This document shows positions 1 through 64,000 of a DNA stretch of 64,000 bases, piece after piece. The notes beneath the pieces were generated by a model, which was given only the letters and a program-made list of their open reading frames with translations, did no database searches and was not told the DNA's origin. The DNA is from a virus. The DNA lies in IMG/VR virus record IMGVR_UViG_3300032116_000067, positions 1 through 64,000 of that record. One strand, given 5' to 3'. How positions within the stretch are numbered: the first letter of the stretch is position 1; each line of letters starts with the position of its first letter. The translations under genes and the position numbers were made by a program.

Positions 1-2728
1 CAGTAAACGTTGCAATGCCGCCCGTTGTACCGCTACCTGCCGTATTAAACATGTGATTGCCTTCCGATTGAGCATATGTTGTCGCCGAACCGTTTGATGT
101 ATATATTCCGTTTGTTCCGTCGTAATACATGTTTGATGCTAAATACAAATACTGACCTGTTGAGGCAATAAACGGAGATACACCCAGCTGCAAACTGGGA
201 GAAACGCCGCTCCATGAGCTTGGCGTGACGCCGATACCGACATGTCCAAACGCATTAACTCGCATCCGCTCAACGCCTCCATTAAAGAAAAACAGGTCAG
301 CCAAACCGGACGAGAAATTTGTTCCCGTCAGACCCATTCCCCACCTTGTGTGATCGTTAACCGACGACGCCCATGAAAAACCGATTGTACTAAATTCACC
401 AGTCGTGCTTCCGTTATAGTTTAGATTTATCCCCCCACCCGTTGCAGTTAAACTTGTTCTGTTTGGAGAGTAAACATGTAATCTGTTGACTGGGTTTGGG
501 TTTGCTATACCGACATTACCGGCGTTGAGAATCGACATGACCTCAACATCGCCAAAATTCGTGATTGCGAGGCGTTGATCATTTGTCGGTGATCCGGTGC
601 GAACGTTCTGAAATGAAAACGGTGCATCAACGTTACCGCCTTCGTATCTGCTTGAAACAAGTCGAAGACGCGGAGAATTTTTAGATGTTTGATCCCCCAG
701 CGTTGTCGGGGTGTTTCGTAAGTCGATGCCGTTGGTTGAGGTTGTAAATACATCGAGGCGTGTGACTGGGTTTGTAGTCCCGATGCCTACGTTGCCCGCA
801 TTAGTTAATGTTAATGTATTTACAGATGGCGCACCTCCTGTGCTACTACCATATCCTATAATAAAATTATTTTGTGTGTAGTGTGTCAAAAATGCATCAT
901 TTCCATTAAAACCAGTTCCATAAAAATAACCACCTATGGATTTCTGATGCACAATTCCGCTAACAGATTCTACTATTTGCAGTTTAGCGTTTATTGGAGA
1001 AGTAGTTCCTATTCCTACATTTCCAGCTTGAGTTATTCTCATTCTTTCAGAAGGATTTGCTCCTTCTGTATCAGCGTTAGTATAAAATCTCAGACTACCC
1101 ATGTAGGTATTGCCTTCATAGAAAGCACCTATTCTTGCTAGTTGAGCAGTAGAGGGGGTACTGTTACCAAAAGTAATTAAAGAACCATGAGTTCCACTAG
1201 ACATCGAGCCGTTGTACCCTATATGTAATACTCTTTGTACAGTATCTGTAGAAACTGGTACTATGCGTAGTGATGTTCCATCCGGGTTGGTTGTTCCAAT
1301 ACCTACATTACCACCACCTAAAACAGTAAATAAGTTTGTGTTAGTTCCACCGCTTGGTGTTCTCCATATACTAAACGCATCTTGCACGTATGTGAACCTA
1401 TCATAACCACCAAAGTCAAAATTCCAATTGGGAAGCGAATTAACCTGAGATGAGTTTACACTTATTAAAAATCCGTTATAGTTTCCACTAAGACCAGCAT
1501 TTGTAGCAAGCCTTGTCAGTCCTAAGTTATACCCCCGAAGGAACAGGTTTGTGTCTGCGCCATTGATACCAAAATATGCGCCCCCACTTACATCAAGCTT
1601 CGCGGCAGGAGTTGTAGTACCTATACCTACATTCCCTCCTGGAAGAGCATTTAAACCTCCTCCATCAGCTCTTGCAATTTTAACTATTGAATAACTCCCT
1701 ATTCCTACATATACTTGATCTGTATTATATCTTCCTACAAGAGTTCCGAAATCTGTAATAAGACCTGTTTCATTTTGTATTCTTATATTACCGACAACTT
1801 GTAATTTTTCAGCAGGAGAAATCGTACCTATACCAACATTACCGGCTGCGGTGATACGCATACGTTCACCTAATGAGGCACCATCATATGTTGAAAAAGC
1901 TAAATTACCAGTTGTAGCAGCAGTAACGCCTATTTGAGCATAACCTCCAGCACTATTTCCAAAAGCTATAGGGTTTGCACCATTTACACGCATTCTGCCA
2001 TTAACTACTAATAAGTCAGAAGGAGATGTATCCCCTATACCTACATTACCGGCAGATGTAATACGCATACGTTCAGTTAACGTAACGTTTGTTCCCGCTG
2101 TTCCAGATGGAGCAGTGTAAAACAAGTGTTCGCCACCAAAAAGGATAAACTGAGAAGCAGCGGCACTATTTGCATACTTCCACGCTCCGTTATAGTAGGT
2201 GTTCTGAGTAAGATACGTATTACCAACATCATAGCTAAGCAGACCATTACCTGCAGAACCTATAGACAAACTTTTGCCCAAAGTTGTAGCAAGCGGAACT
2301 ACACCAATTCCGACGTTTGTACCGTTATCAAAGATCTGAGAGTTCCCGAGTCCTGAAGTACTAGTAAATTTGGATATATAGTTGACAGCACCTGTACCCG
2401 CTACCTTAGCATCTAAGGCAGCTTGAAGATCTGTTTGGTTAAGTAATGTTCCAGTTATACCGCCCCATACAGTACCCACCGTAGGTGATACTTCTATGTA
2501 GGTAGTACCGCTCCAACGATAGATCTTATTACTATCTTGTGCTACATAGATCTTCCCCGCCTCCCCTGTAACAGGAAAGCCCGCGAGATTTGCGTACTCT
2601 AATACGTCATCTACATAAGAAGGAAGTTGAGTACTGGGTACTTTACCGTCTACCAGGTCTGCTTTTGAAGAAAGAGAAGCACCACTGTCCGATACTAAGT
2701 TGCCCGCTATAAGTGCTATGTTAGACAT
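1..2728 (-). CDS. Tail fibre protein, C-terminus beyond window edge
   Basis: Opens with ATG at 2728 and reads without a stop to the left edge, so about 909 residues are visible and the C-terminus is missing. After a short N-terminal head (MSNIALIAGNLVSD) and a segment resembling fibre attachment domains (YVAQDSNKIYRWSG), the chain becomes repeats with GNVGIG and ERMRITSAG units, the beta-helical shaft pattern of many Bacteroidota phage fibres. It lies 13 bp downstream of a second, paralogous fibre and shares with it the block FDNGT(N/S)VG(I/V)G. Bases 1-840 look GC-richer than 840-2100, suggesting mosaic exchange. Role by family: receptor binding at the tail tip. Confidence 0.85.
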   Translation of the reverse strand, partial: MSNIALIAGNLVSDSGASLSSKADLVDGKVPSTQLPSYVDDVLEYANLAGFPVTGEAGKIYVAQDSNKIYRWSGTTYIEVSPTVGTVWGGITGTLLNQTDLQAALDAKVAGTGAVNYISKFTSTSGLGNSQIFDNGTNVGIGVVPLATTLGKSLSIGSAGNGLLSYDVGNTYLTQNTYYNGAWKYANSAAASQFILFGGEHLFYTAPSGTAGTNVTLTERMRITSAGNVGIGDTSPSDLLVVNGRMRVNGANPIAFGNSAGGYAQIGVTAATTGNLAFSTYDGASLGERMRITAAGNVGIGTISPAEKLQVVGNIRIQNETGLITDFGTLVGRYNTDQVYVGIGSYSIVKIARADGGGLNALPGGNVGIGTTTPAAKLDVSGGAYFGINGADTNLFLRGYNLGLTRLATNAGLSGNYNGFLISVNSSQVNSLPNWNFDFGGYDRFTYVQDAFSIWRTPSGGTNTNLFTVLGGGNVGIGTTNPDGTSLRIVPVSTDTVQRVLHIGYNGSMSSGTHGSLITFGNSTPSTAQLARIGAFYEGNTYMGSLRFYTNADTEGANPSERMRITQAGNVGIGTTSPINAKLQIVESVSGIVHQKSIGGYFYGTGFNGNDAFLTHYTQNNFIIGYGSSTGGAPSVNTLTLTNAGNVGIGTTNPVTRLDVFTTSTNGIDLRNTPTTLGDQTSKNSPRLRLVSSRYEGGNVDAPFSFQNVRTGSPTNDQRLAITNFGDVEVMSILNAGNVGIANPNPVNRLHVYSPNRTSLTATGGGINLNYNGSTTGEFSTIGFSWASSVNDHTRWGMGLTGTNFSSGLADLFFFNGGVERMRVNAFGHVGIGVTPSSWSGVSPSLQLGVSPFIASTGQYLYLASNMYYDGTNGIYTSNGSATTYAQSEGNHMFNTAGSGTTGGIATFT

Positions 2729-2741
2729 ATATGATAAATGT

Positions 2742-5498
2742 TTATACTACAATTGCTAATGCTTTCCATCCGTTTGCGTTCGTATAGATCCAGAGACCTT
2801 CGTTTCCATCACTTTGATATACAACTAGTCCCACAGCTGGGCTAGTAATTGCTGCTCTTTGTGTTGCTGTCATCCGAGGCGGTAAGAAACCCTGGGTGGT
2901 AGATGTAATGTCAAGTTTTGCTGAAGCTACAGGCGATGCCGTTCCTATGCCGACATTGCCCGCTGATGTAATCGTCATTTTTCTCGTCATCGGACCACCA
3001 CTCACTCGCGTCCAAAAACTTAATGTACCAGCAGTGTTGTTTTCTGTACTATTTTCTTTGAGTCCGGCAATAGTCGCAAAATTGCTTACGCTTGTTCCGG
3101 CATTGTTTGTTCCACCGCCTAATGTTATTTGGGCACCCCTATCTATTGACTGAGCAGCGTTAGTATAAAATGCCGCATGCGCCTCTCCTGAACTTGGGTC
3201 TCTTACTACAGTCGTTCTGACATCTAGTCTTTCTGTAGGTGCTGTAGTACCTACACCCATATTACCGCTAGCATCTATCCTGACCCTCTCGGTAACATCA
3301 CTGGCTGAAAGCCTTGTACCAAACGTAAGAGCACTACTTGCGCTTCCTGTCCAAACACTAGATATTGTTGCAGCAGCTAAGCTAGAGTCTGCACCCATAG
3401 CATCAAGTCTTAATGTGGCTGCTATGTTATTTGTAACTCCATTGTTTGCTATATAGGTAGTAGTTCCAGAGGTGAGGGTATTGGTAGATACGTATGCTGT
3501 GGTGTTGTTGGAGACAACGTGAAGTTTTGCGCCGGGAGTCAATGTACCAATACCAACATTCCCCACTCCTCCAGAGTTAATGGTTATATTACCACTAACT
3601 CTTTCAAGAAGCATTGTGGAGTTGTTATTCCCGAGCTGAATATCGTAATCATTCGTGGATGTCAAGTAACCTCCAGACGTACCTAGTATTGTTTCAAAAG
3701 CAATGGTTGACCTATTTGCAAGTCTAAGCGTTTTGGTTGCGACAGTCGTGGTTCCAATACTTACGCCACCGCTTGTGGCAGCCAAGACACCTCCTGTGGT
3801 GTTGTATATAGCCCCCACCACCTGTAACCTATAATCGCCATAGTCTGTTGCTCCAGTGTTTATACCTACACGACCGTTAGCGAAGATGCGGAGACGTTCT
3901 GTTCCGTTGGTATAGAACGATTGAAAATATGCTCCACCACTTACGCCTGCCGCAATCCTCATTTCCGCTGTCCCATAATTAACGGACATAAACGCACGTT
4001 CCGCATAACTCGCTGCTGAAGGTCTAAATGATATTTTTGATGTCCCGTCTCCGCTATCGTCAATCGTAAATGTCGCAGAACTTGCACGAAGATGCAAAAT
4101 GGATGCAGGTGATGCCGTACCGATACCCACATCACCACTTGCAGTAATACGCATACGTTCAATAGCAGATGTAAAGAACCTTGCAGGTGTAGCTTCTGCG
4201 TTGTAAAAAAATGCATCATTGCCTGAGTTGATACCAACAAACAGACCATCAGCAGCTGTCGTTCCGCTGTTTGTATTCTGAAAAAACATGAACGCTTCAC
4301 CAGTACCCGTACTGCGGATGCGCGGATAGACGTTTGTAGAGCCAGCAATATCTAAGACGCTACCAGATACAGGGCTTGAAGTTCCTATAGCTACTAGTCC
4401 ACCAGCCAAGTTAATCAACACCGATCCACCGCCGCCAATATTGGTACCATAGCCGTCTGGGTCTATTACTACGCGGTCAGACGTATTCCGGCCAATTATC
4501 GAAAGGTTTGCGGTGTTTGCAGCATTTCGACTGGATAAATAATAAGCGTTAGACAGATTTATGTTTCCGATACTAACGTCCAATTTTGCCGTTGGACTTG
4601 AGGTTCCTACACCAACACTTGTACCGTTATCAAAGATCTGACTATCACCCACAGCAGAAGCTGAAGTGAATTTAGCCACTCTATTTACTGTACCACTAAT
4701 ACTAGTAGAGTTAGCTGGAGTGTATCCTAAGATAGTAGAAATACTAGCATTCTTCCAAAGATTAGTAGGACCATCTCTATAAAGAAAGTGTTTGTCACCA
4801 ACATCTGTGATTAAAACATTATGTAGTTCTTCAAGCTCATAACCGTTTTGAACCTTTACAAAAATTTCACCATTATTTTGTTGCACACGTGTAACAACAC
4901 CTATAAACACCGTATGAACTGGTGCAACAGGTTTATTAATAAGTCCGTATAACAATGTACCATTTGGACCTAACCAAACGGGATCACCTGCCACCGCACT
5001 ATTAGTATTTAAGCCACCTAGTAAACCTTCTGTCACTACAAACACTATATCATTTGTAGCTCCTCCGGTTACCAATAAACCAAGAGTTTTACTAGAAGTT
5101 GCTTCACTAGTATTAGATGCAGGACTAACTATCATGTTAGTTCCTGATTGACCGGTACTACCACTTACATAAACTGGAGTGCCCACTGTCATTGCGGACG
5201 CCAGTTTTACAAGATGTCTTACATTAGAAGTGTAGTTATCTATCCACTCTGCATTATAATTAGTGGCATCAATTTTTGCAAGTATTTGACCTGCTGTTCC
5301 ACCAGGAGGTAAACCAGCTGCGGCAGCTGCTGCACCTATATCAGAAAGCATTTGAGTTCCGGTGCGATACTTTACTACACCAGAATCAATTACTAAAAAC
5401 TTATCGGTATCTATAGTAGCATTAGCTACGTTATTCAGCGTAACTACGCCGTCAACTACTAAACCGGCTTTTGCTAGTATATCTGATAAGTGCCTCAT
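2742..5498 (-). CDS. Large repetitive tail fibre
   Basis: 918 residues. The N-terminal 260 residues carry a capping/adhesin-like region (MRHLSDILAKAGLVVDG; a segment with VRHLVKLASAMTVGTPVYVSG). The rest is a shaft of repeats with GDVGIGTASP, SVGVGTSSPTAKLDV and MGVGTTAPTERLDV. The C-terminus (LDITSTTQGFLPPRMTATQR ... GLWIYTNANGWKALAIVV) is the usual end of GNVGIGT fibres, without a visible intramolecular chaperone/peptidase S74 domain. It follows the 400-residue fibre by 8 bp and is part of the same late operon. Predicted role: host receptor recognition. Confidence 0.88.
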   Translation of the reverse strand: MRHLSDILAKAGLVVDGVVTLNNVANATIDTDKFLVIDSGVVKYRTGTQMLSDIGAAAAAAGLPPGGTAGQILAKIDATNYNAEWIDNYTSNVRHLVKLASAMTVGTPVYVSGSTGQSGTNMIVSPASNTSEATSSKTLGLLVTGGATNDIVFVVTEGLLGGLNTNSAVAGDPVWLGPNGTLLYGLINKPVAPVHTVFIGVVTRVQQNNGEIFVKVQNGYELEELHNVLITDVGDKHFLYRDGPTNLWKNASISTILGYTPANSTSISGTVNRVAKFTSASAVGDSQIFDNGTSVGVGTSSPTAKLDVSIGNINLSNAYYLSSRNAANTANLSIIGRNTSDRVVIDPDGYGTNIGGGGSVLINLAGGLVAIGTSSPVSGSVLDIAGSTNVYPRIRSTGTGEAFMFFQNTNSGTTAADGLFVGINSGNDAFFYNAEATPARFFTSAIERMRITASGDVGIGTASPASILHLRASSATFTIDDSGDGTSKISFRPSAASYAERAFMSVNYGTAEMRIAAGVSGGAYFQSFYTNGTERLRIFANGRVGINTGATDYGDYRLQVVGAIYNTTGGVLAATSGGVSIGTTTVATKTLRLANRSTIAFETILGTSGGYLTSTNDYDIQLGNNNSTMLLERVSGNITINSGGVGNVGIGTLTPGAKLHVVSNNTTAYVSTNTLTSGTTTYIANNGVTNNIAATLRLDAMGADSSLAAATISSVWTGSASSALTFGTRLSASDVTERVRIDASGNMGVGTTAPTERLDVRTTVVRDPSSGEAHAAFYTNAAQSIDRGAQITLGGGTNNAGTSVSNFATIAGLKENSTENNTAGTLSFWTRVSGGPMTRKMTITSAGNVGIGTASPVASAKLDITSTTQGFLPPRMTATQRAAITSPAVGLVVYQSDGNEGLWIYTNANGWKALAIVV

Positions 5499-5506
5499 TC
5501 AAATGA

Positions 5507-6709
5507 TTATTTTTTGATCACCACACGATATGCATTAGAAGCAGGAGCTATAGCAAAGCTTACTGTAACTACAGTGGTAGAAGTAAGTACTACATCTGTA
5601 ATCACTTCTTCAAAAGTTGCATTATCGTAGATGGCCACGATCACGTCCCGGGTATTGAGTCCGTGAGTGAGTGCAAAAGACGTATTAGTACCGTTACCTA
5701 CGTTGGCAGCATAACCACCTACGTTGGCATCCAGAAAAGTCTTAAGTTTGAGCGGGGTGACAAAACGCTCATCGTCTGTACCTGTGTTTACCTCGGTTTG
5801 GGTAGCAATCTCTGCAATACCGGTCCGGGTTTCTGTAGCGGTACGACCTGCCAAGGTAGCCGGAGTTACCGCCTTCTGTGTGTCAGTACCCGTATTCACC
5901 TCTGTCTGAGTGGCCAAGATAATCAGACCCAGAACAGTAGTAGTAGCCTGGTCGCGGTTGACTTCCAACTGGATCCAGTCCGAAGCCAGGGTTGTAGAAG
6001 CGTTAGCTACTTTAGCAACGATGACGTCACCCACGTTAAAAGCTACACCACCTACCGTTCCGGCAGTCGTTACGTACCAATAGTCACCGGCTTTAGTACC
6101 AGCCGTAGGAGAAGATCCTACTGGAAAAGCACCAGATGCGGCACTCCACCCTCCTTCCAGATTACCAAGACCACCGACAGCGTTGTCAATGTAGTTCTTG
6201 ATAGACAATGAAGTAGCCAGGGTCGTAGAACTAGATGATGCAAGGTCTGTTACAATTACTACTTCAGCAACGTTAGCCGTAACTCCCGTGGTGTTACCCA
6301 GGACAGTAAGACTTCCGATCTGCTGCAGCTTTGGTAAAGTAACCGCGTTGGCATTAATCTTAATCGTAGTTACCGCACTATCTGCTAGTTTGCCAGTCGT
6401 GATTCCTAAGTCTTTAACCCGTACCGTATCAACGTTGATCTCTATGGTAGCATTATCTACATTGACATCTAGGGTTACTGCTCCTCCGGTTCCGCCACCA
6501 GTTAGGCCCGCGCCAGCAATCACTTCTGTAATATCACCAGAGATGTTCACCCACTTAGTGCCATCCCAAAAGTAGATAGCAGCATCGGCCGTGTTGTAGT
6601 ATATCTGACCTGCAACCGGGCTTGACGGAGCGGATGCCAGATTTTGCAACGCTACGTTGAGTATCTGGTTTTTAGCCAGGTCAAGGTTAGTTAGAAACTT
6701 CTTAGCCAT
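5507..6709 (-). CDS. Tail fibre / adaptor protein
   Basis: 400 residues. The N-terminus MAKKFLTNLDLAKNQILN plus an IYFWDGTKWVNISG segment is a typical tail-fibre head-binding module of Bacteroidota phages. The middle has two copies of ATQTEVNTGTD(T/D), the repeat seen in T4-like and siphophage fibres. The last 65 residues (starting near NGTNTSFALTHGLNTRDVIV) form a small beta domain that also ends the next two genes. It probably links the tail to the large fibres encoded downstream; this role is inferred. Confidence 0.8.
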   Translation of the reverse strand: MAKKFLTNLDLAKNQILNVALQNLASAPSSPVAGQIYYNTADAAIYFWDGTKWVNISGDITEVIAGAGLTGGGTGGAVTLDVNVDNATIEINVDTVRVKDLGITTGKLADSAVTTIKINANAVTLPKLQQIGSLTVLGNTTGVTANVAEVVIVTDLASSSSTTLATSLSIKNYIDNAVGGLGNLEGGWSAASGAFPVGSSPTAGTKAGDYWYVTTAGTVGGVAFNVGDVIVAKVANASTTLASDWIQLEVNRDQATTTVLGLIILATQTEVNTGTDTQKAVTPATLAGRTATETRTGIAEIATQTEVNTGTDDERFVTPLKLKTFLDANVGGYAANVGNGTNTSFALTHGLNTRDVIVAIYDNATFEEVITDVVLTSTTVVTVSFAIAPASNAYRVVIKK

Positions 6710-6725
6710 AGGATTAGATTGATCT

Positions 6726-7262
6726 TTAGTTTATGTAGACTTTTCCGCTAAAAGCAGCAGAAAACGTTACTCTAAGTACTGTATCACTAACATGCTCTAC
6801 TTCTCCAATTACTTCCTGATCAGCACTATCTACAACACTTACCGAAGGAAACTTTCCCAGGTTATGCGTTATGTTCCACTGGCTGGCCGGAGTATCTTGA
6901 ACATGTATGTGAGAGAACTTGTAACTATCAAAAATAGTTGTGTTGTCTCGATAAGTAAGAGTTACAGTACGTTGGGTAGTGGTCTGGGTGACGTCAATAT
7001 TCATCACCGACCGGTTATACGCTTCCTGGATCTGCTGAAGTTGAGTAAGGGTAACCGAGATCTGGATCCACTGATTACCGTCCCATACAAAGAAAACATC
7101 AAGGTTTATATCAAATACCAACACACCCTCGTCACCAGAGTTATAGCTGGAAGCAAGAGCGGTTCGTTCAGCTGTAGTGACCGGATGAATCCGGGCATTG
7201 ATCAGCTTGTTAGTCGCTAGATCTATATCATGATAGTGAACTACTGATGTAGGAACAGACAT
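6726..7262 (-). CDS. Short tail-fibre/adaptor protein with shared C-terminal beta domain
   Basis: 178 residues. The N-terminal part repeats the fibre head motif (IDLATNKLINARIHPVT ... VFFVWDGNQWIQIS), matching the 400-residue protein downstream. The C-terminal about 65 residues (WNITHNLGKFPSVSVVD ... GKVYIN) match the end of the adjacent 207-residue protein. The start codon overlaps the stop of the upstream gene. It lies among tail genes and is likely a virion component; no enzymatic motif is visible. Confidence 0.7.
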   Translation of the reverse strand: MSVPTSVVHYHDIDLATNKLINARIHPVTTAERTALASSYNSGDEGVLVFDINLDVFFVWDGNQWIQISVTLTQLQQIQEAYNRSVMNIDVTQTTTQRTVTLTYRDNTTIFDSYKFSHIHVQDTPASQWNITHNLGKFPSVSVVDSADQEVIGEVEHVSDTVLRVTFSAAFSGKVYIN

Positions 7263-7885
7263 TAGGATAAATAGGCTTTACCGGCAACCGGTTGGTTAAA
7301 GTATACCTTAAGTAGATTACTGTCTATGATCTCTATGATACCAACAATATCGTTTCCGTTTTGGTCTTCAGTAAAGACATTTGGAACTTTACCCATACCA
7401 TGGTTGATCACCCAAGATGTTGACGGTGTAGCCTGGGTAAACACAAACGATCCAACATTCTGAGTAATAGTAACAGCTGGATTAAGATTAATCCGGGTAA
7501 GACACCCTCCGCTGTTTACCTCAATAATGTTCTGACTAGCGTTACCATAGGTAAGACCTACACCTGCTGTTTGCGGACCATGGGGTGTGCCGCTATTATA
7601 GTAACCCGGGCCCCAGGCATTCTGAGTCGTATCAAACTGTACCTGGTTATCATTGCGATAGTTCACCGGTACAAACGTGGTGTAATTCATGTTGGTCCGG
7701 CACAGAGCATCTTCATCTTCGTTACTCTGCCAGTCTACCAGTTGTTTTCTGATAAAAGCCAACTGATCATCTACCAAAGACTTTTTGCAGGTGTCAATAC
7801 CATAACGAAGTTTTCGCACGGTCCTGAAGACCGAGTCGGCATACTCCTTATAGTACTTGTCTTTTTTAGCCAGTAGTGTTCTCAT
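7262..7885 (-). CDS. Tail-associated protein with shared C-terminal beta domain
   Basis: The ATG at 7885 (MRTLLAKKDKYYKEY) is preferred over one at 7930, because it reduces the overlap with the zinc-ribbon gene from 65 to 20 bp. About 207 residues: a helical N-terminal half (VRKLRYGIDTCKKSLVDDQ), a linker, and the C-terminal module WVINHGMGKVPNVFTED ... GKAYLS that is duplicated in the next two genes. The arrangement suggests a small family of tail-tip proteins sharing a common docking domain. Precise role unknown. Confidence 0.65.
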   Translation of the reverse strand: MRTLLAKKDKYYKEYADSVFRTVRKLRYGIDTCKKSLVDDQLAFIRKQLVDWQSNEDEDALCRTNMNYTTFVPVNYRNDNQVQFDTTQNAWGPGYYNSGTPHGPQTAGVGLTYGNASQNIIEVNSGGCLTRINLNPAVTITQNVGSFVFTQATPSTSWVINHGMGKVPNVFTEDQNGNDIVGIIEIIDSNLLKVYFNQPVAGKAYLS

Positions 7886-8048
7886 CAGGATTGGATGAAT
7901 AGTATTGAGGTTTAGAAGACTGAGCTTCATCTACCAGTTTTTGCTCATAAAAAGCAATACAGTTGGTACAGATCTTGGCTCCGTTAGAAGCTGTTCTTAC
8001 TTGGCAGCCGCAGGTGATCTGGGCGTTACAATTCGGACAAGTGTTCAT
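7866..8048 (-). CDS. Small zinc-ribbon protein
   Basis: 60 residues with CPNC, CGC and CTNC cysteine clusters (MNTCPNCNAQITCGC ... ICTNCIAFYEQ) consistent with one bound zinc ion. Embedded between tail genes in the late operon and overlapping the next start by 20 bp, so translation is probably coupled. Function not recognised; it could be a small structural or assembly factor. Confidence 0.6.
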   Translation of the reverse strand: MNTCPNCNAQITCGCQVRTASNGAKICTNCIAFYEQKLVDEAQSSKPQYYSSNPDENTTG

Positions 8049-8069
8049 ACTATTTGGTTTTTAGGATAA

Positions 8070-8618
8070 TCAACATGCGCACTTAGCTGCATACTTGTTT
8101 AGCCTTTTCTGAGCGTAGAGTAGTAACTCCATACCGGCTTCCGGTTCATGGGCATACTCTACCTTAGCTTTGGCGGCATCAATAAAACCTTTGATCAGCT
8201 GAAGTTCTTCTAATTGCTCGCGTACATCAAAGTCAGGTTCACAAGCTCCCATCTCCAGTTCAGCCAAAAGGTTATTCCACTTATTAAGTGTCTGGACCAC
8301 ACGCAGATGATGGTACTCTACAAATACGTTGCTGTTAGGAGATACTGAATAGTTGATCTTGTAGATACCGTCGGGGATAATTTCTGAATAAGAACCGCAC
8401 CCGGACTGCTGCAAACCCAAAGAACATGCATTTAGTACCAGGTTAAAGTGTGGCAGTACATCTATGACCCGCGGCATATTAAAACCGGGAGGAGTAATGA
8501 GCAGTTTACCGCAGTCTACTGTAAGACCCTCAGCGTAAAAGCTGGTATCAAATAGGCGTAAAACCTTGATATTGTTAGTATCTGGCAGCTCTAAACTTAG
8601 CTGGTGTTTGCTGGCCAT
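8070..8618 (-). CDS. Putative virion protein, unknown function
   Basis: 182 residues. The N-terminal half is beta-rich (LSLELPDTNNIKVLRLFDTS ... ITPPGF), as in Ig-like or connector proteins. The C-terminal half is helical (LNKWNNLLAELEMGA ... LLLYAQKRLNKYAAKCAC), with several cysteines near the end. It follows the terminator of the 453-residue protein, so it probably begins a less abundant transcript or depends on read-through. Family not recognised; a tail or neck role is inferred from position. Confidence 0.6.
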   Translation of the reverse strand: MASKHQLSLELPDTNNIKVLRLFDTSFYAEGLTVDCGKLLITPPGFNMPRVIDVLPHFNLVLNACSLGLQQSGCGSYSEIIPDGIYKINYSVSPNSNVFVEYHHLRVVQTLNKWNNLLAELEMGACEPDFDVREQLEELQLIKGFIDAAKAKVEYAHEPEAGMELLLYAQKRLNKYAAKCAC

Positions 8619-8700
8619 AGGGTATAAACTTTATGAAGTTAGATGCGGATTGGATGTACAGGTTCTCAATAATAATATACTGATTTTTCAGCAGTTCTCC

Positions 8701-8740
8701 AAAAAACAAAAGGGAGCAAGACCGTAGTCTCACTCCCTTT
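8701..8740 (-). terminator. Rho-independent terminator after the major tail protein
   Basis: On the minus strand CTCCCTTT/AAAGGGAG-type arms (8733-8740 with 8709-8716) flank a 16-nt loop and are followed by a T-rich tract (plus-strand A-run at 8701-8710). It sits 19 bp past the stop of the 453-residue gene and probably limits downstream expression relative to that abundant product. Confidence 0.75.
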
Positions 8741-8758
8741 AAGGTTAGCAATAATGGA

Positions 8759-10120
8759 TTAGGCCTGGAAAGTCTCAAGCGTAACACTGTTGCTAGCAGC
8801 AGTGCAAGACTGAGTGATGAACGTAGTCAGATCCGAGGTGCTGGTTCCTTTAGGAACGTGTACCACCAGAAGATACTGATCGTTATCAAAAGTGCTGGTC
8901 GGGTTGTTGAAACGCGGCACATTGTGCAGGATCATCACCTGATCGTACAGAGCAGAGCGGGTTACCGCAGCCAGGGCCGGATCAGCTTCGATCTCACGCA
9001 TCCTCAGAGAGTCAACGCGAGAACTGTCAGGATAAGCATTCTGCAGGTAACGACCGTCGAGAATCAGTTCACGAAGAACCGTCTCACCAACACCAGAAGC
9101 CTGCTGCGGAGCCTGTGTTTCAGATACAGTGATGCACTCTACTTTGCAAGGCTCACCGGACTCATCAACTACAGAAGCATAGACAAATAGAGGCTCCAGG
9201 TCATACTTGTCGGTCGGAGTGAACGTACAAGTACCGAAAGTCGTGTCCACATAAGCAGTGATGATGTCCATGTGCGTGTTTACACTACCGAGGCTAGAAG
9301 TAGCCGGAGTGTAACCAGCTGTGGTAACAGCATCAAAGATAGAGGCGTTCACGTTGGTAGAGGCAGTAGCGGCTACAGAAAGTACAACGTTAGCGTTACC
9401 AGAGGAAGCAGAGTCAGCTGCACCAACAGATACAACAGTTGTTCCAGCAGGAATACCAGCAGCTTCAACCTTGTCACCTGCGGTGAATTTAGTACGGTCA
9501 GCGTTGGCAACAACAATCGTAGCAGAACCACTGGTCGGATCAATAGCAACACCGGTGAAAGCTTCTTTCCAAACTTTAGCCTGAATGAAGTCTTTCAGAA
9601 GCAGAGCTTCGTTGATCTGGTCAGCCCACTTCAGCAGAGCCACAGTGTGGTCGATAGGTGTGTTGGAAGTATCGCAGCAACCGGTGTAAGCGTCCAGGGT
9701 CTTGTAGAGCTGGTGGTTCAAGAAACGCAGAGCGGGAGAACCTTTAACGTCAACACGCAGGCGGATGGTGCTATCACAAGCCAGACCAGCACAAGCATTT
9801 GCTTCTACTTTAACGATCTGATTGCGAGCAGCTTTACCTTCAACCTTAATCAGGCGGCTGATGTACTTCGGATTGATCACTTTGGACTTCTTGGACTCTT
9901 TGTAACCACCGTGTACGGGGCCAATCTTGTCAGAAGCAAAGCGGCTACCTTCAGCCAGGATAAACGGAGCAGCTTGGGCAGTAGTACCCAGGGCAAGAAA
10001 AGTCTTGGCATCAAAGAAGCCAATCTGACCGGCTGTCAGAGCAGCGGTGCTTGTTCCGGTAGTAGCAAGAGTCGTGCTCGCAGGCAGGAAGCTCTTACGA
10101 AACGCATTAGGAAAATACAT
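8759..10120 (-). CDS. Probable major tail/structural protein
   Basis: 453 residues, rich in Ala, Thr and Ser. The N-terminus is MYFPNAFRKSFLPASTTLAT, followed by a pattern (TAGQIGFFDAKTF) typical of an abundant self-assembling structural protein. A central beta-sandwich-like insertion (IVVANADRTKFTAGDKV ... VVLSVAATAST) resembles Ig-like decorations. Its own strong terminator, even codon use and position between neck and fibre genes suggest a highly expressed tail protein (tube, sheath or ring). No unambiguous family signature is visible. Confidence 0.6.
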   Translation of the reverse strand: MYFPNAFRKSFLPASTTLATTGTSTAALTAGQIGFFDAKTFLALGTTAQAAPFILAEGSRFASDKIGPVHGGYKESKKSKVINPKYISRLIKVEGKAARNQIVKVEANACAGLACDSTIRLRVDVKGSPALRFLNHQLYKTLDAYTGCCDTSNTPIDHTVALLKWADQINEALLLKDFIQAKVWKEAFTGVAIDPTSGSATIVVANADRTKFTAGDKVEAAGIPAGTTVVSVGAADSASSGNANVVLSVAATASTNVNASIFDAVTTAGYTPATSSLGSVNTHMDIITAYVDTTFGTCTFTPTDKYDLEPLFVYASVVDESGEPCKVECITVSETQAPQQASGVGETVLRELILDGRYLQNAYPDSSRVDSLRMREIEADPALAAVTRSALYDQVMILHNVPRFNNPTSTFDNDQYLLVVHVPKGTSTSDLTTFITQSCTAASNSVTLETFQA

Positions 10121-10160
10121 AGGACTTGGGGTTTATGGGGTTAATAAAAACAAAAAATAA

Positions 10161-10577
10161 TTAGCTTAAGAACATCAGTTTATACTTGGTAGAAGCAATC
10201 AGACTTTTCATCTCGTCCAGCTGGTTGACAATCTCAGAAAACGGCATGATCTTCTGCAGTTCTATAATCTCGTTATACAGCTCTTTCATGTGTCCGAGAG
10301 CTTCCTGTACAGAACCGCACTTAATAGCAGGTACTGTGGGATAATCAAGAAGCTTTTCACGAGCTCCCTGGTATTGCTCAGCTACGGAGTCAACCAGTCC
10401 GGGTATTCCTTCATAAAAGTCACCTAGGGCTTTGTGAGCAGCGTAGGATCCAGGTCCAGAGATCTTAAGATGCAGCTGATGAATACTGGTCACCAACGCC
10501 TGCGCGTGGGCGATCATACCAGCTGTTTCCATACAAGGACCCATTGGAGCGGGTCGGGGTATCTTAGTTAGTGCCAT
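10161..10577 (-). CDS. Putative neck/tail assembly protein, unknown
   Basis: 138 residues, largely helical with LHLKISGPGSYAAHKALGDF and a C-terminal helix pair (IIELQKIMPFSEIVNQLDEM). It overlaps the upstream tail tubular gene by one base (translational coupling) and precedes the major tail gene. Not recognised beyond its place in the head-tail connector segment. Confidence 0.6.
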   Translation of the reverse strand: MALTKIPRPAPMGPCMETAGMIAHAQALVTSIHQLHLKISGPGSYAAHKALGDFYEGIPGLVDSVAEQYQGAREKLLDYPTVPAIKCGSVQEALGHMKELYNEIIELQKIMPFSEIVNQLDEMKSLIASTKYKLMFLS

Positions 10578-11281
10578 TAGCTATTCTTTTGTACTTCTTG
10601 TGATTCACGTTGGTACTGGTTCATACTCTCTATGTCACCGGCAAGAATAGCAGCTGCCTGATCTACCAGGATTTCTGCGATATCGTCTTTGAACTCACAC
10701 TCCTGGTTAGCCGTAAAAGTCTGTCCAGTAGATGGATTAACACAACCCAGGAACTGTACGGTCCGGGGAAGCCGGTAGTAAACCAGCCCAATATCAGTGA
10801 TGTTAAACTCACCATTGGTATAGACCCGGATCTTGTCACCCACCAGCGTACTCAGAGTCTCAGCCCATTCAAAGCTGGGTCCTTTAGTATCACTAGTCAG
10901 TAAGACACCCATGTTGGCTTCTTCTGCTTCATAGACGACCATCTTACGTTTGTCCGGGCAGCATGTGCTATTTGCATAGACATCGGCCCGCACGTAGTAG
11001 AGATAGTCACCAGGAAGCGTAGCTTCAAAGAACGTTTTCTTGTCTGTGATCGGTAGAAGATCTACGCTCTTCATCAGAACACGCAGATCATCTACCAAGC
11101 CGGTTGACTGTTCGGATCCCTCTTTACGGGTATTGATCCCGTAGATCATCCTACGCACCCACTCAAGCTGAGCTTTGTTGAAAGCTTCCTGGACCATCCA
11201 GCACTCAAGGTTGTCATAGTCAAAACTGGCGAGTTTGTTAAGTCGCTGTTTTATCTTGATCTGTAAGAGGTTGTTATTCAT
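10577..11281 (-). CDS. Tail tubular protein (P22 gp4-like head-tail connector)
   Basis: 234 residues. The N-terminus (IKIKQRLNKLASFDYDNLEC followed by AFNKAQLEWVRR) matches what I recall of the crAss-like tail tubular family: a helical adaptor that binds beneath the portal and closes the packaged head. The middle is beta-rich (PGDYLYYVRADVYANSTC) and the end helical (DDIAEILVDQAAAILAGDIE). It lies between the 337- and 138-residue connector-region genes, as expected for neck assembly. The family call is from memory of the pattern. Confidence 0.65.
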   Translation of the reverse strand: MNNNLLQIKIKQRLNKLASFDYDNLECWMVQEAFNKAQLEWVRRMIYGINTRKEGSEQSTGLVDDLRVLMKSVDLLPITDKKTFFEATLPGDYLYYVRADVYANSTCCPDKRKMVVYEAEEANMGVLLTSDTKGPSFEWAETLSTLVGDKIRVYTNGEFNITDIGLVYYRLPRTVQFLGCVNPSTGQTFTANQECEFKDDIAEILVDQAAAILAGDIESMNQYQRESQEVQKNS

Positions 11282-11287
11282 ATCGTA

Positions 11288-12301
11288 TTAAGCGTTCCAG
11301 TATTTTTCTACTTTCTTAGTGAGGTCTATCAGGATCTCCTCGTTCAGGGGATTCTTCAGATACTCCACCACATCTGTCGGTGTGCGACCCATCATCGTAC
11401 CAGTTTGCATGTGATAGATAAATCCATCTGCTTTGGTACTAATGAACTTGTAGTAAGAGCTGTCCTTGACGATCGAGCGGATCTTGAGGGTCTCCATATC
11501 GAGCCCGGCAGTATCCAGGAAACGCTGAGCGGTCTTGCGTTTGTCTTTCTCTATAAGATCTCCATTGATGTACTTATCCATGTTGTCATAGATAATATCA
11601 TTCGGAGTGCTCTTCTTGTACTGGGCCGAGTTGGGGTCCAGGACTTTAGCCACATAGAGCAGCTTGTTTTGGTTCTTATCAAAGAGCTTCTGCAGTTCAG
11701 ATAAAGCTTTGTTACGAAGTTTCTTCACCTCAGTTTGGATAGAAGCCGTTTCTTCCAGCTTATCCAGGTAGAACTTAGGCGGCACCGGCATACGTCGGGC
11801 TTCTTCCAGGCTTTTAGCTATGATAGAAAAACCACCAGTTTCTATTGCGTACATCCTGATCAAATCATACGGGTCTTTATCAGGCTCCAAATAAATAGGC
11901 TCGTTACCACAGCGGATCTTGATCTTATCCCAGAACTCAGCGTTATCCGGCTTCATGAGTTTAATCTTGTTCCAGAACTGCTCATCACTAGGATCCACTA
12001 CATTAGCAGCCAGTTCTTTTTCCAACTGAGCTACGATCTGGCGGATCTGCTTGATCTTGGCTTCTTGTTCATCCAGTGGAAGATCTTTGACTTCCGGGGC
12101 AAACTCATTGAGACCAGTGAGGTATCGTTTGATACCGTTGATTTCCAGACAAGCCAGTTGCTCTTCATGGAAAGCTCCGTCAAACAGACTTAGTCCGTAC
12201 TTCTGAAGTCCCATATTGTCCACGATCGGATCAAAATAAGGACGGATAGCGATCGTACTTCTCTTGTTCTGCGGGTACTTTTCTACGACTGTTACACTCA
12301 T
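11288..12301 (-). CDS. Putative virion ring/neck protein, unknown
   Basis: 337 residues, strongly charged. Helical stretches (EAKIKQIRQIVAQLEKELAA; KKLRNKALSELQKLFDKNQN) suggest coiled-coil assembly. Its position after the capsid region and immediately before the tail tubular gene suggests a neck or ring component. It is preceded by a 190-nt structured leader (12302-12493). No catalytic motif is visible. Confidence 0.55.
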   Translation of the reverse strand: MSVTVVEKYPQNKRSTIAIRPYFDPIVDNMGLQKYGLSLFDGAFHEEQLACLEINGIKRYLTGLNEFAPEVKDLPLDEQEAKIKQIRQIVAQLEKELAANVVDPSDEQFWNKIKLMKPDNAEFWDKIKIRCGNEPIYLEPDKDPYDLIRMYAIETGGFSIIAKSLEEARRMPVPPKFYLDKLEETASIQTEVKKLRNKALSELQKLFDKNQNKLLYVAKVLDPNSAQYKKSTPNDIIYDNMDKYINGDLIEKDKRKTAQRFLDTAGLDMETLKIRSIVKDSSYYKFISTKADGFIYHMQTGTMMGRTPTDVVEYLKNPLNEEILIDLTKKVEKYWNA

Positions 12302-12493
12302 CGTTTGGTTTTTTGGTTTTTAAGTATCCGGTTCTTCCGGATATTAGGACCTGTCGGAGTGGTAGGCTCCCAAGGGTACAATCCCAACAGGTCGGAGCTT
12401 AGATACGGAGACCTAAGCGGTGTTAAAAGACTCAGACTGGTGCGGGTGTTTTAGCCAGTAAAACTGGTAGCTGTTAACCGTTCTGAGTACTGT
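12302..12493 (-). promoter_or_regulatory. Structured leader upstream of the 337-residue gene
   Basis: This noncoding stretch folds on paper into three stems: CTTAG/CTAAG (12398-12402 with 12413-12417), a 7-bp long-range stem (GACCTGT 12348-12354 with ACAGGTC 12387-12393), and ATCCGG/CCGGAT (12326-12331 with 12337-12342). On the minus strand the last hairpin ends about 25 nt before the start codon and is followed by an A-rich tract rather than a T-run, so it is a leader rather than a terminator. Confidence 0.4.
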
Positions 12494-12679
12494 TTACTTA
12501 GAACTAGCGTCGGCCGCGTTACGTCCAAGAAGTGCACTAAGTACACCGGTGGCAATAACTGTCCAGTTAGTTTCTCCGGACTGCAGCAGCTGCTGTGTTA
12601 CAGTAAGAGCACAGATAGCATATCCAATAAGAGATGTTACCGGTGACTTACCAAAAAGAACTGATGTTAAGGTTTTCAT
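12494..12679 (-). CDS. Small membrane protein, holin-like
   Basis: 61 residues from the ATG at 12679 (MKTLTSVLFGKSPVTS). An upstream in-frame start would overlap the endonuclease gene and add an unlikely leader. One or two hydrophobic stretches (LIGYAICALTVTQQLL and NWTVIATGVLSALLG) joined by a short polar turn fit a two-TM hairpin, similar to small holins or other phage membrane proteins. It lies outside the lysis cassette at 55-57.8 kb, so a lysis role is only a possibility. Confidence 0.5.
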   Translation of the reverse strand: MKTLTSVLFGKSPVTSLIGYAICALTVTQQLLQSGETNWTVIATGVLSALLGRNAADASSK

Positions 12680-12695
12680 AAGGCTTGTTTTAAGT

Positions 12696-13652
12696 TTAAG
12701 CTGCCTCGGTTTCAGAGTCAGCAAACTCAGTTAAATACGTTTGGTACTTGCGGTCGAGATAGACGGTGGCGTCTTTGTAGAGGAGGGTGGCTATCTTTCT
12801 AGCATCCTGTCCGTAGTAAGAAACCCGATAAAAGTTTTTACCCGGTGCCTTGGTAGGATATTTTTCTTTTACACCTGCTGCTTGTGAGCAATACAGAATA
12901 AAATCAAATATTGTTTCTAAAGTACCACACAAAAAAATGTGCGAAATAGTTTTAGAACCTGACGGATGTTTATATAATCCACCATCACCATCTATACAAC
13001 CGCGCCAGAAGTCTCGAGATTGTTTAAGCAACTCGTGAGGAGCTATAGAAGTACTTTTATTAGAAGTAAATCCTAACTCGACCAGTCGGTCTCTAAGTCT
13101 GCGTGAGTTAACACGTAGTCTTTTAGAGTCATGACCATTGATTACTTTTCGGTTACATCCTAAAAACTGTCTAAACTTTTCCAGGTGGGGCTCGTCATTG
13201 TCATGTAAAGTAAGTTCTAATGAAGCTTCTCTAGTTTGACTTATATGACCATCTGTGTACATCATCCCTATCCAATACAACGCTTCAGGTGTTAACTCAT
13301 CAAAAGCCTGATGATTGATCTCTGTCGCGTGTCTGATGTGGTGCTGATCAGAAAGATCTCGATAATCTACACCGACCGACTTTAAAAGCTCCCGTATTGT
13401 TTTTCGGGTAAGCTTTAGCGTCTGCTCAATATAGATTTGAGATTTACCTTCCTGGTAGAGCTCTACAACTTTTTTCAGAGTTTCTTCTCTTGACTTTTTA
13501 CGGTCTTCATCGTAGTCAATACCAAACTGTGAAAGAACTTTTTTTACCGTCGGCTGGGAGGAAGATGTTAACTGAGTGATTTCAGTTAACATCTTTCCTT
13601 CTTTATACAGCCTTAGTATTTCTTCGGACTTAGTCTTCGTAGGGTTGTACAT
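12696..13652 (-). CDS. LAGLIDADG-type homing endonuclease with N-terminal HTH
   Basis: 318 residues from ATG at 13652; an earlier TTG at 13685 lies inside the promoter. The N-terminal about 100 residues contain two HTH-like repeats (ILRLYKEGKMLTEITQ; VVELYQEGKSQIYIEQ). Two LAGLIDADG helices follow: YWIGMMYTDGHI and FWRGCIDGDGGL, each with the catalytic acidic residue. It is a free-standing mobile gene between capsid and neck genes, with its own promoter and AT-richer codons than its neighbours. Likely target: the intact capsid-neck junction in related phages (inference). Confidence 0.85.
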   Translation of the reverse strand: MYNPTKTKSEEILRLYKEGKMLTEITQLTSSSQPTVKKVLSQFGIDYDEDRKKSREETLKKVVELYQEGKSQIYIEQTLKLTRKTIRELLKSVGVDYRDLSDQHHIRHATEINHQAFDELTPEALYWIGMMYTDGHISQTREASLELTLHDNDEPHLEKFRQFLGCNRKVINGHDSKRLRVNSRRLRDRLVELGFTSNKSTSIAPHELLKQSRDFWRGCIDGDGGLYKHPSGSKTISHIFLCGTLETIFDFILYCSQAAGVKEKYPTKAPGKNFYRVSYYGQDARKIATLLYKDATVYLDRKYQTYLTEFADSETEAA

Positions 13653-13654
13653 AT

Positions 13655-13715
13655 TGTAGATGTTTACTCTACAAATATACAACAAGTTCTACAAATTGTT
13701 ATACAAAATCCGATA
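13655..13715 (-). promoter_or_regulatory. Promoter of the LAGLIDADG endonuclease gene
   Basis: On the minus strand the region reads TTTTGTATAAC ... TTTGTAGAAC ... TTGTATATTTGTAGAG, containing a Bacteroidota -7 box (TATATTTG) and the TGTAGAAC element that recurs before other genes in this window. It lies just upstream of the ATG at 13652. Confidence 0.55.
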
Positions 13716-13726
13716 CTTTTAATTAC

Positions 13727-15352
13727 TCAAAACGAACCGCCAGTTACAGGGTTGCGCATGACTATCTTAAGGACTTTTGTTGGATCCTTAACCCAGATAG
13801 CAGGCATCGTCTGCGTCATGAATACGCGGTAGCCGTTGAAGTTTCCAGAAGACTGGAAGCCTTGCGTACGACCCATGTAGTCCATGGTACCGTTCTGGTA
13901 GAACCATTTCAGTTGGTTGTCCCAGCTCAGTTTCAGCATGAAGATGTTGTCATTGGTGTTCTCCGTAATGTCGAAGATGATGAAGTTGTAGCTGGACAGC
14001 GGGAAACCGTCAATGATTGGGTTCTCAATGTCATTGGTGTGGATGTTATCGAACGCCGGGTTCAGCACAAACTTCACGTTAGCCAGGAACGGAATAACGT
14101 ACTGAGTGTAAGCAAAACCGAAGTTCAGATCCATACCTTTGCCGGTGATTGCACCAATTTCAGAAGCATCAATTACCAAACCCGAGTTAACTGTCTCGCG
14201 TCGAATAGCTTCATTAACGAGTTTCATACCGCCAAGACCAGTTTGTACAATCAACTGACGCTTGGGATCCGGACCCTGAAACTCAACTTTACCATTGAAG
14301 AAATTGAAGATCTCACTCTTAAACAGATCCAGGTTGAATGAGCCTTTGTTGTAGATACGCTTGAACGAGTTGTCGAGCTGCTTCCACAGACCCACAGAGA
14401 GGCGGATATCATCCGGACCGTCCTGCTTTACTTTACCACCCTGACCCCACATGAGGTAAGTTTCGATATCGTTAGCAATCTTGGTCAGGTGAGCTGCTTC
14501 CAGGGTGGTCAAGAATGTGCGGGTAAGCTGGCCGGACTGGTAAGCCTTCTTCACGTAGTCCTTACCCATTTTAGAAGCCATGTTCTCAAGAGAATTGATA
14601 GAAGGATCTTTCAGAGCCTCGTTATCAAAGTTCCTCCAGAGCTCAACAACTGGTACGGTACCATCAGCCTTCATACCACCCTTCATCATCAGGTCAGCCC
14701 TGGACGAGATAGAGTAATGTACGTGGGCTTCTGCGCCACCAACATAGTTGTAGAACTCACGGAAACCAGCGGATACATTACCCAGGTCAGAGAAACGCTC
14801 GCCGTATTCACCACGGGCAGAACCCTTGCGGAATACTTTGGTTCCTACTTTCAGGTACTTGTTGTCCAGGTACTTGGCGTTGTCGTTGTTAACAAGCTGC
14901 ACCGTGTAGATAAAACCGTCACCGGCAGGGATGATATCATCAGCCGTGATATACATTTCAACACCGTTGTACTTGTCATAGGTGATGATATCACCATGTC
15001 CAAACGAACGCTTGTTTACTTTGATTTTGAAGCTCTGACCGTCGATGCCCTTAGTGGCATTAGCGGATTCTATATCTTCTGTGATATAGGGAAGATCCTG
15101 AGCAACAGGGATCTGCCATTTGTACTCACCTCTCGCATTATCTACAGAGATAATGTTCTTTCCTCCAAAGCTGGACATCTGGTACAAAGGCATTTCTACC
15201 TTTTGAGCCATGGCCCACAAGTCTACCGGACCGAGGTCGGTAGGCTCTGCACTCTTGAGGAGGTTTGACAGGTGGTACGAGTCTACGTGAGAGCTAGTCT
15301 GATAACTAGTATCCCGTAGAAAGATACCATTGTTCAAAACTGGAGTTGCCAT
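13727..15352 (-). CDS. Major capsid protein
   Basis: 541 residues. It sits directly after the scaffold-like gene and before connector genes, with the expected length. It lacks catalytic motifs and has even codon use. The C-terminal half (ASEIGAITGKGMDLNFG; NPAFDNIHTNDIENP; GFPLSSYNFIIFDITEN) resembles crAss-like capsid proteins as I remember them, which have the HK97 fold. The N-terminal about 60 residues could be an arm or delta-like segment. The identity rests mainly on gene order. Confidence 0.75.
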   Translation of the reverse strand: MATPVLNNGIFLRDTSYQTSSHVDSYHLSNLLKSAEPTDLGPVDLWAMAQKVEMPLYQMSSFGGKNIISVDNARGEYKWQIPVAQDLPYITEDIESANATKGIDGQSFKIKVNKRSFGHGDIITYDKYNGVEMYITADDIIPAGDGFIYTVQLVNNDNAKYLDNKYLKVGTKVFRKGSARGEYGERFSDLGNVSAGFREFYNYVGGAEAHVHYSISSRADLMMKGGMKADGTVPVVELWRNFDNEALKDPSINSLENMASKMGKDYVKKAYQSGQLTRTFLTTLEAAHLTKIANDIETYLMWGQGGKVKQDGPDDIRLSVGLWKQLDNSFKRIYNKGSFNLDLFKSEIFNFFNGKVEFQGPDPKRQLIVQTGLGGMKLVNEAIRRETVNSGLVIDASEIGAITGKGMDLNFGFAYTQYVIPFLANVKFVLNPAFDNIHTNDIENPIIDGFPLSSYNFIIFDITENTNDNIFMLKLSWDNQLKWFYQNGTMDYMGRTQGFQSSGNFNGYRVFMTQTMPAIWVKDPTKVLKIVMRNPVTGGSF

Positions 15353-15382
15353 AGGGCATCGGATTTAGGGGGTTAATAAGAA

Positions 15383-16663
15383 TTAGCGTTTGAATATGTT
15401 CTGAGGCCTGGAAATCTTACGACTTCTGGGCTCGTCATCATCTTGTTGGGTAGAGACGTTTCTACGACTCTGTTCTGTCTTTAACTGGCGTACTGTCTGT
15501 TCGACGGCTTGGTTCTTACCTTGTTTGACCAGGGTCTGACGGTACTCATCCGGATTAGAAAGCAACCAAAGGGCTTCTGCAATCAGCGGATAGTTAGGTT
15601 CTACAAACTGGTACTTCTCAAGTAAGTGTCCAAGCAGGTTGGTTGGGCGTCCACTAATTGAAGGATACTGGGGCTGAATCAATCCGGAGTACAGCTGGGC
15701 CTGAGTCTTTTTGTCCAACTTAAGACCATTGATCTCAGCAGGACGAAGAGCTTCAAACACGTTCTGCATGTAAGCTTGGGCGGCTTGCTCTTGCTGTTGT
15801 TTGCGGCTTTCTTGTTCTGCCAACTGAGCTTGGACGATCTCTTCCTGCATCTGGTCAAGCTTCGGCTTAAACTGCTTGGCTTTCTTCTCCAAAACACCCA
15901 GATCTTTCCACGTAGCCAGTTCTTCGTCAATTTCCTCATCGGTACCAAAACCGGTAGCACTGAGGTAAGAACGAACAATACCTTCCTGGTCATTTTCGTC
16001 GGTCGGATCTAAAGATCTAACCTGTTCTACCTGGGCGAGAGCCTGGAACAGACCTTTGAGATCTTGACCACCGTCCATTACGTACTTAGCTGCGTACTGC
16101 AGCTCATCAGGTAAAGACTCAAAGAACTCTTGTGGGGTCTTGGCAGCTACCTCTTGTTTGAGGTTATCCATGTTAGCTTGCCAGAGCTCCTCTATATCTT
16201 TTTCCGCGAGACTACCGAGGTAGTCATCGAGGGTTTGTTTGCTTTCATCGTAGTCATCAAAGGCAAACATCTCCTTTGACTCTATGCGTTTTTTCAAGAA
16301 CTCTACAAGACCAGACTTTTCCGTCTTGGGTCGGCCGCCCTTAGACTTGGTGTTGTCGTCTTGTGAATCATCATCGTTAGTCAGATCATCAAAGATGTCT
16401 GTAGATGTTCCACGGGAAACTCCACCTTCTTTGTCTTTGTTATCTCCTCCAGAATCATCTTTGGATGAATCTGTGGTCTTATCATCAGCATCATTGACTT
16501 TGTCAACAAAGCTCATGTCCATACCACCTTTAGAGAAGATATTTGGTTTAGCGGGTTCTGAATCTGGTAGCACAATGCTATCAGCACCCGGGGCACCCAG
16601 CCAGCTGTCTATATCAAGATCTACTTGTTGTACACTGGTCTGTACATTGGTTTGATTGTCCAT
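15383..16663 (-). CDS. Scaffold-like capsid assembly protein
   Basis: 426 residues, very acidic and low complexity at the N-terminus (DDKTTDSSKDDSGGDNKDKE). Long charged helices follow (LDQMQEEIVQAQLAEQESRK) and the C-terminus is basic (DEPRSRKISRPQNIFKR). This composition, with a basic capsid-binding tail and coiled coils, fits a scaffold. The gene lies between portal and capsid, the standard place. Confidence 0.7.
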   Translation of the reverse strand: MDNQTNVQTSVQQVDLDIDSWLGAPGADSIVLPDSEPAKPNIFSKGGMDMSFVDKVNDADDKTTDSSKDDSGGDNKDKEGGVSRGTSTDIFDDLTNDDDSQDDNTKSKGGRPKTEKSGLVEFLKKRIESKEMFAFDDYDESKQTLDDYLGSLAEKDIEELWQANMDNLKQEVAAKTPQEFFESLPDELQYAAKYVMDGGQDLKGLFQALAQVEQVRSLDPTDENDQEGIVRSYLSATGFGTDEEIDEELATWKDLGVLEKKAKQFKPKLDQMQEEIVQAQLAEQESRKQQQEQAAQAYMQNVFEALRPAEINGLKLDKKTQAQLYSGLIQPQYPSISGRPTNLLGHLLEKYQFVEPNYPLIAEALWLLSNPDEYRQTLVKQGKNQAVEQTVRQLKTEQSRRNVSTQQDDDEPRSRKISRPQNIFKR

Positions 16664-16676
16664 AAGTTGTATTGGT

Positions 16677-16760
16677 TTTTACTGCTTAGTTCTACAATAA
16701 AAATATACAACTTTAAACCCTTAAAATTTAGAGAACTTAGTGTAGAGCTACCTGAAGTAT
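16677..16760 (-). promoter_or_regulatory. Late promoter for scaffold and capsid genes
   Basis: In the 132-bp gap after the portal gene, the minus strand reads AAGTTCTCTAAATTTT ... AAAGTTGTATATTTTTATTG then TAGAAC. The two parts (TTCTCTAAA and TTGTATATT-N-ATTGTAGA) recur before other transcription units here. It probably gives extra transcription of scaffold and capsid relative to portal. Confidence 0.55.
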
Positions 16761-16795
16761 GGATAATAGAGCTATGACTTACTCACCGAAAAAGT

Positions 16796-19549
16796 TTATT
16801 TTTCTTTGAGTTTGCCTGATGCCTTCAGTTCAGACTTTGTCTTGTTTTCTCGGGCAATCTGAAGTTGTTTCTCAGCTATCTCTTTTTGAGTCTGCAGCTT
16901 CTCTCTTTCAATCTGCAGTTTCTGACCACCTTGTTCTTTCTTAGTCAGCTCAGACTCTCGTTTGAGATTCATCTGATCCTGGTAGCGTTGTTCGCTACGC
17001 ATGCCTTCTATGAAATCCTGGTAGTCAGACTGCTGGTTCTTGTTAATATCAGCCATGGAACCATAACCAGCGGCCCGGATCTCAGCAACGGTGATGTCTT
17101 TTTGACGATCCAGCTCGGCTTGTTCAGCTTTGTACTCCAGATCCATTTGCTTCTGTTTCTCTTGGCTAGCAATCATCTCTTGCTGCAACTGCTGCTGCTG
17201 TTGAAGTTCAGCTTGTTTTTGAGCATTGGTTTTCTCTTCAGCATTTTTCAGCACGCCAGTAAGTTCGGCAATAGACTCAGACTTGATCACGTTACCAAGG
17301 TCATAGATAGAAGCACCGGTTGTGTTGTTGTTCAGAGCCAGTTGTTTAAGCTGCTCCATGACAGCGCGAGAGTTGGTCTTAGTCGTACAGAAGATATTCA
17401 GATCCCGAAGTAAGAGATCGGTACCGTTCATCTCAAAGTTGACCTTCTCATCTTTAGATGTGATGTATGAGAGACGTACGCTAGGCTTTTTAGAATGATA
17501 ATACTGAGCCAGGTCTGTACGCATCTGGTGCACCCGAGGCATCAGGTTATCACTATGTTGAATAAAGTACTGTTCAGTTTGAGCGTATGAAGCGTTCATA
17601 GCTTGCTCAATGCCGGTAGCAGTCTGCTGTTGAGCAATCTGCTGACCCATACGCTGTGGATTGAGACCTATCACCTCAAACGCTTGATTTTTAAAATACG
17701 TAGCCAGGTTGATCCTGGAAAGCAGACGGTTAGTCTGTTCCAGATTGAGCACCTGGTAGTGCTGGAAGTTCAAGGCGTTCTCAGTGTTCGTGATCGAGGT
17801 ATCCAGCGGCAACATCTGAAAGTTCTTCATAGCCACATAGGCTTTGGCCAGATTATTTTTACCCCAGTCTTCTCCCAGGGAGTGACGAGGTAAAGCGTTC
17901 TGGTCCAACATGATCACCGTACCGAGTTCATCTACCAAGATGTCCGCGATCTGGTTGTTCACGATGTTATAGCCGATTTGATAGGGCTTCATCAAATCTA
18001 CCAGTGAAATACTGCGGGTGTTACGATCACCAAATACAGCACCTTCCACCGGTAGCTTACAGCCATAGAGGGTAGCATCACCTTTAAACTGGAATGGAAT
18101 GCGTCCAGGTTTGCCACCGTTAAGTCCAAGATAGATCGGATTGATACCGCCGGGGTTATTCATACCCCAGAACGCAGGCCGGTTAGGACCAATCTTGATC
18201 CCGCCCCAGGTTTCGTTAATCCAAATCCACTCAATATGTTCGCCAAAGATCAGGTTGTCTTTGGTCTTTTGCTTGTATAATGCAGTATTGTAAAGAGGCT
18301 TATCTGAAATCTTGTAGCTTTCAGACACTATGTCTTGAATAATCTCACCTTCTTCTGTGATCTTGGTCAGATGACCCACTTTACGTTGACTTTTCCAATA
18401 GATGGTAGACACCCGTAAGAGATGTGTCTTACCAAAATCAATCGTGTCTTCAGAATCAGAAAGGATCCACTCGACGATGTCCCCGGTACCAAACTTGGTA
18501 TCGTAGACAGAGGTAAACTGACGATAAGCCAGCGACGGCATCTGGGTGTTCCACTCATGAGAGCGGGTGGGATCATAGTAAGTACCGTCGTTTTGGTAGC
18601 CCTGTATAGCATACCCGGCTGAACGGACAGGGTAGATGGCTTCCAGAGCTTCTAACTGTTCCTGGTTCATCATCCAGCCAAACTTGTCGATCACGTCAGA
18701 GACTGACATGAGATCCATCTTACCTACCCAGTTACCCTGGGAGATATACCGAACATCAGGACTCTTATGGTAAAAGGTGAGTAGTGGATTCCAGAGCTCT
18801 ACTTCGTAGTCATCCTCGTTCATCTTGAAGTGCCAAAACTCTCGATCCGTGATCAGCATGTCTCTGAATCCGCGCTCTTCGAGCTCTTGCATCTTGAAGC
18901 GTTCTTCGTCCACGCTCATCTGGTGGGTCGCCCACTCTTCCATCATAGACCGGTAGTCTTTACGGAAGAAAGCTTCTATCTCAGGTAGCTTCTGCAGGTT
19001 CTCAGTGGCCGTAGCTTTCTGCATCTCTTCAGAGTCCAACTCAACACCCATCCCTATCATTTCCATCATAACCCGACGTTCTGCATCTTCCAGCAGAACT
19101 TTCTCGACCATGGATCTTTTTTCCTCCATCATCTCGTTGTAAGAGATGTCGTCCACGGCTTTAAACATAATCCGGGAAGAACGCTTGGAAAACTCGTTAC
19201 AAAGAACGTTGATTACGTTAGGAACAATGGGATAGAACTTCAGCTCCAGGGCAGACTGATCTTCTTTGGTCAGGGTATCAATCAGATCCGCCATCTCGTT
19301 GTCTTCTTCTACAATGTAGTCAGTCTTGTCAATAATACCTTTGGCTAACTTGTAGTTCTTCATCAGACGACGTGCGTTACGTCGGAGCTGTTTCATCCCT
19401 TGAAACTCCAACCAATCCAAGTTCCAAGCGCGCCACTCTTCGTCTTTCTCCTTTTCAGGTAAAAACTGGATGGGTTGGGTAAGCGTACCCATCTTATTAT
19501 AGTCGGCCTTCTTTCCAGCCTTAAGATCGAGAGCGTTGTAAATCTGCAT
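16796..19549 (-). CDS. Portal protein
   Basis: 917 residues, large for a portal but in line with crAss-like ones. Gene order terminase-portal-scaffold-capsid supports the call. The N-terminal 600 residues contain the mixed clip/wing/stem region (ADILVDELGTVIMLDQNALP; LPRHSLGEDWGKNNLAKAYV). The last 200 residues form an exceptionally Gln/Glu/Lys-rich coiled coil (QKQAELQQQQQLQQEMIASQ onward), which probably makes the internal barrel or binds scaffold. Role: 12-subunit DNA channel and packaging motor dock. Confidence 0.8.
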   Translation of the reverse strand: MQIYNALDLKAGKKADYNKMGTLTQPIQFLPEKEKDEEWRAWNLDWLEFQGMKQLRRNARRLMKNYKLAKGIIDKTDYIVEEDNEMADLIDTLTKEDQSALELKFYPIVPNVINVLCNEFSKRSSRIMFKAVDDISYNEMMEEKRSMVEKVLLEDAERRVMMEMIGMGVELDSEEMQKATATENLQKLPEIEAFFRKDYRSMMEEWATHQMSVDEERFKMQELEERGFRDMLITDREFWHFKMNEDDYEVELWNPLLTFYHKSPDVRYISQGNWVGKMDLMSVSDVIDKFGWMMNQEQLEALEAIYPVRSAGYAIQGYQNDGTYYDPTRSHEWNTQMPSLAYRQFTSVYDTKFGTGDIVEWILSDSEDTIDFGKTHLLRVSTIYWKSQRKVGHLTKITEEGEIIQDIVSESYKISDKPLYNTALYKQKTKDNLIFGEHIEWIWINETWGGIKIGPNRPAFWGMNNPGGINPIYLGLNGGKPGRIPFQFKGDATLYGCKLPVEGAVFGDRNTRSISLVDLMKPYQIGYNIVNNQIADILVDELGTVIMLDQNALPRHSLGEDWGKNNLAKAYVAMKNFQMLPLDTSITNTENALNFQHYQVLNLEQTNRLLSRINLATYFKNQAFEVIGLNPQRMGQQIAQQQTATGIEQAMNASYAQTEQYFIQHSDNLMPRVHQMRTDLAQYYHSKKPSVRLSYITSKDEKVNFEMNGTDLLLRDLNIFCTTKTNSRAVMEQLKQLALNNNTTGASIYDLGNVIKSESIAELTGVLKNAEEKTNAQKQAELQQQQQLQQEMIASQEKQKQMDLEYKAEQAELDRQKDITVAEIRAAGYGSMADINKNQQSDYQDFIEGMRSEQRYQDQMNLKRESELTKKEQGGQKLQIEREKLQTQKEIAEKQLQIARENKTKSELKASGKLKEK

Positions 19550-19554
19550 GTTGC

Positions 19555-19878
19555 TTACGTATTTAGGTCAGCAGCTGAATTGATAGTAAAAATGCTATCA
19601 TTTGTAGTACTAATAGTACCGCTGATGGGTACATAAAACCGATAACTATCGCTGTCTACTGTGAGAGTAGAAAAAGACATCGGCATGATAATACTTTCAT
19701 AAGGTGGTATAAACTCCTTTACGGTATCCGTAGTAGCAGTTCCTATTTTCGGAGGATCCAGTTTAGCTAGATCATCTGTCTTCAGTAAAAGCAGAGCTTC
19801 TTCAAACGTGACGGCGTTCTCTTTTACCAACCGGGAGAGAAGCGTGACTTTCTGTTGGTACAGGGTACTGTTTTCCAT
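19555..19878 (-). CDS. Small protein between terminase and portal, unknown
   Basis: 107 residues. A helical N-terminal half (YQQKVTLLSRLVKENAVTFE EALLLLK) is followed by a beta-rich half (FYVPISGTISTTNDSIF). It overlaps the terminase stop by one base and ends 5 bp before the portal start, so it is co-translated with the packaging genes. Possibly a packaging or portal accessory protein; no family recognised. Confidence 0.6.
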   Translation of the reverse strand: MENSTLYQQKVTLLSRLVKENAVTFEEALLLLKTDDLAKLDPPKIGTATTDTVKEFIPPYESIIMPMSFSTLTVDSDSYRFYVPISGTISTTNDSIFTINSAADLNT

Positions 19879-22079
19879 TATCTTATGTTTTTAAAGGGGG
19901 ATCTGGGAGGTGCGGAACCTAAAGAACTCCCTTTAGAAGACCCCATGTGTCTGAAAGGTCTCCAATTTAATTTACTAAATTTCTGGGAGTTATCCAACTT
20001 TTCCTGACTAACTTCTACACGTTTAGCCAAACCTCTATTAGATTGCTGCACTTTAGCAAAGGCTACCAGGGCACAAAAAGCTACTAACCGGTCTACGTTG
20101 AGACCGTCCCGATAAGCTTGCATCTCTTTGAGCAACATCGGATCCGAAATCCGTTCTACCCCGTAGATGGTCTTGACGATCTCACCGTCCGCTTTAGTCT
20201 CGTGATCTAGCTCTTCTTTCAGAAACTCGATGCCGTAAGACAAGATTGTACCCTTAAACAGTGTACCGACGTTCTTCCAGCCGTATTCCTGGAAGACGTT
20301 ACGGTTGGCCCCGATGTCTTTTAAGAACAGAATCATGTCCTTGGGCACCAGGTAACGTTGCTTCTTGCGGCTGATCATGTACTGGATGAAAAGAGCCACG
20401 TTGTTTTCCACCACGGTCCAGGCGTTGTACCACTCGATGAGTAGCTCCAGCCGCTCATGGGTCTTATTAAGATCATCAAACCTACCGCACCATGACGCAA
20501 CAATCTTATCTCGTTCGATCGTGTTTGTGACTTTTCCGTTGCCGTCATCCTTGATGACTTCAACCGGGTTTTTGTAGATGTATATAGAACATAGTGATTC
20601 CGAAGTAGTGGTCTTACCCTCCCCTACCGGGTCCACAGAAGCATAGTACATCCCAAACGTAGGATCCTTGTGTGGGCGTTCGTACACACAAATCACTCCT
20701 TCTTTGTCTTCCGTCTTTTTCGAGATCGGGAACTCCATGATCGGAGTTTTTCGAGAGGGTTTGTCTATGATCTTTCCTTCTGCGTTACGGCTAAGTTCTA
20801 AGTACTCGACAGAGTATTCTTTGTCGGATATACGCTGCAGTTGTTTACTGATAAGATGGGGAGGAAACACAGAAACCTTTCTGGTAGCAAAGGCTTCTTC
20901 TATATTTCGGGGGTGCTGAGATACTTCCAGCTGATAAGCTTCGGGAGTTAGGTTTCGTTTGGCTTTTTCAAACTGTTCGTCTAGGGCTTTTAAAGCTTCT
21001 TCTACCAGGGAGTTACCAAACTGGTCAATAAAAGGAGGCATGCTCCACTGTTCTGGAATAAACAAACCGGTTATGCCAATCGTACCATCGCTGTCTAGAA
21101 GATTACTTTCTACACCAAAAAATCCGTTCTCTTCCGGATGCATGACGTATTCTTTCATCGGCTCACACTGATCCAGGTCACCCACGGATCCTGCGGCTAT
21201 AAACTGGCCGGTGATGATAAAACCACTCTTAAGTGCTGGTTTGATAAACCCGTAGGTGTCATTCATCTTGGGAGCCACACCAGCTTCCTCGTGAAAGAAG
21301 TACGTTACTGGACCACCGACACCGTTGGTCGGATCCTTCTCAAAAGTGTACCCAGCAATGGTTGACTTGAGTCCCTTGTAAGTGTCCCGGCCGTTAACCC
21401 TTACCTTGATTTTCTGTTCCCAGGCAAATACTTTGTCTGGTTCAGTAGGGCGGTACCAGGCGGTGTGTTCGTTTAGAAAGTTCTTGTACTCATTGAGAAA
21501 CTTCCAGGAACCCTTCTCGTTGATGTAGTCTTTAGCTGACGCTCCCATCTTCAGTACGGCCCCAGATTCAAACCAGAAGGTATTGATGAGCTTAGCCATG
21601 TGAAAATAGGAGGAAGCTATCTGACGTTTCTTTAGAATGATAGCATGCTTGTAGTTCAGTTCTGCCAGGTGTTCATACAGAGCCATGTGGTACTGGGCGT
21701 CACGTACTTTGGCAAAGTCAAAACGCTTTTCTTCCTTGTCATAGATGGGAAGAAAGTTCAGCCACATGTAGTAGTCCCGGCTTACATACCAGGTCTTATG
21801 ACCGCTCTTTACAATGATGCCTTTACGGCACTTGTTTTTCTGGTCATCCCAGTAGGAAATAAAGTCCTTGGTCTTAAATGGAGCTTCACAGTAAAAGCCC
21901 TGTTTCTGAAACTTTCTACCTTCTACGTTGAAGATTCGGGTTACCTCATCAAACTCGTACTTGCCTGGTTCTTTGAAGCAGGTACCTACGAAGTCCCGGA
22001 ACTCTTCCCGGCTATAGAAGGTAGTCACGTCCCAGTGACCGTTTTCATAAGTAGGGACTTCCAGGTACGGGGTAATCAT
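19878..22079 (-). CDS. terL: Terminase large subunit (DNA packaging motor)
   Basis: 733 residues. The ATPase region has a candidate P-loop position near residue 150 (LKKRQIASSYFHMAKLI), a Walker B-like strand (VTYFFHEEAGVAP) and downstream couplings. The C-terminal nuclease (RNase H fold) begins at GMYYASVDPVGEGK, with the first catalytic Asp. The P-loop is odd: the usual RQxGK(S/T) is replaced by RQIASS with no lysine before the hydroxyl residues, so an upstream lysine or arginine may act instead. The next gene starts within the last bases. Confidence 0.85.
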   Translation of the reverse strand: MITPYLEVPTYENGHWDVTTFYSREEFRDFVGTCFKEPGKYEFDEVTRIFNVEGRKFQKQGFYCEAPFKTKDFISYWDDQKNKCRKGIIVKSGHKTWYVSRDYYMWLNFLPIYDKEEKRFDFAKVRDAQYHMALYEHLAELNYKHAIILKKRQIASSYFHMAKLINTFWFESGAVLKMGASAKDYINEKGSWKFLNEYKNFLNEHTAWYRPTEPDKVFAWEQKIKVRVNGRDTYKGLKSTIAGYTFEKDPTNGVGGPVTYFFHEEAGVAPKMNDTYGFIKPALKSGFIITGQFIAAGSVGDLDQCEPMKEYVMHPEENGFFGVESNLLDSDGTIGITGLFIPEQWSMPPFIDQFGNSLVEEALKALDEQFEKAKRNLTPEAYQLEVSQHPRNIEEAFATRKVSVFPPHLISKQLQRISDKEYSVEYLELSRNAEGKIIDKPSRKTPIMEFPISKKTEDKEGVICVYERPHKDPTFGMYYASVDPVGEGKTTTSESLCSIYIYKNPVEVIKDDGNGKVTNTIERDKIVASWCGRFDDLNKTHERLELLIEWYNAWTVVENNVALFIQYMISRKKQRYLVPKDMILFLKDIGANRNVFQEYGWKNVGTLFKGTILSYGIEFLKEELDHETKADGEIVKTIYGVERISDPMLLKEMQAYRDGLNVDRLVAFCALVAFAKVQQSNRGLAKRVEVSQEKLDNSQKFSKLNWRPFRHMGSSKGSSLGSAPPRSPFKNIR

Positions 22080-22306
22080 GCGGTCGTGATCAGTTTTTCA
22101 ATAGCTTCCGGATCTCCTTTGGTACGCTGCAGGATCGACAGCAGGGTGTCCTTGTCTTTACTACGAAGCACACCCGGGAGATTGAAGTCACTCCAGTAGG
22201 CTTGGTAGAGTTCCCGGGGAATAGCAGCCCAGGTGTCTGAAAACATGTTGTAGTGAAACACCCAGTCGTGTAAATACGGAGTGCTGTTGTCGGTTGCGTC
22301 ACTCAT
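22076..22306 (-). CDS. Small protein preceding TerL, possible packaging partner
   Basis: 76 residues (YLHDWVFHYNMFSDTWAAIP ... LLSILQRTKGDPEAIEKL), helical. Its stop overlaps the terL start (ATGA type), so the two are translated together. The place is where a small terminase subunit would lie, but the protein is too short and no HTH is evident; function unknown. Confidence 0.55.
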   Translation of the reverse strand: MSDATDNSTPYLHDWVFHYNMFSDTWAAIPRELYQAYWSDFNLPGVLRSKDKDTLLSILQRTKGDPEAIEKLITTA

Positions 22307-22316
22307 AGGACAGTTG

Positions 22317-23156
22317 TTATAGAGTAATAGGATAAGTCATCAAAGCTGCAGCTACGCTGCTCCCTGCCGCTACAGCAAGCAGGGACCAACCAATCGTAGC
22401 CCAGGGTATTTTTCTAGAGGGTTTCTCTGGCGGCATCGGAGAGTAACCAAACATCTTGGTCTTACGGCCGTTCCAGTTCTTACCCATCTGTTTAAGATCC
22501 AAATCTTCAGAGTCCAGGTGGATAGCAATGACCTCAGGTATCAGGGCCCGGTACTTACGCGGCCACTTCTTAGCATGCAGTACATCGGTCCGGTCTGCTG
22601 CACCATGGGTTTCCGGGTATAGTGTGACACCGGACGTACCTGGGTGCCACATCTGGAAGAACCCGATGGGCTCATAGCCTTCACTCATAAACTCAGCTAT
22701 GCGTACGCCCATGGGAAAGATCGTAGGGTGGATATACACCCAGCCGGTATGAGTAGGTTTGGGTTTACTGATGTACTCGGCCCATGCTTCAAACGTAGGA
22801 CACATCATGCGGTCAAGACCGTAGATCGTGTTCTTGTCCAGACTGATTCGTTCCAGAATTCCCCGGGTGAGCGGGGGCAGATAGATATCAGCATCTATAT
22901 GTACCACCCAGTCTCGTTTAGAGAGATACTGCAATCCGACGTTGATCCCTTTGCCTTTGTTGAAAGCTTCCCCGTTGCTGGTCATCTCGCGGGTGATCAA
23001 ACACTCCACGTTGTAATGATTACATACCGCCTGGGTGTCTTTGTCCTCAGGTGTTGTGACGACGACCATGTGATCAAAGTGCTGCTTGTTGTGAGGTAGT
23101 GTGTGTGCTAAGAAGTCAGCATAGTTCACACATACTACTACGCATTCTATGTACAT
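22317..23156 (-). CDS. GT-A glycosyltransferase-like protein with C-terminal membrane segment
   Basis: 279 residues. The N-terminus has a nucleotide-sugar-binding-like strand (HMVVVTTPEDKDTQAVCNHY). The DxD-type metal site is WVVHIDADIYLPP. Later, WHPGTSGVTLYPETHG and a downstream histidine region (IPEVIAIHLDSEDLD) fit an acceptor site. A hydrophobic helix (IGWSLLAVAAGSSVAAALM) lies at the C-terminus and may anchor it to the membrane. Possible roles: glycosylation of virion proteins, DNA or host surface. The substrate cannot be told from sequence. Confidence 0.7.
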   Translation of the reverse strand: MYIECVVVCVNYADFLAHTLPHNKQHFDHMVVVTTPEDKDTQAVCNHYNVECLITREMTSNGEAFNKGKGINVGLQYLSKRDWVVHIDADIYLPPLTRGILERISLDKNTIYGLDRMMCPTFEAWAEYISKPKPTHTGWVYIHPTIFPMGVRIAEFMSEGYEPIGFFQMWHPGTSGVTLYPETHGAADRTDVLHAKKWPRKYRALIPEVIAIHLDSEDLDLKQMGKNWNGRKTKMFGYSPMPPEKPSRKIPWATIGWSLLAVAAGSSVAAALMTYPITL

Positions 23157-23165
23157 GTTATAGAT

Positions 23166-23315
23166 TTAAGATGAGGTTTTCTGAATATTCATCTCTACTA
23201 AGAGGTGAGTAAAGAAATCCATCATGAGCTTCCAGCCATTGTCAAGAATCAGGAAGATCATGAGATAGATAACTACTGCCGCGATCAACATGATCTTGAT
23301 AATGTACCACACCAT
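23166..23315 (-). CDS. Small single-TM protein
   Basis: 49 residues from ATG at 23315. One transmembrane helix (IIKIMLIAAVVIYLMIFLIL) is followed by a short amphipathic tail (GWKLMMDFFTHLL). The open frame continues upstream without ATG to a stop near 23390, adding an acidic segment (EPVEEELSRSESK), so a non-ATG start is possible. It lies 9 bp before the glycosyltransferase gene and fills an otherwise empty gap. Confidence 0.55.
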   Translation of the reverse strand: MVWYIIKIMLIAAVVIYLMIFLILDNGWKLMMDFFTHLLVEMNIQKTSS

Positions 23316-23387
23316 GGTCCAGATGTTCTTTGACTCAGACCTGCTTAGCTCCTCTTCTACCGGTTCGGAACTCTCAGGTCTTGCGGG

Positions 23388-23648
23388 TCAAATCAGGTCC
23401 AGGCTCAGCTTAAGCTGCTTCCAGGTGCCGGTCTTAAGATGCACAATCTTGAGCCTTCCAGTTTCGTTTAGGTTCTTGATCTTGAGATCGGAGTACTTAG
23501 AAATGAGATGCTCGACAAGCTGCTCTCGTTTCATAGGATCACTGGTAATTACTCCTTCTAGTGTTACCTCTACTAAGACATAGAGATCGTCATTGAATAA
23601 CGTGTCCATACGGATTGGTTTGGTTTGTGAAATGGTTAAGAAGTTCAT
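23388..23648 (-). CDS. Unknown protein
   Basis: 86 residues, or about 73 if translation starts at the second ATG (23609, MDTLFNDDLYVLVEV). An alpha/beta pattern (VEVTLEGVITSDPMKREQL; LKIKNLNETGRLKIVHL) suggests a compact fold. Located between the SNase and the small membrane gene in the same late operon. No family recognised. Confidence 0.6.
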   Translation of the reverse strand: MNFLTISQTKPIRMDTLFNDDLYVLVEVTLEGVITSDPMKREQLVEHLISKYSDLKIKNLNETGRLKIVHLKTGTWKQLKLSLDLI

Positions 23649-23669
23649 AGTGACCTTCTTTATAGGGTA

Positions 23670-24026
23670 TTACTTACCGACCATAAAAGGCACTGCATAG
23701 TTTTTATCAATGAGTTCTTGGTTCAGATGCATGTCGAATCCCTCTCCGTAGAAGATATCTACCAGGGGTCGGCCGTACTTATCTAGGTCCCGGGATTTGA
23801 CTACGATCTCCGTACCCGGAGTCAGTAGTTCTGAGACAAACTTCTTGGCAGCCTGGGCTTTGGCTTTGATCTCAGCATCTTTGCTCTTCAGTTCAGGTGT
23901 ATTGACACCGTAGAACCGGCAGGAAGACTTCCAGTAGACAGTAAAGCCAAGGTCGATAGTGACTTTTAAAGTATCACCATCGACAACTCGGTCAACTGTA
24001 GCTTTATAGGTGTACAAATCTTTCAT
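23670..24026 (-). CDS. Thermonuclease (SNase) domain protein
   Basis: 118 residues, essentially a single staphylococcal-nuclease fold. Visible motifs: VDRVVDGDTLKVTIDLGF (catalytic Asp), CRFYGVNTPELKS with the catalytic Arg, and DKYGRPLVDIFYGEG with the second Arg. No signal peptide. The start ATG at 24026 gives a full-length domain. Phage SNases probably act on host DNA or on nucleic acids during infection; the target here is unknown. Confidence 0.9.
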   Translation of the reverse strand: MKDLYTYKATVDRVVDGDTLKVTIDLGFTVYWKSSCRFYGVNTPELKSKDAEIKAKAQAAKKFVSELLTPGTEIVVKSRDLDKYGRPLVDIFYGEGFDMHLNQELIDKNYAVPFMVGK

Positions 24027-24036
24027 ATTGTAAGGA

Positions 24037-24549
24037 TTATCCGTCGTATGCTAAGTTTTGTCCGCCTCTTACTTGGCTCTGCTGTTCTTCTTCCAAGTCA
24101 CGGAGAGTTCCTTTGAAGCTTTGGCGGATGGCTTCAAACTTTGCAGCTGCATTAACCAGTGCCGTAATATTACCATCACGCCCGTGCTCGATCTCTGTGG
24201 TCTCCATGTATTTGGCGAGCCGGTCGAGCATGCTCTTGATACCGGCATAGGCTCTGTACGTAGGGGTTTCATAGAGCTTCTTACAAAGCTTGATCGCGTT
24301 GTCCACAAGATCATCATCAGTTGAAAAGTCAGCATCAATCTCTCGAAGAATGAGTTCCTCTTTCTCGGCTTCTGGTACATCGAAGAATGGGTTTAAGTCA
24401 GGGTTGGGGCAGGTCATGTAAAAGATATACGCGTAGATCTTACTGCTCTCCTCCCCGTACTCGTCCATGATGTCTTTGAGAGACTTCAACGTGTAGCAGT
24501 GTTCCGTGGGAACCACCTTGCCTCCTTGTATATCAAATAGTCTGATCAT
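24037..24549 (-). CDS. Unknown late-block protein
   Basis: 170 residues, mostly helical and acidic (EAEKEELILREIDADFSTDD). The C-terminal region, NAAAKFEAIRQSFKGTLRDL then EEEQQSQVRGGQNLAYDG, contains a likely coiled coil and a flexible tail. It is close to the terminase group and overlaps the upstream small gene by 4 bp. Composition is consistent with a virion or assembly protein; no function assigned. Confidence 0.6.
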   Translation of the reverse strand: MIRLFDIQGGKVVPTEHCYTLKSLKDIMDEYGEESSKIYAYIFYMTCPNPDLNPFFDVPEAEKEELILREIDADFSTDDDLVDNAIKLCKKLYETPTYRAYAGIKSMLDRLAKYMETTEIEHGRDGNITALVNAAAKFEAIRQSFKGTLRDLEEEQQSQVRGGQNLAYDG

Positions 24550-24740
24550 GTTCTACCAAATGTTATGTTCTTCTTAGCTGTAATGTCTTTGTGTCGAAAC
24601 TGCCAGAGCTCTCCGGTCTCATTGATGATCACCGTGTAGATCGTATCGGTTTCATGTCCATAGTCTGTAACGAGCCATATGATTCCGTCTCCTTTTGGTG
24701 TACTCACTTCTACCCTATTCCGCGGCTCGTAAATCGTCAT
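24546..24740 (-). CDS. Small SH3-like/beta-barrel protein
   Basis: 64 residues with an alternating beta pattern (NRVEVSTPKGDGIIWLVTDY; TIYTVIINETGELWQFRHKD) resembling small SH3 or KOW-like barrels. It overlaps both neighbours by 4 bp (ATGA), so translation is coupled. Possibly nucleic-acid or protein-binding; function not known. Confidence 0.6.
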   Translation of the reverse strand: MTIYEPRNRVEVSTPKGDGIIWLVTDYGHETDTIYTVIINETGELWQFRHKDITAKKNITFGRT

Positions 24741-25402
24741 AGGATCACCTGGATTTGATCGTCACGTAAACAGAGTTTCTTGTACAGTTCTACATCTTTA
24801 CTCCACTCAGATCCGGTCCACCACTCGAATCCACGGTGGTTAGCTTTGTATACACAGCAGCTCTCGTATCCACCCAGGATGTACACGTACAGAATACCCC
24901 GCATCCGGGCCACGCTACACTCAAAGTACTGGGCCAGATTACCCAGGGATAGTGACGGCGTCTCGTAGTCCCACACAAACTGTGTAGCTACAAGGGCGTC
25001 CGGGTATACATCTACCAGGGAATACCCGATAAGTTTACCCTCATGGTAGTACTTAAGAACCAGGTCCGACTTCAGTTGGTCCCAGGTAATCGTACGGGTA
25101 AACCCCTTAGCCTGGCAGTATTTCTCGTAGATGGTTTCATAGGCCAGATCCATCTTGAAGTTTTCTACTACACACTGGATTTTACTCAGGTTTTTCCTGG
25201 TAGTCTTCGTGGGAGAATGCAGTAGAGCATTGATCCTGACCGATCGAAGATTGTACCAGGCTCCATCCCAGGGTATCCACCCTTGGGCCAGGAGATCTTT
25301 GGGATTGTCACCGGGTTCTATGATCCCCATTGGGTAACCGCAGATAAAATCCTGGTGGCTTACTTTTCCAAATCCCTCTATATGGTCAAAGACGATCTTC
25401 AT
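24737..25402 (-). CDS. ATE1-like (GNAT-fold) aminoacyl-tRNA-protein transferase homologue
   Basis: 221 residues. Several blocks resemble the arginyl-tRNA-protein transferase family: an N-terminal WIPWDGAWYNLRSVRIN, a GKLIGYSLVDVYPDALVATQ strand pair, then a C-terminal segment (SLSLGNLAQYFECSVARM then YVYILGGYESCCVYKANHR) that parallels SLG...YLGYYI...C.KM.YKA. By family these enzymes move an amino acid from charged tRNA to a protein N-terminus, marking it for degradation. The N-terminal cysteine cluster of typical ATE1 is not visible. The call is from memory of motifs; another acyltransferase of the same fold is possible. Co-translated with the PhoH-like gene. Confidence 0.5.
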   Translation of the reverse strand: MKIVFDHIEGFGKVSHQDFICGYPMGIIEPGDNPKDLLAQGWIPWDGAWYNLRSVRINALLHSPTKTTRKNLSKIQCVVENFKMDLAYETIYEKYCQAKGFTRTITWDQLKSDLVLKYYHEGKLIGYSLVDVYPDALVATQFVWDYETPSLSLGNLAQYFECSVARMRGILYVYILGGYESCCVYKANHRGFEWWTGSEWSKDVELYKKLCLRDDQIQVIL

Positions 25403-26046
25403 TTGTATTCGTAGTCCAGGATTTTACCCACTAAGTCGGAACGGTGATTGGTCTTCAGCTTGATCCATTTGATCTCCTCGATCTTCTTTGACAGTTCAAT
25501 GACATAGCTCAAACCTGTATACTCGTCCCGGATATCTCTTTGTTCGTTGTCGCCGTTGATGATGATCTTTCCTGTTTTACCGAGACGGGTGAGGATCGCC
25601 AGCATCTGACCCTTAGTGAGGTTCTGTGCTTCTTCTACGACGAGTACATCGTCGATTGTTTTACTACGTACAAACTGCACCGGGAATGCTTGCACTTTGT
25701 CGTCGTTCACCAGACCGTCAATCTTATTACGATCCAGACACTTGTACAGATTCTCCACGAAGGCTTCCATGTATGGATTGAACTTGTCTTTCAAACCTCC
25801 GGGTAGAAATCCCATGGATGCTCCCACTTCTACCATGGCCCGGGTGACGAAGATCTTGTCGATCATCTTCTGAGAGAGAAAATCCAGTGCTGCCTGTGCA
25901 CTGACCAGACTTTTACCGCAACCGGCTCTACCGGTGATTACGACAATCTGGTTTTCCCGAATAAGACGTTTAGCTTCTTTTTGCTCTTCGTTGAGCTCAA
26001 CTCCAAACTTGATCTCGTTCTTCCTGACTCTGTTGGGTTCTTTCAT
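25399..26046 (-). CDS. phoH: PhoH-like ATPase
   Basis: 215 residues, one P-loop domain. Walker A is ITGRAGCGKSLVSA. Walker B is VLVVEEAQNLTKGQML, with the characteristic EEAQN. Then come GKIIINGDNEQRD and the final KTNHRSDL. PhoH-like proteins are widespread in phages; roles in RNA handling or helicase-like activity have been proposed. The gene overlaps both neighbours by 1-4 bp, inside an auxiliary operon. Confidence 0.92.
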   Translation of the reverse strand: MKEPNRVRKNEIKFGVELNEEQKEAKRLIRENQIVVITGRAGCGKSLVSAQAALDFLSQKMIDKIFVTRAMVEVGASMGFLPGGLKDKFNPYMEAFVENLYKCLDRNKIDGLVNDDKVQAFPVQFVRSKTIDDVLVVEEAQNLTKGQMLAILTRLGKTGKIIINGDNEQRDIRDEYTGLSYVIELSKKIEEIKWIKLKTNHRSDLVGKILDYEYK

Positions 26047-26879
26047 CAGTGCGGCTTTATCTTTTTACGGTTGTCTTCTAGCCAGTGCATCAGTGTAATG
26101 ATCTCCTGCTTGAGATACGGCAGTTCATACTGCACGACATCTTTTACGATCGGATCTCCATTACTATCCAGGGCGGTAATCGGGTTACCAAACTTGTCTT
26201 CTCCTACGGTGTCAAACTGGATATGATGAATGATCAGTGATCCGGGTTTCAGCCGGGGGTTGTGCTTCAGGATCATGTACAGGTACATGCTTAGCTGCAG
26301 CGTATAGTGATTGAGGTTACAATCATCCAGGTGACTGACCGGAGCCAGCATCTTCTGAGTAACCCCTTGCCAGTTGGTATAGCCTTCCGTCTTAATCTCT
26401 TTGTTGGTCTTGTAGTCGGTGATGTGCACCTGACCATCTATGACTTCAACCAGATCTGACTGTCCACAGAGTCCGGCCGACTTGAGGTAGACCAGGTGTT
26501 CCGGATAGACTCCGTCAGTGAGTTTCTGTTCCGGAGAATACTTAATTCCTTCGATTTCGATGGGTTTAACCACCGGTACTGTTAATCCCATGCGTTCCAT
26601 GGTATCCAGTTCACAGATGTCTTTCTCCCGGCAGTTGTGATACCAGGTGCCCAGAGACGTGGCGCGGTTAGCTTCTGCTTTCCAGGCCGCCTTGATCTCG
26701 TCCGGTGTCATCCCATACCACTTTGACTTTCTGTTCTTGGCCGACTTAGCCGCTATGGTATCAGCGTCAAAGGGCTGTTTGAAGTTCCCAATAAAGCTGG
26801 TTACGGATATCCAGTCTTTCTCATCTTCTTTTTTTATGCTTGTGTACTTGTGGTCTTGTGGGGTGAATCTTAGTATCAT
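26046..26879 (-). CDS. PD-(D/E)XK nuclease (Cas4/RecB-like)
   Basis: 277 residues. Typical layout: H-Y-T near the N-terminus (DHKYTSIKKEDEKDWISVTS), a helical region with HNCREKDIC, then the catalytic core AGLCGQSDLVEVIDGQVHIT followed by DYKTNKEI (D...DxK). A later motif is HYTLQLSMYLYMILKHNP. No cysteine cluster for Fe-S is evident. Probably a processing exonuclease for recombination or packaging. The preceding gene overlaps its first 59 bp in another frame. Confidence 0.85.
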   Translation of the reverse strand: MILRFTPQDHKYTSIKKEDEKDWISVTSFIGNFKQPFDADTIAAKSAKNRKSKWYGMTPDEIKAAWKAEANRATSLGTWYHNCREKDICELDTMERMGLTVPVVKPIEIEGIKYSPEQKLTDGVYPEHLVYLKSAGLCGQSDLVEVIDGQVHITDYKTNKEIKTEGYTNWQGVTQKMLAPVSHLDDCNLNHYTLQLSMYLYMILKHNPRLKPGSLIIHHIQFDTVGEDKFGNPITALDSNGDPIVKDVVQYELPYLKQEIITLMHWLEDNRKKIKPH

Positions 26880-27201
26880 GGGTAAATCCGATTGAGTTTT
26901 TCACAGGGTTGGCCGATATAGCGTCTAACACTTCCTCGGGAGTGTGAAACGTAGCGTAGAATCGACCGGAGTATTTATCAAAGACCACCGAACGTTTGCG
27001 GCTGATCTGGTTCTTGCTGTTGACGTATTCTTCTATGGAGCTGATAGACTCCTTGACAAACCACTTCTTGACTTTGATCTGCTTAACAAGAACTTCTTTG
27101 CGTTCCGGAAACAGCTCACCGCCTCCCAGCTTTTGGTAGATGGTCTTTGTCTTGTACACAGAATGCACGACATTTAAGGATACGGCATCGTGTGGGTTCA
27201 C
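26821..27201 (-). CDS. Unknown basic protein
   Basis: 126 residues from a GTG at 27201 whose last two bases are shared with the upstream TGA (GTGA coupling); an ATG at 27258 would bury 60 bp in the previous gene. Central KQIKVKKWFVKESISSIEEY and DKYSGRFYATFHTPEEVLDA suggest a small alpha/beta domain. The C-terminus is very basic (PQVHKHKKRR). Its last 59 bp overlap the nuclease start. Confidence 0.55.
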   Translation of the reverse strand: MNPHDAVSLNVVHSVYKTKTIYQKLGGGELFPERKEVLVKQIKVKKWFVKESISSIEEYVNSKNQISRKRSVVFDKYSGRFYATFHTPEEVLDAISANPVKNSIGFTHDTKIHPTRPQVHKHKKRR

Positions 27202-27536
27202 AGTCCAAGCTTTTGGTTCAACTGATCTTCCTCTTGTTGTGTAAGTACTGCTTCCCACTTGGCCCCTTTAGGATGGGGACAGTGACTGGACAGACTTCTT
27301 GTTTTAAACTTCAGAGAGCATCCGCAACCACCTTTCTCCTGGTTACAACAGGGTCCGGTCTTGGTAACCATGCATCCGTTGTCATCTTCAGTGTAGAGAT
27401 CGCAGGATGAGCATGTCTGCAGTCTTTCTGCAGCAATCTCCTCTACGTCTTCTTTCTTAAAAATGGAGTTAGTTACTCCTTCTATGATCTGACCTTTAGC
27501 TTTCCAGATCTTGATCATGTTCTTTTTTAGACTCAT
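27198..27536 (-). CDS. Cysteine-rich zinc-binding protein
   Basis: 112 residues. The core contains LQTCSSCDLYTEDDNGCMV, TGPCCNQEKGGCGCSLKFKT and SSHCPHPKG: nine cysteines plus a histidine, enough for two zinc sites. The start may be ATG 27536 or ATG 27518 (MIKIWKAKGQIIEGV). It is translationally linked to the IHF-like gene. Related Cys-rich proteins are common beside packaging genes in Bacteroidota phages; function unknown. Confidence 0.65.
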   Translation of the reverse strand: MSLKKNMIKIWKAKGQIIEGVTNSIFKKEDVEEIAAERLQTCSSCDLYTEDDNGCMVTKTGPCCNQEKGGCGCSLKFKTRSLSSHCPHPKGAKWEAVLTQQEEDQLNQKLGL

Positions 27537-27900
27537 CGGCAGCTCGTTTATGCAACTTGATAAATTCGGCCCGTTGTTTTTCTTCTTCGATGACTTGCTT
27601 TAGACTACGCAAGTCATACAGGTTTTCTGCAGTTTTGAACCGGGCTGTCATCTGCTGCAGTCCTTTTAATCTACTCTTTTCTTCAAACTGTTCGAGCATC
27701 TGGATCTTCTCGTCAACTTTCCAGTGTTTGATCACAAAGTCTCCGAGATTGGTCAGGTGAACGCGGGAGTGTTTGAGTCCACTAAGACTCTTACGGACCT
27801 CTTGCCAGTAATAGGACAAGATGGTACTCACCGCCTCTTCGCTGACTTCCGTCTGCAGGGCTACTTCCGGGATAAACTCTTTAGCTTTCCGGGGACGCAA
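27496..27900 (-). CDS. IHF/HU-like DNA-bending protein
   Basis: About 134 residues from the TTG at 27900; GTG 27942 is an alternative with a longer overlap. The HU/IHF-like core is VALQTEVSEEAVSTILSYYW, QEVRKSLSGL, then VHLTNLGDFVIKHWKVDEKI, corresponding to the helix pair and the G-F/D-F beta region of HU. A long charged C-terminal coiled coil (DLRSLKQVIEEEKQRAEFIK) extends beyond the normal 90-residue length. crAss-like phages carry such an IHF subunit among late genes; it may be a virion or nucleoid protein. Confidence 0.65.
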   Translation of the reverse strand: MRPRKAKEFIPEVALQTEVSEEAVSTILSYYWQEVRKSLSGLKHSRVHLTNLGDFVIKHWKVDEKIQMLEQFEEKSRLKGLQQMTARFKTAENLYDLRSLKQVIEEEKQRAEFIKLHKRAADESKKEHDQDLES

Positions 27901-28252
27901 CGCAGAGGAATTTATAGTCCAGCAATATGTTACCCGACGCACTGACCTTTAGATCCGGATGGATATAGATCTTCTTCTTGTTCTTGCCTTCCTTTTTGAT
28001 CAAGTTCTTCTTCTCTGCTTTAGTCAGGCAGTTACGCACCGACTGGGTAGAAGAAAAGATCTTCTTATCGTAGGCTTTGTTACAGAAACTCGTGAGTTCC
28101 TGGTCTCCTTCGATCGCCAGTAGAGTCAGGCAGTTTAGATCCGCCTCACTGATCGGTATGTCGAACAGGTAGCAGTGCGTAAGGATCTGGTACTTGACAA
28201 CCTGCCAAGTACTCATCCGCACTCGTTTCTCTACCTGGTTTACTATGGCCAT
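27881..28252 (-). CDS. Winged-helix-like DNA-binding protein
   Basis: 123 residues. The C-terminal half has a helix-turn-helix followed by a wing (STQSVRNCLTKAEKKNLIKK then EGKNKKKIYIHPDLKV). The N-terminal half is helical (STWQVVKYQILTHCYLFDIP). Fits a transcription or replication regulator. It sits immediately upstream of the IHF-like gene. Specific function unknown. Confidence 0.6.
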   Translation of the reverse strand: MAIVNQVEKRVRMSTWQVVKYQILTHCYLFDIPISEADLNCLTLLAIEGDQELTSFCNKAYDKKIFSSTQSVRNCLTKAEKKNLIKKEGKNKKKIYIHPDLKVSASGNILLDYKFLCVASPES

Positions 28253-28683
28253 TATATGTTGAGTTTAAAGCTGATGTAGTCCTCTCCGGTTCTACACCAA
28301 TTATTATGTACTAAGATTTGCTCGGCCCCAAGCATTCGAAAGATGTTCCAGGAAGGTCCTTTGCGAGCCTCACCAATCATGTAGTAGTATTCAGCTTCTT
28401 TGGCCCAGTCCAGAGCAGCGTCTACGATCTGGGTGCCGATACCCTGGTTTCTATGACTGGGTAAAACCGTGAATCCTTCTACGTGGACTACGTTGTCAGA
28501 ATTCCATGTCAGGATGATTTCAGCTATCAGGTCTTTTTTATCCCTGAACCAGATACCCTGGCACTCTTTGTTGTGCTCTAACATGAAAAGCTTGTATGTC
28601 TCGTCCCAGCGTAGTTCTTTGGGATGCTCTTGCTCAAATACCAGGGTTTCCCGGTAATCTCTCAGCTTGTAGACCGGCGTCAT
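28252..28683 (-). CDS. GNAT-family N-acetyltransferase
   Basis: 143 residues. The acetyl-CoA-binding motif A is HVEGFTVLPSHRNQGIGTQI (V...RxxGxG), followed by VDAALDWAKEAEYYYMIGEA and a C-terminal strand (CRTGEDYISFKL). Full single-domain length. Possible targets include host proteins, tRNA or small molecules; the sequence does not say which. Co-translated with both neighbours. Confidence 0.88.
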   Translation of the reverse strand: MTPVYKLRDYRETLVFEQEHPKELRWDETYKLFMLEHNKECQGIWFRDKKDLIAEIILTWNSDNVVHVEGFTVLPSHRNQGIGTQIVDAALDWAKEAEYYYMIGEARKGPSWNIFRMLGAEQILVHNNWCRTGEDYISFKLNI

Positions 28684-28940
28684 TACTTTTCTTTTTTCAG
28701 GGACCTGGAACGTTCTCCGGCTTCTTTGTTTTCTTCGGTGCCTTCTTTAGGCTGCTGGGTAATGGTAGCAATAAAGCTCAGGGCTTTTAATTCTTCGGCC
28801 CGGGCTACTGCCAGTGCAGCATTGATCTCCTGGAGCTCCAGCTGTACTTTCTTGACTTCAATCTGCTCTTGGAAGAAAGCAATGATCTCTTCTTTACTGG
28901 GAGCCTGCTGCTCCTCTTGGTTCAGGTTTTCGGTACTCAT
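28683..28940 (-). CDS. Small coiled-coil protein
   Basis: 85 residues, almost entirely charged helix (KEEIIAFFQEQIEVKKVQLE), with a Gln/Glu-rich N-terminus and a basic end (RSRSLKKEK). It lies near the start of the late operon. No domain recognised; likely an oligomeric structural or accessory factor. Confidence 0.6.
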   Translation of the reverse strand: MSTENLNQEEQQAPSKEEIIAFFQEQIEVKKVQLELQEINAALAVARAEELKALSFIATITQQPKEGTEENKEAGERSRSLKKEK

Positions 28941-28958
28941 AAGGTTTGGTTTATTGAA

Positions 28959-29264
28959 TTAAAAGTTGGGTTCGTCATCGTCGTTGTCAGACAGTGGTTC
29001 CGTGGCATGGTAATCCCGGAACATCCGCAGAAACTCTTTGTAGGGAGTATCCAGGATGTACGTATCATTGTGATCAGTAAATACAGTGGTGCAGTTATGG
29101 GTATCCTGGTTTTCTTCGTCGCTGGTAAGCTTACAAGCTATCACGACATCCATGTGGAAAGCAAAAGGCATCCACTTACCCTTAGTCTCTTTGCCCTCGT
29201 AGAAGTCACTCATCTCGTCGGAGTTGTCCAGTGCGTGACAGTATATGTTACAGGAATGGATCAT
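28959..29264 (-). CDS. First gene of the late operon, unknown
   Basis: 101 residues (NIYCHALDNSDEMSDFYEGK; VVIACKLTSDEENQDTHNCT; DTYILDTPYKEFLRMFRDYH), alpha/beta with an acidic tail (SDNDDDEPNF). The first cistron downstream of the promoter region at 29275-29345. No known family seen. Confidence 0.6.
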   Translation of the reverse strand: MIHSCNIYCHALDNSDEMSDFYEGKETKGKWMPFAFHMDVVIACKLTSDEENQDTHNCTTVFTDHNDTYILDTPYKEFLRMFRDYHATEPLSDNDDDEPNF

Positions 29265-29274
29265 AGGATATTAA

Positions 29275-29345
29275 AGTTGGTCTACAATATAATATACCTC
29301 AAAGGTTTAAACTCTCCAAATTTACTTATAGAACTGTAGAGGTTT
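29275..29345 (-). promoter_or_regulatory. Promoter region of the late block
   Basis: The minus strand reads CTACAGTTCTATAAGTAAAT then TTTGAGGTATATTATATTG and TAGAC just before the start at 29264. It shares GTATATTATATTGTAGA with the divergent promoter at 57.8 kb and has a TATATTG -7-like box. It probably drives the whole minus-strand block below 29.3 kb. Confidence 0.6.
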
Positions 29346-29588
29346 CAAGGTAAGTTATCAACCAGAGTGTGTAAAACGTACAAAGACGCCTGTTATGGTA
29401 TAAGGTGCTGTAGAATAGATTTTTACCGGTGAGATAGTTGCCTAGTTACCAAATGGTAACTATCCCCCCGGGTACTTAGTTCTACAGGTAGTCCCCCGGT
29501 CGTTTCTCCAGGATAACTACCCCCTCCTTGTCTACGGTAAGAAAAGTGTGCACCACGGTAACAGAACTAGTGCGTGTTGGAGGGTGTG
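29346..29588. other. Intergenic switch region between divergent blocks
   Basis: About 240 bp without a gene, where transcription changes direction. It holds a perfect 7-bp hairpin (AGTTACC/GGTAACT, 29444-29461), two C-runs and a TTCTACA element. No iterons or DnaA-box clusters are evident. It could hold an origin or the plus-strand early promoter, but nothing proves that. Confidence 0.35.
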
Positions 29589-29954
29589 ATGGATGCCCCA
29601 ACCAACCACCCCTCCGAAATTCTTGGCGGATATAACCCCCCGCCACATACAGCCATGAGCGCATTCTTCATTGGCGGAAACGCAACGCTGCAGGCGGCAG
29701 CATTCAATCCGCATCCCACGTCAGAAAACGTACTCGTTGTCACGTTCACAAACGGCAGCAAAGCACTCGTGACCAAAGCCCTTGACAAGGGCTACGTCGT
29801 CGAGGCAAAGGACGACCAGGGTCGTCCAGGGCTGCTGCCCGCATTCATCGACCTAGAAACCGGGTTCCTGCGCCCGGGCTTCGAAGTCAGAAGTATCAGC
29901 GGTACGCCGTGGATACAGAAGACCGGCAACGGCGGCGGCCTGAAACTCCCATAA
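29589..29954 (+). CDS. GC-rich small gene of foreign appearance, unknown
   Basis: 121 residues from ATG 29589, which has a clear Shine-Dalgarno GGAGGG 4 nt upstream, unlike the A-rich leaders elsewhere here. Contains GGNATLQAAAFNPHPTSENV, a beta-rich middle (LVVTFTNGSKALVTKALDKG) and a Gly-rich end. Codons are G/C-ending, unlike neighbouring genes. It is followed directly by a strong terminator. It looks like a recently acquired gene (moron); no function recognised. ATG 29655 is an alternative start. Confidence 0.55.
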   Translation: MDAPTNHPSEILGGYNPPPHTAMSAFFIGGNATLQAAAFNPHPTSENVLVVTFTNGSKALVTKALDKGYVVEAKDDQGRPGLLPAFIDLETGFLRPGFEVRSISGTPWIQKTGNGGGLKLP

Positions 29955-29972
29955 GGGAGTTTCGGCCTTTTT
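29937..29972 (+). terminator. Terminator after the GC-rich gene
   Basis: GGCC-TGAAACTCCC / GGGAGTTTC-GGCC with a 4-nt loop (ATAA), then TTTTT. It overlaps the last codons and stop of the 121-residue gene. Confidence 0.85.
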
Positions 29973-30035
29973 AGCAGGTCACCTTCCAAGGAGGTCAGCA
30001 GGTTCTTTATTTGTTCACCCTTTAAACTAACGATC

Positions 30036-30182
30036 ATGCGGAGTAAGTCTCTCATGTTTCGTACCTGGGAACTCTTCCGTAGCTGGTACGCCGCTACTAA
30101 GAAGAGATTCGTGACACTGAAGCTTACGTTTGTACGCTTCACGCCCGGGTACAGTCAAGTCTTTATCACAGTTACCTACTAA
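30036..30182 (+). CDS. Small basic protein
   Basis: 48 residues (MRSKSLMFRTWELFRSWYAA, KKRFVTLKLTFVRF, SQVFITVTY), basic and aromatic. An amphipathic helix is followed by a beta hairpin. It lies between two terminators (29937-29972 and 30208-30249), which supports an independent transcript. Family not recognised. Confidence 0.5.
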   Translation: MRSKSLMFRTWELFRSWYAATKKRFVTLKLTFVRFTPGYSQVFITVTY

Positions 30183-30207
30183 AAAGTAGTGTAACTCGTT
30201 GATAATC

Positions 30208-30249
30208 AGGTGTGTATGTGATTGGTAGGAACACGTACACACCTTTTTC
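30208..30249 (+). terminator. Terminator after the 48-residue gene
   Basis: AGGTGTGTA pairs with TACACACCT across a loop with an inner TGTG/CACG extension, and is followed by TTTTT. The stem is long and perfect at its base. Confidence 0.8.
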
Positions 30250-30254
30250 TCTTT

Positions 30255-30610
30255 CTCTCCTACCTCTTAATCCGCTCTATTTGACGCGGATAAGATCGCT
30301 ATATATTCTTTACGGTTGATAAACCGTGACAAGCCTGTGGGGCTACGATGTTGTTCTCTCATATAAGGGTGAGAGTATCAAGCAGAGGTTAATTCCTTTC
30401 TCTGTAATGACACGTTAGTGCAGACTTTAAAACCAGGCAGTCTACTTATTGTACGGTGTTGGGTACGTATGATGAGAGACTTTAAAGTGTGGTAACACAC
30501 ACAGTCCAACTTTGTAGACATAAAACCACTTGTCTACTTTCTCCTAGGTTTGTGGTAAACCTAAAAACATTAGGGTTCTGGTAACACTTGTTTACCGACC
30601 CGGCCCTATC
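30255..30610 (+). ncRNA. Multi-hairpin structured RNA region
   Basis: About 350 nt without a gene but with a series of clean hairpins: TCCGC/GCGGA (30271-30290), ACGGTT/AACCGT (30312-30327), CTCTC/GAGAG (30356-30375), GTAGACA/TGTCTAC (30514-30537) and TAGGTTT/AAACCTA with a GTGGT loop (30545-30563). The density exceeds what chance would suggest, so I read it as a structured RNA, either a long leader of the next gene or a separate noncoding RNA. No known RNA family is recognised. Confidence 0.4.
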
Positions 30611-30728
30611 AGTTGACATGGAGATGTTAGCTATGCACTAGGCGGTGTGTAGTTCTGATATGGGTTTAAAACTAAAAACAAGGGGGCTAGCCACCCCCGA
30701 AGTCCTCACCAAAAAAAAAACTATTGTT

Positions 30729-30983
30729 ATGAGTCTAGATTACTTAGAGCCTTTCATGGCTCAGTCCGTAGTTAAAGAAACCGCACGGGGAACCCGTAGG
30801 TATTTTCCTATTACAGCCAAGCGTAAGCGTGGCTGGAAATGGCTATACCAAACGTTTTTCATAATCTATGGTAGGGAACCCAAAGAGCGTGCGGAAGTTG
30901 GGTTTGCTATCCTGTCTCAATCTCTTGACAAGTATGTTGAGAGGTTTGACGGTAAGCTGTGGGTACGCACCGTTGCTGTCTAA
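30729..30983 (+). CDS. Small basic protein, unknown
   Basis: 84 residues from ATG 30729 (MSLDYLEPFMAQSVVKETAR), preceded by a 10-A tract that probably serves as the ribosome-binding region and by a GGGGG/CCCCC hairpin near 30685. Basic, with RKRGWKWLYQTFFIIYGREP in the middle. Followed by a strong terminator. No family recognised. Confidence 0.65.
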   Translation: MSLDYLEPFMAQSVVKETARGTRRYFPITAKRKRGWKWLYQTFFIIYGREPKERAEVGFAILSQSLDKYVERFDGKLWVRTVAV

Positions 30984-30993
30984 ACGTCTTATT

Positions 30994-31030
30994 GGTGAAC
31001 TGGACTCTTAGGAGTCTGGTTCACCTTTTT
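30994..31030 (+). terminator. Terminator
   Basis: GGTGAAC-TGGACTC / GAGTC-TGGTTCACC-type stem with a small loop, followed by TTTTT. It ends the transcript of the 84-residue gene. Confidence 0.85.
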
Positions 31031-31071
31031 GTTTACTCTTAAATCCTTTGTAAGTGACCAAACAGGAAGCT

Positions 31072-31278
31072 ATGGATAAGACCGTTAGAAGGTTTACGAA
31101 CCTCCTTGACGGTAAGATCCTCTCCGGGGTTTCTGTTAGTACTGTTATAGAGTACTATGAAGCACTTATGAGAGGTGTAAGAGTCCACCCGCCCGCCAGA
31201 ACAATGGGTGGTATTGAGCAGAACTTCTTCAATGATCAGATCTCTGCCATAGAAGAAGATCTTTACGATAGTAACTAA
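31072..31278 (+). CDS. Small unknown protein
   Basis: 68 residues from ATG 31072, with AGGAAGCT just upstream; a GTG at 31054 would add six residues. Helical (TVRRFTNLLDGKILSGVSVS; GGIEQNFFNDQISAIEEDL). Begins about 40 nt after the previous terminator. No function recognised. Confidence 0.6.
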   Translation: MDKTVRRFTNLLDGKILSGVSVSTVIEYYEALMRGVRVHPPARTMGGIEQNFFNDQISAIEEDLYDSN

Positions 31279-31282
31279 CTGC

Positions 31283-31658
31283 GTCAGATGTAAATAACCG
31301 CCGGGGAGTTTTTGACCTTTGCACTCTAGGCACAATACGGTTTACATACTTAGCATATAGTGATATATGCTTTGAGGGGGTTTCTGAACGCTAAGCAAAG
31401 TTGTAATGCACCATAACTCACTTCCCAAGGGTGAGCAGTTGTAATGTGTAATGTATTAAGCCAAGTCATGCTTGTATTGAACAGTGTGTTCCACATTAAC
31501 AAGGTAATACCTTGAGTCTTTACCATTACAACTGAGTGCAGAGGGACCTCTTAACCCGTGAAGAGTATTACACGGGAGTTAATCCGAGTAACCCGAAAAA
31601 GGGTGCATCTATAGTCCTCGGAGAGTCAGAACAGGGATGTTGGGTCTGACACTTTTTT
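31283..31658 (+). ncRNA. Structured RNA, copy 1 of a two-copy motif
   Basis: No gene for about 400 nt. Stems seen: ATGTAAA/TTTACAT, GCATAT/ATATGC, a long-range 10-bp stem AGTTGTAATG (31437-31446) with CATTACAACT (31524-31533), CCCGTG/CACGGG within TTAA/TTAA, ACCC/GGGT, and a terminal GTCAGA/TCTGAC hairpin followed by TTTTTT (31625-31658). The motif CCCAAGGGTGAGC before and TGAGTGCAGAGGG after the long stem recurs at 32.14-32.30 kb. It lies upstream of the MazG-like gene. Confidence 0.55.
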
Positions 31659-31682
31659 CTTTCTCAATCAATTCATCACTAT

Positions 31683-31895
31683 ATGGGATTACACAAAGAT
31701 GAGGGAGAACCTGCCGCGGCTTTAGCCGAAGAGTGCGGTGAAGTAATCCAGATCATCTCCAAGCTCTATAGGTTTGGAGGTAACTGGAACGAAGTACCAC
31801 CTGGTAAGACCCATACCAGGTTTGAGGAGTTAGAGAGTGAAATGCAAGATCTGCTCTATCAGTGGGAAAGATTGAAGAAGGAACGCTCTCAGTAG
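31683..31895 (+). CDS. MazG-like nucleotide pyrophosphohydrolase
   Basis: 70 residues. The all-alpha NTP-PPase signature is LAEECGEVIQIISKLYRFG (EExGE), with the second acidic helix at RFEELESEMQDLLYQWERL. This is a short single-domain MazG-like protein; by family it hydrolyses NTPs or alarmone-like nucleotides. The TAG stop lies within the terminator hairpin. Confidence 0.75.
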   Translation: MGLHKDEGEPAAALAEECGEVIQIISKLYRFGGNWNEVPPGKTHTRFEELESEMQDLLYQWERLKKERSQ

Positions 31896-31907
31896 CGTTC
31901 TTTCTTT
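31881..31907 (+). terminator. Terminator overlapping the MazG-like stop codon
   Basis: GAACGCT/AGCGTTC with a 6-nt loop, followed by TTTCTTT. The TAG stop at 31893-31895 is part of the hairpin. Confidence 0.8.
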
Positions 31908-31924
31908 ATTTTTGTGTTTTTAAC

Positions 31925-32379
31925 ACACCATTCTCACGTGGACATGAAGACTTCTCATGATGAATTCAAGCAGGATAATCTCTCACAGTAATGTGTATGG
32001 AGATAGAATGTGTCCTAGTTCGGTACAGTTGAAAGACTGTATTAAGCGGATAATTTGTCTAAAAGATGTGAAACCACACTGATTAGAAAATTGGTAGAAA
32101 TACCAAAGGGAAATGTCAAACCACATGCCCTAATCAGTTTCCCAAGAGTGAGCAGTTGTAATACCGATGTGAAAATTGAAACATATTTTCTTTGAGGTGT
32201 AACCTATGGAAAAATAGAAGTAAAAACACTAAGAGTAGTTTCACAAACTATGCTCAAAACGTGTATAATATGTCTATGTATTACAACTGAGTGTGGAGGG
32301 GAAAACCAGAGTAGTAGAGCGCAAAACCTGGGTGAGCCTTACGGTTCATGAAAAACGCACAGGTCTCTGGTCTTTTTTG
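31925..32379 (+). ncRNA. Structured RNA, copy 2 of a two-copy motif
   Basis: Noncoding. It has hairpins ACAGT/ACTGT, TTGGT/ATACCAA and CTGATTAG/CTAATCAG. The shared motif is CCCAAGAGTGAGC, then AGTTGTAATAC (32154-32164) pairing with GTATTACAACT (32278-32288), then TGAGTGTGGAGGG. Compared with copy 1 the inner pair is A-T instead of G-C, with an added C-G pair: a compensatory change. It ends in a nested terminator (ACCAGAG/CTCTGGT, ACCTG/CAGGT, TGAGCC/GGTTCA) with TTTTTT at 32305-32379. Confidence 0.55.
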
Positions 32380-32400
32380 TCATTAAAGATTTTCAAATAG

Positions 32401-32544
32401 CTAGCACAGTGTGTTGTCCGAACATCTCACCACAGGACTATACTGTTAAAAAACCAGCCACTGTATCCCACAGGGAGGCGTGGAGGTGTAGGGCTTCAAC
32501 CTGCCAAACGGTACAGAGGGGGTAACCAGTCCTCTCTTTTTTTT
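32401..32544 (+). ncRNA. Short structured leader ending in a terminator
   Basis: A noncoding 140-nt piece with a CCACAGG ... CCCACAGG repeat, a GGAGGTG...CCTGCC pairing, and a final hairpin AGAGG/CCTCT followed by a run of T (32515-32544). It precedes the next small gene by about 25 nt. Confidence 0.4.
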
Positions 32545-32566
32545 GTCACCAATCAATCATCATCAT

Positions 32567-32776
32567 ATGAAAGTCGTAGGTAAAGTGGGCGACATTGACA
32601 ATGTCACCGCCCAGGAGAAAGCCAAGTACTTTCTCCATCAGGAACCGGTGATCGACCACACAAGCTGTTCCTGCCAGTTTGGGTACGCTTGTGATCAAGA
32701 GATTGATCATCATCAGCGGATCGTAGACTGGGTTGACGCAAATACTGTATCTCAAACCAATAAACCGAGTATATGA
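32567..32776 (+). CDS. Small unknown protein
   Basis: 69 residues from ATG 32567. Contains CSCQFGYACDQEIDHHQRIV with Cys and His residues that could bind a metal. Stop overlaps the start of the lipoprotein gene (ATGA). The leader is TCATCATCAT-rich, as for several genes in this block. Function unknown. Confidence 0.55.
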   Translation: MKVVGKVGDIDNVTAQEKAKYFLHQEPVIDHTSCSCQFGYACDQEIDHHQRIVDWVDANTVSQTNKPSI

Positions 32777-32907
32777 AGTACTTCTTAATAGTGGTACTAC
32801 TTCTAAGTAGTTGTAGTACTGTTAAGAGTCATCGTTGTGATGACTCCACACATGAAACCTGTGATGGATCCTGTATCTGTGACGGCTTTGAGTGTCCAAA
32901 AAGATAA
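32773..32907 (+). CDS. Tiny cysteine-rich lipoprotein
   Basis: 44 residues: MKYFLIVVLLLSSCSTVK shows a lysine, a hydrophobic core and a lipobox (LSSC). The mature part has six cysteines besides the lipidated one (HRCDD, TCDGSCICDGFEC). By family a lipoprotein would be anchored in the envelope; phage lipoproteins often block superinfection. Start overlaps the previous stop. Confidence 0.6.
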   Translation: MKYFLIVVLLLSSCSTVKSHRCDDSTHETCDGSCICDGFECPKR

Positions 32908-32938
32908 ACCATCGTTCTAAACCATCAAACATCGAATC

Positions 32939-33133
32939 ATGAAGTATTTTCTAGCAATCATCTTGTGGACCATAGCCGCGGTCCCGTTTTTTATCTGGGA
33001 GATCTTAGTCTGTATCTGGACATTTCGTACAAGTGGGTTACAGGAAACCTGGGAGGGTTATACTGACCATATCGACAGGGCTTACCGAGCAGCCTGTAGA
33101 GCACGTAGATACGGTAAACCCTCAAAATTCTAA
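32939..33133 (+). CDS. Small membrane protein
   Basis: 64 residues: one long N-terminal transmembrane segment (YFLAIILWTIAAVPFFIW and continuing), then an amphipathic, basic tail (RAYRAACRARRYGKPSKF). Three bases separate it from the next membrane protein gene. Function unknown. Confidence 0.6.
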   Translation: MKYFLAIILWTIAAVPFFIWEILVCIWTFRTSGLQETWEGYTDHIDRAYRAACRARRYGKPSKF

Positions 33134-33136
33134 GTT

Positions 33137-33337
33137 ATGAAAGGAACTATTATGATGTTAGGATTTATCGTAGCCACCCTTCTTACCTGGCTTCTGTTTG
33201 CGGGTATAAACTACTTCGTATCAGAAAACATAACGTTTCAGCAAGCAGCTGGTAGTAACGCCGTCTTGTTTTTTATGATAGTGATCGGCTGGCTTCCGGG
33301 TATCGTCGTCTGTAATGACATCGACAACAAGCTCTGA
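33137..33337 (+). CDS. Small two-TM membrane protein
   Basis: 66 residues with two transmembrane helices (MLGFIVATLLTWLLFAGI; SNAVLFFMIVIGWLPGIVV) around a polar loop. It is paired with the preceding membrane gene. Holin-like in topology, but it lies far from the lysis genes. Confidence 0.6.
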   Translation: MKGTIMMLGFIVATLLTWLLFAGINYFVSENITFQQAAGSNAVLFFMIVIGWLPGIVVCNDIDNKL

Positions 33338-33347
33338 CCAACTTTCT

Positions 33348-33432
33348 AAGGTACCACTGGTGATACCATATAACATACCATATAGTACTCTTATTACTAT
33401 ACTATGTTATAGGTACCACTGGTGGTACCTTA
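33348..33432. repeat. Long near-perfect inverted repeat
   Basis: The left arm (33348-33377, AAGGTACCACTGGTGATACC then ATATAACATA) is almost the reverse complement of the right arm (33404-33432, TATGTTATAGGTACCACTGG then TGGTACCTT), giving about a 29-bp stem with a 26-nt AT-rich loop. No T-run follows directly. Could be an RNase III-type processing site, a recombination site or a protein-binding element. Confidence 0.6.
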
Positions 33433-33455
33433 TGAACCTGATTTTGATTCGGATG

Positions 33456-33502
33456 GTTAGCCCCAAAGTCTTCGGACCGAGGGGCTGACTGTCTATCTTT
33501 TT
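33456..33502 (+). terminator. Terminator with UUCG-capped hairpin
   Basis: AGCCCC/GGGGCT encloses GTC-TTCG-GAC, a very stable tetraloop, followed by CTATCTTTTT. Confidence 0.8.
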
Positions 33503-33538
33503 ATAAACCCCATTCTCTAATCTTTAAAGCTTAAAAAC

Positions 33539-33898
33539 ATGCTGAAAAGAATCATCCCCAATCTGTTGATCATCTTCGGAATCCTGGTCATTATCACAGG
33601 ACTTGTCAAAATCATGAACATCTCTACTGGACCTGATATCAACCCGTCTGACCGAGATGGTATCATTATGTTCCTGGCAGGGTCTACACTGACTTTTATC
33701 GGCTTCTTTATTTCAGCCTATGAAGACCGCACCCAGAAACCTGAAGACCGCTCCAGGAGAATCTCTGCAAGTCTGGTGGCATTTTTCTTTTCTGTTATCA
33801 TCCTGTTTCTGATCCTAGGTACCACATCTTGTACCACACAGGGCTACGGATGTAAGGGTAACAGTAAAAATATGCTTCGAGTCCCGCACTATTATTAA
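33539..33898 (+). CDS. Membrane protein, three predicted TM helices
   Basis: 119 residues with hydrophobic stretches at LLIIFGILVIITGLVKIM, GIIMFLAGSTLTFIGFFISA and LVAFFFSVIILFLILGTTSC. A Cys-containing tail (CTTQGYGCKG) follows. Its own leader follows a terminator. No known family; probably an envelope-acting early protein. Confidence 0.6.
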   Translation: MLKRIIPNLLIIFGILVIITGLVKIMNISTGPDINPSDRDGIIMFLAGSTLTFIGFFISAYEDRTQKPEDRSRRISASLVAFFFSVIILFLILGTTSCTTQGYGCKGNSKNMLRVPHYY

Positions 33899-33916
33899 TC
33901 TCATAAACCTGGAAAC

Positions 33917-34270
33917 ATGAGAATCTTTCGTATTAAGAGCCCCTTTACGAATACGCATTACGAGGTTGTAATCCAGAAAAAGCAGTATAGTAACGGCCGC
34001 CCAGCCTTGATACTTCTAGACTTTGAAGATGGATCTCCTTATGCTGTTGCCACTGTAAATCTTCCAGAGTTAAACCTGGAGGATAACCAAACTTTTGTAA
34101 AAAGTTACAGTGAGAATGCTGGTATGTTGGAATTCCTGGTAGAAAATAAAATTGTCAAGTACACCGGTAAACAAGTCTCCAACGGTTTTGTAACCGTAGA
34201 TGTGGTAGAACTCGTACCGGAAACTAACTGGGGTAATATCCCTAAAGATGGTGAGGCTAGCGTAAGCTAG
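33917..34270 (+). CDS. DUF4313-like protein
   Basis: 117 residues. The blocks GRPALILLDFEDGSPYAVAT, VNLPELNLEDNQTFVKSYSE and NGFVTVDVVELVPE match what I recall of the DUF4313-type family (L.D..dGePYa.lTVNLP...VK..SEN), found in phages and conjugative elements of Bacteroidota and others. Function unknown. The TAG stop sits in a CTAGC/GCTAG palindrome. Confidence 0.6.
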   Translation: MRIFRIKSPFTNTHYEVVIQKKQYSNGRPALILLDFEDGSPYAVATVNLPELNLEDNQTFVKSYSENAGMLEFLVENKIVKYTGKQVSNGFVTVDVVELVPETNWGNIPKDGEASVS

Positions 34271-34476
34271 CGTGGGCACGTTCTTGTCCGAACCCTGGAA
34301 TTAGGATACTGATCAACCATGAACTGACACGGGGGGAATAACACCCTGTCGTAATGAGGGTTGCAAAAGAGGTTGGATTCAATCTTAAGTAGTTATACAA
34401 TACTGAACCTAGCAGCTGAGCTGTTTAGATCTAGGAAACCTCGCCATGCCCGGTACGTTAAGCCGGGCTTCTCTTT
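34271..34476 (+). ncRNA. Structured intergenic RNA with terminator
   Basis: About 245 nt without a gene. Possible stems: GACA-GGGG/CCC-TGTC near 34330, CCTAG/CTAGG enclosing CAGCT/AGCTG near 34420, and a terminator GCCCGG/CCGGGC (34448-34468) with CTTCTCTTTT. It is followed by the TCATCATTCATC leader of the next gene. Confidence 0.4.
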
Positions 34477-34515
34477 TGCTTCATCATTCATCTATAATCA
34501 AAAAAAACCTCAAGC

Positions 34516-35100
34516 ATGAAAGCTTTTGCTAATCACCAGATGAGTCACGACTCTGATAAGTTTCATGAATCACTGAACATTGGTGAAGAAACGCGGCTTC
34601 TTTGCCGTGAACGTATCTTTTTTGTCTCGTTTTCCCACGTTTTGTGGCGTAAAATCTTTGAAGATACCGCTCCCAAAGAGTTTGGCACTATGAGCGGCGA
34701 CCTGCAGCGTACTTTACGCATGATCTCTGATCCGTTGGAGTATGAGTTTACTCTTTTGATCTTTATGCACTACCAAGAAATGTGTCAAGACGCTACTGGG
34801 TATTACAACTTTCTTCAGCAGTCCGAACAAGATCCTGAACTGAAAGCAAAAGTTGAAATACTCAAAATGCTCCAGAAGATCAAGGCTGATGAAGAATATT
34901 CTTCTGAGCCGTTGATTGACCAGCTTAACCGGGATACTCTGGCAAAACGTATTGATATGGTACAGCAAAGTAATCACAGCTTTGCAGACTACCTCAATAT
35001 TCTTAACGGGTGGGCTGGTAGTGATATCTACGTTAAGAAAAAAGATACCCAGTACGCAGATAATCTGCTGAGCAACATGTCATTTGACGATCAAGAGTAG
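34516..35100 (+). CDS. Unknown helical protein
   Basis: 194 residues, helical throughout (LCRERIFFVSFSHVLWRKIF; PELKAKVEILKMLQKIKADE; LAKRIDMVQQSNHSFADYLN). The leader contains AAAAAAAA shortly before ATG. Ends in TAG followed by a hairpin (CGGGG-CCTGGA/TCCAGG-CCCCG, 35115-35144). No family recognised. Confidence 0.6.
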   Translation: MKAFANHQMSHDSDKFHESLNIGEETRLLCRERIFFVSFSHVLWRKIFEDTAPKEFGTMSGDLQRTLRMISDPLEYEFTLLIFMHYQEMCQDATGYYNFLQQSEQDPELKAKVEILKMLQKIKADEEYSSEPLIDQLNRDTLAKRIDMVQQSNHSFADYLNILNGWAGSDIYVKKKDTQYADNLLSNMSFDDQE

Positions 35101-35144
35101 GGTTTAGGGAAGTATCGGGGGCCTGGATTATCCAGGTTCCCCGG

Positions 35145-35185
35145 TACAATAATTTGTAGAACTCAAACAAGTTCTCTAATATTGT
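35145..35185 (+). promoter_or_regulatory. Promoter for the HTH gene
   Basis: AATTTGTAGAACTC followed by AAGTTCTCTAATATTGTAAC: both recurring promoter-like elements of this genome within 40 bp, with an AATATTG -7-like box about 20 nt before the gene. Confidence 0.5.
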
Positions 35186-35197
35186 AACTCTAAATCC

Positions 35198-35488
35198 ATG
35201 TCAGTTGTACAAAATACCCGTCTTACAGGTGGTTTCGGACAGTGCACCAGTGCTGTGATGAGAGATCCGGGTATTAGTGTACGGGAGAAAGCAGTATATG
35301 CTTACCTCTGCACGTTTGCTGATAGTCAGTCTAACCAGCTGAATGTCAGCGTGTATTGTATGGCGGCAGAACTGAACATTTCTAAGCAAACGATACTCAG
35401 ATCTTTGAAACAACTGGAATCTTTAAACATCATCACAAGAGCTTCTTCGGGCCGCGGTCGAGCTAAGATCACGGTCCTTCTTAAATAA
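35198..35488 (+). CDS. Winged HTH DNA-binding protein
   Basis: 96 residues: GISVREKAVYAYLCTFADSQ then a helix-turn-helix (MAAELNISKQTILRSLKQLE) and a short wing (RASSGRGRAKITVLLK). This is the common HTH pattern of phage regulators and replication initiators. Likely an early transcription regulator. Confidence 0.75.
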   Translation: MSVVQNTRLTGGFGQCTSAVMRDPGISVREKAVYAYLCTFADSQSNQLNVSVYCMAAELNISKQTILRSLKQLESLNIITRASSGRGRAKITVLLK

Positions 35489-35494
35489 CTGGTT

Positions 35495-35790
35495 GTTCCT
35501 CAGGGGTGACGTTCTTTTCAGTCATCAGATAACGCCCGCAAAACGTTATGCTGGTGTCAGTCTTGAAGCCACCCCGTGAGGAACTAACTTATAAAGGTCT
35601 GATCTGAAGAGCCAGTCAGTAGGTCTAATTCGTTCTAGCACGAGTCAGCAATATGAACTTAGTAGTACGACATGATGATAGGGCCCCGTCAAACGAAGGG
35701 TTATGAGCTAAAAGTCAATGATCGGCTGTACTGAAAGCTGTCCTTCAGATAGACCTTTAACTTGCTGATACAGGTGTCCCCAATACACCT
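35495..35790 (+). ncRNA. Large structured RNA upstream of the tRNA-like cluster
   Basis: Noncoding, with two long-range stems: GTTCCTCAGGGGTG (35495-35508) with CACCCC(G)TGAGGAAC (35570-35584), enclosing the hairpin ATAACG/CGTTAT (35529-35549); and AAAGGTCTGATCTGAAG (35593-35609) with CTTCAGATAGACCTTT (35743-35758), a 16-bp stem with one bulge enclosing about 130 nt. A hairpin AGGTGT/ACACCT follows near 35772. Large ornate phage RNAs next to tRNAs (GOLLD, ROOL) are known; I cannot say whether this is one of them. Confidence 0.5.
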
Positions 35791-35868
35791 CAAAACCACG
35801 GGCGGATTACCGTATGTGTTCCGTATAAACAGATGGGATGTGGGTATGCATCACAATCATATCCGGAT

Positions 35869-35955
35869 GGTCAGGTGGTGGAGCTGGTTTAACACAAGGT
35901 AAGACACCTTTTACAGGTGGCTCACCTATCACAGGTTCGAATCCTGTCCTGACTA
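35869..35955 (+). tRNA. tRNA-like element A, atypical anticodon arm
   Basis: Acceptor GGTCAGG/CCTGACT, D-arm GTG/CAC with a GG-containing loop, T-arm ACAGG-TTCGAAT-CCTGT, discriminator A: 87 nt, class II length. The centre does not give a standard 7-nt anticodon loop. AAGGT/ACCTT closes a 5-nt loop and AGGTG/CACCT forms a variable-arm-like hairpin. The alternative CACC-TTTTACA-GGTG would expose UUA. Probably a degenerate or specialised tRNA-like RNA. Confidence 0.55.
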
Positions 35956-35970
35956 CTTAAAATTAAGATT

Positions 35971-36228
35971 ATGAAAAATAAAAAAGAACTTGTTGATGTA
36001 CTCGAAAAAAGTGGGGTAAAAATAATTAAAACAGGTAAGAACTACGATTGGGAAGAAATATATTTTGATAATAGCAACTTAACTGTTGAAAAATTACAAA
36101 CAATAAGTTTAATTGTTAAAAATTTCTTTTATGTAGAAGATAAATTTACACACAATCTACCAAAGTTTATTGGAAAAGATGGTTATGTATGTTTAATTTT
36201 TGATAAAAAATTAGTAACTGCAATTTAA
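35971..36228 (+). CDS. AT-rich cassette protein 1, unknown
   Basis: 85 residues (LVDVLEKSGVKIIKTGKNYD; FDNSNLTVEKLQTISLIVKN), a small alpha/beta fold. Codons are strongly A/T-ending, unlike surrounding phage genes. It starts 16 bp after tRNA-like element A and ends 10 bp before a duplicated tRNA 3' end, as if inserted as a cassette. Function unknown. Confidence 0.6.
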   Translation: MKNKKELVDVLEKSGVKIIKTGKNYDWEEIYFDNSNLTVEKLQTISLIVKNFFYVEDKFTHNLPKFIGKDGYVCLIFDKKLVTAI

Positions 36229-36237
36229 AATATCAAT

Positions 36238-36262
36238 ACAGGTTCGAATCCTGTTCTGACTA
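36238..36262 (+). pseudogene. tRNA 3'-half fragment
   Basis: ACAGG-TTCGAAT-CCTGT followed by TCTGACT and A: a complete T-arm and acceptor 3' strand without any recognisable D-arm or anticodon arm upstream. It is a partial tRNA, probably an attachment-site copy. Confidence 0.65.
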
Positions 36263-36285
36263 CTAAAACATTAAAAATAAATAAA

Positions 36286-36486
36286 ATGAGTGAATCACAC
36301 GAAAAGTACAAAGAGTACAAGAAAGCTCAACAAGCTAGAGAAAACGCAGCAAGAAGAGGGTCTCAGTATGTAAATGATTACAAACAAAAAGAACGTATTG
36401 CTGAACTTGAGTATAAGTTAAAAGATAGAGAAGAGAAAGAAGATAATGATAGAGCATATAGGCTTCTTTCTGATTATGAATATTAA
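36286..36486 (+). CDS. AT-rich cassette protein 2, charged coiled coil
   Basis: 66 residues, almost wholly charged helix (EKYKEYKKAQQARENAARRG; ERIAELEYKLKDREEKEDND). It lies between the tRNA 3'-half fragment and element B, with A-rich leader and codons. Function unknown. Confidence 0.55.
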   Translation: MSESHEKYKEYKKAQQARENAARRGSQYVNDYKQKERIAELEYKLKDREEKEDNDRAYRLLSDYEY

Positions 36487-36492
36487 ATGGTT

Positions 36493-36617
36493 AGTCAGGT
36501 GGCGAAATTGGTAGACGCGAGTGGTGTGTTAAATGTGGGAATAGACATAATCCCTAACCCTATAAAAAGGGCTGACCGCTTGTCTCTTAGTTGCAGGTTC
36601 GATTCCTGTCCTGACTG
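36493..36617 (+). tRNA. tRNA-like element B with 44-nt anticodon-loop insertion
   Basis: Acceptor AGTCAGG/CCTGACT (perfect), D-arm GCG-AAATTGGTAGA-CGC (GGTAGA, Leu-like), T-arm GCAGG-TTCGATT-CCTGT, discriminator G. The anticodon stem AGTGG (36520-36524) pairs with CCGCT (36576-36580), but the loop is 51 nt instead of 7. The insertion itself holds CCCT/AGGG and GGG/CCC pairings. Bacterial tRNA introns are normally group I and longer, so this small insertion is unusual. Confidence 0.6.
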
Positions 36618-36632
36618 CTAAAAATAAAAGTT

Positions 36633-36815
36633 ATGAGAAAAAATAAAAATAAAACAATGAATAAAATTGAGAAAGCGATTTACGATGTAAAATTACACAT
36701 CAAAGAAAAGGAAAGGCAGTTATTAATTTGTCAAACAGAACTTAAATCTTTAAAAGATCAATTAGATACATTAGAAGTAATTCAAAACGATGAGTCAATA
36801 CCTCATAGTTCATAA
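36633..36815 (+). CDS. AT-rich cassette protein 3, coiled coil
   Basis: 60 residues, or 52 from ATG 36657 (MNKIEKAIYDVKLHIKEKER), a single leucine-zipper-like helix (QTELKSLKDQLDTLEVIQND). It starts 15 bp after element B and ends 13 bp before element C. Strong A/T codon bias. Function unknown. Confidence 0.5.
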   Translation: MRKNKNKTMNKIEKAIYDVKLHIKEKERQLLICQTELKSLKDQLDTLEVIQNDESIPHSS

Positions 36816-36828
36816 ATAACAGCGTAAC

Positions 36829-36968
36829 AGTCAGGTGGCGGAATTAGTAGACGCACAATGGGATGCACGGTGTGACTCCGTGGAAGTGCTCCTCAAAAGG
36901 TTGAGCTACCCGTTGTAACAAAGACCCGAAGTACAAGGGTTGTGCCGGGGCAGAACCGGCCTTGACTA
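36829..36968 (+). tRNA. tRNA-like element C with anticodon-loop insertion
   Basis: Acceptor AGTCAGG/CTTGACT (one G-U), D-arm GCG-GAATTAGTAGA-CGC, anticodon stem CAATG (36856-36860) with CGTTG (36911-36915) around a 50-nt loop, variable arm ACCC/GGGT, and T-stem GCCGG/CCGGC with a divergent loop (GGCAGAA rather than TTCGAAT). Insert length nearly equals that of element B. The insertion contains CACGG/CCGTG with a 7-nt loop. The divergent T-loop suggests decay or a new role. Confidence 0.5.
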
Positions 36969-36984
36969 CACTATCTCCTTTTTA

Positions 36985-37260
36985 GTTTATAATTCATAAG
37001 TATCGACTGAAAAGACGAACTAACGTTCCGGGTGTGCCACCGGATAGTATGCCCTATACGATGAGAAGTACGCTGGCTGCGTACATGGGTAAGTGGCGGT
37101 TACTTGGTAACAGCAGGCTGATCACCTGAACATCGACAATGTGAACGATCTATTCCTAACCCACCTAGAAAATATAGCAGAGAAGACACCGAAAGTCTTC
37201 TGTGGGGACAGCCGCAACACCTGTAAGTTGGATAGATTAGGGTGCTTTCTTCTATTTTCT
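36985..37260 (+). ncRNA. Structured intergenic RNA
   Basis: About 320 nt between element C and the next gene with no coding frame. Hairpins: TCCGG/CCGGA (37027-37044), GTACGC/GCGTAC with TGGCT loop (37068-37084), GAAGAC/GTCTTC (37182-37200). It ends with a T-rich tract near 37245-37260. Resembles the other folded spacers of this block. Confidence 0.4.
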
Positions 37261-37290
37261 TCAAACACTCACTTATAAACTTCTCCATTC

Positions 37291-37500
37291 ATGTCTGGTA
37301 AAGTATGGTACAAGACAGAAATCAGTTTAGATGCTGATCAAAATGTAGAAATATACCCCGATGAAGGCTATGGTGGTATAGTAATCAAGGGTAAAGAAAT
37401 TGAAAGCACTGACTCTTACCGGATCTATCTTAACCGGGCCGAGATGGAACTCCTCATTAGCAAAATGAGAGAGATGATGGATCATGTAGAGAAACCTTAA
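37291..37500 (+). CDS. Small unknown protein
   Basis: 69 residues: beta-rich start (VWYKTEISLDADQNVEIYPD), then a C-terminal helix (LNRAEMELLISKMREMMDHV). Independent leader after a folded spacer. No family recognised. Confidence 0.6.
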   Translation: MSGKVWYKTEISLDADQNVEIYPDEGYGGIVIKGKEIESTDSYRIYLNRAEMELLISKMREMMDHVEKP

Positions 37501-37507
37501 CTTTTTT

Positions 37508-37637
37508 CTATCGGTGGGGCTGAAGCCGATCGTACAAGGGTAGTACACTGTAACACGTAGGATGTCCGTTCGACCCGGACAGAGCTGAAGCCCTAGGTCA
37601 TACGCCCTACGTTTCTACGTCGGGGCTCTTTCTTTTT
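37508..37637 (+). ncRNA. Structured spacer with tRNA-like D and T hairpins, ending in a terminator
   Basis: A D-arm-like hairpin GTAC-AAGGGTA-GTAC (37532-37546) and a T-arm-like hairpin GTCCG-TTCGACC-CGGAC (37564-37580) lie 17 nt apart, without matching acceptor strands. A terminator follows (AGAGC...GCCC / GGGGCTCT, T-run; 37581-37637). Possibly the remnant of another tRNA-like element. Confidence 0.4.
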
Positions 37638-37657
37638 ACCACTAAACACGATTCACC

Positions 37658-38080
37658 ATGAAGATGGTTAAACTATCCGAAGACCACTACATAGTGGTAG
37701 ATGACACTCATAAGGAAATGTACACAATACCAACCTCACAAGCCAAAGAAATCCTTGGTGGGATAGATGTGTATAAGAAAGCTTTGGTATTCACAAAAGA
37801 AATAGGTGGCACACATGAACAGGGTCTTGGTTACATTAATGGCTACTATCATGCCCTTGAAGACAACAAGGAGCGGAAGTATACAGAGGAGGATGTTATC
37901 TCTTATCTAATGCAATCTATGATACAATATGGTATATGGTTAGAAAACGAAGATGATATTACTCCTGGTAAGATTGTTAATAAGATGGAAGAAATACGCA
38001 ACAAAGCTCGTGCTTCCCTACAATCCAAAACAGAATGGGAAGTTGAGTTTGTAGATGGTAAACTAAAGCTCAAATCATGA
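37658..38080 (+). CDS. Unknown early protein, paralogue of the next gene
   Basis: 140 residues. Its N-terminus (VKLSEDHYIVVDD), centre (YINGYYHALEDNKERKYTEE) and C-terminus (TEWEVEFVDGKLKLKS) recur in the following gene, so the two are tandem duplicates. The stop overlaps the next start (ATGA). Function unknown. Confidence 0.6.
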   Translation: MKMVKLSEDHYIVVDDTHKEMYTIPTSQAKEILGGIDVYKKALVFTKEIGGTHEQGLGYINGYYHALEDNKERKYTEEDVISYLMQSMIQYGIWLENEDDITPGKIVNKMEEIRNKARASLQSKTEWEVEFVDGKLKLKS

Positions 38081-38631
38081 CACTGATAAAACTATCCGAA
38101 GACCACTACGTACTAACGGATGATTCTGATATCAGTATTGGAAATATAGTAGCAGAGAAGCTACTTACGGGTAAGTATGAGCTATTTACAATCCATACTC
38201 TGAATGATATAGATAACCTAACACAGAAGAAAGTCACCCACTCAACAGAACTAATAAATGAAAGTACACAACCTAACACTGAATTTTATTGGAATACTGT
38301 AAATAAACTTTCTCTATCAGAAGTAAAAGAAGTTCTTGGTATAGTGGATGTCAGGAAGAAAGCGTGGAAGTATAACCCGGTCAAAAAACTGGACGCTGCA
38401 TTCATTAGAGCTGCTTACATATGTGGTTACAACGAAGCTCTTGAGGACAACAAGGAGCAGAAGTACACAGAGAAGGACCTAAGAGCTGTCTTTATGCACG
38501 GATTTCTATTAGGTGTAGATAGGGGAGATTACTCTTTAGATATGGAAAACAGAGCATTGTCAACTTACACTCAACCTCCAACAGAATGGCAAGTAGAGTT
38601 CGTAGATGGTAAACTAAAACTCAAGTCCTAA
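38077..38631 (+). CDS. Unknown early protein, paralogue of the preceding gene
   Basis: 184 residues. It has the same ends as its neighbour (IKLSEDHYVLTDDS; TEWQVEFVDGKLKLKS), with about 40 additional residues after the N-terminal motif. A central YICGYNEALEDNKEQKYTEK matches the paralogue. No enzymatic motif visible. Confidence 0.6.
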   Translation: MTLIKLSEDHYVLTDDSDISIGNIVAEKLLTGKYELFTIHTLNDIDNLTQKKVTHSTELINESTQPNTEFYWNTVNKLSLSEVKEVLGIVDVRKKAWKYNPVKKLDAAFIRAAYICGYNEALEDNKEQKYTEKDLRAVFMHGFLLGVDRGDYSLDMENRALSTYTQPPTEWQVEFVDGKLKLKS

Positions 38632-38645
38632 AAACACAACACACT

Positions 38646-38867
38646 ATGAAGTATCTATTATTAGCTATCATTTTATTAGTATCATGTGGACAGCCCACTG
38701 TAGAGAAAAAGCCTACCACTTATGTTGTAGACGCTGTTCATCCAGCTCTTCAACTTATATCCATAGACAGCTGTGAATATTTGTACGGAGACTGGGGAAA
38801 CGCAACAGTATTTACCCATAAAGGAAACTGTACCAATCCTATTCACCCTAAACACTTACGTCGATGA
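38646..38867 (+). CDS. Putative lipoprotein
   Basis: 73 residues. MKYLLLAIILLVSCGQPTV has a lysine, hydrophobic core and lipobox (LVSC). The mature part is polar with two further cysteines (SIDSCEYLYGDWGN; HKGNCTNP). Envelope location is predicted; a role in altering the host surface or blocking superinfection is plausible but unproven. Confidence 0.6.
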   Translation: MKYLLLAIILLVSCGQPTVEKKPTTYVVDAVHPALQLISIDSCEYLYGDWGNATVFTHKGNCTNPIHPKHLRR

Positions 38868-39076
38868 GTCAGGTACCAGAGTGGGTCTATACCCGGCTGT
38901 GTTACTACGACCTGCGTAATCCGGACGGGGTGAGAGATGTCTTGGATATCTACGACGAAGAAGATAAGGTCAGCTTCGGTACACATAGTAAACCCGAGTG
39001 CAGTTGTGACAACTGTTTCTACGGACGTTCTCTTTTAGCCAACTATATTATTGACAACGTAAAACCTACATCATGA
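38864..39076 (+). CDS. Small Cys-containing protein
   Basis: 70 residues with a CSCDNC cluster (PECSCDNCFYGRSLLANYII) after an acidic N-terminal half. It overlaps both neighbours by 4 bp. May bind metal; unknown function. Confidence 0.55.
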   Translation: MSQVPEWVYTRLCYYDLRNPDGVRDVLDIYDEEDKVSFGTHSKPECSCDNCFYGRSLLANYIIDNVKPTS

Positions 39077-39357
39077 TCAAGTTCATTCGTGAAAACACAC
39101 TAGCCTCTGTACTCTGGGCTATCCTTATTTCAATGGTACTATTTTTCTTATTCTTTACTGAGATCGTAGAATACGAACGCACCGGCAGAGTAATAGAACA
39201 CAACGTCATAGGTGATAAGTATGGTCACAACATTACTTATTTCACAGTCGTACATTTTGGTAACGAAATAGAGTCTATAGAAGGGCTTCAGTATTACGTT
39301 GTACCTGTGGGTAGTACGGTGACCGTTACGTTTAAGAAACTCTTGATTAAATTATGA
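39073..39357 (+). CDS. Single-TM protein
   Basis: 94 residues: an N-terminal transmembrane helix (SVLWAILISMVLFFLFFTEI), then a beta-rich domain (VIGDKYGHNITYFTVVHFGN; VPVGSTVTVTFKKLL), probably outside the cytoplasm. Coupled to both neighbours. Function unknown. Confidence 0.55.
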   Translation: MIKFIRENTLASVLWAILISMVLFFLFFTEIVEYERTGRVIEHNVIGDKYGHNITYFTVVHFGNEIESIEGLQYYVVPVGSTVTVTFKKLLIKL

Positions 39358-39542
39358 GCGGAGATATAGAAAGAGGTATCTGTGACTTCTGTCATGAAGT
39401 TAAACCTGTACAGCGTATGTATCTGGAACCTTCAAAGTACATCAAGTCAAAAGATCCTGTGGTAAACAAAGAACTTCATAACGAAGGTGACTACTTCATT
39501 ATCATTCGGACTTGTCATGACTGTGGAACACCTAAAACATAA
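39354..39542 (+). CDS. Small zinc-binding protein
   Basis: 62 residues with two CxxC-type pairs, CDFCHEV and CHDCGTPK, at the ends, likely forming one zinc site around a beta core (DYFIIIRTC). Overlaps the preceding stop by 4 bp. Function unknown. Confidence 0.6.
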   Translation: MSGDIERGICDFCHEVKPVQRMYLEPSKYIKSKDPVVNKELHNEGDYFIIIRTCHDCGTPKT

Positions 39543-39545
39543 ACT

Positions 39546-39944
39546 ATGGAAAAAGAGTTTGTTCCTTATACTGAGTCACTTGAACTCAAGCAACTGGGGT
39601 TTGATGAACCTTGTTTAGGTGCATGGGCAGAACATGGTTTTATGACACCTAATGATGTTTCTACCTTACAAGATGATGTTACTATAGAAGATATAAAGAA
39701 TACACAGGATGAAAATATGTGTCTATCTCCACTTTATCAACAAGCCTTTCGTTGGTTTAGAGAATATCAAGACTGGCCCATAGAGTCTTGGATACAACCA
39801 TATTTATCAGATAAGCCCCGGCAGCATGAAGCATTTTATTGGAGGCGTGGTGAAACTATATCTATCGGAATCTTTTCAACTTATGAAGAAGCAGAACTTG
39901 CTTGTCTGCGTAAACTCATAAATCTGGTAAAACAGAAACCATGA
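39546..39944 (+). CDS. Conserved-type phage protein, paralogous family member 1
   Basis: 132 residues. The N-terminus FVPYTESLELKQLGFDEPCL, middle SPLYQQAFRWFREYQ and C-terminus STYEEAELACLRKLINLVKQ define a family also present at 40956 and, more distantly, 42222. Such proteins are frequent in Bacteroidota phages and mobile elements as far as I recall; no biochemical role known. Confidence 0.6.
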   Translation: MEKEFVPYTESLELKQLGFDEPCLGAWAEHGFMTPNDVSTLQDDVTIEDIKNTQDENMCLSPLYQQAFRWFREYQDWPIESWIQPYLSDKPRQHEAFYWRRGETISIGIFSTYEEAELACLRKLINLVKQKP

Positions 39945-40273
39945 CAGAAGTACAAGAACGTATCTACTCTGCTGCTATCTGGTACAAAGACCTAGCAGTC
40001 CCAGACTGGGTAGGACTATCAAACGCTCCTGATATGCGTGGTATCGTAATCAAGGGTCACAGACACGCTGATATTATTCATACGGTGTATACGCTTATTG
40101 GTAAACGCACCTGTTGTAACGGATCCGACTGTGTTGGAGAATTTGAATAGGGCTTTGTCACCAACAAGGGTCGGTTTGTAGACAGACAGGAAGCTATGGT
40201 GATAGCACGGGCCGCTGATCAGGTCATATCTGATACTACCTCTGATACACTTTATTCTGAAGACTTATACTAA
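39941..40273 (+). CDS. Small conserved-type protein split by an in-frame amber codon
   Basis: 69 codons from ATG 39941 end at TAG (40148-40150). The same frame continues for 40 codons: GFVTNKGRFVDRQEAMVIAR ... DTLYSEDLY, then TAA at 40271. The second half matches a common phage and bacterial motif as I remember it (QGF-T--GRFVDR-EA--IA ... SEDLY), in which Gln usually precedes GF. TAG is one transition from CAG. So this is either a nonsense mutation, programmed read-through, or TAG read as Gln. The full product would be 110 residues. Confidence 0.6.
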
Positions 40274-40536
40274 CTCTGTGATGGTTTTCTGTGGAAAGCG
40301 TAAGCACCTAACAAAACCTTGTGGTAGCCGTTGGACTGCAAGGGTAATACGGGAAAACAGATGACGACTCGGAAAGACGAGTACCTTTTTTTGCTCCGGG
40401 GATCACACCATCCGTTAAACTGGTTGTGTTAAAACTCTTGTTAATTGATGTCCGTCTCCCGACCTCGTAGAGTGAGCTTCTACAAATATTGGTTGGGGAG
40501 ACGAGCCATCATTCTATTAACCTATCAATCCGAATC
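40274..40536 (+). ncRNA. Structured intergenic RNA
   Basis: No gene for about 260 nt. Stems: GGTTTT/AAAACC; a terminator ACTCG/CGAGT with a T-run (40367-40392); and a larger hairpin CGTCTCCC (40453-40460) with GGGAGACG (40496-40503) enclosing GTAGA/TCTAC. It precedes the leader of the small membrane gene. Confidence 0.4.
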
Positions 40537-40677
40537 ATGAAAGAAGCGTTACAAGTAATCTTTCTGTTTAAGAAACCTTCCTGGGACTATTATACCCGGT
40601 GGCCTTATATAGGGTTTGGTATTGTAGCCTGGACAGAAGTTCTTCTTGTTCTTATTGCTTTACTCCTAAGCTTATAA
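40537..40677 (+). CDS. Tiny membrane protein
   Basis: 46 residues from ATG 40537 (an earlier frame start at 40489 lies in the folded leader). Ends with a transmembrane segment (IVAWTEVLLVLIALLLSL), after KPSWDYYTRWPYIGFG. Function unknown. Confidence 0.5.
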   Translation: MKEALQVIFLFKKPSWDYYTRWPYIGFGIVAWTEVLLVLIALLLSL

Positions 40678-40681
40678 AACC

Positions 40682-40945
40682 ATGTCTACAGAGATAAAGA
40701 CTATCCGCGGCACCCATCATGTGCATAAAAGCATCTTTACGTTTGAAGTAGAACGTCCGCCGGCCGATATTCATGTAACCCGGTTCTACAACGGTAAAGA
40801 GTTAGGCACCCAAGTTCAGATTACCATTCAACAGTTTCAAGGTAATGGGTACACTTCATATATTCACTTGAGTGAGGAACAGTGTAAAGAACTAGCCCAG
40901 ACTCTTCTGGAAGCCTTTGATCATAACAAGTATCCTTCAGAGTAA
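40682..40945 (+). CDS. Small unknown protein
   Basis: 87 residues, beta-rich (HVHKSIFTFEVERPPADIHV; QVQITIQQFQGNGYTSYIHL), with a C-terminal helix (EEQCKELAQTLLEAFDHNKY). Compact single domain; no family recognised. Confidence 0.55.
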   Translation: MSTEIKTIRGTHHVHKSIFTFEVERPPADIHVTRFYNGKELGTQVQITIQQFQGNGYTSYIHLSEEQCKELAQTLLEAFDHNKYPSE

Positions 40946-40955
40946 AAAGATCATA

Positions 40956-41366
40956 ATGGAAGAACTTTTTGTACCGTATCAGGAATCCCTAAATCTTAAA
41001 GAACTAGGGTATAACGAGCCCTGCTTTGCGTACTACGGGGAGATCAACGGTGGCGAGATAGAACTGTTCTACAAGCGTCACTATGATACAGAAGCCAGGT
41101 ATCTGTTAGCCCCGACGTTTTCCCAGGCTTCCCAGTGGATCCGTGATACATACGGTATTCATTCCTGGATAGACTGGATGACACGTAGTACACTACACTC
41201 TGGATACTTCGTATGCTTCCGCGGTATGGATCACAGGCTCAACGATGACAACTTTGCGTTCATACCGGGTGATCATGGTTCAGGGCATTACGTTTTTCCT
41301 ACGTATTATGAAGCCGAGGTTGCTCGTATTCAGCATCTTATTACTATGGTAAAACAAAGACAATGA
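40956..41366 (+). CDS. Conserved-type phage protein, paralogous family member 2
   Basis: 136 residues from ATG 40956. It begins LFVPYQESLNLKELGYNEPC and ends FPTYYEAEVARIQHLITMVK, parallel to the gene at 39546. The middle holds APTFSQASQWIRDTYGIHSW, characteristic of the family. Role unknown; repeated copies suggest diversification against hosts. Confidence 0.6.
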   Translation: MEELFVPYQESLNLKELGYNEPCFAYYGEINGGEIELFYKRHYDTEARYLLAPTFSQASQWIRDTYGIHSWIDWMTRSTLHSGYFVCFRGMDHRLNDDNFAFIPGDHGSGHYVFPTYYEAEVARIQHLITMVKQRQ

Positions 41367-42220
41367 AAAACGTACACGTTATTCCAACAGACAAGCCAAG
41401 TAAAATAGGTCAATCTATTTTTGATGAGTCTTTACATTTTAATCCAATTTTTAATTATAAATTAGAAAAGGAAAGGGTTATACCTCAAAACATCTACATC
41501 ACTTCTAATGAAGAAATTAAAGAAGGAGATTGGATTATTTGGAATAATAAAGTTGTAAAAGCTATTGATACTGCTTATTACTCTGCGAAAAAAATTATCC
41601 TAACAACAGACCAAGACTTAATCAAAGATGGTGTACAAGCTATTGATGATACATTCTTAGAATGGTTTGTTAAGAATCCAAGTTGTGAGTGGGTTGAGGT
41701 TGAAGAATTTACTGTTAAAGTAGATTTGTTGGAATATAAAACAAGTTACAAAATAATCATTCCAAAAGAAGAACCTAAACTAGTCAATAACTGTTTTAAG
41801 TGTGGTTTAGATTTAGTCATAAAAGAAACTTCTGTACCAGTTTGTACAGATATTGATTGTCGTGGTATTATACTTAGTAATGAAACATTAAGAGAGTGGG
41901 CATTACAAAGAGAAAGACAAAAGCAACATCTCATTGACATAATGAAAGGAGATGAAGAGTTGGGGTTATATGATGAAGAACCTAAACAAGAACCCACTCT
42001 TGAAGAAGCAGGAGTAATTGCCGCTGGTTTATGCCAACATTTAGAAGCAAAAGAACAAGCTATGTTTATTGCAGGTTTTATTGAATGTGCTAAATGGCAA
42101 GCAGAAAGAATGTATAGTGAGGAAGATATGGTTAATTTTGCTTTATTTTTAGAAATACATTTACCTATGAAACCTAGAAAAACTCATCGTCAATTACTTG
42201 AACAATATAAAAAGAAATGA
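41363..42220 (+). CDS. AT-rich protein with zinc-finger-like module
   Basis: 285 residues. The N-terminal part is beta-rich (IKEGDWIIWNNKVVKAIDTA ... WVEVEEFTVKVDLLEY), the centre has a rubredoxin-like CFKCGLDL ... VCTDIDCRG knuckle, and the C-terminus is helical with QAMFIAGFIECAKWQAERMY. Codons are much more A/T-ending than those of neighbours, suggesting recent acquisition. The N-terminal part resembles proteins common in Flavobacteriia phages; function unknown. Confidence 0.6.
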   Translation: MKNVHVIPTDKPSKIGQSIFDESLHFNPIFNYKLEKERVIPQNIYITSNEEIKEGDWIIWNNKVVKAIDTAYYSAKKIILTTDQDLIKDGVQAIDDTFLEWFVKNPSCEWVEVEEFTVKVDLLEYKTSYKIIIPKEEPKLVNNCFKCGLDLVIKETSVPVCTDIDCRGIILSNETLREWALQRERQKQHLIDIMKGDEELGLYDEEPKQEPTLEEAGVIAAGLCQHLEAKEQAMFIAGFIECAKWQAERMYSEEDMVNFALFLEIHLPMKPRKTHRQLLEQYKKK

Positions 42221-42221
42221 C

Positions 42222-42569
42222 ATGAACACACCTGTAAGCTTCCCGTTAGCAAAGCTGTGTAAAGAAAAAGGGTTTGAAGGTAATTACTTCCACTATTGGA
42301 ATAGGGTAAGTTATTCAGGAGAATGGGAAGTAGACACAAGAATATGGGATACCTCTGTTGATTATATTGAAGCACCAACCATAGCAGAAGTCTGTATGTG
42401 GCTACACAAGGAACATAAAATATGGATAAGTGTTGACCCTGACAATGACACTGACACATGGTTCTACACTATATCTCATGGGACATCTACGACGGTCTTT
42501 GGTAATTACAGCGGTCCAATAGAAGCCTACGAGGGTGCTATTGAACACGTCTTAACACATCTCATCTGA
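42222..42569 (+). CDS. Conserved-type phage protein, distant paralogue
   Basis: 115 residues from ATG 42222: FPLAKLCKEKGFEGNYFHYW ... APTIAEVCMWLHKEHKIWIS ... GPIEAYEGAIEHVLTHLI. It keeps the order of the 39546/40956 family (start motif, APT-helix, C-terminal helix). Function unknown. Confidence 0.55.
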   Translation: MNTPVSFPLAKLCKEKGFEGNYFHYWNRVSYSGEWEVDTRIWDTSVDYIEAPTIAEVCMWLHKEHKIWISVDPDNDTDTWFYTISHGTSTTVFGNYSGPIEAYEGAIEHVLTHLI

Positions 42570-42602
42570 GTCAGTACTCTTTTACTTTCAATAACCAATC
42601 CG

Positions 42603-43190
42603 ATGATCAAAAGGTATTATCCTTTGCGTCTTCCCGACGATACAGCTTGGGAAAGACGAAGGTGGCTACGTTATGTACCCCGCCCTCTAAAGAACCTTGT
42701 ACAAGGAATCTACAACATCATCCGCTGGATACCAACGATCTATCGGGATCGAGACTGGGATCATGCTTTTCTCAACGATATGCTTCAGAAGAAACTGGAG
42801 TATATGAGAAAAGAGCTGGTCTACGCTAACCGGCACCAAGGCGTATGTGAAATCAACAAGGACTTAACCTTGGCTCTCAATCTGCTTCAGCGGATAAAAG
42901 AGGATTATTATGACATTGAGATGTATGACTACTACAAAGTAAATCATACGTTCAAACCGGTGGGCGCAACAGGTGACTACCTGACCATCGAAGAAACTAT
43001 CGTAGAAAATAGACTGGCCGGATACTTATTCAAGTACCGACGAATAGCTGATAAGCTACGTAAAGAACACAACCTGAGCTATAAAGACAACGCTACTCTG
43101 GCAAGACTGGTAGCGTATCATAATCAGGACCGTTGTGCACGAATCTTTTGGAAACTTCTTTATTACAAACAAAACCAGTGGTGGGACTAA
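42603..43190 (+). CDS. Unknown basic helical protein
   Basis: 195 residues, rich in Arg/Lys/Tyr (YYPLRLPDDTAWERRRWLRY; EYMRKELVYANRHQGVCEIN; FKYRRIADKLRKEHNLSYKD). Just upstream of the AAA+ ATPase gene. No domain recognised. Confidence 0.6.
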   Translation: MIKRYYPLRLPDDTAWERRRWLRYVPRPLKNLVQGIYNIIRWIPTIYRDRDWDHAFLNDMLQKKLEYMRKELVYANRHQGVCEINKDLTLALNLLQRIKEDYYDIEMYDYYKVNHTFKPVGATGDYLTIEETIVENRLAGYLFKYRRIADKLRKEHNLSYKDNATLARLVAYHNQDRCARIFWKLLYYKQNQWWD

Positions 43191-43201
43191 AATCAACAGT
43201 T

Positions 43202-44236
43202 ATGAACAACGTATGGGTGCAGTCAGCTAACAACTTTATGCTTCGTGAAGTATCTACTCAGAAGCAACTATTACCTAAAGGTGTATACAAGTTTCAACTG
43301 GATCAGTTTGAAAATCCTTATCTAGCCCAGGTACAAGAAGAGTTTGTCTTCCCGTATAAGATCTACGGGGTAGAAACAGACTTTGTAGACCGCGTCATCC
43401 GCTCCTGGGAACATACTACCGGCAACTTCGGTATTCTTCTGAACGGGCTAAAGGGTACAGGAAAGACAGTAACTGCAGAACTGATTGCCAACCGTTTAGA
43501 GTTACCGGTCATTATCGTGTCTTTTCACAGTGGTAAACTGATCAGCTTTTTGAACGAGATCCAGCAAGATGTTGTTGTCTTTGTAGACGAATTTGAGAAG
43601 ATCTACGACGGTTATGAGAACTCTTTGCTTACCATCATGGATGGAGCACTGAAGACCCAACACCGGTTGTTCTTCCTGCTTACTACCAACGAACTCCGGG
43701 TAGACAAGAATCTGCTCCAGCGTCCCAGCCGGGTGCGTTACGTAAAGACCTTCTCTGATCTGACCCTACCGGTCATCATGGAAGTCGTTAAAGACAAACT
43801 GGTTCATGATCACTGGTATGACGCTACGGTAAAGTTTATCAGTGAGCTGCCCATTATCACCATGGACCTGGTTAAATCCGTAGTAGAGGAAGTTAACATT
43901 CACGATGAAAGCCCGGAGAACTTCAAAGATGTCTTCAACATTCACGCAGACAAGACCGACATGTACAACGTGTACAAGCTGGTAGATGGTGAGAAACAAG
44001 AGGTTAACACCTATGTCAACGTTCATCCGGACTATATCACCGAATATAGCGTTAACTCAAACTTGCATATTAATCACAGACACGTTGGTATCATTACTAA
44101 AGTAATCTCTGAAGATCAGTTTGTTATCAAAGAGTACGATGAAAAGACAGATGAGTATACTGATGAGGTTGTCTACATCCGAGAAAAAGCCGTAAGAACC
44201 CACTTGTCCTTTGTGAACTCTGGCCTCGTATTCTAA
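43202..44236 (+). CDS. AAA+ ATPase
   Basis: 344 residues from ATG 43202. Walker A GLKGTGKTVTAEL, Walker B VVVFVDEFEKIY, sensor 1 FFLLTTNEL and an arginine-rich LLQRPSRVRYVK place it in the AAA+ class. The last 80 residues form a separate beta-rich domain (SNLHINHRHVGIITKVISED). Phage AAA+ proteins of this kind act as remodelling factors in replication or assembly; target unknown. Confidence 0.8.
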   Translation: MNNVWVQSANNFMLREVSTQKQLLPKGVYKFQLDQFENPYLAQVQEEFVFPYKIYGVETDFVDRVIRSWEHTTGNFGILLNGLKGTGKTVTAELIANRLELPVIIVSFHSGKLISFLNEIQQDVVVFVDEFEKIYDGYENSLLTIMDGALKTQHRLFFLLTTNELRVDKNLLQRPSRVRYVKTFSDLTLPVIMEVVKDKLVHDHWYDATVKFISELPIITMDLVKSVVEEVNIHDESPENFKDVFNIHADKTDMYNVYKLVDGEKQEVNTYVNVHPDYITEYSVNSNLHINHRHVGIITKVISEDQFVIKEYDEKTDEYTDEVVYIREKAVRTHLSFVNSGLVF

Positions 44237-44247
44237 ACCCTTTTTAT

Positions 44248-44790
44248 ATGACTGATCAATCGTATCAGGAACTTAAGAAAACATACCTGGATAACATAAC
44301 CAGGATGATGACGGATATGGGAGGTATGCCTGCTCATATTGCGATCTTTGGCGTTCATAAGGATGAGTCGATAGACGTCCGGGACGCTATTATTCATATT
44401 GAGATCCCGAGCTCTATCATGAAATCTGACCGCGGGAAAGACCTCTTTCTAGACAAGATGATACCCGGTATTGCTACTAAGATCCGGGATAAGATCACTC
44501 CGCACGGGGTAGCCTGGACTTCAGAAGCTTATCTGCGTACCGCTCCTATAGATGGGGAAGTCCCGGAAAACTGGAAGGATCTTCCGATCCAAAAAGAAGT
44601 ACTGATCATCAATATGGAGTTTGAACATGTCACAGAGACCCTTATCTATGAGATTGTTCGAGATGGTCAACAGGTAACTGAAGATGGTGACCTGGTAGAT
44701 CAAATTAAGCTTCAAGAGATCGAGGGTATGAAAAGTCCCGAGATGGTCAGCGGCCGCTTTACCGGGCTGTATCAAAAGTTCAAAGACTAA
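44248..44790 (+). CDS. Unknown protein
   Basis: 180 residues, alpha/beta (MPAHIAIFGVHKDESIDVRD AI; IHIEIPSSIMKSDRGKDLFL; EVLIINMEFEHVTETLIYEI). Follows the ATPase gene by 11 bp and probably belongs to the same transcript. No function recognised. Confidence 0.6.
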   Translation: MTDQSYQELKKTYLDNITRMMTDMGGMPAHIAIFGVHKDESIDVRDAIIHIEIPSSIMKSDRGKDLFLDKMIPGIATKIRDKITPHGVAWTSEAYLRTAPIDGEVPENWKDLPIQKEVLIINMEFEHVTETLIYEIVRDGQQVTEDGDLVDQIKLQEIEGMKSPEMVSGRFTGLYQKFKD

Positions 44791-44817
44791 GTAGTCCTTT
44801 TTTTTAATCCTCAATGA

Positions 44818-44842
44818 AGCGTGGTAGAGTATCACGCTTTTT
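44818..44842 (+). terminator. Terminator after the AAA+ operon
   Basis: GCGTG/CACGC hairpin followed by TTTTTT. Confidence 0.75.
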
Positions 44843-44866
44843 TATTCACGTCAATTAACACAAGTC

Positions 44867-45217
44867 ATGACCAGCGTTAAGAAACTCCCCCAAGACGAGC
44901 TAAACAAACTGCACACTCTGCTGATCAATGGGCACGGTCTTACTAAGATTTCCAAGCAAACAGGTCTTCCTTACAGCCTGGTACAGAGTGTAAGAAAAAG
45001 AATGGTTGAAGCAGGTATAGTAAAACCGCTGTATAAAACATCAGGTAAAAAGCGTGCAAGCAGAAAGCATCGTATCCCTGCAGAAGCCCCGGCCGCTGAT
45101 ATTGCGGTGGCTCAAGATATGCCGCAGTTTACTCTGATGATCAATGGCACCCAGATTGATCTGAAGAATGTGAAGTCCGTGTTTATCTCTCCGGAGTTGG
45201 TTGATGTCAAATATTGA
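44867..45217 (+). CDS. HTH protein
   Basis: 116 residues: an N-terminal resolvase/sigma-type HTH (LINGHGLTKISKQTGLPYSL then VQSVRKRMVEAGIV), a basic linker (KKRASRKHRIP) and a beta-rich C-terminal part (FTLMINGTQIDLKNVKSVFI). Probably binds DNA as a regulator. Confidence 0.65.
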   Translation: MTSVKKLPQDELNKLHTLLINGHGLTKISKQTGLPYSLVQSVRKRMVEAGIVKPLYKTSGKKRASRKHRIPAEAPAADIAVAQDMPQFTLMINGTQIDLKNVKSVFISPELVDVKY

Positions 45218-45223
45218 GTTTGT

Positions 45224-45391
45224 ATGATCAAGCTATTGCGTAAAGTGTTCTTTAGAACCGAAGATCAAACCGAGGAACTGAAAACCAGGGTCAAGCAGCT
45301 TGAAACCAAGTTGGCAGAGCGTCAAGAGGTCATTAATAAGACCAATGCCTACTGGAAAAAGAGGCTCCGTGACGCCACTCGTAAGTCTTAA
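45224..45391 (+). CDS. Small coiled-coil protein
   Basis: 55 residues: MIKLLRKVFFRTEDQ then one amphipathic coiled-coil helix (EELKTRVKQLETKLAERQEV) and a basic end (KKRLRDATRKS). It starts 6 bp after the HTH gene, so probably co-expressed. Confidence 0.55.
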   Translation: MIKLLRKVFFRTEDQTEELKTRVKQLETKLAERQEVINKTNAYWKKRLRDATRKS

Positions 45392-45420
45392 GCCCGGAGT
45401 ATAGCCCTATTATCCGCCTA

Positions 45421-45475
45421 ATATCTTGTAGACCTTTGTAGTATAATATATAGAACTTAGTTTTATATAAATACT
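45421..45475 (+). promoter_or_regulatory. Promoter-like AT-rich region
   Basis: Contains CTTGTAGACC, TTTGTAGTATAATATATAGA then ACTTAG just before the gene at 45482. Matches the recurring TGTAGA/TATAATATA pattern. Confidence 0.45.
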
Positions 45476-45481
45476 ACCCTG

Positions 45482-45745
45482 ATGTTGTATCAACTTCCCA
45501 CGGGACGGGTGATTGAGATCAGCACAGAACAGTACCTAGAGATGTCCGATGAAGAACTGGAATACCTTATTGCTTACAACTACGGAGATACCTTGGAAGA
45601 CCCATGGTTTGGATCCGTCTTGCATAAGAAAGAACCGGTAACCCACTCAGAAGACCCACCCGATGTGCTGCCTGACCTGACTGATATACCTGACATAGAC
45701 AAGATAACGTATACGGATATAGACTACGATCCGGATGAAGAATAG
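45482..45745 (+). CDS. Small acidic protein
   Basis: 87 residues with a very acidic C-terminus (PDLTDIPDIDKITYTDIDYD). The N-terminal part (LPTGRVIEISTEQYLEMSDE) suggests a small helical domain. Ends in TAG, followed by a strong terminator. Acidic early proteins often act as DNA mimics or inhibitors; not shown here. Confidence 0.6.
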   Translation: MLYQLPTGRVIEISTEQYLEMSDEELEYLIAYNYGDTLEDPWFGSVLHKKEPVTHSEDPPDVLPDLTDIPDIDKITYTDIDYDPDEE

Positions 45746-45767
45746 TCCCCTAGATGGTGTTAACCCA

Positions 45768-45805
45768 CCGAGCCCCCACGGAAGAACTCCTGGGGGCTTT
45801 TTATT
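45768..45805 (+). terminator. Terminator
   Basis: GAGCCCCC ... GGGGGCT with a CGGAAGAACTCC-type loop, then TTTTATTTT. Confidence 0.85.
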
Positions 45806-45829
45806 TTCTCACAATCAATACCTTAAACA

Positions 45830-46306
45830 ATGGGTAAAGTAGTAGTAACTGCCGACAAGAACGGCAACGTAATTAGTGTATCTGAAAACAACCCCGAATA
45901 CGGTTACGTACGGGTAGAGCAAACTGGTTCATTCATCAATGATCAAGGTTGGCTGAGGATTAGCCGCCGTTCTGCTCTGATCAAGGGTCTCGTTAAAGAC
46001 CTAGTAGAAACTGGTTTTACAGAAGGTCAAGAAATGCCCGGTAAGATCGTCGTAAAAGAGTCCCTGAGTCCGTTCAATCCGGAAAACCCCGACCGTGATC
46101 TGAAGATTGCCGGTGATTCCGGTGTAGTATGCCGCCTGGATGATCAACCGATCTTCCGTCAGACGTTCTATACCACGAACGAAGCAGCTCAAGATCAGTT
46201 CATTGCACATACCAATACGGAAGAAATCCGTGAGGTGCAGGCAGCCCAGAGAGCCATGGTGTCTCTGAAGATGAGGCCGCAGATGAACCAGGTCGCAGAG
46301 ATCTAA
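45830..46306 (+). CDS. Conserved-type phage protein, possible ssDNA-binding-like
   Basis: 158 residues, beta-rich (KVVVTADKNGNVISVSENNP; GYVRVEQTGSFINDQGWLRI; PGKIVVKESLSPFNPENPDR). A helical C-terminal tail (TEEIREVQAAQRAMVSLKMR) follows. The pattern recalls a family common in Bacteroidota phages; I do not know its biochemical role. It lies in the DNA-metabolism block. Confidence 0.55.
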   Translation: MGKVVVTADKNGNVISVSENNPEYGYVRVEQTGSFINDQGWLRISRRSALIKGLVKDLVETGFTEGQEMPGKIVVKESLSPFNPENPDRDLKIAGDSGVVCRLDDQPIFRQTFYTTNEAAQDQFIAHTNTEEIREVQAAQRAMVSLKMRPQMNQVAEI

Positions 46307-46329
46307 CATTGAATAATCTAACACAGCAA

Positions 46330-46366
46330 GAGGCCTGAACCTGTAGAGGTTTGGGCCTCTTTATTT
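46330..46366 (+). terminator. Terminator
   Basis: AGAGGCC-TGAACCT / AGGTTTGGGCCTCT with a GTAG loop, followed by TTTATTTG. Confidence 0.85.
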
Positions 46367-46412
46367 GTAGAACTGAGACATATTGTATACCTTCACCTAT
46401 CTAATTTGTAGA
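46362..46412 (+). promoter_or_regulatory. Promoter for the 46415 operon
   Basis: TATTTGTAGAACTG ... CATATTGTATACC ... AATTTGTAGAAG immediately before ATG 46415: two TTTGTAGAA elements 41 bp apart with TATTTG/TATTG boxes. Confidence 0.5.
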
Positions 46413-46414
46413 AG

Positions 46415-46936
46415 ATGCCTTACAATCCGAACAAAACCATCACGGCTAACTCTAAGGGTATTATCATATCCTTTAGAGACGACAACAAACCCAAGTACAT
46501 TCCGTACAAGAACAAAGAAGTAGATAATCTGCAGCATCTTGGACGTAGTCTGTACCAGACGTTTGACCTGCCCGCTTTCAACAAGATTCAACAGAAGCTG
46601 TATGCCGAAGCTCTTTATGGTATCAACGCTTATGATCAATCTGAGATTATGACGCTGACTCATAAAGATATTCTGCGGATCACTGCTCTGCATCGCCGCG
46701 TTCAGTTCTTTTTGAACCGGTGGAAACAAGAGATCATGGACTGTAAAGTAGATGCTTTGCTGTCTAAACTCTTTCCCCACTCTAAAGTCGTAAAAGACAT
46801 GAGCACTGTTAAAGGGTACAACCGGGCGTTCACTGCCAGGTATTCTTTCAAAGAACTGGGACTTACCCAGGAAGCTGTCGCTAATAAGCTGGTAGAGATG
46901 GGTTTTCTACCACAAAATTTTTTTCAGTTAACGTAA
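46415..46936 (+). CDS. Unknown protein
   Basis: 173 residues, helical and basic (YNPNKTITANSKGIIISFRD; VDNLQHLGRSLYQTFDLPAF; KDILRITALHRRVQFFLNRW). First gene after its promoter. No recognised domain; possibly DNA-interacting given charge. Confidence 0.6.
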   Translation: MPYNPNKTITANSKGIIISFRDDNKPKYIPYKNKEVDNLQHLGRSLYQTFDLPAFNKIQQKLYAEALYGINAYDQSEIMTLTHKDILRITALHRRVQFFLNRWKQEIMDCKVDALLSKLFPHSKVVKDMSTVKGYNRAFTARYSFKELGLTQEAVANKLVEMGFLPQNFFQLT

Positions 46937-46942
46937 TCACTC

Positions 46943-47164
46943 ATGGAAGCAATATTTGTTAGTAATGGGGAAACCCAGTTAATACTATCTCCCGAAGACG
47001 AGCTGGAACGAATGTTACTTAATAAACTCCTGAACTCCGGCCCTGTTGAGTTTCAGTTGATTAGTCAACCTGTTGGTGTACTAGGTAAGTCTGTTAAAGA
47101 TGCAATGATCATCAGACCTAAAACAAACTACGTAAGTGATACAGACAAAACTGAAACTTTGTAA
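46943..47164 (+). CDS. Small unknown protein
   Basis: 73 residues (FVSNGETQLILSPEDELERM ... GPVEFQLISQPVGVLGKSVK). Its end overlaps the HNH gene by 29 bp. No function recognised. Confidence 0.55.
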   Translation: MEAIFVSNGETQLILSPEDELERMLLNKLLNSGPVEFQLISQPVGVLGKSVKDAMIIRPKTNYVSDTDKTETL

Positions 47165-47525
47165 TGGTTGCAAGGAGCTCAAACACATCTGGAAGAGCCA
47201 TGAAAAAGCGAAGTATTGCAAAGAGTGTTGGTATAAGATAGAAAAACCAAAGAAACTCAAGCCCGTGTCTGCTAAACAAAAAACAGCACTGGACGAGTAC
47301 AGCAAGAAACGCATGCTCTTTTTGATAGCCAATCCAGTATGTCAGGCTAAACTGGTCGGATGTACTGGGGAGGCTACCGATGTGCACCACACAGCAGGTC
47401 GTGTAGGAGATAATTATCTAAACATGTCTAAGTGGAGAGCTCTGTGTCGTAACTGTCATACCTGGGCTGAGAATAATCCAGAAGAAGCTAAAGAATTAGG
47501 ACTATCAGAAAACCGATTAACATGA
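47136..47525 (+). CDS. HNH endonuclease-like protein
   Basis: 129 residues from GTG 47136. N-terminal zinc knuckle (LCNGCKELKHIW ... YCKECWYKI). The HNH core is GEATDVHHTAGRVGDNYLNM followed by WRALCRNCHTWAENN, with the invariant HH, N and H. Of NinG/Rap-like size, so it may be a recombination nuclease rather than a mobile element. Coupled with the next gene. Confidence 0.8.
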   Translation: MIQTKLKLCNGCKELKHIWKSHEKAKYCKECWYKIEKPKKLKPVSAKQKTALDEYSKKRMLFLIANPVCQAKLVGCTGEATDVHHTAGRVGDNYLNMSKWRALCRNCHTWAENNPEEAKELGLSENRLT

Positions 47526-47842
47526 ACGTTACAGAGAATACTACCCAGGAGATCGTAAACGCCTATACCCGGGACATCAATGACTGGTTAGCTCGTAATA
47601 ACTATACAGCTAATGCATTTGTTAAGGTACAGATACTGAATCTATTGTTGGGAAGAGACAGACGTCTTCTTTGCAACAGTGCGTTTGTAGAAGCTGTATT
47701 GAAAAATGATCTGCAACGTACCATAGGTTATGCAGACAAAGAGACCATGGCTAACCTTAAGCTGATCTATCAGGCGTATTACAACATTGATCCTCCGGTA
47801 GAAACCTGGACTCCTGTAAAGAAAGAAAGATTTGAATGGTAA
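47522..47842 (+). CDS. Unknown helical protein
   Basis: 106 residues (NAYTRDINDWLARNNYTANA; VLKNDLQRTIGYADKETMAN; AYYNIDPPVETWTPVKKERF). Directly upstream of the helicase 5' stump, overlapping the HNH stop by 4 bp. No family recognised. Confidence 0.55.
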   Translation: MNVTENTTQEIVNAYTRDINDWLARNNYTANAFVKVQILNLLLGRDRRLLCNSAFVEAVLKNDLQRTIGYADKETMANLKLIYQAYYNIDPPVETWTPVKKERFEW

Positions 47843-47845
47843 GCT

Positions 47846-47956
47846 ATGAGTAAACGTAATGAGATCCAGGATCAAGCCCTGGAGATAGCCTTCAGGCATC
47901 AACGCTGTGGCTTGGGTATCTCGATGGGTTTGTTTGTAAAAGTTCTACAATATTAG
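47846..47956 (+). pseudogene. 5' stump of the SF2 helicase gene
   Basis: 36 codons starting 3 bp after the previous gene: NEIQDQALEIAFRHQRCG then LGISMG. This aligns with SIQADAIEVALNHKCCSLAL SMG of the intact helicase at 48613 and breaks off exactly before the VGKT of the P-loop, continuing only into LFVKVLQY and a stop. Its codons are G/C-ending like the phage's own genes. It is the displaced original start of the helicase. Confidence 0.75.
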
Positions 47957-47980
47957 TATATTATATTATAGAACAAATCT
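47939..47980 (+). promoter_or_regulatory. Promoter of the GIY-YIG endonuclease gene
   Basis: GTTCTACAATATTAGTATAT then TATATTATAGAAC: a GTTCTA/TAGAAC palindrome around an AT-rich core, just after the helicase break point and before ATG 47988. Confidence 0.5.
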
Positions 47981-47987
47981 AAACCCT

Positions 47988-48650
47988 ATGAAAATTCCAA
48001 GGTCTTTTGGTTTAAAAACTTGTGGTATATACTGTATAACTAATACTAGTAACAAAAAACAGTATATCGGTAGTAGTAAAAATATATACCATAGGTTAAA
48101 ACGGCATCAGTCAGAGCTGCGACGAGGTATTCATGCCAACCCGCATCTTCAAAACAGTTATAATAAGCATGGTAAAAACTGCTTTGAGGTCTCAATTCTT
48201 GAAGAAGTTCCTGTAGAACTTTTAGTCCAAAAAGAACAGGAGTATATTAATAATCTAGAACCAGCATATAATATCACACTAGAAGTTATTAGAAATACTC
48301 CTTCTCAAGAGTCTAGAAGAAAAATCTCAGCTACTCTAAAACAGCAAAAGTTAATGGGTTTATTAAAATATCCTACGCATGATGATAAAAAAAAACCAGT
48401 GACAATATACGATATAGACTGTAACTGTTTTGGAACTTATGAATCTGAGCGGGCTGCTGCTAAAAAGTTAGAAGAGCTTTATCCCGGGCTAAAGTACTCT
48501 CAATCCGTAGTCAACAGTACTATAAACTTAAAAAACAAAAGAGTAGTTAGTAGATATAAAAGGCATTTCTTGCTTAGACCTGAACAGAAATGTATTACTA
48601 AAAAAGAGCTATGTGAAACAAAAAAATACAAGAGACAGTATACAAGCTGA
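47988..48650 (+). CDS. GIY-YIG homing endonuclease
   Basis: 220 residues. The GIY-YIG core is CGIYCITNTSNKKQYIGSSK, with downstream YHRLKRHQSELRRG and the catalytic Glu in QKEQEYINNLEPAYN. A NUMOD-like DNA-binding region follows (KKPVTIYDIDCNCFGTYESE RAAAKKL). AT-rich codons. It lies within the helicase gene, between the 5' stump and a replacement 5' end, and its last 13 codons overlap the helicase frame. By family it cuts the uninterrupted allele and spreads by repair. Confidence 0.88.
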   Translation: MKIPRSFGLKTCGIYCITNTSNKKQYIGSSKNIYHRLKRHQSELRRGIHANPHLQNSYNKHGKNCFEVSILEEVPVELLVQKEQEYINNLEPAYNITLEVIRNTPSQESRRKISATLKQQKLMGLLKYPTHDDKKKPVTIYDIDCNCFGTYESERAAAKKLEELYPGLKYSQSVVNSTINLKNKRVVSRYKRHFLLRPEQKCITKKELCETKKYKRQYTS

Positions 48651-49755
48651 TGCTATAGAAGTTGCTTTAAATCACAAATGTTGTTCGTTAGCCTTAAGCA
48701 TGGGGGTCGGTAAAACCCTCATCGGACTACGATACTTGGACCATTACCAGCAGTCTAACATGTACAAGCTCAATGTGCTGGTAGTGGCTCCAAAGCTCAG
48801 CATATTTCAGAGCTGGCAAGATGACGCAGTAAAGTTTGGCCTTCCCCAGGAACTCCTGGAGAAGGTCACCTTTACCACGTATCTATCACTAAACAAACAT
48901 AACCCGCATCACTATGACATAGTGGTGTTGGACGAGTGTCACAGTCTTTTAGAGTCCCATCAAACTTTCCTGGCTAACTACCACGGTAGAGTACTGGGTC
49001 TGACGGGTACTCCGCCCCGGTATCACAACAGTGAAAAAGGCAGGATCGTCGGTAAGTACTGTCCTGTGATGTTTAAGTACATCACCGATGACGCGGTAGA
49101 TGATCAGATCCTGAATGATTACCGGATCATCGTACACCGGATGCCATTAAGTACCCAGAATACGATACCGGTAACTATGAAGAACAGTACGTTCATGACC
49201 TCTGAGCGTAAAAGCTATGACTACTGGAGCAAACGTATCATGGAAGCCCAGAGTAAAAAGCAGGAACAGATCTCGTCCGTTATGCGAATGAGGGTCCTGA
49301 TGGACTTTCGAACCAAAGAAGACTACGCCAAGTATCTACTGGAAGAAATAGAAGAAAAGTGTATTGTCTTCTGTAACACCCAAGCCCAGGCAGATCGTGT
49401 ATGCAGTCACTCGGTACACTCCGAGAACCCAGACGCAGAAGCAAACCTTGACATGTTTAAGAAAGACCAGATCGACAAGCTATCCTGTGTACTGCAGCTC
49501 AACGAGGGTATCAATATTCCAAACCTTCGGGCCGGGATCATTATGCATGCATACGGCAACGAGCGCAAGAGTTCACAGCGTATCGGACGTCTGCTTCGTC
49601 TGAACCCAGACGACACAGCGGTGGTGCACATACTCTGCTACCAGAATACGGTAGACGAGCGGTGGGTCACGGAAGCTTTAAAAGACCTGGACCAGAACAA
49701 GATCAAGTATCACGATGTAAACATGAGTAGTCATGAATCTTCATTTCAACGGTAA
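48613..49755 (+). CDS. SF2 DNA helicase (SNF2-like)
   Basis: 380 residues from GTG 48613. Motif I is SMGVGKTLIGLRYL, motif II VVLDECHSL (DECH), motif III GLTGTPPR, motif IV/V region CIVFCNTQAQADRV ... LNEGINIPNL, and motif VI SQRIGRLLRL. Its first 29 codons are AT-rich like the adjacent endonuclease, while the rest resembles phage codons, so the 5' end was replaced during endonuclease insertion. Such helicases are standard in crAss-like replication modules. Confidence 0.9.
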   Translation: MKQKNTRDSIQADAIEVALNHKCCSLALSMGVGKTLIGLRYLDHYQQSNMYKLNVLVVAPKLSIFQSWQDDAVKFGLPQELLEKVTFTTYLSLNKHNPHHYDIVVLDECHSLLESHQTFLANYHGRVLGLTGTPPRYHNSEKGRIVGKYCPVMFKYITDDAVDDQILNDYRIIVHRMPLSTQNTIPVTMKNSTFMTSERKSYDYWSKRIMEAQSKKQEQISSVMRMRVLMDFRTKEDYAKYLLEEIEEKCIVFCNTQAQADRVCSHSVHSENPDAEANLDMFKKDQIDKLSCVLQLNEGINIPNLRAGIIMHAYGNERKSSQRIGRLLRLNPDDTAVVHILCYQNTVDERWVTEALKDLDQNKIKYHDVNMSSHESSFQR

Positions 49756-50128
49756 GTATGTCAAACGTAACGGCCGCCTGGAGTTTGCTTCACTGAGTGC
49801 AGCTAAACAGTACGAGCTGTTTGTATCACATATTCCGGAGGGTCAGATTGTAGAGTTCTTTTATGAGGAGCAGCACGATGATGGTACACTCCCGCAGCTG
49901 GCTAAACTGCACGTTCTAATCAAGCAGTTAGCTATGCATATCGGAGAGACGGTAGAGAACATGAAGATCTTAGTCAAAGATAAAGCAGGACTCTGTATAG
50001 CCAGGGAAGTATCCGGTAAAGAATACTTCCTGGCTAAGAGTTTTGCTGAGTGTTCTAAAGATGAGCTAAGTCTGGCTATTCAAGCAGCCATGGAGATCGG
50101 AGAAGAAGTAGGACTTATGGTTTGGTAG
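49733..50128 (+). CDS. Unknown conserved-type protein after the helicase
   Basis: 131 residues (FNGKYVKRNGRLEFASLSAA; LAKLHVLIKQLAMHIGETVE then NMKILVKDKAGLC; SFAECSKDELSLAIQAAMEI). Helical DNA-metabolism-like pattern somewhat reminiscent of NinB-type recombination proteins, but I am not certain. Overlaps the helicase end by 23 bp and the opposing gene by 14 bp. Confidence 0.5.
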   Translation: MNLHFNGKYVKRNGRLEFASLSAAKQYELFVSHIPEGQIVEFFYEEQHDDGTLPQLAKLHVLIKQLAMHIGETVENMKILVKDKAGLCIAREVSGKEYFLAKSFAECSKDELSLAIQAAMEIGEEVGLMVW

Positions 50129-50399
50129 GCTGTTCTTTATTGAGATCTTCTAAAGTAGCCAATCCTTTTTCAGATGCTGTTTTTTCAAGATACTGGATCA
50201 TATAAGCCAAGAAAGCGTAGTGCTGGATCCACTCTTCTTCAAAGTCTTTGTTGATGATCTTTTGATAAGCCTCTTGGATCTCTTCTTCAGTTTTGTCAGC
50301 AAGCAAAAATAACAACAGCTTCTGTAGACTAATAAGTGTGTTTCCACCAACGGTAATATCAAAAGTAACATCAGCCTTGATTGTCGTGTATGTAGCCAT
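50115..50399 (-). CDS. Small acidic protein on the opposite strand
   Basis: 94 residues (TTIKADVTFDITVGGNTLIS; EEIQEAYQKIINKDFEEEWI; QYLEKTASEKGLATLEDLNK). A lone minus-strand gene in the plus-strand block, tail-to-tail with the 131-residue gene and divergent from UDG through a shared promoter region (50403-50431). Function unknown. Confidence 0.55.
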   Translation of the reverse strand: MATYTTIKADVTFDITVGGNTLISLQKLLLFLLADKTEEEIQEAYQKIINKDFEEEWIQHYAFLAYMIQYLEKTASEKGLATLEDLNKEQPTKP

Positions 50400-50402
50400 A
50401 AG

Positions 50403-50431
50403 ATACGTTTCCTACAAATTTAGAGAACTTT
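50403..50431. promoter_or_regulatory. Divergent promoter region between the 94-residue gene and UDG
   Basis: ACGTTTCCTACAAATTTAGA then GAACTTT: contains both recurring elements (TACAAAT, the reverse of ATTTGTA, and TTTAGAGAAC) in 29 bp. Serves one or both genes. Confidence 0.45.
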
Positions 50432-51148
50432 ATGACACAAACTGTAGATCTTGCTGAAATCAAAAGCAAGCTGATCGAAAAGCTAACACCGTCCGGCTGG
50501 GCGGTAAAACTCCGGGGGTTTATTCAGAGTTCTGACTTTGATAAGATCCTCGAGAACCTGCTAAAGGAGCGAGATGAAGGTAAGCGATTTACGCCACCAT
50601 TGAAGTATGCTTTCCGGGCTTTTGAAGAATGCCCGACGAGTGATCTTAAAGTAGTAATTATTGGACAAGATCCCTATCCGCACTTTGGTGTGGCTGATGG
50701 GATTGCTTTCTCATGTGGACTTACTGGTAAACCGCAGCCCAGTCTCAAGAACCTGTTCGAGGCTATAGAGCAGACGGTATACCAGGGATATCCCACACAC
50801 ATGGATCCGGATCTATCCCGGTGGTCTCAACAAGGCGTATTGCTTCTTAACACAGCACTAACTACCCAGGTAGATAAAGTGGGTACCCACTATGACATCT
50901 GGAAAGACTTCATCATGTATGTATTAGACATGTTGAGTCTGACTAACTCAGGACTGATCTTCATCTTACTGGGAGCTAAAGCCCAGGAGTTAGAATCAGT
51001 CATCGGTCAGAATCATTACATCTTAAAAGCCAGCCACCCTGCGTCGGCTGCGTACACAAAAACAACGTGGGACTGTAACGATGTGTTTAACAAGACCAAT
51101 GAAATCTTGACACAGAACAACGGTCCCCAGTTTCAAATCACTTGGTAA
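50432..51148 (+). CDS. ung: Uracil-DNA glycosylase, family 1
   Basis: 238 residues. The water-activating motif is VVIIGQDPYPHFGVADGIAF (GQDPYP; usual GQDPYH). The uracil-binding strand is VLLLNTALTT and the Leu-loop ILKASHPASAA (HPS/HPA). Full family length. crAss-like phages usually carry a UDG. It probably removes uracil during replication. The H-to-P change after GQDPY is worth noting. Confidence 0.93.
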   Translation: MTQTVDLAEIKSKLIEKLTPSGWAVKLRGFIQSSDFDKILENLLKERDEGKRFTPPLKYAFRAFEECPTSDLKVVIIGQDPYPHFGVADGIAFSCGLTGKPQPSLKNLFEAIEQTVYQGYPTHMDPDLSRWSQQGVLLLNTALTTQVDKVGTHYDIWKDFIMYVLDMLSLTNSGLIFILLGAKAQELESVIGQNHYILKASHPASAAYTKTTWDCNDVFNKTNEILTQNNGPQFQITW

Positions 51149-51169
51149 AACTTTTTAATCAATACAACT

Positions 51170-51604
51170 ATGGCAGTAAAGCAAGTAGATCTGTATGTAT
51201 CTCAGATCCTCGAAGACCTCAACAACGGCCTCACATGGCTGAAACGTGACGACCTTGGGTATGGTAATATCCAAGACAAGTATGGTGCTAAAGACCAGCA
51301 GATTGCAATGATCCGTAAACATCCGGCACTTAAAAACGCCGAGACCAACGTCACAGTATTCAACATCATTGACGACACAAAGAAGACTGATGAACCAGCC
51401 GCCGTTCCCGTTAGTAACTCCAAAGATGATGGAAGTGTGGCAAGGGTATCAAAACCTGTTGAAGACCCAACACCAAAGTACTCATCTGTTGATCACACAG
51501 ACCGCAGTGACAATACTGGAAAATCTGTATCAGAAGTACCAAAAAGAGACAGCGAGTTCTCTACCGGAGAAACCGCAGAGCTCGACGCCTTTGCCAACAT
51601 CTGA
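51170..51604 (+). CDS. Unknown protein between UDG and the MoxR-like gene
   Basis: 144 residues. The N-terminal 65 form a helical domain (VDLYVSQILEDLNNGLTWLK; DQQIAMIRKHPALKNAETNV). The rest is low-complexity, Ser/Asp/Thr-rich (SNSKDDGSVARVSKPVEDPT) and likely disordered. It ends 7 bp before the MoxR-like start. A partner of the MoxR/VWA pair is possible. Confidence 0.55.
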   Translation: MAVKQVDLYVSQILEDLNNGLTWLKRDDLGYGNIQDKYGAKDQQIAMIRKHPALKNAETNVTVFNIIDDTKKTDEPAAVPVSNSKDDGSVARVSKPVEDPTPKYSSVDHTDRSDNTGKSVSEVPKRDSEFSTGETAELDAFANI

Positions 51605-51611
51605 TCTTACT

Positions 51612-53249
51612 ATGGATAAGAGTAAGAGACCCAGCCCTACGTATAGTGCTACCATCTATAAACCAGGTACACAAAGAACCGGTAATGATGGGAATACCTG
51701 GCAAGTTCAAGTGAACTCAGCGGGTATCCATCGTTGGGTCAAAATAAGTACATCTGCTGCACTGTCCAATCCTCCACAAAGTCCGAGTAGTATGATGACA
51801 TATAAGTTCCAACCCGGTGATCTGGTTGAGATTATAACAAGTGGTTATGGGTGCAATCCCAATACCATAGGTAAACTGGTGACTATTGAAAGTCAGGGTA
51901 AGTATAGTGACAGACCCGGTTATAGTATAAAAGAAAAAGACCTTGCGACCAACAGTAAGCCTAACGATGTTGGTAATCTTGCCTACGGAGGAATGATTGG
52001 GGAAGCATCTTTTGTACTTGTGAAAAGCGCACAACAATTAGCTGGTACTACCGGCTCAGTAACTATTCCTGCTATGGCAGCAGATGATCGTGTCAAAACC
52101 AGTGTTAACAAACTAAACAAATCTATCGTGAAGACAATCACTAAGAAAAGTGCACAAGACGTACGTACCATTGAAACTTCTTTGATCAACAAAGAAGAAG
52201 TGTTTAAAATGCTGGCCCTGGCAGAGTCTACCGGACTTCCTTGTTTGCTCATCGGTGAACCCGGTGTAGCAAAGACCAAAACTGTCATCGAGTACGCTAA
52301 AGCCTGGCTCAACCGTGACGGAAAAATGAGCCCGAAAGACTTTGCTGAGAAGATCTATATCCTGGAAACAGACGAGGGTACCAAGGCTTCAGAAGTCAAG
52401 GGTATGCCGGATCTTTCAAAGCTTTTTACCGAGAACAAGTATGAGCTCTCCACTCCCATTGCCGATGCAGAGATTGTTGTCATCAACGAGGTAGATAAAG
52501 CTTCTTCTGCTATTCGTAACGCCATGCTGGGTGTGATGAACGAGAAGTTCCTGTTCAACGGTAAGCACAAGATCCCCTGTAAGTGGAAGCTGTTCATTGC
52601 TACCTGTAACGAGATCCCCAAGGATGAGCAAGACTCTCCGTTCTGGGACCGCTTCATGTTGAAGATGACAGTTAACCGCGTATCTGCCGGTGAGATGGTC
52701 AAGTACTACAAGAAGGGTGCCCGTAGCTACCGTGAGAAGTTCTCTATCGGTGTACCCAGTGGTGCAGAAATTGATCAGCTGGAGATCCCGGTAAACAAAC
52801 TGGAGAAGTATCTCGAAGTAGGTTACACTCACAGCTCTGACCGTACGTTGACTTTTGTACCGAAGCTGGCCAAAGCCGTAAGTTATGTCTGGGATATCTC
52901 TATTGACAAAGCCCTGGTAAAAACGGCCCAGATCATGATCGGTCAGTCTGCCGGTTCAGAACTGCAGAATAAGCTGATGAGTCCGGAAGTAAAGGCTGTT
53001 ATGTCCAAGGTAGAGATGCTGCACAGCTATACTACCAACGAGCAGCTGGAGCTCTCTATTGCAGACATCGAGTCCCTGATCAATACTTATGTTACCCGTG
53101 GTATCATGGATGAAACCCAGGTAGAAGAGATCGAACTGTCTATGCAGTATATCCTGGCTAACCACCCGGCCCGTTCTCAAGCTACGTCTGCAGACTTTGA
53201 CGCCATGATGAGTGAAGCTCCTCACGAGGCTGTTAACCTCCCTTTCTAA
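51612..53249 (+). CDS. MoxR-family AAA+ ATPase with N-terminal extra domains
   Basis: 545 residues from ATG 51612. Domain order: a GTQRTGNDGNTWQVQV... RWVKIS module (residues about 10-45), an SH3-like segment (YKFQPGDLVEIITSGYGCNP), then the MoxR ATPase (residues about 190-430): Walker A LLIGEPGVAKTKT, Walker B IVVINEVDKASSAI, sensor FIATCNEIPKDEQDSP and FWDRFMLKMTV. A helical lid follows. MoxR ATPases work with VWA proteins as chaperones; the VWA gene is next downstream. Target unknown. Confidence 0.88.
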   Translation: MDKSKRPSPTYSATIYKPGTQRTGNDGNTWQVQVNSAGIHRWVKISTSAALSNPPQSPSSMMTYKFQPGDLVEIITSGYGCNPNTIGKLVTIESQGKYSDRPGYSIKEKDLATNSKPNDVGNLAYGGMIGEASFVLVKSAQQLAGTTGSVTIPAMAADDRVKTSVNKLNKSIVKTITKKSAQDVRTIETSLINKEEVFKMLALAESTGLPCLLIGEPGVAKTKTVIEYAKAWLNRDGKMSPKDFAEKIYILETDEGTKASEVKGMPDLSKLFTENKYELSTPIADAEIVVINEVDKASSAIRNAMLGVMNEKFLFNGKHKIPCKWKLFIATCNEIPKDEQDSPFWDRFMLKMTVNRVSAGEMVKYYKKGARSYREKFSIGVPSGAEIDQLEIPVNKLEKYLEVGYTHSSDRTLTFVPKLAKAVSYVWDISIDKALVKTAQIMIGQSAGSELQNKLMSPEVKAVMSKVEMLHSYTTNEQLELSIADIESLINTYVTRGIMDETQVEEIELSMQYILANHPARSQATSADFDAMMSEAPHEAVNLPF

Positions 53250-53256
53250 CAAACGG

Positions 53257-53337
53257 TCGTAGAAGATACATTGGTATAAAACCTCCTGAAAAAGAGATCC
53301 CGGTAATAACGCCGGGATCTCTCCAGGAGCTCTACGA
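53257..53337 (+). promoter_or_regulatory. Very stable hairpin between MoxR and VWA genes
   Basis: Nested perfect arms: TCGTAGA (53257-53263)/TCTACGA (53331-53337), CTCCTG/CAGGAG and AGAGATCCCGG/CCGGGATCTCT around an 8-nt loop (TAATAACG). No T-run follows. Probably sets the ratio or stability of the two messages, or is an RNase III site. Confidence 0.65.
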
Positions 53338-53357
53338 TCTGTTATTAAACCTCTAAT

Positions 53358-54884
53358 ATGGCTGCTGGAAAACAATACAAGAACGTATACACGATTCTTG
53401 AGAAAGTAAAAAAAGGTGAGATCAAAACTCACTATAAACAAAGTGAAGGTCTCTTTGGTAAACTGGACTTCTATAAGAAGCCGGATCTGATCAAGCCGTA
53501 TTTACACTACATTGATCAAAGTAAAATCGACCACATAGTTGAAACTGGTATTCGGGACACCCGTCAAGTACAAACAGAGTTTGCTCATTTTGCTCAGTCA
53601 TCAAAGTTTAAAGCTTTAGAAGCTGATAAGAAACCTGACTTGCAGCAGTTTCATGAGAAGCTCAAAGAGAACTATGAAAAGTTTCCCAAGCATCTGAAGC
53701 ATGACATCTTTAAGATGTACTACCAGAAGATGCAGAAGCTTGATTTTGTAGAGCGTACATCTGGTAATGAAACCAAATACCGGTTCCTAGAAAAAGCCAA
53801 CAATCCGGTCGGTAAGATCATGACGGAAGGGTCTAACATGAAGTCAGCCATCTTCGCCCGTAACATGATGATGTATTACCTGATGCAAATGACGCAGCTG
53901 GAATACATAGATCCGGAAGCTCATGATCAAATGCAAAAGGGTCTTAACGGGAACGAAGAGTCTGACTTTGACAGTGAAGCTGCCCAGAAAGCCTTTGATA
54001 AGATGACCGATTCGGCTGCTTCTAAGAAAGCCATGGACCGGGCGTTAGATCAAGCTCAAGAGACCTGTAAAGCTATGGATGAAAACATAGACAAAGACAT
54101 TCAGGAAAAGATGTTTGATCAAGCTAATAAGCCTGGTAAAAATGACGGTACACCGGAGGCTGGTAAGATGAGTCCGGAGTATATCCGCACCATTGCAGCC
54201 AAGCTCTCTGAGATCAAGCTCTCTATGGGTGCGTTGAAAGATAAGCTCAAGAAGCTCCTGGATAAAAGTGCAAGCTACTTCTCTTCCCGGAAGATCACAA
54301 CGTACGAGGATTTGTTCAACGCCACGGATATATCTGGTCTTGAAGACTATGAACTGCTTCATCCCAAGCTCAGAAAGATCTTTGCTGAAGACGTACAGGT
54401 CAAAGACACCAAAAGTGTGGGTAAGATCGACGTGTACATAGATATCTCAGGCTCTATGTCTTCTGGTTGTGGTGTACAAGATCTAAACGGTAGGGATGTT
54501 AGCCGGATACAGTTTGCCAAATCTATGGTAGCTAAGCTCAAAGAGATGGACATGCTCAACGATGTATATCTATTTGATACCCGGCTTAAAAAGTATCGTA
54601 ACGATATGATCTCCATTTCTATGATTGACACCGGAGGCGGTACTACCATTGACGTAGCGGTGCAGAACATAGCCCGGGTAGATCGTAACGGCATCATCAT
54701 TACAGATGCAGAAGACAGGTGTCATACATTTACTGACAGAGCTTTCTTTATAGGTCTTAACGGGGCCCGGTTCTCCTCTTTTGATGACGATGTTATTGCA
54801 CAATACTCACGCCGGAACCAGGTTGTTGTCTTTGATGGAAAGACAATCAAGAAAGTAGATAGTAAAGGGCATGTGGTAAAATAG
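53358..54884 (+). CDS. VWA-domain protein, partner of the MoxR-like ATPase
   Basis: 508 residues. The long N-terminal helical part (residues 1-350; FAHFAQSSKFKALEADKKPD; KAMDRALDQAQETCKAMDEN) precedes a VWA domain with MIDAS motif KIDVYIDISGSMSSG (DxSxS), the Thr of DTGGGTTIDVAV and the Asp of GIIITDAEDRC. This is the layout of ViaA/CoxE-type partners of MoxR. Ends in TAG followed by a terminator. Confidence 0.85.
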   Translation: MAAGKQYKNVYTILEKVKKGEIKTHYKQSEGLFGKLDFYKKPDLIKPYLHYIDQSKIDHIVETGIRDTRQVQTEFAHFAQSSKFKALEADKKPDLQQFHEKLKENYEKFPKHLKHDIFKMYYQKMQKLDFVERTSGNETKYRFLEKANNPVGKIMTEGSNMKSAIFARNMMMYYLMQMTQLEYIDPEAHDQMQKGLNGNEESDFDSEAAQKAFDKMTDSAASKKAMDRALDQAQETCKAMDENIDKDIQEKMFDQANKPGKNDGTPEAGKMSPEYIRTIAAKLSEIKLSMGALKDKLKKLLDKSASYFSSRKITTYEDLFNATDISGLEDYELLHPKLRKIFAEDVQVKDTKSVGKIDVYIDISGSMSSGCGVQDLNGRDVSRIQFAKSMVAKLKEMDMLNDVYLFDTRLKKYRNDMISISMIDTGGGTTIDVAVQNIARVDRNGIIITDAEDRCHTFTDRAFFIGLNGARFSSFDDDVIAQYSRRNQVVVFDGKTIKKVDSKGHVVK

Positions 54885-54902
54885 AACATACCTAATATAC
54901 AA

Positions 54903-54935
54903 AAAGCCGGTAGATTCTTCTACCGGCTTATCTTT
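54903..54935. terminator. Bidirectional terminator
   Basis: AAGCCGGTAGA/TCTACCGGCTT with a 4-nt loop, flanked by A-run on the left and T-rich tract on the right. Serves the VWA gene (plus) and the 192-residue gene (minus). Confidence 0.85.
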
Positions 54936-54937
54936 CT

Positions 54938-55516
54938 TTATTGTGGATCCAGGATCTTACCACATTTCAGACACTCTAGGTCTCCGTCCTGATCACTATC
55001 TCCCCAGATATGATCACACTGTCTATGACTAAAGTATTCGTCGATCTTTCCATCATCGTCATGATCGAGACCATCAGCTGAACCGTCATTATCTTCATCT
55101 ATTTCTTTACTAGCTAGCTTAGCTCCCATCAGGGTAGCCAGCACCGGATCTATAATTGGTTCCGGAACTGCAGCAACCGGTGCCGGAGGAGGATTATTAC
55201 TAAAGTCATTGGCTTTAGACATAGCAGTACCGTCTTCCTCGTCCATCTTCTGTACCAGGATCTTGTCTTTGTCGTTATCAGAAAACCAGTAGTCGATGAT
55301 CTTACCATAGCTGCCGATAAAAGCACCGAGCATAAGGAGCAAGAGTTCTTTCCACTCACCCGCTATCGAGCTGTCTAACTCAATGGCTGTAAAGATAGCG
55401 GCTACAATAAGGATGAACGCACCCAGTACCATGGCAGTGATCATCCACCGCTTTCTCATAATAGAGTGCAAAAGTCTTTCAAAACCAAGCTTACTTGATT
55501 CTATTTCGTTACTCAT
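54938..55516 (-). CDS. Membrane protein with EF-hand-like acidic repeats
   Basis: 192 residues. Two transmembrane helices (WMITAMVLGAFILIVAAIFT; WKELLLLMLGAFIGSYGKII), a Pro/Ala-rich linker, then Ca-binding-like repeats (DEDNDGSADGLDHDDDGKID; GDSDQDGDLEC) and a C-terminal CDHIW ... CLKCG pair that may bind zinc. Located in the lysis cassette. A two-TM holin-like role is possible, but the acidic tail is not typical. Confidence 0.6.
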   Translation of the reverse strand: MSNEIESSKLGFERLLHSIMRKRWMITAMVLGAFILIVAAIFTAIELDSSIAGEWKELLLLMLGAFIGSYGKIIDYWFSDNDKDKILVQKMDEEDGTAMSKANDFSNNPPPAPVAAVPEPIIDPVLATLMGAKLASKEIDEDNDGSADGLDHDDDGKIDEYFSHRQCDHIWGDSDQDGDLECLKCGKILDPQ

Positions 55517-55532
55517 AACTGTAAAGTTTTAG

Positions 55533-55658
55533 TTAGCGTCCCTGTCCGCGATACTTGGACATCCGCTTTTGTTTCGGTCCCTGGTTCTTAGCAGCTTGAC
55601 CTTTCTTACGCTTTCCGAAGGTGATCTTGTGAGCACCTCCGCCTTTACCTTTACCCAT
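55533..55658 (-). CDS. Tiny highly basic protein
   Basis: 41 residues (MGKGKGGGAHKITFGKRKKG; KQKRMSKYRGQGR), about one third Lys/Arg with Gly. Similar tiny basic GKGKG...KITFG proteins are common in Bacteroidota phages as I recall; probably DNA-binding or a packaged virion peptide. It lies 16 bp from the next gene in the lysis cassette. Confidence 0.55.
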   Translation of the reverse strand: MGKGKGGGAHKITFGKRKKGQAAKNQGPKQKRMSKYRGQGR

Positions 55659-55679
55659 GGTCTATGTTTTAGATTGCTG

Positions 55680-56306
55680 TTAACTCAACAGTGCATGAAA
55701 CTTCTTGAAATACTTAAGACGGTCAGCAAGACCGTTGGTTCCACCGTTGACCCGTTTGGTAACGGCAGTAACATGAGCATCAGTAGCTCCCTTATCTGCC
55801 AGTGCGTTCAGATTATTCTTACTCCAGAACCATGCTGCACTAAGCAGTGGGTACTTTGTAGCTACCAGATCTGGATTCTCTATGATATTATCGGGTACCG
55901 ACGCATCAAAAGTTAGATAGTTTGATTTACCAGTGAGCTGGATATATCCCCTACCCCGATATCTATACCCATCCCCTGAACTTTCTGGACCGTTACCCAT
56001 ACGGTTACCATATACTTTATTGGCTATCTTAACCGGCTGCCGGGCATAAGCTGCAGCCAAAGCTTCCGTAGAGAAGTACTTCTTAAAGACAGATAAAAGA
56101 CCTTTGACAGAATAATTTAGGTTCTCTTGAACCAGTTTAAACCCACCAGACTCATGTGCACACTGTGCCAGGAAGTGAGCCAGGCGTAACGGGGTGTTTA
56201 CTCCCATTTTCTGGACTACATCCGGGATCTGTGCGATCACAGCATCGGGTACATACCCTTTAAGTTTATCAAGCTTAAGGTTCATGAACGTCAGAGCTTG
56301 GATCAA
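55680..56306 (-). CDS. Endolysin, glycoside hydrolase family 19
   Basis: 208 residues. The catalytic Glu is in AHFLAQCAHESGGFKLVQEN and the second acidic residue follows in the same helix region. The substrate cleft is RYRGRGYIQLTGKSNYLTFD. Shape and length match GH19 lysozyme-like phage endolysins, which cut peptidoglycan. No signal peptide, so export would depend on a holin. Start overlaps the previous gene by 4 bp. Confidence 0.92.
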   Translation of the reverse strand: MIQALTFMNLKLDKLKGYVPDAVIAQIPDVVQKMGVNTPLRLAHFLAQCAHESGGFKLVQENLNYSVKGLLSVFKKYFSTEALAAAYARQPVKIANKVYGNRMGNGPESSGDGYRYRGRGYIQLTGKSNYLTFDASVPDNIIENPDLVATKYPLLSAAWFWSKNNLNALADKGATDAHVTAVTKRVNGGTNGLADRLKYFKKFHALLS

Positions 56307-56527
56307 CCGTTGCTTTTCTTCGGCTTGGGCTTGTAATACCTCTTTTTTTTTGGAGTAGTCTGATCTGTTGCTGCAGGTGTCAGCACAGCTTTAACGTCAG
56401 AAATCGCAGGCTTAACTTCAACAGGCTTCGGAGCCTCTTTGATCTCTTGCAAAATGGTTACCGGGGTTTCAACTACGGGCTTCTTCTTCTTGAGCAGCCC
56501 TAACAAAGTACTGATTATGTTTTTCAT
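56303..56527 (-). CDS. Small amphipathic/Pro-Lys-rich protein in lysis cassette
   Basis: 74 residues: a short hydrophobic N-terminus (MKNIISTLLGLLKKKKP), an Ala/Pro/Val-rich linker, and a very basic end (KKKRYYKPKPKKSNG). Coupled to the endolysin. Could be a pinholin-like, envelope-bridging or regulatory component; uncertain. Confidence 0.5.
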   Translation of the reverse strand: MKNIISTLLGLLKKKKPVVETPVTILQEIKEAPKPVEVKPAISDVKAVLTPAATDQTTPKKKRYYKPKPKKSNG

Positions 56528-56540
56528 ATGGGATTAGGTA

Positions 56541-57179
56541 TTAGTTATTCTTCTTGCCGATCTTCCAGTAAGACTGGAATCCGTAATAAACCTGCCGGTT
56601 GATATCAGAGCCGATCTTAAGTCCGTAGAGATGATCGCGTTTTGTCTTGAGCATCAAACCCGCCTCTAGAGAGAAAGGCACAAAGACTTTAAAAGTATTG
56701 ATGCCGCCTCCAATATAAAGTTCGTTACGCTTGACTTCGGGTTTTACGATTGTGACTGTTTCTGTTACTTGAGGAATCTTATACGAATACGTAAAAGCCC
56801 TGTTGTTCAGGGTATTATGCTGTACAGTGTCCGTTATTGTAACATAACCGATACTGTCAATCATAATCGTGTCTCTATAGATGTTCTTAGAGAGAAACAG
56901 CTGCACTAACGTCTCGTACTGCGCTTTAAGTTTGGGATAGTTTGTATCCGGAATATACTGGGGCGGAAGAGTATCAATATCATAGATCGTTTCCGTGACA
57001 ACCATCTCTTTATAAATGATGCTATCCCGGACCAGCCAGGTAGTATCATGCACGATCACCGTATCAGCGGTAGGCTTCTTAAAGCACTGAACTACTTTTC
57101 TGCACCCGGCCCTTGTCAATATAACCAGCAGGATGAGCAGCAGTATGATCGTAATAAGTTTGAGAGCTTTGAGAGACAT
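56541..57179 (-). CDS. Spanin-like membrane protein with C-terminal beta region
   Basis: 212 residues. A single N-terminal transmembrane helix (LKLITIILLLILLVILTRAG) is followed by a long periplasmic part rich in D-T-V repeats (TADTVIVHDTTWLVRDSIIY). The C-terminus has amphipathic strands (GGGINTFKVFVPFSLEAGLM; YGLKIGSDINRQVYYGFQSY) resembling outer-membrane beta hairpins. An inner-membrane anchor plus outer-membrane strands suggests a unimolecular spanin-type role. Confidence 0.5.
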   Translation of the reverse strand: MSLKALKLITIILLLILLVILTRAGCRKVVQCFKKPTADTVIVHDTTWLVRDSIIYKEMVVTETIYDIDTLPPQYIPDTNYPKLKAQYETLVQLFLSKNIYRDTIMIDSIGYVTITDTVQHNTLNNRAFTYSYKIPQVTETVTIVKPEVKRNELYIGGGINTFKVFVPFSLEAGLMLKTKRDHLYGLKIGSDINRQVYYGFQSYWKIGKKNN

Positions 57180-57207
57180 AATAACTTGTGGTTTTTATAC
57201 TTGCGGG

Positions 57208-57504
57208 TCAAGACTTCTTACCGGAGTCTCTACCTACCCTGACCTCATTGGTGGGAACCAGGGCAAACTTGGAGAACCAAACCGCGTTGTCTTTCTTAGG
57301 ATCATTCGGCACACTCGTAATCTGCCCATACACCTGCCTTTCCAGGTTGTCGATCCGGGTCTTGTCAATGTTACTCTGGGCCATAAGAGCCTTGATGTCA
57401 GACTTTATTTCTGTGACATCATTCCAGATCAGTAGTCCAATGATGGACACTAAGCTTGGAAACAACCAAAGCTTCAGCGTGTTAGCAGAACTCTCCTTCA
57501 TCAT
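57208..57504 (-). CDS. Small N-terminal-TM protein with coiled coil
   Basis: 98 residues: a TM helix near the N-terminus (LWLFPSLVSIIGLLIW), then a coiled coil (EIKSDIKALMAQSNIDKTRI) and a polar end. Topology is the reverse of XhlA-type proteins but typical of small lysis-cassette accessory or holin-like proteins. Confidence 0.55.
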   Translation of the reverse strand: MMKESSANTLKLWLFPSLVSIIGLLIWNDVTEIKSDIKALMAQSNIDKTRIDNLERQVYGQITSVPNDPKKDNAVWFSKFALVPTNEVRVGRDSGKKS

Positions 57505-57506
57505 GA

Positions 57507-57782
57507 TTAGCTAGCTTTTACAAGTTTGAACTCGTATACATTTCCAGCGGGCTTTTTCAGACTGATAATCAGACTGTTAGGAATAATATTTCCTTTTTCA
57601 TCCTTACGAACAAAATAGCGAAGCTTGCTAGGATGAATGATTACGGTCTCACCTGCACCAGCAGTAACATCTTGGGCAGGAATCTCAATGAGATTAGCCG
57701 GTACCTTTGTACCACTCATCATGGTGCTAGGAATAGGCCACCCCAAAGCATCTTTTTGGGCGTAGAACTTCTTTGTCATCAT
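57507..57782 (-). CDS. First gene of lysis cassette, unknown
   Basis: 91 residues (KFYAQKDALGWPIPSTMMSG; IIHPSKLRYFVRKDEKGNII), beta-rich without membrane segments. Located just downstream of the divergent promoter. A small virion or lysis-associated protein; no family recognised. Confidence 0.5.
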   Translation of the reverse strand: MMTKKFYAQKDALGWPIPSTMMSGTKVPANLIEIPAQDVTAGAGETVIIHPSKLRYFVRKDEKGNIIPNSLIISLKKPAGNVYEFKLVKAS

Positions 57783-57789
57783 ATAAGAT

Positions 57790-57885
57790 TTACGTAAACT
57801 TTAAAACTGTAGAATCTAGACCGACCTCTACAATATAATATACAACTTTTTTAGAGAACTTGTCTATATTTGTAGACCCAAATAA
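57790..57885. promoter_or_regulatory. Divergent promoter of lysis cassette and replication module
   Basis: Minus strand: AAGTTCTCTAAAAAAGTTGT ATATTATATTGTAGAGG. Plus strand: TTTTTTAGAGAACTTGTCTA followed by TATTTGTAGACC, a TATATTTG -7 box about 20 nt before ATG 57893. Both recurring promoter elements are present in opposite orientations. Confidence 0.65.
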
Positions 57886-57892
57886 GATCACT

Positions 57893-58429
57893 ATGGAAAG
57901 TAAGACCTATGCCTTACAGCTAGAAAAAAAGCTGATTGAACAGTTTAGAGAAAACTTCTTTGACAAGTTAGGGTACTACCCTACTGTTATGACTGCAGCT
58001 CAGGTAAACACAGATGTAGCTATCCCTTACATGCATCTTTCTGTACTAAAAAAGTGTTTTGATCTTTTCCTTCCAGAGGTTGCAGGGTTTATTCTAAACT
58101 TAGAATCTCGTTCACGATCCAGAGAACTAGTAGAGCTCAGAAGTATTTACTGCTACTTGGCTCGTGAGATGCGGTATAGTCTTACAACGATCGGTAAAAG
58201 TATAGGTAATAGGGATCATACTACAGTAATCAACAGCGTTACAAACTTTAAAAACTGGATCGAAACAGATGAAAACTTTCGGCATAAGTATTCAGCTATT
58301 CTTAGTCATATAAAGCAACAATATGAGTCATCAGTTATGGCAAAGCTTGATCAAGTACAATGTGAGTCCGAACCAGTTATACTTCCTGGACTCGTGCCGA
58401 TACAAGATCAAGCCCACCAGCATCATTAA
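57893..58429 (+). CDS. DnaA domain IV-like protein
   Basis: 178 residues from ATG 57893; an earlier frame start lies within the promoter. The C-terminal part matches DnaA domain IV: LAREMRYSLTTIGKSIGNRD then HTTVINSVTNFKNWIETDEN (RDHTTV, DnaA-box recognition). No AAA+ domain precedes it; the N-terminal 80 residues are helical. Might recognise DnaA boxes at a phage origin or compete with host DnaA. Its last about 107 bp overlap the next gene. Confidence 0.75.
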   Translation: MESKTYALQLEKKLIEQFRENFFDKLGYYPTVMTAAQVNTDVAIPYMHLSVLKKCFDLFLPEVAGFILNLESRSRSRELVELRSIYCYLAREMRYSLTTIGKSIGNRDHTTVINSVTNFKNWIETDENFRHKYSAILSHIKQQYESSVMAKLDQVQCESEPVILPGLVPIQDQAHQHH

Positions 58430-58904
58430 TTTAGATGCTGAACGTCTAGTAGCAGAAAGCAGAGGTCACATTGACTCAAATGGAAATCTTACCCCAGGAG
58501 CAATCTTTATTCTGGATGAGTTTGAAACGCTTTTAGTCAAGACTAAAAAGAAGGTTGCTTCAGAACTGTTAGGTACAGATGCACTTACTCACATCAAAAC
58601 ATACCGGGAGCTTTTTCCGGCAAAACGGGTTCCTCGTGTCGGACTACTCCGGCAGACAGTTCAGGAACTCAAAGAGAAGTTTATCTGGTTTTTTAAGACT
58701 TACCCGGAATATGACTGGGCCCTAGTACTGGATGCTACAGACTACTATATCTACACCAAGACTAAAGAGAACTTGGAGTACATGACCACCAGCAGTTACT
58801 TTATCCAACGTACGGATAACTTCACCAAAGCTTCCCGGTCTCTACTGGCAGACTACTGTCAGATGATCCTAGACAACCCCGAGATCCTCAATAACGAGGC
58901 ATAA
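58323..58904 (+). CDS. Unknown replication-block protein
   Basis: 193 residues. The start MSHQLWQSLIKYNVSPNQLY looks genuine (a YNVSPNQLYFLD pattern I associate with phage homologues), which makes a 107-bp out-of-frame overlap with the DnaA-like gene. Then come LTPGAIFILDEFETLLVKTK and a helical C-terminal half. No catalytic motif seen. Confidence 0.6.
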   Translation: MSHQLWQSLIKYNVSPNQLYFLDSCRYKIKPTSIINLDAERLVAESRGHIDSNGNLTPGAIFILDEFETLLVKTKKKVASELLGTDALTHIKTYRELFPAKRVPRVGLLRQTVQELKEKFIWFFKTYPEYDWALVLDATDYYIYTKTKENLEYMTTSSYFIQRTDNFTKASRSLLADYCQMILDNPEILNNEA

Positions 58905-58905
58905 T

Positions 58906-58965
58906 ATTGTAGAAATTATTTTGGAGTTCTATAACAAGTTCTCTAAATTTACACCCCACAAAACA
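58906..58965 (+). promoter_or_regulatory. Promoter for the helicase operon
   Basis: TATTGTAGAAATT ... GAGTTCTATAACAAGTTCTC then TAAATTTACACC: TTCTCTAAA and TGTAGAA elements as in other promoters, about 15 nt before ATG 58975. Confidence 0.5.
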
Positions 58966-58974
58966 CAGAAGCAC

Positions 58975-59172
58975 ATGTCTACAGTATCCACAACCCTCAG
59001 AGAGTTCTTTGACAAGTTGCCAGATGCTGCTTTCTCTGACACTAAAGACTACAAGATTATCAGCTTTCCGATGTTAGAACACATAGTCAACAAGCTGGTC
59101 TATGAAGCCGAAGTTCGAGGAGAAACGCGCATCTTAAACAACATAGACGTATTGTTGGAGAGTACACTCTGA
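58975..59172 (+). CDS. Small unknown protein
   Basis: 65 residues from ATG 58975; an earlier start lies within the promoter. Helical (STTLREFFDKLPDAAFSDTK; MLEHIVNKLVYEAEVRGETR). Immediately upstream of the DnaB-like helicase; a helicase loader or regulator is possible. Confidence 0.55.
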   Translation: MSTVSTTLREFFDKLPDAAFSDTKDYKIISFPMLEHIVNKLVYEAEVRGETRILNNIDVLLESTL

Positions 59173-59191
59173 AGTAACCTTCATCTCCTGT

Positions 59192-60244
59192 ATGGAAGTA
59201 CCTCAGAATATCGGCCGACGGAAGACATACACGTCGGTATTACGAAAAGGTCTCAAGTATGTCGAGAAACGACGAAACGGGGACATCAAAAGTCTTAAGA
59301 CTCCATGGCCCAGTTTCAATACCGCTGGCGTAGGCGGTCTGGAGTGGGGCTCAATGTTAACGATCGGAGCCCGTCCTGGTGCAGGTAAAACGATGATTGT
59401 ATCCCAAATGTTACGGGAAGCTCATCGTCAGAACCCGGACCAGAAGTTTAATATCCTGGAGTTTCAGTTCGAGATGGGTGACGAGCAGTACGCTTCCAGG
59501 CAGTTTGCCGGGGAAGTAGCTCAAGACTACGGAGTAATCCTTAGTACCAATCAACAACTTGATGACTTCATCCTGGATCAGATCAAAGAGTATATCAATG
59601 TCTGTGACATGATGGAGAAACAGGGTATTAAAAGAGACATCATCTCTGAGTCTCTTACTCACCAAGAGATGGAACAAGAGATCAAACAAGCGTATGTAGA
59701 TGGTGGGGCCAAGCCCCTGATCGTTACGATCGACCACAGCTGGTTGATCAAACGCAGCAGTTCCGAGAAAGACAAGTTTGACGTCTTATACAACACCACA
59801 GAGATGTTGATGAGTCTCAAACGTAAGATCCCGGTTATTATCATCATGATTACCCAGATGAACCGTACCATGGAAGAAGCTATCCGTAAGGTTCCTTCCA
59901 GTATTGCTAACTACCCGACCAGTTCTGACATCTTTGGCGGTGACGCCCTGATGCAAGGATCCGACATGGTAGTAGTACTATCCCGTCCTTACAAGATGGA
60001 TATTAAGTCTTACGGTCCGTACGCGTACCGGGTAGAAAAAGACGACGTCTTTATGCATCTACTCAAGATCCGTAACGGTAGTGAAGACAACAGTATCATC
60101 TTTATGAAGATGGACGGTAAAAATCAACGGATGATCGAAGTACCACCGGCGGTCCCGGACCGCCCTGATGGTTCGTTCACAAGATTATCTCAGCGTACCG
60201 GTTTTTCAAGAAACGTATCCGCACCTATCGGTGAAGAACTTTAA
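59192..60244 (+). CDS. DnaB-like replicative helicase (RecA-fold core)
   Basis: 350 residues. Walker A TIGARPGAGKTMIVSQM, Walker B KPLIVTIDHSWLI, the glutamine/motif III region VIIIMITQMNRTMEEA and the arginine finger area RKVPSSIANYPTSSDIFGGD place it in the DnaB/RecA class. Only the C-terminal ATPase half is present; the DnaB N-terminal dimerisation domain is missing, as in several phage helicases. Works with the primase at 62288. Confidence 0.88.
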   Translation: MEVPQNIGRRKTYTSVLRKGLKYVEKRRNGDIKSLKTPWPSFNTAGVGGLEWGSMLTIGARPGAGKTMIVSQMLREAHRQNPDQKFNILEFQFEMGDEQYASRQFAGEVAQDYGVILSTNQQLDDFILDQIKEYINVCDMMEKQGIKRDIISESLTHQEMEQEIKQAYVDGGAKPLIVTIDHSWLIKRSSSEKDKFDVLYNTTEMLMSLKRKIPVIIIMITQMNRTMEEAIRKVPSSIANYPTSSDIFGGDALMQGSDMVVVLSRPYKMDIKSYGPYAYRVEKDDVFMHLLKIRNGSEDNSIIFMKMDGKNQRMIEVPPAVPDRPDGSFTRLSQRTGFSRNVSAPIGEEL

Positions 60245-60256
60245 ACTACAATTCCC

Positions 60257-60883
60257 ATGTTTACAACAGCACAGTACCAAAACGCACGAAGACGACTCTC
60301 GTTTGATGAGTTTAAGTCTCTGTCACCTGATGACCAAAAACAATACAAAGCTCAGGTCCTGGAAGAAATACGAGCTTTCCACGCTCCCATGCTGGAAGAA
60401 CTCGGTGCTACCAGACTGGACTTTCAGATCAAGATCCCATTTTACGACAAGCAAGCTCGTAAAGTAGTCGGCATCTTTGCTTCTGAGTTTAAAAGAGAAA
60501 ACGGTTTTTACTTTGAACTTACAAGTAGAGAGTTTGAGCCGCTGGATACCAACAGAACAGTTTACAAAGTATCATATAATCCATCGTTTGATGAAGAGTA
60601 TGAGATGAACGAGAAAGGTTCTTACCTCGTACCTTTAGAAGAACTACGTATGGTTACACCAGCCAGCGTAGCAATCAGCGGACCTTCTGCTTTATTAGAT
60701 CAGCCCAGATCTAAAGCTGTTACTTCAACACCCCAAAAGAATACGACATCATATAGAGCTCCCGAGCCTATAGCTGATGCACCATATTCAGAGATGACAA
60801 TCCGTGACTACTATGCTATTCATACCGGTAAACCGGTTAGCACCAAGTTATGGCTTAACGAACTGATAAGAACAAACAAGTAA
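60257..60883 (+). CDS. Unknown replication-block protein
   Basis: 208 residues. The N-terminus is helical (YQNARRRLSFDEFKSLSPDD), the middle alpha/beta (VGIFASEFKRENGFYFELTS), and the C-terminus ends SEMTIRDYYAIHTGKPVSTK then LWLNELIRTNK, a tail I recall from other crAss-like replication proteins. Probably a replisome accessory factor. Confidence 0.6.
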   Translation: MFTTAQYQNARRRLSFDEFKSLSPDDQKQYKAQVLEEIRAFHAPMLEELGATRLDFQIKIPFYDKQARKVVGIFASEFKRENGFYFELTSREFEPLDTNRTVYKVSYNPSFDEEYEMNEKGSYLVPLEELRMVTPASVAISGPSALLDQPRSKAVTSTPQKNTTSYRAPEPIADAPYSEMTIRDYYAIHTGKPVSTKLWLNELIRTNK

Positions 60884-60884
60884 T

Positions 60885-61568
60885 ATGGCACAAGGCATCC
60901 TAGTTATTGCAGAGTCCGGCTCTGGTAAGTCTACCAGTATTCAATCTCTCGATCCTAACGAGACATTTATCATCAACGTGGCTAACAAGCCCCTGCCTTT
61001 TAAAGGCTGGAAGAAAAAGTATATCCTGTGGAGTAAAGACAATCCCGCAGGTAACCTGTACAGCGGATCTACCGCTCAGCAGATAGAAGCGTGTTTACGC
61101 TATGTCAACGAAAAACGACCCGAGATCAAGACTGTTATAGTGGATGACTTCCAGTACATGAGTTCCTTTGAGTTCTTTGACTCAATAGACGAAAAAGGCT
61201 ACGAGAAGTTCACCCGTATCGGTGCACATCTGGCTCGTATTGCCCGTCTTCCCAAAGACCTCAGAGATGATTTGACTGTCGTGTTTCTTACGCATGCTGA
61301 AGAGTCCACTGACATCGAAGGCAAACGTAAAGTCAAAGCAAAGACGATCGGCAAAATGGTAGACGAAAAGCTTTCCCTGGAAGGTCTGTTCTCCATCGTG
61401 CTGTTTGGCAAAGTCAAGAAAGAAAAAGAGGGCGGCGTACGCTACGTGTTTGAAACCACCAACAACGGTGAGAACACTTGTAAAAGTCCCTGGGGTATGT
61501 TTACAGATACTGAGATCCCCAACGATCTGGCATTTGTGAAGAAAGCAATTCACGAATACGAAAACTGA
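60885..61568 (+). CDS. P-loop ATPase of the crAss-like SSB-linked type
   Basis: 227 residues. Walker A AESGSGKSTSIQSL, Walker B KTVIVDDFQYM, Ser/Thr switch region VVFLTHAEESTDIEGKRKVK. Length and position directly before the SSB gene fit the ATPase paired with SSB in crAss-like phages (related to phage annealing/recombination ATPases such as Sak4). Likely helps load recombination or replication proteins. Confidence 0.75.
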   Translation: MAQGILVIAESGSGKSTSIQSLDPNETFIINVANKPLPFKGWKKKYILWSKDNPAGNLYSGSTAQQIEACLRYVNEKRPEIKTVIVDDFQYMSSFEFFDSIDEKGYEKFTRIGAHLARIARLPKDLRDDLTVVFLTHAEESTDIEGKRKVKAKTIGKMVDEKLSLEGLFSIVLFGKVKKEKEGGVRYVFETTNNGENTCKSPWGMFTDTEIPNDLAFVKKAIHEYEN

Positions 61569-61600
61569 GTTTTCATCCTTAACTATAAAAAACAGACAGT

Positions 61601-62209
61601 ATGTTTAGCACTCAAGGACAGGAAGTCAAGACCGGCGGTACTTCTAAGTCATTACAAGCAGGGGTAGTTTATGCCCACATTAACAGCGGCCAGCTCAGAA
61701 CCTCCAGCAAAGGAGACAAAAAAGTACTGGAGCTCTATCTCGAGGGACCTGAGTTGGATAACTTTGAAGGTTGGCCCATCAGTAAAGATAACCCGGAAGG
61801 ACCTAAGCACAAGGGTCAAACAGCACGCGTTGCTGCTACCATCTGGACGGATGAATTCAACAATCCCAACGTATCTCGTAACGAGATCATGTACAAGCTG
61901 AGCATCATTGCTACCGAACTCGGTCTGCGTGACCAGCTCAACCAGATCCAGGCCAACTCTATCGAAGAGTGGGTATCCAAAGTCCTGAACCTGGTAGAAG
62001 GCAAGAAGATGTACTGGTTCCTCAAAGGCACCGAAGAAGAGTACAACGGTAAAACCATCATCAAGCTGTCTTTGCCCAAGTATAAGTTTGCGTCTGTAGA
62101 CGAAACCAAGCTGGACAAGTTTGATAAGAACAACAAGTATCACTACAAAGCTCTGGTCACTAAGCCGGTAAGCAGTTTTGAACCTGCGACCGACGACTTT
62201 GACATGTAA
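61601..62209 (+). CDS. Single-stranded DNA-binding protein
   Basis: 202 residues. Beta-rich OB-type core (VLELYLEGPELDNFEGWPIS; KYKFASVDETKLDKFDKNNK), and the acidic C-terminal tail PATDDFDM that SSBs use to bind partners. Directly follows the ATPase gene, as in crAss-like phages. Ends before a terminator. Confidence 0.75.
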   Translation: MFSTQGQEVKTGGTSKSLQAGVVYAHINSGQLRTSSKGDKKVLELYLEGPELDNFEGWPISKDNPEGPKHKGQTARVAATIWTDEFNNPNVSRNEIMYKLSIIATELGLRDQLNQIQANSIEEWVSKVLNLVEGKKMYWFLKGTEEEYNGKTIIKLSLPKYKFASVDETKLDKFDKNNKYHYKALVTKPVSSFEPATDDFDM

Positions 62210-62239
62210 AAAAGCTTTCTTTTCATAGCTGTACATAAC

Positions 62240-62270
62240 GGGGGGTGTTTCTACACTCCCCTTCTTTTAT
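62240..62270 (+). terminator. Terminator after the SSB gene
   Basis: GGGGGGTGT/ACACTCCCC with a TTCT loop, followed by TTCTTTTA. Confidence 0.8.
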
Positions 62271-62287
62271 CTTCTAATCCCAGTACT

Positions 62288-63256
62288 ATGTTCAAGACTA
62301 AAAACTTGGTACATGACATCAAAGATGTACCTGTACCGTGGATTTTTGAGCACTACTGTAAGCTCAAAGAAAAGTTAACGGGTGATGATGTGAAGATCAA
62401 GAGCTTGTTTACTAAGGAACGCACGCCTTCTATGTGCATCTACTTTGACAATGCTCGTCAAGTATATAAGTTCAAAGACTTCTCTTCCGGCAAGTGGGGT
62501 GACGCTATTGATCTGGTAAAAGAGATCACACAGAAGCCCTATCATCAAGCCTGTCAACAGGTCATCGAAGAGTTTAACGACTTTGTACTGCATAACAACG
62601 GCGGGTATAACGTACAAGAGTTCAAACAGTCCAGCCGGTATAAAGTCAGCTCGATCGTTACCCGGTCCTGGTCTACCCAGGATCAGACTTATTGGACCAA
62701 ATTTAACATAGGCAGTAAACTACTTAGTGAACACCGGGTAGTTCCCCTGGAGTATTACTGCATGGAAAAAGATGGTAAACAGCTGACTATCCGGGGTCTG
62801 TATCTATACGGGTATTTCAAAGCCGACGGTACACTATACAAGATCTATCAACCCAAGACACAGGATAAGAAGTTCATCAAAGTTTCAGACTATGTCCAGG
62901 GTTCTGAGCAGCTAAAAGATCACCGGTTCCTGGTGATCACAAGCTCACTGAAAGACATCATGGCCCTAAAGAGCCTGAAGCTATCAGTAGACTACATTGC
63001 TCCTGACTCTGAGAACAGTCTGATCCGTAAAGAACTGATGAACGAGTACTTTAAAAAGTATGAGAAGATCATCGTTCTTTTTGACTTTGACGAAGCCGGT
63101 ATCAAAGCCATGGAACGTTACAAAGAACTCTATCCTGATATCCTGACAGCCGTTCTACCTATGAGTAAAGACCCATCAGATTCTATCCGGGATTATGGAG
63201 CCAAAGAGGTTCGTAACCGACTGGTTCCAATCCTGAACAAAAAGCTAGAGAACTGA
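62288..63256 (+). CDS. DNA primase, TOPRIM type
   Basis: 322 residues. The N-terminal region retains the CHC2-like substrate domain shape (PSMCIYFDNARQVYKFKDFS then SGKWGDAIDLV) but lacks the CHC2 zinc ligands. The TOPRIM core has KIIVLFDFDEAGIKAMERYK (DxD-type) and FLVITSSLKDIMALKSL, where the usual catalytic Glu of motif I is absent. A SLKD variant is, as I recall, usual for this phage primase family. Synthesises primers with the helicase at 59192. Confidence 0.82.
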   Translation: MFKTKNLVHDIKDVPVPWIFEHYCKLKEKLTGDDVKIKSLFTKERTPSMCIYFDNARQVYKFKDFSSGKWGDAIDLVKEITQKPYHQACQQVIEEFNDFVLHNNGGYNVQEFKQSSRYKVSSIVTRSWSTQDQTYWTKFNIGSKLLSEHRVVPLEYYCMEKDGKQLTIRGLYLYGYFKADGTLYKIYQPKTQDKKFIKVSDYVQGSEQLKDHRFLVITSSLKDIMALKSLKLSVDYIAPDSENSLIRKELMNEYFKKYEKIIVLFDFDEAGIKAMERYKELYPDILTAVLPMSKDPSDSIRDYGAKEVRNRLVPILNKKLEN

Positions 63257-63292
63257 AGATGTTCTACAGTATATTTGTAGAACTCAATGCTC
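63255..63292 (+). promoter_or_regulatory. Palindromic promoter element
   Basis: GTTCTACA-GTATATT-TGTAGAAC at about 63262-63284: an 8-bp perfect palindrome around a TATATTTG -7 box, shortly before ATG 63297. This is the clearest example of an element that recurs elsewhere in the window. Confidence 0.6.
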
Positions 63293-63296
63293 TTCT

Positions 63297-63749
63297 ATGA
63301 ATTCTTGGTTCTACAACAATAGAAAGATCTCCTGCGTAGAAGACCTTCCAAACCATGAAAACCTTTACGGTTTTATTTACATGATCCAGGATACTGAAAC
63401 TCTCAGATCCTATGTAGGTAAGAAGGTTTTATACAACACCCGCAAAAAGAAGATCTCTCAAAAAGTAAAAAAAGCCACTGGTACTCGGAAAACATTTGAG
63501 TACCAGGTGAAGGAATCTGACTGGCAGATATATCATGGTTCTTCTAAAGAGCTGCTGGCAGATATCACCAAGTACGGTGCAGGTAGATTCAGAAGAGTCA
63601 TCTTGGAACTATGCTGCACTAAAAAGTATCTGTCTTATGCAGAGCTGGCCTGGCAGATCAAACTTGATGTACTCAAGTCAGACAGCTACAACGGTAACAT
63701 CCTGGGCCGTTATTATACCAGGGATATGCAAAACTGTTCTAAAAAGTAA
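63297..63749 (+). CDS. GIY-YIG nuclease-domain protein (SegE-like)
   Basis: 150 residues. The GIY-YIG core is LYGFIYMIQDTETLRSYVGK followed by a KESDWQIYHGSSKELLADIT region. Then FRRVILELCCTKKYLSYAEL, as in SegE-like phage proteins. No additional DNA-binding domain. It may be a homing endonuclease or an adopted structure-specific nuclease. Has its own promoter. Confidence 0.75.
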   Translation: MNSWFYNNRKISCVEDLPNHENLYGFIYMIQDTETLRSYVGKKVLYNTRKKKISQKVKKATGTRKTFEYQVKESDWQIYHGSSKELLADITKYGAGRFRRVILELCCTKKYLSYAELAWQIKLDVLKSDSYNGNILGRYYTRDMQNCSKK

Positions 63750-63753
63750 AACC

Positions 63754-63969
63754 ATGTCAGACGAAGAATTTGAAGCAATGATCCAAGAAGTACCCCCGGT
63801 ATATGAGGAAGATTATGTACCCCCTATTATTGATGAGCTAAACAAAGCCAACAACAAGATCAAAGATCTGTATCACTTTATAGAGATGACAGAAGCTTTG
63901 ACCTACGATAATGCTACCCGAGTACGTATTCGATCTTTTCTTAAAGAAGAAGGCATATGGAAATCATAG
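63754..63969 (+). CDS. Small acidic protein
   Basis: 71 residues from ATG 63754 (MSDEEFEAMIQEVPPVYEED), with a helical end (NKIKDLYHFIEMTEALTYDN). Starts 4 bp after the GIY-YIG gene. Stop is TAG and overlaps the next start. Unknown function. Confidence 0.55.
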   Translation: MSDEEFEAMIQEVPPVYEEDYVPPIIDELNKANNKIKDLYHFIEMTEALTYDNATRVRIRSFLKEEGIWKS

Positions 63970-64000
63970 AGTTACAAGAACACATTCAAGAGCCGTCTCC
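63957..64000 (+). CDS. Start of a gene cut by the window edge
   Basis: ATG 63957 opens MEIIELQEHIQEPS and continues past the right edge. It overlaps the previous gene by 13 bp. Identity cannot be judged. Confidence 0.45.
   Translation, partial: MEIIELQEHIQEPS

Follow-up and report, generated by a model that had tools for sequence, protein, structure and literature searches.

Two segments of a phage RNA island carry the same conserved letters around stems that differ in sequence; what RNA they encode, and what it does there, is the question raised by this locus. The window that was analyzed, bases 1–64000 (64,000 nt) of a virus record of 100,264 bases in all, encodes a terminase with ~25% identity to the terminases of crAss-like phages and of other phages of Bacteroidota. 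The region at ~29.3–37.6 kb of the window contains short ORFs, tRNAs, non-coding RNA, and one hatchet ribozyme, which is located 966 bases upstream of copy 1 on the same strand. When the window was scanned with Rfam at gathering and relaxed thresholds, the cut-off was reached by the hatchet and tRNA only. The original prediction of a two-copy RNA motif was re-inspected in the sequence, and both boxes and both stems were located where claimed: CCCAAGGGTGAGC at 31424–31436 and GAGTGCAGAGGG ending at 31545 in copy 1, and CCCAAGAGTGAGC at 32141–32153 and GAGTGTGGAGGG ending at 32300 in copy 2. Pairing is preserved where the stems differ: copy 2 has A-U in place of the last G-C pair of copy 1, plus one extra pair.

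Positions 36230–36265 of the window repeat the 3′ part (ACAGGTTCGAATCCTGTTCTGACTAC) of the tRNA at 35869–35956, after a small ORF (35971–36228), an arrangement that looks like a cassette insertion at the tRNA. Two tRNA-like sequences with extra arms or inserts are present at 36493–36617 (~125 nt) and ~36830–36970 (~140 nt); the former is a tRNA by Rfam (37 bits), and neither was detected by ARAGORN.

Two scans of IMG/VR viral-contig DNA with both boxes combined in one pattern gave 89 (short loops) and 82 (longer loops) matching stretches, and a scan fixing the 5′ part alone gave at least 119 matches. A comparable pattern produced one match in 257 Gb of genome sequence from bacteria and archaea, a chance match in an unrelated HEARO locus (L237), and the two-copy pattern is therefore not due to chance. 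With a relaxed rule applied to the fetched loci, 209 instances were obtained, 183 of them distinct; the family thus comprises at least 183 distinct members, found in uncultured phages related to crAss-like phages. No homologue was found at the DNA level among 50,697 catalogued phage records. A terminase related to that of the window is encoded by 43 of 50 motif-bearing records, with identities of 53–68% for 20 of them and ~23–33% for the rest, so the element is spread over a broad phage group and not a single clone. No published description of phage twister variants was found in a literature search that left many journals uncovered, and the family is apparently undescribed so far.

Nearly all matches from pattern scans for P2 variants that lack the GUGCA form were chance matches in coding DNA. 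A link to HEARO and the IscB omega RNA by way of L237 was dropped, as the letters that match belong to inserts or unaligned loops when the locus is aligned to the HEARO model (RF02033). This model has no match at the motif, and the combination of an RF02033 match with an adjacent IscB-like ORF was not found.

The fold is described with helix names taken from the twister nomenclature, and the coordinates for both copies are collected in the table. The elements follow in the order P1, UAA, P2, a P4 hairpin with the loop UUCCCAAGG, P5, P2′, GAGGG, and P1′. P5 lies directly 3′ of P4, is free in its arm sequences and in the length and sequence of its loop, and is separated from P2′ by a single A. 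The GGG of GAGGG pairs with the CCC of the P4 loop to form T1.

Table. Coordinates of the RNA features in the window
Feature	Position	Strand	Basis or remark
Hatchet ribozyme (RF02678)	30306–30438	+	78.1 bits vs cut-off of 51
Upstream RNA module of copy 1	31283–31403 (approximate start)	+	flank homology
Copy 1, whole conserved element	31404–31545	+	R1 model match and homologues
Copy 1 UAA	31404–31406	+	
Copy 1 P2	31407–31411 with 31536–31540	+	
Copy 1 P4	31417–31421 with 31431–31435	+	
Copy 1 P4 loop, UUCCCAAGG	31422–31430	+	
Copy 1 T1	31424–31426 with 31543–31545	+	
Copy 1 P5	31436–31446 with 31524–31534	+	
Copy 1 GAGGG	31541–31545	+	
Copy 2, extended form	31915–32304	+	sequence; extended-form search; R1 match
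Copy 2 P1	31915–31918 with 32301–32304	+	
Copy 2 UAA	31919–31921	+	true 5′ end, not the CCCAAG box
Copy 2 P2, CACAC/GUGUG	31922–31926 with 32291–32295	+	
Copy 2 P4, CUCAC/GUGAG	31931–31935 with 32148–32152	+	
Copy 2 inserted domain	31936–32138	+	same insert in ~23 extended copies
Copy 2 P4 loop	32139–32147	+	
Copy 2 T1	32141–32143 with 32298–32300	+	
Copy 2 P5	32153–32164 with 32278–32289	+	
RNA module ending in hairpin and U-tract	32442–32547	+	BLAST to L061 flank

P2 is UGCAC/GUGCA in its usual form and appears in the compensated forms UGUAC/GUACA, UGCGU/ACGCA, UGCAU/AUGCA, and UGUGU/ACACA, and as CACAC/GUGUG in the extended copies; double changes are found in three of its five pairs. The two arms of P4 pair at five of five positions in 182 of 188 matches, with 18 distinct arm pairs, in a search that left the 3′ arm unconstrained. 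A search blind to T1 gave eight copies with non-standard T1 letters. Five of these are fully complementary (one TCC/GGA, three CAC/GTG, and one CCA/TGG) and three have one or more broken pairs. All three pairs of T1 covary, and the variants GAGGA, GAGTG, and GATGG of GAGGG were observed without being forced. The bases flush outside UAA and GAGGG pair as P1 with a mean run of 2.48 versus 1.27 (0 of 1000 shuffles), in the flush (0/0) register only; P1 is lacking in part of the family, including many single copies, copy 1 among them. UAA is present in 173 of 183 copies and AA in ~181, letters that are partly fixed by the search patterns, and the position of GAGGG flush 3′ of P2′ is invariant by search design.

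In an alignment of 24 sequences, 99.2% of the cells are paired, and the covariation score is 0.648, compared with 0.201 after shuffling and 0.05–0.15 with slid partners. A second covariation alignment contained 28 sequences. The counts from both alignments lean toward structure, as P2 and P4 pairing was demanded by the relaxed rule, and invariant columns inside the search patterns prove nothing because most instances were gathered by pattern; the argument is therefore carried by the unconstrained tests of P4, T1, and P1. Homologues with covariation were looked for and found in the hundreds, with covariation in P2, P4, P5, T1, and the outer P1, and the structured RNA with a compensatory change that had been proposed for this locus is strongly supported. 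The boxes stand as originally placed. The proposed starts were revised: both copies begin further 5′, at their UAA, and copy 2 contains an insert of ~200 nt.

Copy 1 was matched at 31399–31550 by covariance model R1 (73 bits, E = 3e-18), which was built without any sequence from the window. The same model detects the 3′ part of copy 2 (25.5 bits, E = 6.7e-5), and the ends of copy 2 were joined through P2 and P4 pairing in the extended-form search. Its P2, compared with UGCAC/GUGCA in copy 1, adds two further compensated pairs between the window copies. The insert of copy 2 sits inside one helix, between the 5′ arm of P4 and the P4 loop. It begins with GUGG (31936–31939) and continues to CCAC (32074–32077), which is followed by a hairpin formed by 32078–32086 and 32130–32138. 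The insert in the ~23 extended copies reads GTGGATATAAAGACTTCTT...AAGATGTGAAACCAC with a second stem. Its letters GUGGAUAUAAAGACUUCUU...AAGAUGUGAAACCAC are near-invariant, and the second hairpin covaries (copy 2 of the window, L025, L057, L066, L098, and others); L035 and L103 have a shortened version. It is conceivable, if doubtful, that the extended copies, including copy 2 of the window, are natural ligand-gated ribozymes in which the inserted domain (GUGGAUAUAAAGACUUCUU...AAGAUGUGAAACCAC and the second hairpin), placed between the P4 arm and the catalytic loop, would sense a metabolite or protein and turn cleavage on or off.

A switch had also been proposed for copy 1, in which an upstream copy of AGTTGTAATG competes for the same partner. 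The upstream AGTTGTAATG at 31399–31408 overlaps UAAUG, the conserved 5′ end of the element itself, and the bases 5′ of UAA are not conserved across the homologues. As AGTTGTAATG is not conserved beyond UAAUG in other copies and its partner is the freely varying P5 stem, the switch is unsupported; such competition may occur in copy 1 alone but is not a feature of the family.

The anatomy of the motif is that of a twister ribozyme in several respects: UAA flush 5′ of P2, GAGGG flush 3′ of P2′, P2 itself, P4 with its CCCAAG loop, T1, and P1. In the Rfam consensus for twister-P1, UAA likewise directly abuts P2, GAGGG directly abuts P2′, and the P4 loop contains CCCAAG. The catalytic G of twister is taken here, from the O. 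sativa sequence, to be the first G of GAGGG, which fits the published numbering. The junction of the motif consists of CA plus 1–4 nt and a single A, and no covarying pair was found for T2. In published structures the twister is cut at the U-A of UAA, a conserved G at the base of P2 is catalytic, T1 is formed by L1 and L4, and P1 is dispensable (PMC6154101). The corresponding cut is predicted between U31404 and A31405 in copy 1 and between U31919 and A31920 in copy 2. By its anatomy, the motif looks like a divergent self-cleaving twister.

The twister-P1 model RF03160 matches the shortest copy, L049, end to end and ranks first among 4227 families, with 20.2 bits (E = 0.033) against a cut-off of 67.2 bits. 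It was the only match among five copies tested; both window copies, L057, and L179 were not matched even at E = 10, and no motif was matched when the model was run on 50 whole records. A permuted twister was considered and set aside, the parts here being in the normal type-P1 order; a published search for permuted twisters found none. With the Twister-P5 model, the same number of records (50) gave no match at the cut-off and none at the motif, and the best match (L307) is apparently in coding DNA. A scan of viral contigs with the canonical twister pattern yielded one stretch. Two phage twisters, at L305 1501–1564 (minus strand) and L306 1501–1569 (plus strand), score 48–49 bits, below the Rfam cut-off of 67, and their T1 is changed to letters of the UCC.A/U.GG type (GUCCAAAGCC with GAUGG). 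Phage twisters of this sort probably go undetected at the Rfam threshold.

The surroundings of the motif bear on its function. Two different RNA modules have homologous copies, at up to 92% identity, both upstream of hatchets and upstream of the motif. Module one is shared by the hatchet loci L298 and L302 with the motif loci L039, L179, L088, and the window (best E = 3e-41), and module two by L301 with L142 and L040 (best E = 5e-45). The module of copy 1 precedes the motif in L039, L179, and L088, and 59 nt of it match the flank preceding the hatchet in L298 (83%, E = 1.5e-13) and in L302. The homology runs as far as the start of the hatchet and stops short of UAA by a few bases, and nothing is shared between the downstream flanks. 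Across the loci, what comes after such a module is the motif at 220 sites, a hatchet at 5, a U-tract at 35, and something else at 67, the last number including motif copies overlooked by the detection rule. The U-tract exchange is represented in the window by the module at 32442–32547, of which 98 nt (82.7%, E = 4e-18) match the upstream flank of L061, where the motif comes next and not the U-tract.

A hatchet is present in 6 of 50 motif-bearing records and lies 0.8–1.6 kb upstream of the motif on the same strand in the window and the five records measured. Bona fide twisters occur in two motif-bearing islands: in G040 a hatchet, a true twister, and the motif are within 1.6 kb on one strand, and in G038 a twister is ~110–135 nt ahead of the motif. 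The upstream flanks of the two true twisters have no homology to those of the motif, so interchange is demonstrated for the hatchet only, on the basis of two modules and a small number of independent hatchet lineages. In 59% of the copies, compared with 33% of shuffles, a stable hairpin closes no more than 8 nt upstream of UAA; a P0 hairpin similarly precedes ~90% of hatchets (PMC4604424).

The modules upstream are non-coding RNAs that recur in their own right and are shared among phages; those searched gave no Rfam match at the cut-off. Relatives of the motif that seem decayed or reduced were seen in L155, the downstream flank of L091, and L065 (minus strand). They consist of UAAUGCAC and the P5 stem without P4, or have lost both CCC and GGG, and they follow modules that elsewhere precede the intact motif.

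The reason for the positions of bacterial and phage self-cleaving ribozymes has been described as still unknown (PMC10085705). That the same RNAs upstream have at their end a hatchet in some phages and the motif or a hairpin and U-tract in others points to one job, the making of 3′ ends inside long transcripts. The motif is quite probably a self-cleaving twister variant that cuts between the U and AA of UAA and creates the 3′ end of the RNA that precedes it. The functional support is positional. Fold, covariation, spread of the family, and interchange with hatchets and U-tracts are shown by the data; it is catalysis, cut site, and purpose that we infer. The RNA would fold into P1, P2, P4, and P5, and pairing of the CCC in the P4 loop with the GGG of GAGGG would gather the UAA strand, the AAG of the loop, and the G of GAGGG as in twister. 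Self-cleavage between U and A at the 5′ edge of the element would release the non-coding RNA upstream and give it a defined 3′ end a few bases beyond its terminal hairpin, about where a terminator would put it, while transcription continues. The downstream transcript would retain the ribozyme body at its 5′ end, often with an ORF start 25–50 nt later. A ribozyme (the motif, a hatchet, or perhaps a true twister) and a hairpin with a U-tract would then be alternative 3′-end makers for small RNAs in tandem islands, and their exchanges provide many natural swaps for probing this role.

Other readings of the motif were weighed against the same observations. The motif might represent a new ribozyme class of its own, which arrived at UAA, CCCAAG, and GAGGG by convergence and which self-cleaves and makes 3′ ends with an active site other than that of twister and a cut perhaps elsewhere. 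The lack of T2 and of conserved L2 letters, the obligatory P5 three-way junction, and the weak or absent covariance-model score agree with such a class, but UAA, CCCAAG, GAGGG, T1, and P1 are all in twister order and register, and we consider it unlikely. Exonuclease-resistant RNAs have a layout of a three-way junction plus a pseudoknot, as found here, and the motif often lies 25–50 nt ahead of an ORF; it could thus be a non-catalytic structured element that acts as a barrier to an exonuclease or tags the RNA for a nuclease and so sets 3′ or 5′ ends. We give this reading a low probability, since the motif replaces the self-cleaving hatchet after the same modules and bears the twister letters.

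A regulator of transcription or translation, either a put-like antitermination RNA or a riboswitch leader, would suit the frequent occurrence of the motif in leaders, the inserted conserved domain of the extended copies, and the strand of the next ORF of at least 100 aa (the same in 144 cases, opposite in 3). Many copies are nonetheless ahead of tRNAs or other non-coding RNAs, no common downstream sequence or expression platform is found, and the motif swaps with the hatchet, making a regulator very improbable. Identical P5 loops with different flanks (L027, L031, and L040; L017, L038, and L045) and a stem without P4 near L008 and L088 would be expected of a mobile DNA element ending in the inverted repeat AGTTGTAAT/ATTACAACT. 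The shuffling is explicable by recombination between conserved stretches, however, and the strong strand bias, the free P5 arms, and the constant presence of the flanking boxes all weigh against mobility; it is largely ruled out by the covariation of P4 and T1, and hardly any credence is left for it.

The theta (HDV-like) ribozymes of gut phages resemble the motif in lying beside small RNAs (tRNAs), mostly in non-coding DNA and in the sense of neighboring genes (PMC10879173). They differ from it in their tRNA association and HDV-like fold, no such fold being found at the motif. The hatchet (RF02678) shares with the motif its place after the same modules, its strand, its islands, and an upstream hairpin, whereas its sequence and fold are unrelated; RF02678 matches elsewhere in the island but not at the motif. 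With type P1 twisters (RF03160), the motif has in common the order P1-UAA-P2-P4-P2′-GAGGG-P1′, the CCCAAG loop, and T1. Twister has T2 and conserved L2 letters (GCC, UAAA), both of which are missing from the motif, and P5 is found in every copy of the motif but in only ~1% of twisters (PMC6154101). P1 of the motif is short or absent, and its extended form has a domain inserted in P4. Because letters, order, and register are the same but T2, the L2 letters, and the model score are wanting, the motif is filed as a divergent twister variant; by the Rfam criterion it is no member. As a putative form of twister without T2, it helps to ask what the twister active site minimally needs.
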